12,411 nt of DNA, from NCBI GenBank assembly GCA_024640925.1, contig JAHEEB010000034.1, forward strand, positions 1 to 12,411. The letters run 5' to 3'. The notes beneath the pieces were generated by a model. It was not told the DNA's origin. It saw only the letters and a list, made by a program, of their open reading frames with translations, and made no database searches. The stretch comes from Bacteroidota bacterium (lineage in GTDB: Bacteria; Bacteroidota; Bacteroidia; Bacteroidales; UBA10428). The translations under genes and the position numbers were made by a program. Below are positions 1-12,411 of this stretch, piece after piece (position 1 is the first letter of the stretch; every line of letters begins with the position of its first letter).

Positions 1-1
1 G

Positions 2-1483
2 TGGCTTAAAATTGCCGATAATACTGATCTTGTGCCTGAAGCCGCAGAAAAACTATGGGGTGGTGCCGGATCAACTCCTGCCGTTACACTTGGAGGAATA
101 GACAAAGAAGGGAATGATGCGGTAAATGACCTAACGTACATATTTTTGAAGGTTACAGAACTTATGTGCTTGCGCGATCCAAGCGTAAATGCCCGGTACA
201 ATTATGAAGTAAACGATAAAGCATACCGTCAGAGGGTTGCCGAAGTAATTATCAATACCAAAGCAATACCTGCATTTCATAACGATGTTACCGATATTCA
301 TACACTCGTAAACCAGGGAATTACGCTGGAACATGCCAGAGATTTTGCTATTGTTGGGTGTGTTGAGCTGGCAAGTACAGGCAGGGATTATGTTGCCTCA
401 TCATCCATAATGTTTAACCTATCGTCCGTGTTGGAACTTACCCTTTTTAATGGTAAAAAGTTCACTATGGGCGACGAACAGGTTGGTCCCTCTACCGGAG
501 ATCCACAGCAATTCACCACTTTCAGCCAATTCTACCAGGCCTTTGTAACCCAATTGACCTGGCTTTTAGAACAGGCAATTGACATCAATGAGAAAATGGG
601 ATCTGTTCACCAGGAAATAGCTCCTACTCCTCTCCTGTCGGCATTTTTTGAAGGTCCTTTGGAACAGGGAAAAGATTTGATTTTTGGTGGTGCACTTTAT
701 AATTCATCCGGAGCCAGCTTTCTTGCTTATCCCGATGTCTGTGATTCGCTTAATGCCATTGAACAGGTTGTTTATACTGAAAAAAAATGCAGTATGGCAG
801 AACTGATACATGCAATTAAGCAAAACTTTAAAGAACCTGCACAAATTACTTTGCAGGTATATCTGAAAAATAAAACAGCAAAATTTGGCACTGAAAACCC
901 CACAGCAATAAAGAATTCGAAACAACTGGTAACTGATATCTACAATATTCTTCAATCGCATAGAAACTATAGAGGAGGCACCTATCGCCCTGCATTCTGG
1001 ACTATGACAACACATGCAGGCCAGGGAAAACTGGCAGGAGCTATGCCAAGCGGGCGAAAAGCAAAGGAGGTTTTTTCGAGCGGCATTACACCGGCATCAC
1101 AGTCAGCTCAAAGCCTAACGGAAGCATTTAATGCAGTTGCTTCACTCGATCACAAATGCATTCCCGGAGGGTGGGCACTAAACATCAAATATTCTCCATT
1201 TACCTCTAATGATAATGTGGCTGAATATCTGCAAAAGTTTGGCGATCTGATAGAAGGGTTTTTCCGGAAAGGCGGCATGCAGGTACAGTTTAACATCCAG
1301 GATTATGAGACTCTGATAGATGCTAAAAAACATCCGGAAAAATATCCGGAAATGATTGTAAGGGTATCGGGCTATTCGGCTTATTTTAAAGATTTGAACG
1401 AAGCAATGAAAGATGAGCTGATTACAAGAACCCAGTATAACCTGTTTTCGGGGAAAGCAGTACCATTACCTGCTGATATTTAA
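2..1483 (+). CDS. Glycyl radical enzyme (pyruvate formate-lyase/dehydratase superfamily), 5' end cut by window edge
   Basis: This is the C-terminal part of a glycyl radical enzyme, an oxygen-sensitive enzyme that uses a backbone glycyl radical to make a thiyl radical on an active-site Cys. The frame is open to the left edge, so the GTG at 32 is internal, not a start. Counting from that GTG, the Cys-loop motif is VGCVELAS (C110, with E112 two residues later). The glycyl radical motif is RVSGYSAYF (G447, codon 1370-1372), 36 residues from the C-terminus as expected. Both essential residues are present, so the enzyme looks functional. The Cys-x-Glu signature is shared with dehydratases and lyases such as glycerol/propanediol dehydratase and choline TMA-lyase; pyruvate formate-lyase itself has two adjacent Cys. 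I cannot assign the substrate. About 490 residues are visible, against roughly 800 for a full-length family member. The matching activase lies downstream. Confidence 0.93.
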   Translation, partial: WLKIADNTDLVPEAAEKLWGGAGSTPAVTLGGIDKEGNDAVNDLTYIFLKVTELMCLRDPSVNARYNYEVNDKAYRQRVAEVIINTKAIPAFHNDVTDIHTLVNQGITLEHARDFAIVGCVELASTGRDYVASSSIMFNLSSVLELTLFNGKKFTMGDEQVGPSTGDPQQFTTFSQFYQAFVTQLTWLLEQAIDINEKMGSVHQEIAPTPLLSAFFEGPLEQGKDLIFGGALYNSSGASFLAYPDVCDSLNAIEQVVYTEKKCSMAELIHAIKQNFKEPAQITLQVYLKNKTAKFGTENPTAIKNSKQLVTDIYNILQSHRNYRGGTYRPAFWTMTTHAGQGKLAGAMPSGRKAKEVFSSGITPASQSAQSLTEAFNAVASLDHKCIPGGWALNIKYSPFTSNDNVAEYLQKFGDLIEGFFRKGGMQVQFNIQDYETLIDAKKHPEKYPEMIVRVSGYSAYFKDLNEAMKDELITRTQYNLFSGKAVPLPADI

Positions 1484-1497
1484 TTGTCTGATGATTG

Positions 1498-1576
1498 TTT
1501 ACCACGATGAACACAGAGAAAGCCAAGAGCTCACAAAGTTCGATATATCAAAGAGACAATATCCCTTGTGCTCTTA
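1498..1576. repeat. Degenerate interspersed repeat (CCACGA-n-ACACAGAG type) in the gap after the glycyl radical enzyme
   Basis: The 120-base gap between the first two genes starts with a purine-rich stretch of the form ACCACGATGAACACAGAG. It contains a bulged inverted repeat: AAGAGC-TC-ACAAAG at 1525-1538 pairs with CTTGTGCTCTT at 1565-1575. The same vocabulary recurs in a larger palindromic element at 3047-3173. From general experience, such ACCACGAAG/ACACAAAG sequences are scattered through many environmental Bacteroidota genomes. Their function is unknown. The element could form a weak RNA hairpin between the first and second cistrons. Confidence 0.45.
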
Positions 1577-1603
1577 AAATAAAACTTGATTAAAAACATT
1601 CTT

Positions 1604-2056
1604 ATGAATTGGTTAATACATCCGGTAAAAAGCTTTTTGATGCGAATGGCTCAGAAGAAGTTTGTGAAGATTTTGCAGGAAGAAACCCTTGATGTCTTTC
1701 TTGTAACCCTGCTTAGATTAATGGATTTGTACTTTACCCTGAATAAAAAATACCGAAGAAATATTGAAAATTTTGAAGCACGCTATTCTTTTAAAAGCAA
1801 AGACAACAAAATAGATGCAGGGGTAATTTTTTCAGATTCGAAAATGAAAGCAGAAAACCACTCCATCGATAACACCAATGTTACTGTAGTATTCAAAGAT
1901 GGGAAAGCATTAAAGAATTTTTTGTTTTCCGAATCGCCCGACATTATTGGGACAATACTCAATAGCGATGTACAATATACCGGAAACCTGAATTATCTTT
2001 CTAAATTTGCCTATATGGCTAAACATTTACAATTACAGTTTGCTCCTAAAAAATGA
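1604..2056 (+). CDS. Small SCP2-like putative lipid-binding protein between glycyl radical enzyme and activase
   Basis: A 150-residue protein starting at the ATG at 1604; a TTG six codons upstream (1586) is possible but less likely. The N-terminal 50 residues are basic and amphipathic (NWLIHPVKSFLMRMAQKKF) and lack a cleavable signal. The C-terminal 90 residues alternate short strands and helices and carry a pattern like the SCP2/sterol-carrier fold: a strand ending VTVVFKDG, then a helix, then VQYTGNLNYLSKFAYM, the usual 'small x Gly, low-level loading' end of that domain. SCP2 domains bind fatty acyl chains, sterols or other hydrophobic ligands. The stop overlaps the start of the activase gene in an ATGA, so the two are probably translationally coupled. 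I infer a role in presenting a hydrophobic substrate to the glycyl radical enzyme, or holding it near a membrane. The SCP2 call rests on pattern recognition only. Confidence 0.6.
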   Translation: MNWLIHPVKSFLMRMAQKKFVKILQEETLDVFLVTLLRLMDLYFTLNKKYRRNIENFEARYSFKSKDNKIDAGVIFSDSKMKAENHSIDNTNVTVVFKDGKALKNFLFSESPDIIGTILNSDVQYTGNLNYLSKFAYMAKHLQLQFAPKK

Positions 2057-2877
2057 ACAACACTCCATACATATTTGATATAGTGCGTGGCTCATTTGAT
2101 GATGGGCCGGGGATTAGAACAACTGTTTTTTTTAAAGGTTGCCCGCTAAAATGCTCATGGTGCCATAATCCCGAATCGCAACTGTATCGTGCGGAAATAG
2201 CATGGAATGAAAACTCCTGCATCAAATGCAATGCCTGCAAAACAGTATGTCCGAATGGCGCCATCTCCGATAAAGACTCACATAGAATAAACAGAATTTT
2301 ATGTATTGGATGTGGCAAGTGTGTTGATGTTTGTGTTCATGCGTTAAAACGAATTGGAACAATCTATTCTCCAGAAGGACTGGTAGAAATCCTCATGCGC
2401 GATAAAGTGTTTTATGATACCTCAGGTGGTGGCGTGACTTTTTCGGGAGGAGAACCCTTTTCACATTTGTCCTATCTTTTAGAGGTATGCAGGGAACTTA
2501 AAAAACAAGGTATCCATTTGGCAGCCCAGACAAGCGGATTTTTCAATTACGAGTTATTTGAACAAACCATTCAACCCTATATCAATATTATCTATTTCGA
2601 TCTGAAAATAATTAACAGAAACCAGCATTTCTTCTATACAGGTCAATACAACGATCTTATATTAAAAAACCTGCGCAAACTTGCATCGTATAAACAACAG
2701 AAACTGATTGTCCGTACACCACTGATTCCAAAAATAACAGCAACCGACGAAAACATGGCAGCTATAAAAACACTGTTAGCTGACCTTAAAATTGATGAAT
2801 ACGAAACGCTTGAATATAACCCTATGGGACAGCATAAATATACTATTATTGGAAAAAAACAAACTCATGTGATTTAA
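2053..2877 (+). CDS. Glycyl radical enzyme activating enzyme (radical SAM, ferredoxin-type)
   Basis: A 274-residue activase that would use a [4Fe-4S] cluster and S-adenosylmethionine to abstract hydrogen from the partner's glycine. The radical-SAM motif Cx3Cx2C is C30-x3-C34-x2-C37 (GCPLKCSWCHNP). Two ferredoxin-type motifs follow: C56/C59/C62/C66 and C84/C87/C90/C94. These are typical of activases for the dehydratase/decarboxylase-type enzymes and absent from the pyruvate formate-lyase activase PflA. The SAM-binding GGEP motif is at 132-135, after GGGVTFS. The start ATG overlaps the stop of the SCP2-like gene by 4 bases. The protein ends soon after the YNPMGQHKY segment, so its C-terminus is somewhat shorter than the approximately 300 residues usual for the family, but no core motif is missing. 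The partner is almost certainly the upstream glycyl radical enzyme. Confidence 0.93.
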   Translation: MNNTPYIFDIVRGSFDDGPGIRTTVFFKGCPLKCSWCHNPESQLYRAEIAWNENSCIKCNACKTVCPNGAISDKDSHRINRILCIGCGKCVDVCVHALKRIGTIYSPEGLVEILMRDKVFYDTSGGGVTFSGGEPFSHLSYLLEVCRELKKQGIHLAAQTSGFFNYELFEQTIQPYINIIYFDLKIINRNQHFFYTGQYNDLILKNLRKLASYKQQKLIVRTPLIPKITATDENMAAIKTLLADLKIDEYETLEYNPMGQHKYTIIGKKQTHVI

Positions 2878-3046
2878 CCCAAATTCAAATACCCTATAAA
2901 AGTATAATATAATTAACCTGGAAATACAGCTGCAAAGCTTATAAACAAATTGATAGGCCTATCCAAAGATATCTTTTATAGTATGGAAGAATATGAAATT
3001 TGATTTTGCTTTGAAGATAAATTAGGCTTTTTTCACTAAGAGGTGT

Positions 3047-3173
3047 CCAAAAAGTTGATAAATAGCCACGAAGACTCTAAGACACAAAGGTATCACTAAG
3101 GTTAATGTCTTTTAAATAAGATCTTTGTGAATTCTTTGGGGCTTTGTGCCTTGGTGGCAAATTTACTTTTTGG
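3047..3173. repeat. 127-bp imperfect palindromic element with CCAAAAAGT termini
   Basis: CCAAAAAGT at 3047-3055 is exactly mirrored by ACTTTTTGG at 3165-3173. Between them, the left arm (AGCCACGAAG, then GACACAAAGG) is roughly complementary to the right arm (CTTTGTGCCTTGGTGGC). The whole is therefore a degenerate palindrome that could fold into a long hairpin. No coding capacity is seen. The sequence vocabulary matches the shorter fragment at 1498-1576. It may be a non-autonomous, MITE-like or REP-like interspersed element; no target-site duplication is obvious. Confidence 0.5.
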
Positions 3174-3243
3174 TCTCAATGATCAACAATGGATTTGGCT
3201 TTAGCCATGCAATTCTTTATAATCTCTCAAAGAAATAACCGGA

Positions 3244-3278
3244 AATTCACGAATAACATCATGTTTTATTCGTGAATT
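3244..3278. repeat. Perfect 13-bp inverted repeat (hairpin)
   Basis: AATTCACGAATAA at 3244-3256 and TTATTCGTGAATT at 3266-3278 are perfect reverse complements around a 9-base loop (CATCATGTT). The right arm continues into TTCGTGGCT, again the 'attcgtgaattcgtggc' vocabulary of an interspersed repeat. No T-run follows on either strand, so it is not a canonical intrinsic terminator, although it sits between the activase and a gene pointing towards it. Confidence 0.6.
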
Positions 3279-3354
3279 CGTGGCTATAAAATAAAAACGA
3301 ATATTACTAATGCTTGATTTGAGTTTAACCTACAAGTCAGAATATTATTTCAAT

Positions 3355-3741
3355 CTACTGTTTTTCATTTGCCTTTTTCCTTCTTCTAATACCTGCCATT
3401 ACGCTTGATATTACTCCGATTCCTATGAGGATAAACCATCCATAGCTTTGGATATAATAGCCTGCCATTGAGTAAACAATATATGGTTTCTCCGAATTAT
3501 ATTTCAACTTTATTTTATCGCCTTCGTTTCTGAAAAACCCTAAAAACAAGGTTGCCTGACTGGTTATTGTATCTTTCTGATTAACCACAAACTCCACTTC
3601 GGCAGTATAACTAAAGCTCCTGCCTCCATGGTGTAACTCCGTAGATTTTATTACACCTTCGGTTGTAATATATTTCCCCGGAATAGTCTGAGAAAAGGCT
3701 ATTGCAGGAATGAAGAGAATCAATAAAAAGAATTTTTTCAT
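3355..3741 (-). CDS. DUF3592-like exported membrane protein
   Basis: A 128-residue protein starting at the ATG whose complement is 3739-3741. The open frame extends 21 codons further upstream, but that extension overlaps the promoter and would bury the signal peptide. The N-terminus KKFFLLILFIPAIAFSQ is a signal peptide with a probable cut after Ser-Gln. A beta-rich domain follows: GVIKSTE, YTAEVEFVV, then the GDKIKLKYNSEKPYI segment typical of DUF3592 (a Gly-Asp, then a 'V x Y x P' loop). A single membrane span (GWFILIGIGVISSVMAGI) and a basic tail (RRRKK) end the protein. The function of this family is not established. The domain probably faces the periplasm with the tail in the cytoplasm. 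It is transcribed alone, divergently from the GH16 gene. Confidence 0.75.
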   Translation of the reverse strand: MKKFFLLILFIPAIAFSQTIPGKYITTEGVIKSTELHHGGRSFSYTAEVEFVVNQKDTITSQATLFLGFFRNEGDKIKLKYNSEKPYIVYSMAGYYIQSYGWFILIGIGVISSVMAGIRRRKKANEKQ

Positions 3742-3773
3742 GGTATTAAGATTTATTTGAATGTACCTAAAAA

Positions 3774-3804
3774 CAAACCTATCTATTTTCAACTCATTTT
3801 CCAA
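3774..3804 (-). promoter_or_regulatory. Bacteroidota-type promoter (-33 TTG / -7 TAGGTTTG) for the DUF3592-like gene
   Basis: Read on the minus strand, TTG (complement of 3802-3804) is followed after 20 bases by TAGGTTTG (complement of 3774-3781). This matches the known Bacteroidota consensus TTG-N19-21-TAnnTTTG. Transcription would start at about 3767, giving a leader of about 26 nt before the ATG at 3741. This supports the downstream start chosen for the gene. Confidence 0.6.
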
Positions 3805-3898
3805 CTAGTTTTATCCTGAATTAAATTTACAATCAGGACTAAAGCCTGGCATTTTGAATATGTAAATTCTTATCTTTATATGAAATAAAACCCTGAAT

Positions 3899-4696
3899 AT
3901 GAAAGCCGGAACATACCCTAAAACAAATTGTTTCCTGATTTTAACTGTTGCCCTGTTGAACTTTTGTTCATGCGATTCATCAAATGATGACAAGAAAAAA
4001 ACAACCGAAGAATACTCCACAGGAACATTTTTCGATGATTTTGAAGGTAGCTCCATCAACGATACAGTCTGGCAGGTAGCAGGCTGGTACGAACACGGGG
4101 GACAAACCAGTGCGGAACGCTGCTATGCCGAAAACGGATATCTTACCATGAAATTCATAAACGACAATGGTACTTACCTGAGCTCTGCCATTCAGACAAG
4201 AAAAGAATTTCTTTATGGCCGCTGGGAAGCCCGGCTGAAACCCTCTTCAGTGCCAGGCGTTCTTAACTCGTTTTACACCATTGACTGGAACGATACTTCT
4301 GACAACAGTGCCGACGACGATGGCACAAAGCAAGAGATAGATATCGAATTTCTTACGTATGTTTTCGGAAATAATACCGGCAAAGTTCATTATGCTGTTC
4401 ATGCTTCGGGACTGGAAAGTTTTAATACTAACCCCGATATCGACCTGAATTTCGATCCTTCGGCCGATTTCCATGTATGGGGTTTCGAAATTACCCCCGA
4501 CCATATCGAATGGTTTGTCGACGACACCACTCTCCTCACTTACAACTATAGCGAGCACGATGTAAAAATCGATTCGCCCTACCAGCTAAAACTTAATTTC
4601 TGGTCGAAAGAAGAATGGATAAACGGTCCGCCAACTTCGGGTGTTGAATGTGTGTATTTGATTGACTGGATAAAGTTTGTGCCGTATGATGAGTAG
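3899..4696 (+). CDS. GH16 family glycoside hydrolase lipoprotein (lichenase-type beta-glucanase candidate)
   Basis: A 265-residue lipoprotein. Residues 1-24 form a signal peptide ending FCS, with lipidated C25; DSSNDD follows, resembling the Bacteroidota surface-export signal (Cys, Ser, then acidic residues). A short linker leads into a single GH16 jelly-roll domain of about 220 residues. The catalytic motif is EIDIEF, with E146 as nucleophile, D148 as helper and E150 as acid/base. The spacing is ExDxE (regular strand), as in lichenases and xyloglucan transferases, rather than the ExDxxE bulge of laminarinases, agarases and carrageenases. The length is normal. I infer an endo-acting enzyme on a beta-1,3/1,4-glucan or similar, anchored in the outer membrane facing outwards. 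No SusC/SusD pair or other carbohydrate gene is adjacent. TATCTTTA at 3871-3878 is a possible but poorly spaced -7 box. Confidence 0.88.
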   Translation: MKAGTYPKTNCFLILTVALLNFCSCDSSNDDKKKTTEEYSTGTFFDDFEGSSINDTVWQVAGWYEHGGQTSAERCYAENGYLTMKFINDNGTYLSSAIQTRKEFLYGRWEARLKPSSVPGVLNSFYTIDWNDTSDNSADDDGTKQEIDIEFLTYVFGNNTGKVHYAVHASGLESFNTNPDIDLNFDPSADFHVWGFEITPDHIEWFVDDTTLLTYNYSEHDVKIDSPYQLKLNFWSKEEWINGPPTSGVECVYLIDWIKFVPYDE

Positions 4697-4765
4697 AACC
4701 GGAAAATAATTAGGGTCTGCTGATTAAGTTAAATCCAACCTTTAATGACCTTAGCGAAGTCATCT

Positions 4766-4860
4766 GTTTATAGAAAAAAATCATTGCCTGTATTCGACCC
4801 CAGCCGGGGTCGCACCTTTGATATCAAACATTTTCTATAAACATGTAAACCCTCCGGGTT
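4766..4860. repeat. REP-like nested palindromic element
   Basis: GTTTATAGAAAA (4766-4777) and TTTTCTATAAAC (4831-4842) form a perfect 12-bp outer inverted repeat. Inside it, CGACCCC (4795-4801) and GGGGTCG (4806-4812) form a perfect 7-bp GC-rich hairpin around AGCC. A third small hairpin, AACCC-TCC-GGGTT (4848-4860), adjoins it. The nested architecture and the local GC jump suggest a non-coding interspersed element. From memory, similar 'CGACCCC..GGGGTCGCACC' units recur in Bacteroidota genomes. Confidence 0.6.
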
Positions 4861-4950
4861 ATGGTTTATTCAAAAAAACAGGTGTTTTGGAAATTAAAAT
4901 TTATAATGGTTGCTTGATCGTTGCGAGGTTATTAACCTTGACAGAAAAAG

Positions 4951-5130
4951 CTACAGGATGAAAAACCGAAAAACTATACAAGCTTCTTCACTACTACGAC
5001 TTAGTCCGTAAATGCACTGCATCGCTGCATCGGTATTTTCAGCCTCTCCTCTCAACTTGCGCCTTTTCCCTTTATCTGTCGGCGAACCCTGCCGCGGTAG
5101 CTTTATTGAAAGACTAATGTTCAAGGTTTA
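4951..5130 (-). other. Unexplained GC-richer segment with a short open frame, possible mobile-element relic
   Basis: This stretch is clearly richer in G+C than its flanks. It contains an exact 8-base tandem repeat CTGCATCG x2 (5017-5032). On the minus strand a frame stays open for nearly 60 codons, from about 5129 to a TAG at 4951-4953, with the reading PRQGSPTDKGKRRKLRGEAE followed by NTDAAMQ and GLSRSSEEA. There is no good start codon. The basic, hydrophilic peptide vaguely recalls leaders near group II intron-encoded proteins, but I cannot support that firmly. It could equally be a degenerate insertion-element fragment or a non-coding RNA. Confidence 0.25.
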
Positions 5131-5186
5131 TATCTACTAATTAGTACATTCTGCGCTCGGTAGGGAGATTTATTAAATATTTTTCT

Positions 5187-5194
5187 TAATTTTG
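5187..5194 (+). promoter_or_regulatory. Candidate -7 box (TAATTTTG) for the XRE/toxin-antitoxin operon
   Basis: TAATTTTG fits the Bacteroidota -7 consensus TAnnTTTG exactly and would give a leader of about 40 nt before the ATG at 5242. There is no TTG at the expected -33 distance, so the assignment is tentative. No convincing palindromic operator for the XRE protein was found in the leader. Confidence 0.35.
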
Positions 5195-5241
5195 TCGTAT
5201 AATAGAAAAATAAAGGACTTTTTAAGTGAAAAATCTCAGTT

Positions 5242-5577
5242 ATGACTATTTCTGAACGCATAAGATTAGTAAGACAGCAAAAAAATATTTCGCAAAATGA
5301 ACTTGCAAAGACTGCCGGAATAAATGTAAAGAGCCTTTCGAGGTACGAACTTGGCACAAGTATTCCTCCGGCTAATGCATTGAAGGCTATTGCTGATGCT
5401 TTGGGGGTTTCTTCTGATACTCTTTTGAGTGATGACGTTGCCCAAATAAATGACAAAGAATTGCTTAAAAAATTTGAAGCTATTCAAGACATGGGCGGGG
5501 ACACTAAGAAAATGATTATTAGCTTTCTTGACCTTGCTATTCGTGATTATAAAGCAAAACAGGCTTACGCTGGATAA
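5242..5577 (+). CDS. XRE-family helix-turn-helix transcriptional regulator
   Basis: A 111-residue protein. Residues 2-60 form a Cro/CI-type HTH: IRLVRQQKNISQNELAKTAG gives helices 1-2, and the recognition helix region is NVKSLSRYELGTSIPP, followed by ANALKAIADALGVSSDTLL. The tail (residues 70-111) is helical and probably dimerises. It is the first gene of a tight three-gene unit, with only 10 bases from its tandem stop codons (TAATAA) to the antitoxin ATG. In this position it most likely represses the operon, supplying the DNA-binding function that the next gene seems to lack. It could instead be an unrelated regulator that happens to adjoin the module. Confidence 0.85.
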   Translation: MTISERIRLVRQQKNISQNELAKTAGINVKSLSRYELGTSIPPANALKAIADALGVSSDTLLSDDVAQINDKELLKKFEAIQDMGGDTKKMIISFLDLAIRDYKAKQAYAG

Positions 5578-5587
5578 TAACCCAAAT

Positions 5588-5788
5588 ATGAAGCAATTAA
5601 CATTAAATATAAGCGACAGTAAATTCCGTACTTTTTTGGAATTTATTAAAACACTTGACTACGTGGAAATACCTGAAGCCGACAAAAAAACTTTGAACGA
5701 ACTGCAAAACAGCCTGAACCAGGTTAAACTGATGCAAGAAGGTAAAATTGAAAAACAACCGGCCGAAGACTTCTTAAATGAGTTATAG
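5588..5788 (+). CDS. Putative antitoxin of a RelE/HigB-type toxin-antitoxin pair
   Basis: A 66-residue acidic protein starting at the ATG at 5588 (KQLTLNIS). The longer frame from 5528 would overlap the XRE gene by 50 bases and is unlikely. It opens with a strand (LTLNISD), then a helix (FRTFLEFIKTLDYVEI), an acidic helical stretch, and a C-terminal GKIEKQPAEDFLNEL tail of the kind that wraps around RelE-type toxins. No HTH, ribbon-helix-helix or AbrB motif is recognisable. Its last 11 bases overlap the toxin gene, the classic antitoxin-first arrangement with coupled translation. Identification rests mainly on context, size and charge. Confidence 0.72.
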   Translation: MKQLTLNISDSKFRTFLEFIKTLDYVEIPEADKKTLNELQNSLNQVKLMQEGKIEKQPAEDFLNEL

Positions 5789-6107
5789 CGTTTACCCTAC
5801 ACCAGACTTTAAAAAATACTTCAAGAAGCTAAACAAAAAGTACCCTTCTTTGAAATCCGATCTACAAGGGCTTATTAAAATCCTAAAAGAACAACCAGAT
5901 TCAGGAATTCACTTGGGCCATAGTATTTATAAAATACGCATGGCCATAACCTCTAAGGGCAAAGGTAAATCCGGTGGCGCCAGGGTTATCACTTATATGG
6001 TTACCGAAGATAACGAGGTTTATCTGGTTTTTATTTACGACAAAAGCCAACTTGATAACATTACCAAAGAACAAATTTTAGAGCTGCTTAAAGAGGCAGG
6101 GTTATAA
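5778..6107 (+). CDS. RelE/HigB-family toxin (putative mRNA interferase)
   Basis: A 109-residue basic protein with the features of the RelE/HigB-like toxin family. An N-terminal helix pair (PDFKKYFKKLNKKYPSLKSD) comes first. The core strand segment is IYKIRMAITSKGKGKSGGAR, with the conserved GKSGGARV and its invariant Arg. Then comes VYLVFIYDKSQLDN, with the conserved YDKS and a short C-terminal helix (TKEQILELLKEAGL). Members typically cleave mRNA on the ribosome; some relatives (ParE) poison gyrase, and the two cannot be told apart by eye. The start overlaps the antitoxin end by 11 bases. Length and motifs are complete, so the toxin looks intact. Confidence 0.87.
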   Translation: MSYSVYPTPDFKKYFKKLNKKYPSLKSDLQGLIKILKEQPDSGIHLGHSIYKIRMAITSKGKGKSGGARVITYMVTEDNEVYLVFIYDKSQLDNITKEQILELLKEAGL

Positions 6108-6117
6108 TAAGTTGAAA

Positions 6118-6150
6118 AGCCCGGGGTCTTTCTGCCAGGCTCTCTTTTAT
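6118..6150 (+). terminator. Weak candidate terminator after the toxin gene
   Basis: AGCCCGG (6118-6124) pairs with CCAGGCT (6135-6141) with one mismatch around a 10-base loop. A pyrimidine-rich run (TCTCTTTTATCTTT) follows. It lies 10 bases after the toxin stop, between convergent transcription units. The stem is short and imperfect. Confidence 0.35.
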
Positions 6151-6185
6151 CTTTATCCGTCTCTGTTTGTCTGCTGTTATCGTTG

Positions 6186-6220
6186 GCCACCAGTTGCAAA
6201 CTGGCGGCAGTTGGGGGGGG
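6186..6220. repeat. 10-bp stem-loop followed by an 8-G run
   Basis: GCCACCAGTT (6186-6195) and AACTGGCGGC (6199-6208) form a stem with one mismatch and a three-base loop (GCA). An uninterrupted run of eight G (6213-6220) follows, ending one base before the last base of the minus-strand gene's stop codon. On the minus strand this reads as C8 then the hairpin, right after the end of the putative immunity gene, so it may help end that transcript. The G run is prone to slippage and to sequencing error. Confidence 0.5.
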
Positions 6221-6221
6221 A

Positions 6222-6794
6222 TCATTTATCCTCTTGATATACTTCAAAATAAACCACATTCCCAGCAATGCATCCCCTTGAAGTCATAATACCATTATTA
6301 AATAACAAATGGGCTAACATAACTTGCTTTTTAAATGTTTGACCCTTCTCAGCTTTTTTATTTGGAAAGGTTTTCCCTGTACATTTACCACTCTGAATTT
6401 CTTTAATTATTTTCTTTAGATTAATTAGTCTTTCATAATTTTTTAAATCCTTTTGTGTATATAAGTCAAAATAAATATTCTCTAATGCGGTGTCATTCGA
6501 AAACTCAAAGTATCTATCAATATGAGATTTTGCAATGTTATCAACTTTAAATATATCGTACTTAAATTCAAAATATAATGCTCCTCCAAGACTGGGTGCT
6601 TCAGTACAAATCTCTTTGATCTCACCTGTGTTTTGATTTTTAACTTTAATTACTATATAATAGGGTGATGAACTATAGGTGTTTAATGCTTTCACAAACA
6701 TGTTGTATTTCATATTATCGGACACATCACTTATGAATGTGAAAGAAAGTATAAAAGTAGCGATGATTAAAAGATAGATCTTTTTTAATGTCAT
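6222..6794 (-). CDS. Exported protein, candidate immunity protein for the adjacent Rhs toxin
   Basis: A 190-residue protein of unrecognised family. The N-terminus TLKKIYLLIIATFILSFTFI is a signal peptide or uncleaved membrane anchor, placing the rest outside the cytoplasm. The remainder is mixed helix/strand with a Lys-rich middle (LKNYERLINLKKIIKEIQSG) and three Cys in the exported part (in EICTEAP, GKCTGK and SRGCIAG), two of which could form a disulfide. Its ATG lies 18 bases after the stop of the Rhs gene on the same strand, exactly where polymorphic-toxin immunity genes sit. Its low G+C matches the toxin tip rather than the conserved Rhs core. The immunity role is inferred from position only; an accessory lipoprotein-like or unrelated exported protein is the alternative. 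Confidence 0.55.
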   Translation of the reverse strand: MTLKKIYLLIIATFILSFTFISDVSDNMKYNMFVKALNTYSSSPYYIVIKVKNQNTGEIKEICTEAPSLGGALYFEFKYDIFKVDNIAKSHIDRYFEFSNDTALENIYFDLYTQKDLKNYERLINLKKIIKEIQSGKCTGKTFPNKKAEKGQTFKKQVMLAHLLFNNGIMTSRGCIAGNVVYFEVYQEDK

Positions 6795-6812
6795 GATGTT
6801 TTTATTTTCTTT

Positions 6813-8210
6813 CTATTTTTTTATTATTGACGTTGGACCAGTACTAATATATGGTCTTCCTCCATAATTATCTCGTGTTGCTTCAGGGTAATCATTTTTG
6901 CTCAATTTCACTGCAACAGGTGTTTCTACATTTTGTATAACTATTCTTTCTCCATTATATATATAACTTTCTGCACCAAATCTCAATTTTGCATTAAATG
7001 TATAAGAGGATGGACTATCTAAACATTCGGCTCCATGTCCAAACTCATGCAATAAACCCAATGCTGGTGATTGAAAACCTTCTGTCCCTTCAGAGTTATT
7101 ATGAACCTTTAATGCTGCTCTTGGATTCCAAGAAATAGTTCCAATATTAATTGTATTATTTTCATCTAAGTAATCAAATGGTTGATATATACTTTGATCC
7201 CAAGCTTCTTTAGTGTTTTCGAACCCTTTTCCTCGTTTCTCTTGTGTTTCTTTAACACTAATAAATTTTGAGGTTTCAGCTAATTCATCAATTACCCCGG
7301 CAGCGCCATTTTCGCTTAAATAATTATAAGCGGCATAAAAGTCTTTAATAAATTGAGCATCTCCATCTTGTACTTTGTAATTTGAATTGAAGGTATGTGT
7401 TTGAGTATTTCCGTCAGCATCCTGATAGGATATAACAATAGTATCTCCAGCTGGATCAATAACTAATATCGGATTATTTGCAGCATAACTATATGGGTTA
7501 ATACTATAAAAATCTTCTGATCTTGGGTCTTGTACTTGCCACCTCCCGAGCGCAGGATCATACATTCTGGCGCCGTAATCTAACCACTCAGTACCATTTT
7601 GCAATTCCTTTCCATTGTACAGGTATTTGTTCGTAGAACCCAGGTCTTGTATTGGTTCCTGGCGAAGCCCAAAGGGGTAATAATCGCTTACCTGATCGAT
7701 TTCGCTTGTGGCTAGCACACCATTTTTGTCTGCATCGCGGAATACCAACCGGGTATTTCCCAGATGATCCTTTAGGAAGTACTCATAACTGTATGTCGAA
7801 CCGTTGATAAGTACCCTGCCTTCGCTTGTAAGCATATAGGTAAGAACTCCATCCTCATAAACAAATGGCCCGATATAATCGATAATTTTACCTGTGGGGT
7901 CAATATTCTGTAATTTTTTACCTGCAGCATCGAAACGATACAATATGTTATTGCCATTGGAAAAAACAATGGTATCCGGTAGGTTCAGGTAATTATAATC
8001 GATTTCCGAAATACTCTTGTTGTAATCGAATGACAAATTACCATTGCCATCGTAAGAATATTCTGTTGTCGATTGAGTGGTCAGTTCTGTAAAGCCTGAG
8101 GTTTGAGAACCGGCATCAGAAACAGTTAATATCTGATTGCTGTTATTTGAATTCTCATACTTATAAGTCAAGTTATCCATAGATACACCACTGGCATTGT
8201 TACGTTGCAA
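6813..8210 (-). CDS. Rhs/YD-repeat protein C-terminal part with HExxH metallopeptidase toxin domain, 5'-truncated
   Basis: The C-terminal 465 residues of an Rhs polymorphic toxin. Residues 45-100 carry YD-type repeats (YSYDGNGNLSFDY). The Rhs-associated core follows: DHLGNTRLVF at 148-157, DYGARMYDPALGRWQVQDP at 211-229, and NPYSYAANNPILVIDPAGD at 238-256. The variable tip (257-465) contains SPALGLLHEFGHGAE, with the zinc motif H388-E389-x2-H392 and a likely third ligand E429 in NVETPVA. This resembles gluzincin-type effector proteases such as the M91/NleD-like domains known in Rhs tips. The frame does not start properly: upstream of the TTG at 8210 the coding sense continues (PNGNITN) to an in-frame TGA at 8232-8234, and no YD sequence is found beyond it in any frame. 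Full-length Rhs proteins are usually far longer, so this is a displaced tip or pseudogene. If expressed, ATG 8180 is the likeliest start. Confidence 0.85.
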   Translation of the reverse strand: MQRNNASGVSMDNLTYKYENSNNSNQILTVSDAGSQTSGFTELTTQSTTEYSYDGNGNLSFDYNKSISEIDYNYLNLPDTIVFSNGNNILYRFDAAGKKLQNIDPTGKIIDYIGPFVYEDGVLTYMLTSEGRVLINGSTYSYEYFLKDHLGNTRLVFRDADKNGVLATSEIDQVSDYYPFGLRQEPIQDLGSTNKYLYNGKELQNGTEWLDYGARMYDPALGRWQVQDPRSEDFYSINPYSYAANNPILVIDPAGDTIVISYQDADGNTQTHTFNSNYKVQDGDAQFIKDFYAAYNYLSENGAAGVIDELAETSKFISVKETQEKRGKGFENTKEAWDQSIYQPFDYLDENNTINIGTISWNPRAALKVHNNSEGTEGFQSPALGLLHEFGHGAECLDSPSSYTFNAKLRFGAESYIYNGERIVIQNVETPVAVKLSKNDYPEATRDNYGGRPYISTGPTSIIKK

Positions 8211-8412
8211 GTTAGTAATATTTCCGTTCGGTCAGATTTTTACTTTGGTCAACGAGTTTCGTTTCATATAGGCTTTCAAAACCCGATTAAATTATGTTAT
8301 CTGTAAAACCATAGAAAAGATTTGAATTCAACTTAGGTATTCCCATTCTAAATCGACTGTTTTTCGATAAGAATCCTTAAATTCGGGCTTCATATTCAAG
8401 ATAATAAATCGG

Positions 8413-9627
8413 ATGGAAGACTGGCAAAATTGGCTAAAAAATAAAAGGGTGGTGTTTTTTGTGGCAGAGACTGTGCCGTCGATTGCTGGTAGTGGTATTA
8501 ATGCTTTCCGATTTGCCAAATATCTCTGCAGTTATACAAAACAAGTTAAAATTGTTTGTTTTAATTATAATAACAAATTACCTAAATATGAGCTTATTGA
8601 AGGTGTTGTTATAAAACGCATAAGGTATTACAACAAATCGCTTTCATCAAAACTTCTGTCACTTCCTTTCCTAATATACAATTATTGTAAAGAAACAATT
8701 TTATGTAATATTTCATTTGTTTATGGAGCATATATGCCTGGATATGAAACCATACTCTTTGTATCATGGCTATTTGGTAAGAAAACAATTTTTCAATCAA
8801 CATTATTAGAAGATGATGATATTGAAAGTATTTTAAACAAAAAACCAAAATCTTTACGCATAATTAAAAAATCTTTATTTAAGAAAATATCCGTATATTA
8901 TGCTATTAACAAGAGATTTGAAGAAAAATGCATAAATTCTTTAGGTAAAAAAGTCAACATTATTCTAAGGACTCAGGGTGTTAATGCAGAAGGATTCGCT
9001 CCTCAAGATTTAATAACTATTAAGAGCATTAAGAATTTATATAATATCAAGGATAATAAATTTGTAATATTATCTGTGGGGATTCTTATTAAGAGAAAAG
9101 GTTATCTTGATATCTTCCAATATTTAAAAGAATTACCCTTCCCTTTTATTTATATCGTTGCCGGATTAGACCATCAGGATATATATCATCGAAGTTCTGA
9201 TCAAGAATTAAAGGAGATGGAATTAATAAAAACAACCGGTAAAACTATTTTAGGAGATAAAGTTCAATTTTTGGGACATATAAATGATTTGAAGAAAATT
9301 TATTCTATTGCCAATGTTTACTTACATTGTGCGACACAAGAAGGTACTCCTGGAGCAATTCTTGAAGCAATGAGTAGCCGTTTACCAGTTGTTATGAGAA
9401 AAATTGAAGGAACAGAATTTATATTCAAAAACGAAGAAAACTGCTTGATATTTAATCATCCTAACGAATCAATATCTTGTTTAACAAGGATACATAATGA
9501 ATTCCCTTTTATAAAAAGATTAACAGAAAATGCGCATAATCGTATTCTAACGTTTGAGAGTTTTGAAATGATAAGTGCGCTGATCTTAAATGTTTTATAT
9601 GGACCACCAAAAAAAAATATTTATTAA
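8413..9627 (+). CDS. GT4-type glycosyltransferase (GT-B fold)
   Basis: A 404-residue retaining glycosyltransferase, probably adding a sugar from a nucleotide-sugar donor to a lipid-linked glycan on the cytoplasmic face of the membrane. The N-terminal domain begins with a Rossmann strand (KRVVFFVAET), then the loop SIAGSGINAFRFAKYL. The C-terminal domain begins with FVILSVGILIKRKGYLDI, the usual 'G r l x x x K G' segment. The donor-binding EX7E motif is E310-GTPGAIL-E318, followed by AMSSRLPVV. The domain order and length fit the family. It is the first visible gene of the polysaccharide cluster, and its end overlaps the next gene by 29 bases. Neither sugar nor linkage can be predicted. The base composition is much more AT-rich than in the left half of the window. 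Confidence 0.88.
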   Translation: MEDWQNWLKNKRVVFFVAETVPSIAGSGINAFRFAKYLCSYTKQVKIVCFNYNNKLPKYELIEGVVIKRIRYYNKSLSSKLLSLPFLIYNYCKETILCNISFVYGAYMPGYETILFVSWLFGKKTIFQSTLLEDDDIESILNKKPKSLRIIKKSLFKKISVYYAINKRFEEKCINSLGKKVNIILRTQGVNAEGFAPQDLITIKSIKNLYNIKDNKFVILSVGILIKRKGYLDIFQYLKELPFPFIYIVAGLDHQDIYHRSSDQELKEMELIKTTGKTILGDKVQFLGHINDLKKIYSIANVYLHCATQEGTPGAILEAMSSRLPVVMRKIEGTEFIFKNEENCLIFNHPNESISCLTRIHNEFPFIKRLTENAHNRILTFESFEMISALILNVLYGPPKKNIY

Positions 9628-10711
9628 TGCTTCGACTGTATTAATTTCGGGAGGATTAATATTAACGCAGAATATTCTAATTGAACTTCAAAAAGAAAGT
9701 ACATTCGAACTTTATGTTATTTGCCCTAATAAGAAAAAATATAGCCCCTATATTAACTCAAAAACTACTATTAAGGTAGTACCAAAATTTCTTTTAAGAA
9801 GGATAAATCGTCTCCTTCTTGATTATATTTGGATACCAAAACTAATAAGAAGAATAAAACCTCATTTGGTTTTAAGTCTTGGAAATCTTCCCTCAATAAC
9901 AAAATACAAACAATTATATCTTCACGATAATCCATACCTCACCGAACAATTTTATAAATTTTCAATGTCGTATTTCACTAGTATTGTTCATTATCTAAGA
10001 AACAAGGAAACTTTTTCAAGAATTAAGTATGTAAATCATATCATAGTTCAGACGGAATATCAGAAAAACAAACTTAATATTATTGATAAAAATATTCTTA
10101 TAACTATTTTGTCACCTTCCATTCCTACGTTTCCGATTCTGTTAAAAGAAACACAGTATGGAAATCTCTCAAAAGGGAAAATTAATGTCTTATGTCTATC
10201 AAGGTATTATGAACATAAGAATCTTGAAAAATTAGTTGACGTTTCGAAACTGATTAAGAAGAAACAGTTGGGTTATACAATATACCTAACTATTGATTCG
10301 AAAAATCATAAAAAAGCAAAAAAGATATTAGAAACCATAAAGGAAAATTCTTTAGAAAACATATTAGTTAATCTTGGCAAAATCAATCATGATAATGTTC
10401 CTGAAATAATGAAACACATGGATGCTATAATTGTTCCTTCGTTTCTTGAATCATTCTCACTTGTATTTATAGAAGCCTGGTTACACAAAAAGCCATTATT
10501 TGTTTCAGATATCGAAAGTATAAGAAGTGCATGTAACAAGGCCGCTTTTTATTTCAATCCAAATTCAGAGGAAAGCATTCTAAATACATTAATCAATGCT
10601 TTTGAAAATTCTGAACAACTATCTGAGATTGTTAAACAAGGTGAAAAAAGGTTAGGTGAACTAAATGAATGGAATGATTATATAAAAATTGTAAAAAAAA
10701 CCCTGGAATGA
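9599..10711 (+). CDS. GT4-type glycosyltransferase
   Basis: A 370-residue glycosyltransferase starting at the ATG at 9599 (DHQKKIFINASTV); an ATG three codons earlier (9590) is equally in frame. The N-terminal acceptor domain opens FINASTVLISGGLILTQN, then DYIWIPKLIRRIKPHLVLSL, the pattern of mannosyl- or rhamnosyltransferase-like GT4 proteins. The C-terminal domain has INVLCLSRYYEHKNLEKLVD, and the EX7E motif is E284-SFSLVFI-E292 in VPSFLESFSLVFIEAW. It overlaps the previous glycosyltransferase at its start and the sulfotransferase at its end (ATGA, 4 bases), so the three are co-translated. It probably acts in sequence with its neighbours on one repeat unit; the specificity is unknown. Confidence 0.87.
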   Translation: MDHQKKIFINASTVLISGGLILTQNILIELQKESTFELYVICPNKKKYSPYINSKTTIKVVPKFLLRRINRLLLDYIWIPKLIRRIKPHLVLSLGNLPSITKYKQLYLHDNPYLTEQFYKFSMSYFTSIVHYLRNKETFSRIKYVNHIIVQTEYQKNKLNIIDKNILITILSPSIPTFPILLKETQYGNLSKGKINVLCLSRYYEHKNLEKLVDVSKLIKKKQLGYTIYLTIDSKNHKKAKKILETIKENSLENILVNLGKINHDNVPEIMKHMDAIIVPSFLESFSLVFIEAWLHKKPLFVSDIESIRSACNKAAFYFNPNSEESILNTLINAFENSEQLSEIVKQGEKRLGELNEWNDYIKIVKKTLE

Positions 10712-11652
10712 AAATAATCCTGCTCTCATATATTAATCGTTCGGGATCGACCTATTTAGTCAACCAGCTTAGTAAAATACCAACTATTTGTGTTTGTCCT
10801 GAAGCTGATATATTATATGAATTGCTACTATCATATTCGAACTTTAAAATAAAACAACATCATTTAAATAAATGGAAATCTTTATTTGAATCAGATCCAA
10901 AATTTAAATCCTGGAAACTTCCTGTCGAATCTATAATTAACGCAAATATTGTTGGTGAAAACTCCTATGTTTTGTTTATAAATATTCTAATCAAATTCCA
11001 AAAGAGATATTTCCCTAATTGTGATACCATTATTTATAAACAGAATTTTTTATATAAAATATTTAATGAAATAAAGTCCATTTCAGAAAACATATTTTTT
11101 GGTATATCATTAATTAGAAGTCCGCTTGGAATATATAATTCGCAAAAACATACAATTAATCCGCAACTTTGTAAAATAATGAGCAAAAATCCTCTCCAAT
11201 TAATAAAAGAATGGAATAATTTTATTAAAACAGATTATAGTATGACTGATAATTATACGGTGGTAATATATGAAAAACTTATTACAGAATTTGAGGAATC
11301 TATGGATAATATTTTACAATTTTTAAAAATTAGTGGACCTTTTCAAAAATATACTTTCTCTGAAGCAACGCATATAAATTGGATCGATTTGAATCATATA
11401 CCTATACACCAGAATATAAATAAAACACCTGTTATAGGTAATATCATTAAATGGAAAGAAGGATTAAATAATGCCGAATATTTAGTTATAAAATTAAACT
11501 ATGTTAATAATAAATATTATAAAATAAATGAAGGTGCAAAACATTTAACATTAGGGATCATCTTTTATTATTTATATTGTTTATTCTTAAAAATTCAACA
11601 CTCTACTATTAAAACTTTACATAAAATAGTTTTTTGGATAAAAAACTATTAA
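10708..11652 (+). CDS. Sulfotransferase family protein (PAPS-dependent)
   Basis: A 314-residue protein with both PAPS-binding signatures. The 5'-phosphosulfate loop is SYINRSGSTYLVNQL (RSGSTYL at 11-17). The 3'-phosphate site is SLIRSPLGIYNSQKHT, with R137 and S145 eight residues apart as in classical sulfotransferases. It would transfer sulfate from PAPS to a sugar hydroxyl. Unusually, the C-terminus has a hydrophobic stretch (TLGIIFYYLYCLFL, about 281-294) and a basic tail, suggesting membrane association near the lipid-linked glycan. The ATG overlaps the stop of the upstream glycosyltransferase. The sequence is very AT-rich. Catalytic specificity is not predictable; some family members act on non-carbohydrate substrates, but the context favours a glycan. 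Confidence 0.8.
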   Translation: MKIILLSYINRSGSTYLVNQLSKIPTICVCPEADILYELLLSYSNFKIKQHHLNKWKSLFESDPKFKSWKLPVESIINANIVGENSYVLFINILIKFQKRYFPNCDTIIYKQNFLYKIFNEIKSISENIFFGISLIRSPLGIYNSQKHTINPQLCKIMSKNPLQLIKEWNNFIKTDYSMTDNYTVVIYEKLITEFEESMDNILQFLKISGPFQKYTFSEATHINWIDLNHIPIHQNINKTPVIGNIIKWKEGLNNAEYLVIKLNYVNNKYYKINEGAKHLTLGIIFYYLYCLFLKIQHSTIKTLHKIVFWIKNY

Positions 11653-11662
11653 ATTTTTAATA

Positions 11663-12411
11663 ATGATACAAGAAAATTACTCAGTCTTACATATAGGTTA
11701 CCCTAAAACTGCAACTACCTGGTTCCAGGAACAATTTTATCCAAAAATCAAGGATATTGAATTTTATGATCAGAAAAGGAGCATACAGTCTTTAGGTATT
11801 GAATGGCAAAACATTAAAAATACAAAAAACATATTGAAGTCTTTAAAATTAAGTAATAAACGATTGGTCATCTGCGATGAATCAATGGTTGGAAAAATAG
11901 AATGGATTGAAAAAAACGCTCGATCATTTAAAGAAATCTTTTATCCTGCACAAATAATAATTCTTATAAGAAACCAGATGGATAAATATATATCGAATTA
12001 CAGTCAATATATAAAATCGGGAGGTACAGCTAAATTTATTGATTACCTATTTACCCCTTCATATCAAATTTTTAGAGGAGAACAACATAGATATGATATG
12101 ATAATTAGTACCTATAAAGAATATTTTGGAAATTCCAATGTATATGTTTATTTGTATGAGGACTTATGTTTCGATTATGAAAATTTCATTAAAAAATTTT
12201 GCTCAAATCATAACTTTATATTGGAAAACGGTCAAATAAATATGGAGAAAGTAAATATAAGATTATCAAGAACATTATTAAACTTAAAAAGACTAAGTAA
12301 CTTTTTTACAAGATATCAACCTATACAAACTGATTTTAATAATCCAAAACATACAAGATATTTTTTTCATATACCATATTGGTATCAAATAATGAATATT
12401 TTATTTGAAAA
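11663..12411 (+). CDS. Second sulfotransferase, 3' end cut by window edge
   Basis: An open frame starting at the ATG at 11663, ten bases after the previous stop, and running without a stop to the right edge (249 complete codons). The N-terminus VLHIGYPKTATTWFQEQFYP is the classical PAPS 5'-phosphosulfate loop (YPKTATTW at 13-20). The 3'-phosphate site is IIILIRNQMDKYISNYSQY, with R103 and S111 again eight residues apart. It differs strongly from the preceding sulfotransferase, so it is not a recent duplicate. Together they suggest that the glycan is sulfated at two positions or on two sugars. The C-terminus is not visible, so completeness cannot be judged. Confidence 0.85.
   Translation, partial: MIQENYSVLHIGYPKTATTWFQEQFYPKIKDIEFYDQKRSIQSLGIEWQNIKNTKNILKSLKLSNKRLVICDESMVGKIEWIEKNARSFKEIFYPAQIIILIRNQMDKYISNYSQYIKSGGTAKFIDYLFTPSYQIFRGEQHRYDMIISTYKEYFGNSNVYVYLYEDLCFDYENFIKKFCSNHNFILENGQINMEKVNIRLSRTLLNLKRLSNFFTRYQPIQTDFNNPKHTRYFFHIPYWYQIMNILFE

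What the first reader, a model, noticed from the sequence alone, without database searches (positions are those of the whole stretch)
2..2877. SCP2-like lipid-binding gene inserted between a glycyl radical enzyme and its activase
The three genes look like one operon, with a 4-base overlap between the SCP2-like gene and the activase. Characterised glycyl radical systems usually pair the enzyme with an activase plus microcompartment, transporter or small-subunit genes. I know of no characterised one with a sterol-carrier-type protein. The arrangement suggests a hydrophobic or membrane-embedded substrate, for example a lipid head group, fatty chain, sterol-like or aromatic compound, delivered by the small protein. 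The SCP2 assignment is by pattern only.
Basis: partly seen in the sequence, partly recalled or inferred. Interest (0 to 1): 0.7.

Follow-up and report, generated by a model that had tools for sequence, protein, structure and literature searches.

The report
Lipid-carrier-coupled glycyl radical enzyme module
An oxygen-sensitive radical enzyme, found in many unrelated bacteria, comes with its own sterol-carrier-type lipid-binding protein, either as a neighbouring gene or fused into one chain, which points to an unrecognised anaerobic chemistry on membrane-type lipids.

The parts
2..1483 (+). Glycyl radical enzyme, C-terminal 493 residues; the gene is cut by the window start (5' part probably on contig C978 of the same genome)
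   Evidence: Pfam PF02901 2.2e-80 and PF01228 7.8e-25; below every NCBIfam equivalog cut-off listed; C978/L053
356..367 (+). GCVE motif: radical-relay Cys (codon 359) and conserved Glu
   Evidence: aligned with Cys433/Glu435 of glycerol dehydratase 1r8w
995..1015 (+). FWTMTTH signature; the pattern W-[ST]-[MIV]-[STA]-x-H is shared by both SCP2-linked clades and absent from the five reference GREs in the alignment
1361..1378 (+). RVSGYS glycyl radical loop (Gly codon 1370)
1604..2056 (+). SCP2-fold small protein, 150 aa (ATG start; the ORF list starts it at TTG 1586)
2053..2877 (+). GRE activase (radical SAM with two ferredoxin-type 4Fe-4S motifs), overlapping the SCP2-like gene by 4 bases
   Evidence: NCBIfam PFLE_PFLC 276.9 bits, cut-off 174.35; Pfam; motifs

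Best explanation
This is a lipid-linked glycyl radical eliminase module. The activase puts a radical on the C-terminal Gly (inferred from family). The radical passes to the active-site Cys, which abstracts a hydrogen next to a hydroxyl; the conserved Glu and His assist loss of a leaving group on the neighbouring carbon, giving an aldehyde or ketone (inferred from the retained GCVE Cys/Glu and the His of the dehydratases; shown only as sequence conservation). The SCP2-fold protein, separate here and fused in the sister clade, binds the hydrophobic tail of an amphiphilic substrate, probably drawn from a membrane, and presents its alcohol-bearing head to the enzyme (inferred; the predicted fold, constant pairing and fusions are shown). 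In the window's clade, phospholipase-C-like DUF6765 or another metallophosphoesterase may first remove a phosphate head group. The best-fitting substrate class is a glycerolipid, such as an alkylglycerol or other ether lipid, or a long-chain diol.
For: SCP2 fold. GRE upstream in 19 of 20 homologous loci. In 297 Desulfobacterota genomes all 12 hits of at least 45% identity to the L007 GRE (one of them L007's own genome) lie beside an SCP2-like gene. N-terminal fusion: 18 loci found by the domain, then 10 of 10 intact ORFs of about 1,000 aa picked by GRE similarity, and 118 of the 120 best hits; C-terminal fusion in P0092. Separate and fused types are sister clades split from six other GREs. Pocket changes against glycerol dehydratase in the separate clade: His281 to Met, Ser282 to Ala, Tyr339 to Thr/Val, Asp447 to Ser, with Cys433, Glu435 and His164 kept. 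DUF6765 near the module in 11 of 29 separate-type loci, two of which were fetched for their DUF6765. A lipoprotein-like family occurs in 9 of 297 genomes, all 9 among the 15 with the separate gene. Fused clade: GlpK, MlaE, AFOR, acyl-CoA ligase, SDR and TetR neighbours.
Confidence: 0.58

Rival explanations
1. The SCP2-like part is not a substrate carrier but a membrane anchor, assembly factor or radical-protecting subunit, playing the part of the small subunits of benzylsuccinate synthase and alkylsuccinate synthase; the substrate may be small and soluble.
For: Known GRE accessory subunits (HiPIP- and rubredoxin-like) contact or cover the catalytic subunit (passages of PMC12358834). The N-terminal stretch of the small protein is moderately amphipathic (moment about 0.3-0.4) and rich in Lys/Arg by reading.
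Against: SCP2-fold domains with known roles hold acyl, alkyl or isoprenoid chains (recalled; the closest match is the alkylsulfatase C-terminal domain). Pocket residues of the enzyme changed towards less polar ones. Neighbours are lipid-type genes.
Confidence: 0.2
2. The module is biosynthetic: it modifies the cell's own membrane lipids or quinones (as UbiJ/UbiT-type SCP2 proteins do in ubiquinone synthesis, recalled) rather than degrading lipids.
Against: Patchy distribution: 0 of 59 other relatives and 0 of 295 other genomes of the phylum have the SCP2-like gene, though some other Bacteroidota records do. Four fused paralogues plus the separate system sit in one Desulfoluna genome. GlpK, acyl-CoA ligase, AFOR and TetR neighbours look catabolic.
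Confidence: 0.15
3. Chance or operon-hitchhiking adjacency: the SCP2-like gene has its own unrelated function.
For: Three of 15 genomes keep the SCP2-like gene with no intact GRE beside it.
Against: 19 of 20 loci, 12 of 12 close GREs, N-terminal fusions in 118 of the 120 best hits and one C-terminal fusion.
Confidence: 0.03
4. A GRE that works on a hydrophobic non-glycerol substrate (long-chain or aromatic alcohol, steroid, alkane-type hydrocarbon).
For: Several records come from deltaproteobacterial MAGs labelled CSMAG (cold-seep catalogue, recalled) and one named hit is Desulfatibacillum aliphaticivorans. 8iof, named benzylsuccinate synthase alpha, scores 321 bits. The SCP2 fold binds many hydrophobic ligands (recalled).
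Against: MasD (9o8u) and TutD (4pkc) score about 200 bits against 364-388 for the five best chains, which include PFL2, CutC, HypD and glycerol dehydratase. The GCVE Cys/Glu pair and the dehydratase His are kept. GlpK neighbours.
Confidence: 0.2

Closest known systems
B12-independent glycerol dehydratase (Clostridium butyricum, 1r8w) and archaeal PFL2 (2f3o), GRE eliminase branch
   Same: Fold family, GCVE Cys/Glu, dehydratase His164, glycyl radical loop; 367 and 388 bits
   Different: Substrate-contact positions His281, Ser282, Tyr339 and Asp447 (roles recalled) are replaced; a partner SCP2-fold protein or domain is present; the clade is separate
Choline TMA-lyase CutC, HypD, HpsG/HpfG and other named GRE equivalogs
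   Same: Same superfamily and activase type
   Different: The equivalog cut-offs listed are missed by more than half (e.g. L007: HypD 442 against 1100, CutC 431 against 1050); no SCP2 partner known (recalled)
Benzylsuccinate / (1-methylalkyl)succinate synthases
   Same: GREs that act on hydrophobic substrates and need small accessory subunits
   Different: Their small subunits are HiPIP- or rubredoxin-like Fe-S proteins (passages of PMC12358834), not SCP2-fold; TutD and MasD score about 200 bits, though 8iof, named benzylsuccinate synthase alpha, scores 321
SCP2-fold domains: alkylsulfatases Pisa1/SdsA1 (C-terminal), human MFE-2 SCP-2L, UbiJ
   Different: 6-13% sequence identity in the first 31 rows; none of those is tied to a radical enzyme (recalled); Pfam SCP2 matches weak
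Zinc-dependent phospholipase C family (for neighbour DUF6765)

Membership tests
Glycyl radical enzyme superfamily | PFL-like barrel domain plus C-terminal glycyl radical domain with RVxGYx loop | tested here: met
   PF02901 271.6 bits and PF01228 87.9 bits, over gathering scores; RVSGYS at 1361-1378
Glycyl radical enzyme superfamily | Active-site Cys opposite the Gly | tested here: met
   GCVE aligned with Cys433 of 1r8w
Glycyl radical enzyme superfamily | Dedicated radical-SAM activase | tested here: met
   Gene 2053-2877, PFLE_PFLC above cut-off
Glycyl radical enzyme superfamily | Glycyl radical observed by EPR | not testable with these tools
   Experiment needed
Named GRE equivalogs (CutC, HypD, HpsG/HpfG, IAD, HPAD, PFL) | NCBIfam equivalog cut-off reached | tested here: not met
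   Full-length relatives L007 and L077 and four fused proteins are all below cut-off; window fragment too
Glycerol/diol dehydratase GREs | Substrate-contact residues His281, Ser282, Asp447, Tyr339 (1r8w numbering; roles recalled) | tested here: not met
   Met, Ala, Ser, Thr/Val at those positions in the separate clade
SCP2 fold | Predicted structure superposes on SCP2 domains over most of the domain | tested here: met
Pfam PF02036 (SCP2) | Score above the gathering threshold | tested here: not met
   Window protein no hit; 11 of 35 homologues weak, best E 0.0019; 3 of 10 homologues scored in full, 13.5, 16.0 and 18.2 bits against 21.3; 9 of 23 fused weak, best E 0.0012. UniRef does name two Desulfoluna homologues SCP2
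SCP2 fold | Binds a hydrophobic ligand in its cavity | not testable with these tools
   No ligand data
Zinc-dependent phospholipase C (DUF6765 neighbour) | Fold and zinc-ligand set | tested here: inconclusive

The most novel reading that the evidence does not exclude
This is the missing class of anaerobic enzymes for ether and glycerolipid breakdown: a glycyl radical lyase that takes a membrane-derived alkylglycerol or diether lipid from an SCP2 domain and eliminates the alkyl chain (or water) next to a glycerol hydroxyl, giving an aldehyde or ketone that goes to aldehyde ferredoxin oxidoreductase, acyl-CoA ligase and glycerol kinase, the oxygen-free counterpart of alkylglycerol monooxygenase.
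Probability: 0.2. Interest if true: 0.92.

Novelty: new variant of a known kind. Interest (0 to 1): 0.74.

Why it matters
The characterised GRE eliminases that I know of act on small polar molecules, and the GREs that act on hydrocarbons add them to fumarate (recalled). A whole GRE lineage with its own lipid-binding domain, separate or fused, in records named Bacteroidota, Deltaproteobacteria, Nitrospirae, Acidobacteria, Firmicutes, Dehalococcoidia and an archaeal MAG, would extend radical eliminase chemistry to membrane-type lipids. It would give a gene-level handle on how amphiphiles such as ether lipids are broken down without oxygen in sediments, which as far as I recall has no known enzyme. 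None of the 120 best fused proteins has an SCP2 domain in the precomputed Pfam column, so the connection is hidden from that annotation; for the separate protein UniRef names two Desulfoluna homologues SCP2, without the link to a GRE.

Tried and rejected
SCP2 by single-sequence Pfam, NCBIfam and PDB-sequence search of the window protein: nothing useful; the profile search of PDB sequences gave only weak hits, mostly FtsH. The bfi and Tad5 hits of the small protein were weak and dropped. DUF6765 against PDB sequences: only weak, apparently chance hits. No Rfam family over threshold and no tRNA in the window.

Rejected: chance adjacency; membership in a named GRE equivalog; fumarate-adding GRE (with the exception of 8iof told above). 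The AFOR/GlpK/MlaE cluster was not counted as five independent cases, because L086-L088 are close kin and the flanks beyond GlpK are syntenic housekeeping genes (those flank genes judged by reading).

Literature: ten searches listed no paper on a GRE with an SCP2 protein or on GRE cleavage of ether lipids. The library is open-access PMC only; several listings were capped (15 of 37, 12 of 23, 15 of 651, 8 of 320). Only listings and abstract starts were seen, apart from passages of PMC13274423 and PMC12358834.

Dropped rows: L003's GRE is split by a frameshift and L054's is cut, so both were left out of the tree, as were the window's N-terminal part and the cut or split GREs of L010, L011, L014, L017, L071, L074 and L076; the tree holds 45 chosen rows. 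L054's split DUF6765 was left out of the alignment. L080 gave no intact GRE ORF. L059-L076 were picked by their SCP2-like hit (three of them, L071, L074 and L076, cut by contig ends), so only L080-L091, picked by GRE similarity, are an unbiased test of fusion. In those, 10 of 10 intact GRE ORFs of about 1,000 aa had the domain (L081-L090; L081 only with a refined profile that also spans the linker to the GRE); the ordinary 848-aa GRE L091 did not. Of six contigs fetched for their DUF6765 (L053-L058), two show a GRE beside it (L053, L054), two end just after it (L055, with the lipoprotein-like gene upstream, and L056) and two show no module gene (L057, L058).

The p-values ignore kinship between genomes. 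The SCP2 structure was compared only by VIA-align on Foldseek's ranking; the plain Foldseek search never ran.

Full report
What is there. The window starts inside a glycyl radical enzyme (GRE) gene: 2-1483 encodes its C-terminal 493 residues, with PFL-like and Gly_radical domains, the GCVE motif (Cys codon 359) and the RVSGYS radical loop (Gly codon 1370). A 120-base gap follows, then a 150-residue protein (1604-2056; the TTG at 1586 is an unlikely start, because most homologues begin at the ATG). The activase follows at 2053-2877, overlapping by four bases, with the CX3CX2C motif and two 4Fe-4S motifs. The rest of the GRE is most probably on contig C978 of the same draft genome (81.91% complete). 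There, reading towards the contig end, come a DUF6765 gene and then a 335-codon GRE frame (62% identical to relative L007 over 318 residues), and the two contig ends are 23 bases apart on the L003 relative. L003, whose SCP2-like protein is 78% identical, has the same order: DUF6765, GRE, SCP2-like, activase.

The pairing is real. 20 homologous loci were found in one genome per species: records named Bacteroidota, Deltaproteobacteria/Desulfobacteraceae/Desulfoluna, Nitrospirae, Acidobacteria, Chitinispirillaceae, Methylococcaceae and others. In 19 of 20 a GRE 56-82% identical to the window's lies upstream, in L012 with one small gene between; the 20th contig starts too close. The activase lies downstream in 14 of 20; it is not adjacent in the three Desulfoluna loci, L004 and L020, and L018 ends early. 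In 297 Desulfobacterota genomes, 15 have a strong separate SCP2-like gene. All 12 GRE hits of at least 45% identity to L007, its own genome included, lie next to one. The other three of the 15 are G148 (GRE N-terminal remnant running into the SCP2-like gene), G251 (GRE C-terminal remnant) and G082 (activase but no GRE). The gene is rare near the window's organism: 0 of 59 other relatives and 0 of 295 other genomes of the phylum.

The fusion. The same profile found the domain at the N-terminus of GREs of about 1,000 aa. Ten further intact ORFs of this size, chosen by GRE similarity and not by the domain, all had it, one (L081) only with a profile refined on the other fusions; with the 18 found by the domain itself that makes 28. 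A database search with one fused protein gave 578 hits at E<=1e-100 among 7,999 candidates scored. Of the 120 listed, 118 have the domain N-terminally and the two without are short. Named sources include Firmicutes, Dehalococcoidia, Myxococcales, a Freyarchaeota archaeon and Desulfatibacillum aliphaticivorans, and none of the 120 has SCP2 in the precomputed Pfam column. Of 120 separate-type relatives listed, one, P0092, carries the domain at the C-terminus instead (a single sequence, so an artefact is possible). In a tree of 45 chosen rows, the separate type (19) and fused type (20) are each one clade and together split from six other GREs with 100% SH-aLRT (quick method, long branches among the references, a false join is possible there).

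What the enzyme looks like. The five closest PDB chains score 364-388 bits (PFL2 2f3o, CutC 9f3w, HypD 6vxc, glycerol dehydratase 1r8w, 9rco); TutD and MasD score about 200, while 8iof, named benzylsuccinate synthase alpha, scores 321. The NCBIfam equivalog cut-offs are missed by a wide margin. Against 1r8w (active-site roles recalled), Cys433, Glu435 and Gly763 are kept in every row that covers them and His164 in all but one fused row. In the separate clade His281 becomes Met, Ser282 Ala, Tyr339 Thr/Val and Asp447 Ser. The fused clade changes the same positions differently. Both clades share a W-[ST]-[MIV]-[STA]-x-H signature absent from the five references. This fits an eliminase with a larger, less polar pocket, which is inference.

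Mechanism. Shown: genes, fold of the model, conserved pairing, fusions, conserved catalytic residues, neighbours. Inferred: the SCP2 domain holds the tail of an amphiphilic alcohol; Cys, Glu and His carry out hydrogen abstraction and elimination at its head; the carbonyl product passes to AFOR or SDR. A glycerolipid or ether lipid fits the phosphoesterase, GlpK, MlaE and acyl-CoA ligase neighbours best, but long-chain diols, quinone-type and other hydrophobic alcohols are not excluded.

Known or new. Accessory subunits of the hydrocarbon GREs are HiPIP- or rubredoxin-like (passages of PMC12358834). Ten literature searches listed no GRE-SCP2 pairing (open-access papers only, some listings capped). 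I rate it a new variant of a known kind.

Noticed in passing
window 5242-6107: HTH_3 protein (5242-5577), small ORF (5528-5788) and RelE-type toxin gene (5778-6107), which look like a toxin-antitoxin region.
   Followed up: no
window 3899-4696: Glycoside hydrolase family 16 gene (3.9e-24).
   Followed up: no
window 6813-8210: RHS-type fragment (sub-threshold RHS_repeat match) with a weak Peptidase_M91-like tail.
   Followed up: no
window 8413-12409: By reading only: two glycosyltransferase-like genes and two sulfotransferase-like genes in one run, possibly a surface polysaccharide cluster.
   Followed up: no
window 3040-3300: Intergenic stretch with similar short segments in both orientations (a 'CACGAAG ... 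GACACAAAGG' type and its inverse), seen by eye.
   Followed up: no
P0092, residues 856-999: Separate-type GRE with the SCP2-like domain fused at the C-terminus, the opposite order to the large fused clade.
   Followed up: partly
L093:3370-4662 and kin L092, L094, L095, L097: A calcineurin-like phosphoesterase (L093 tested, kin by clustering) lies directly upstream of the GRE where other loci have DUF6765.
   Followed up: partly
L062, L064, L066, L072, L083-L088 and others: TetR regulator near 12 of 28 fused GREs; one tested member is weakly like FasR, KstR and FadR lipid regulators, all below cut-off.
   Followed up: partly
L035:1191-1893: Apparent deletion: about 100 GRE N-terminal residues run into the SCP2-like gene, with DUF6765 upstream; could be an assembly error.
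   Followed up: partly
L003:1132-2348 and L012:3526-4080: Related membrane-type proteins (by reading) of about 185 aa near the module in a Bacteroidota and a Nitrospirae genome, with no Pfam match.
   Followed up: no
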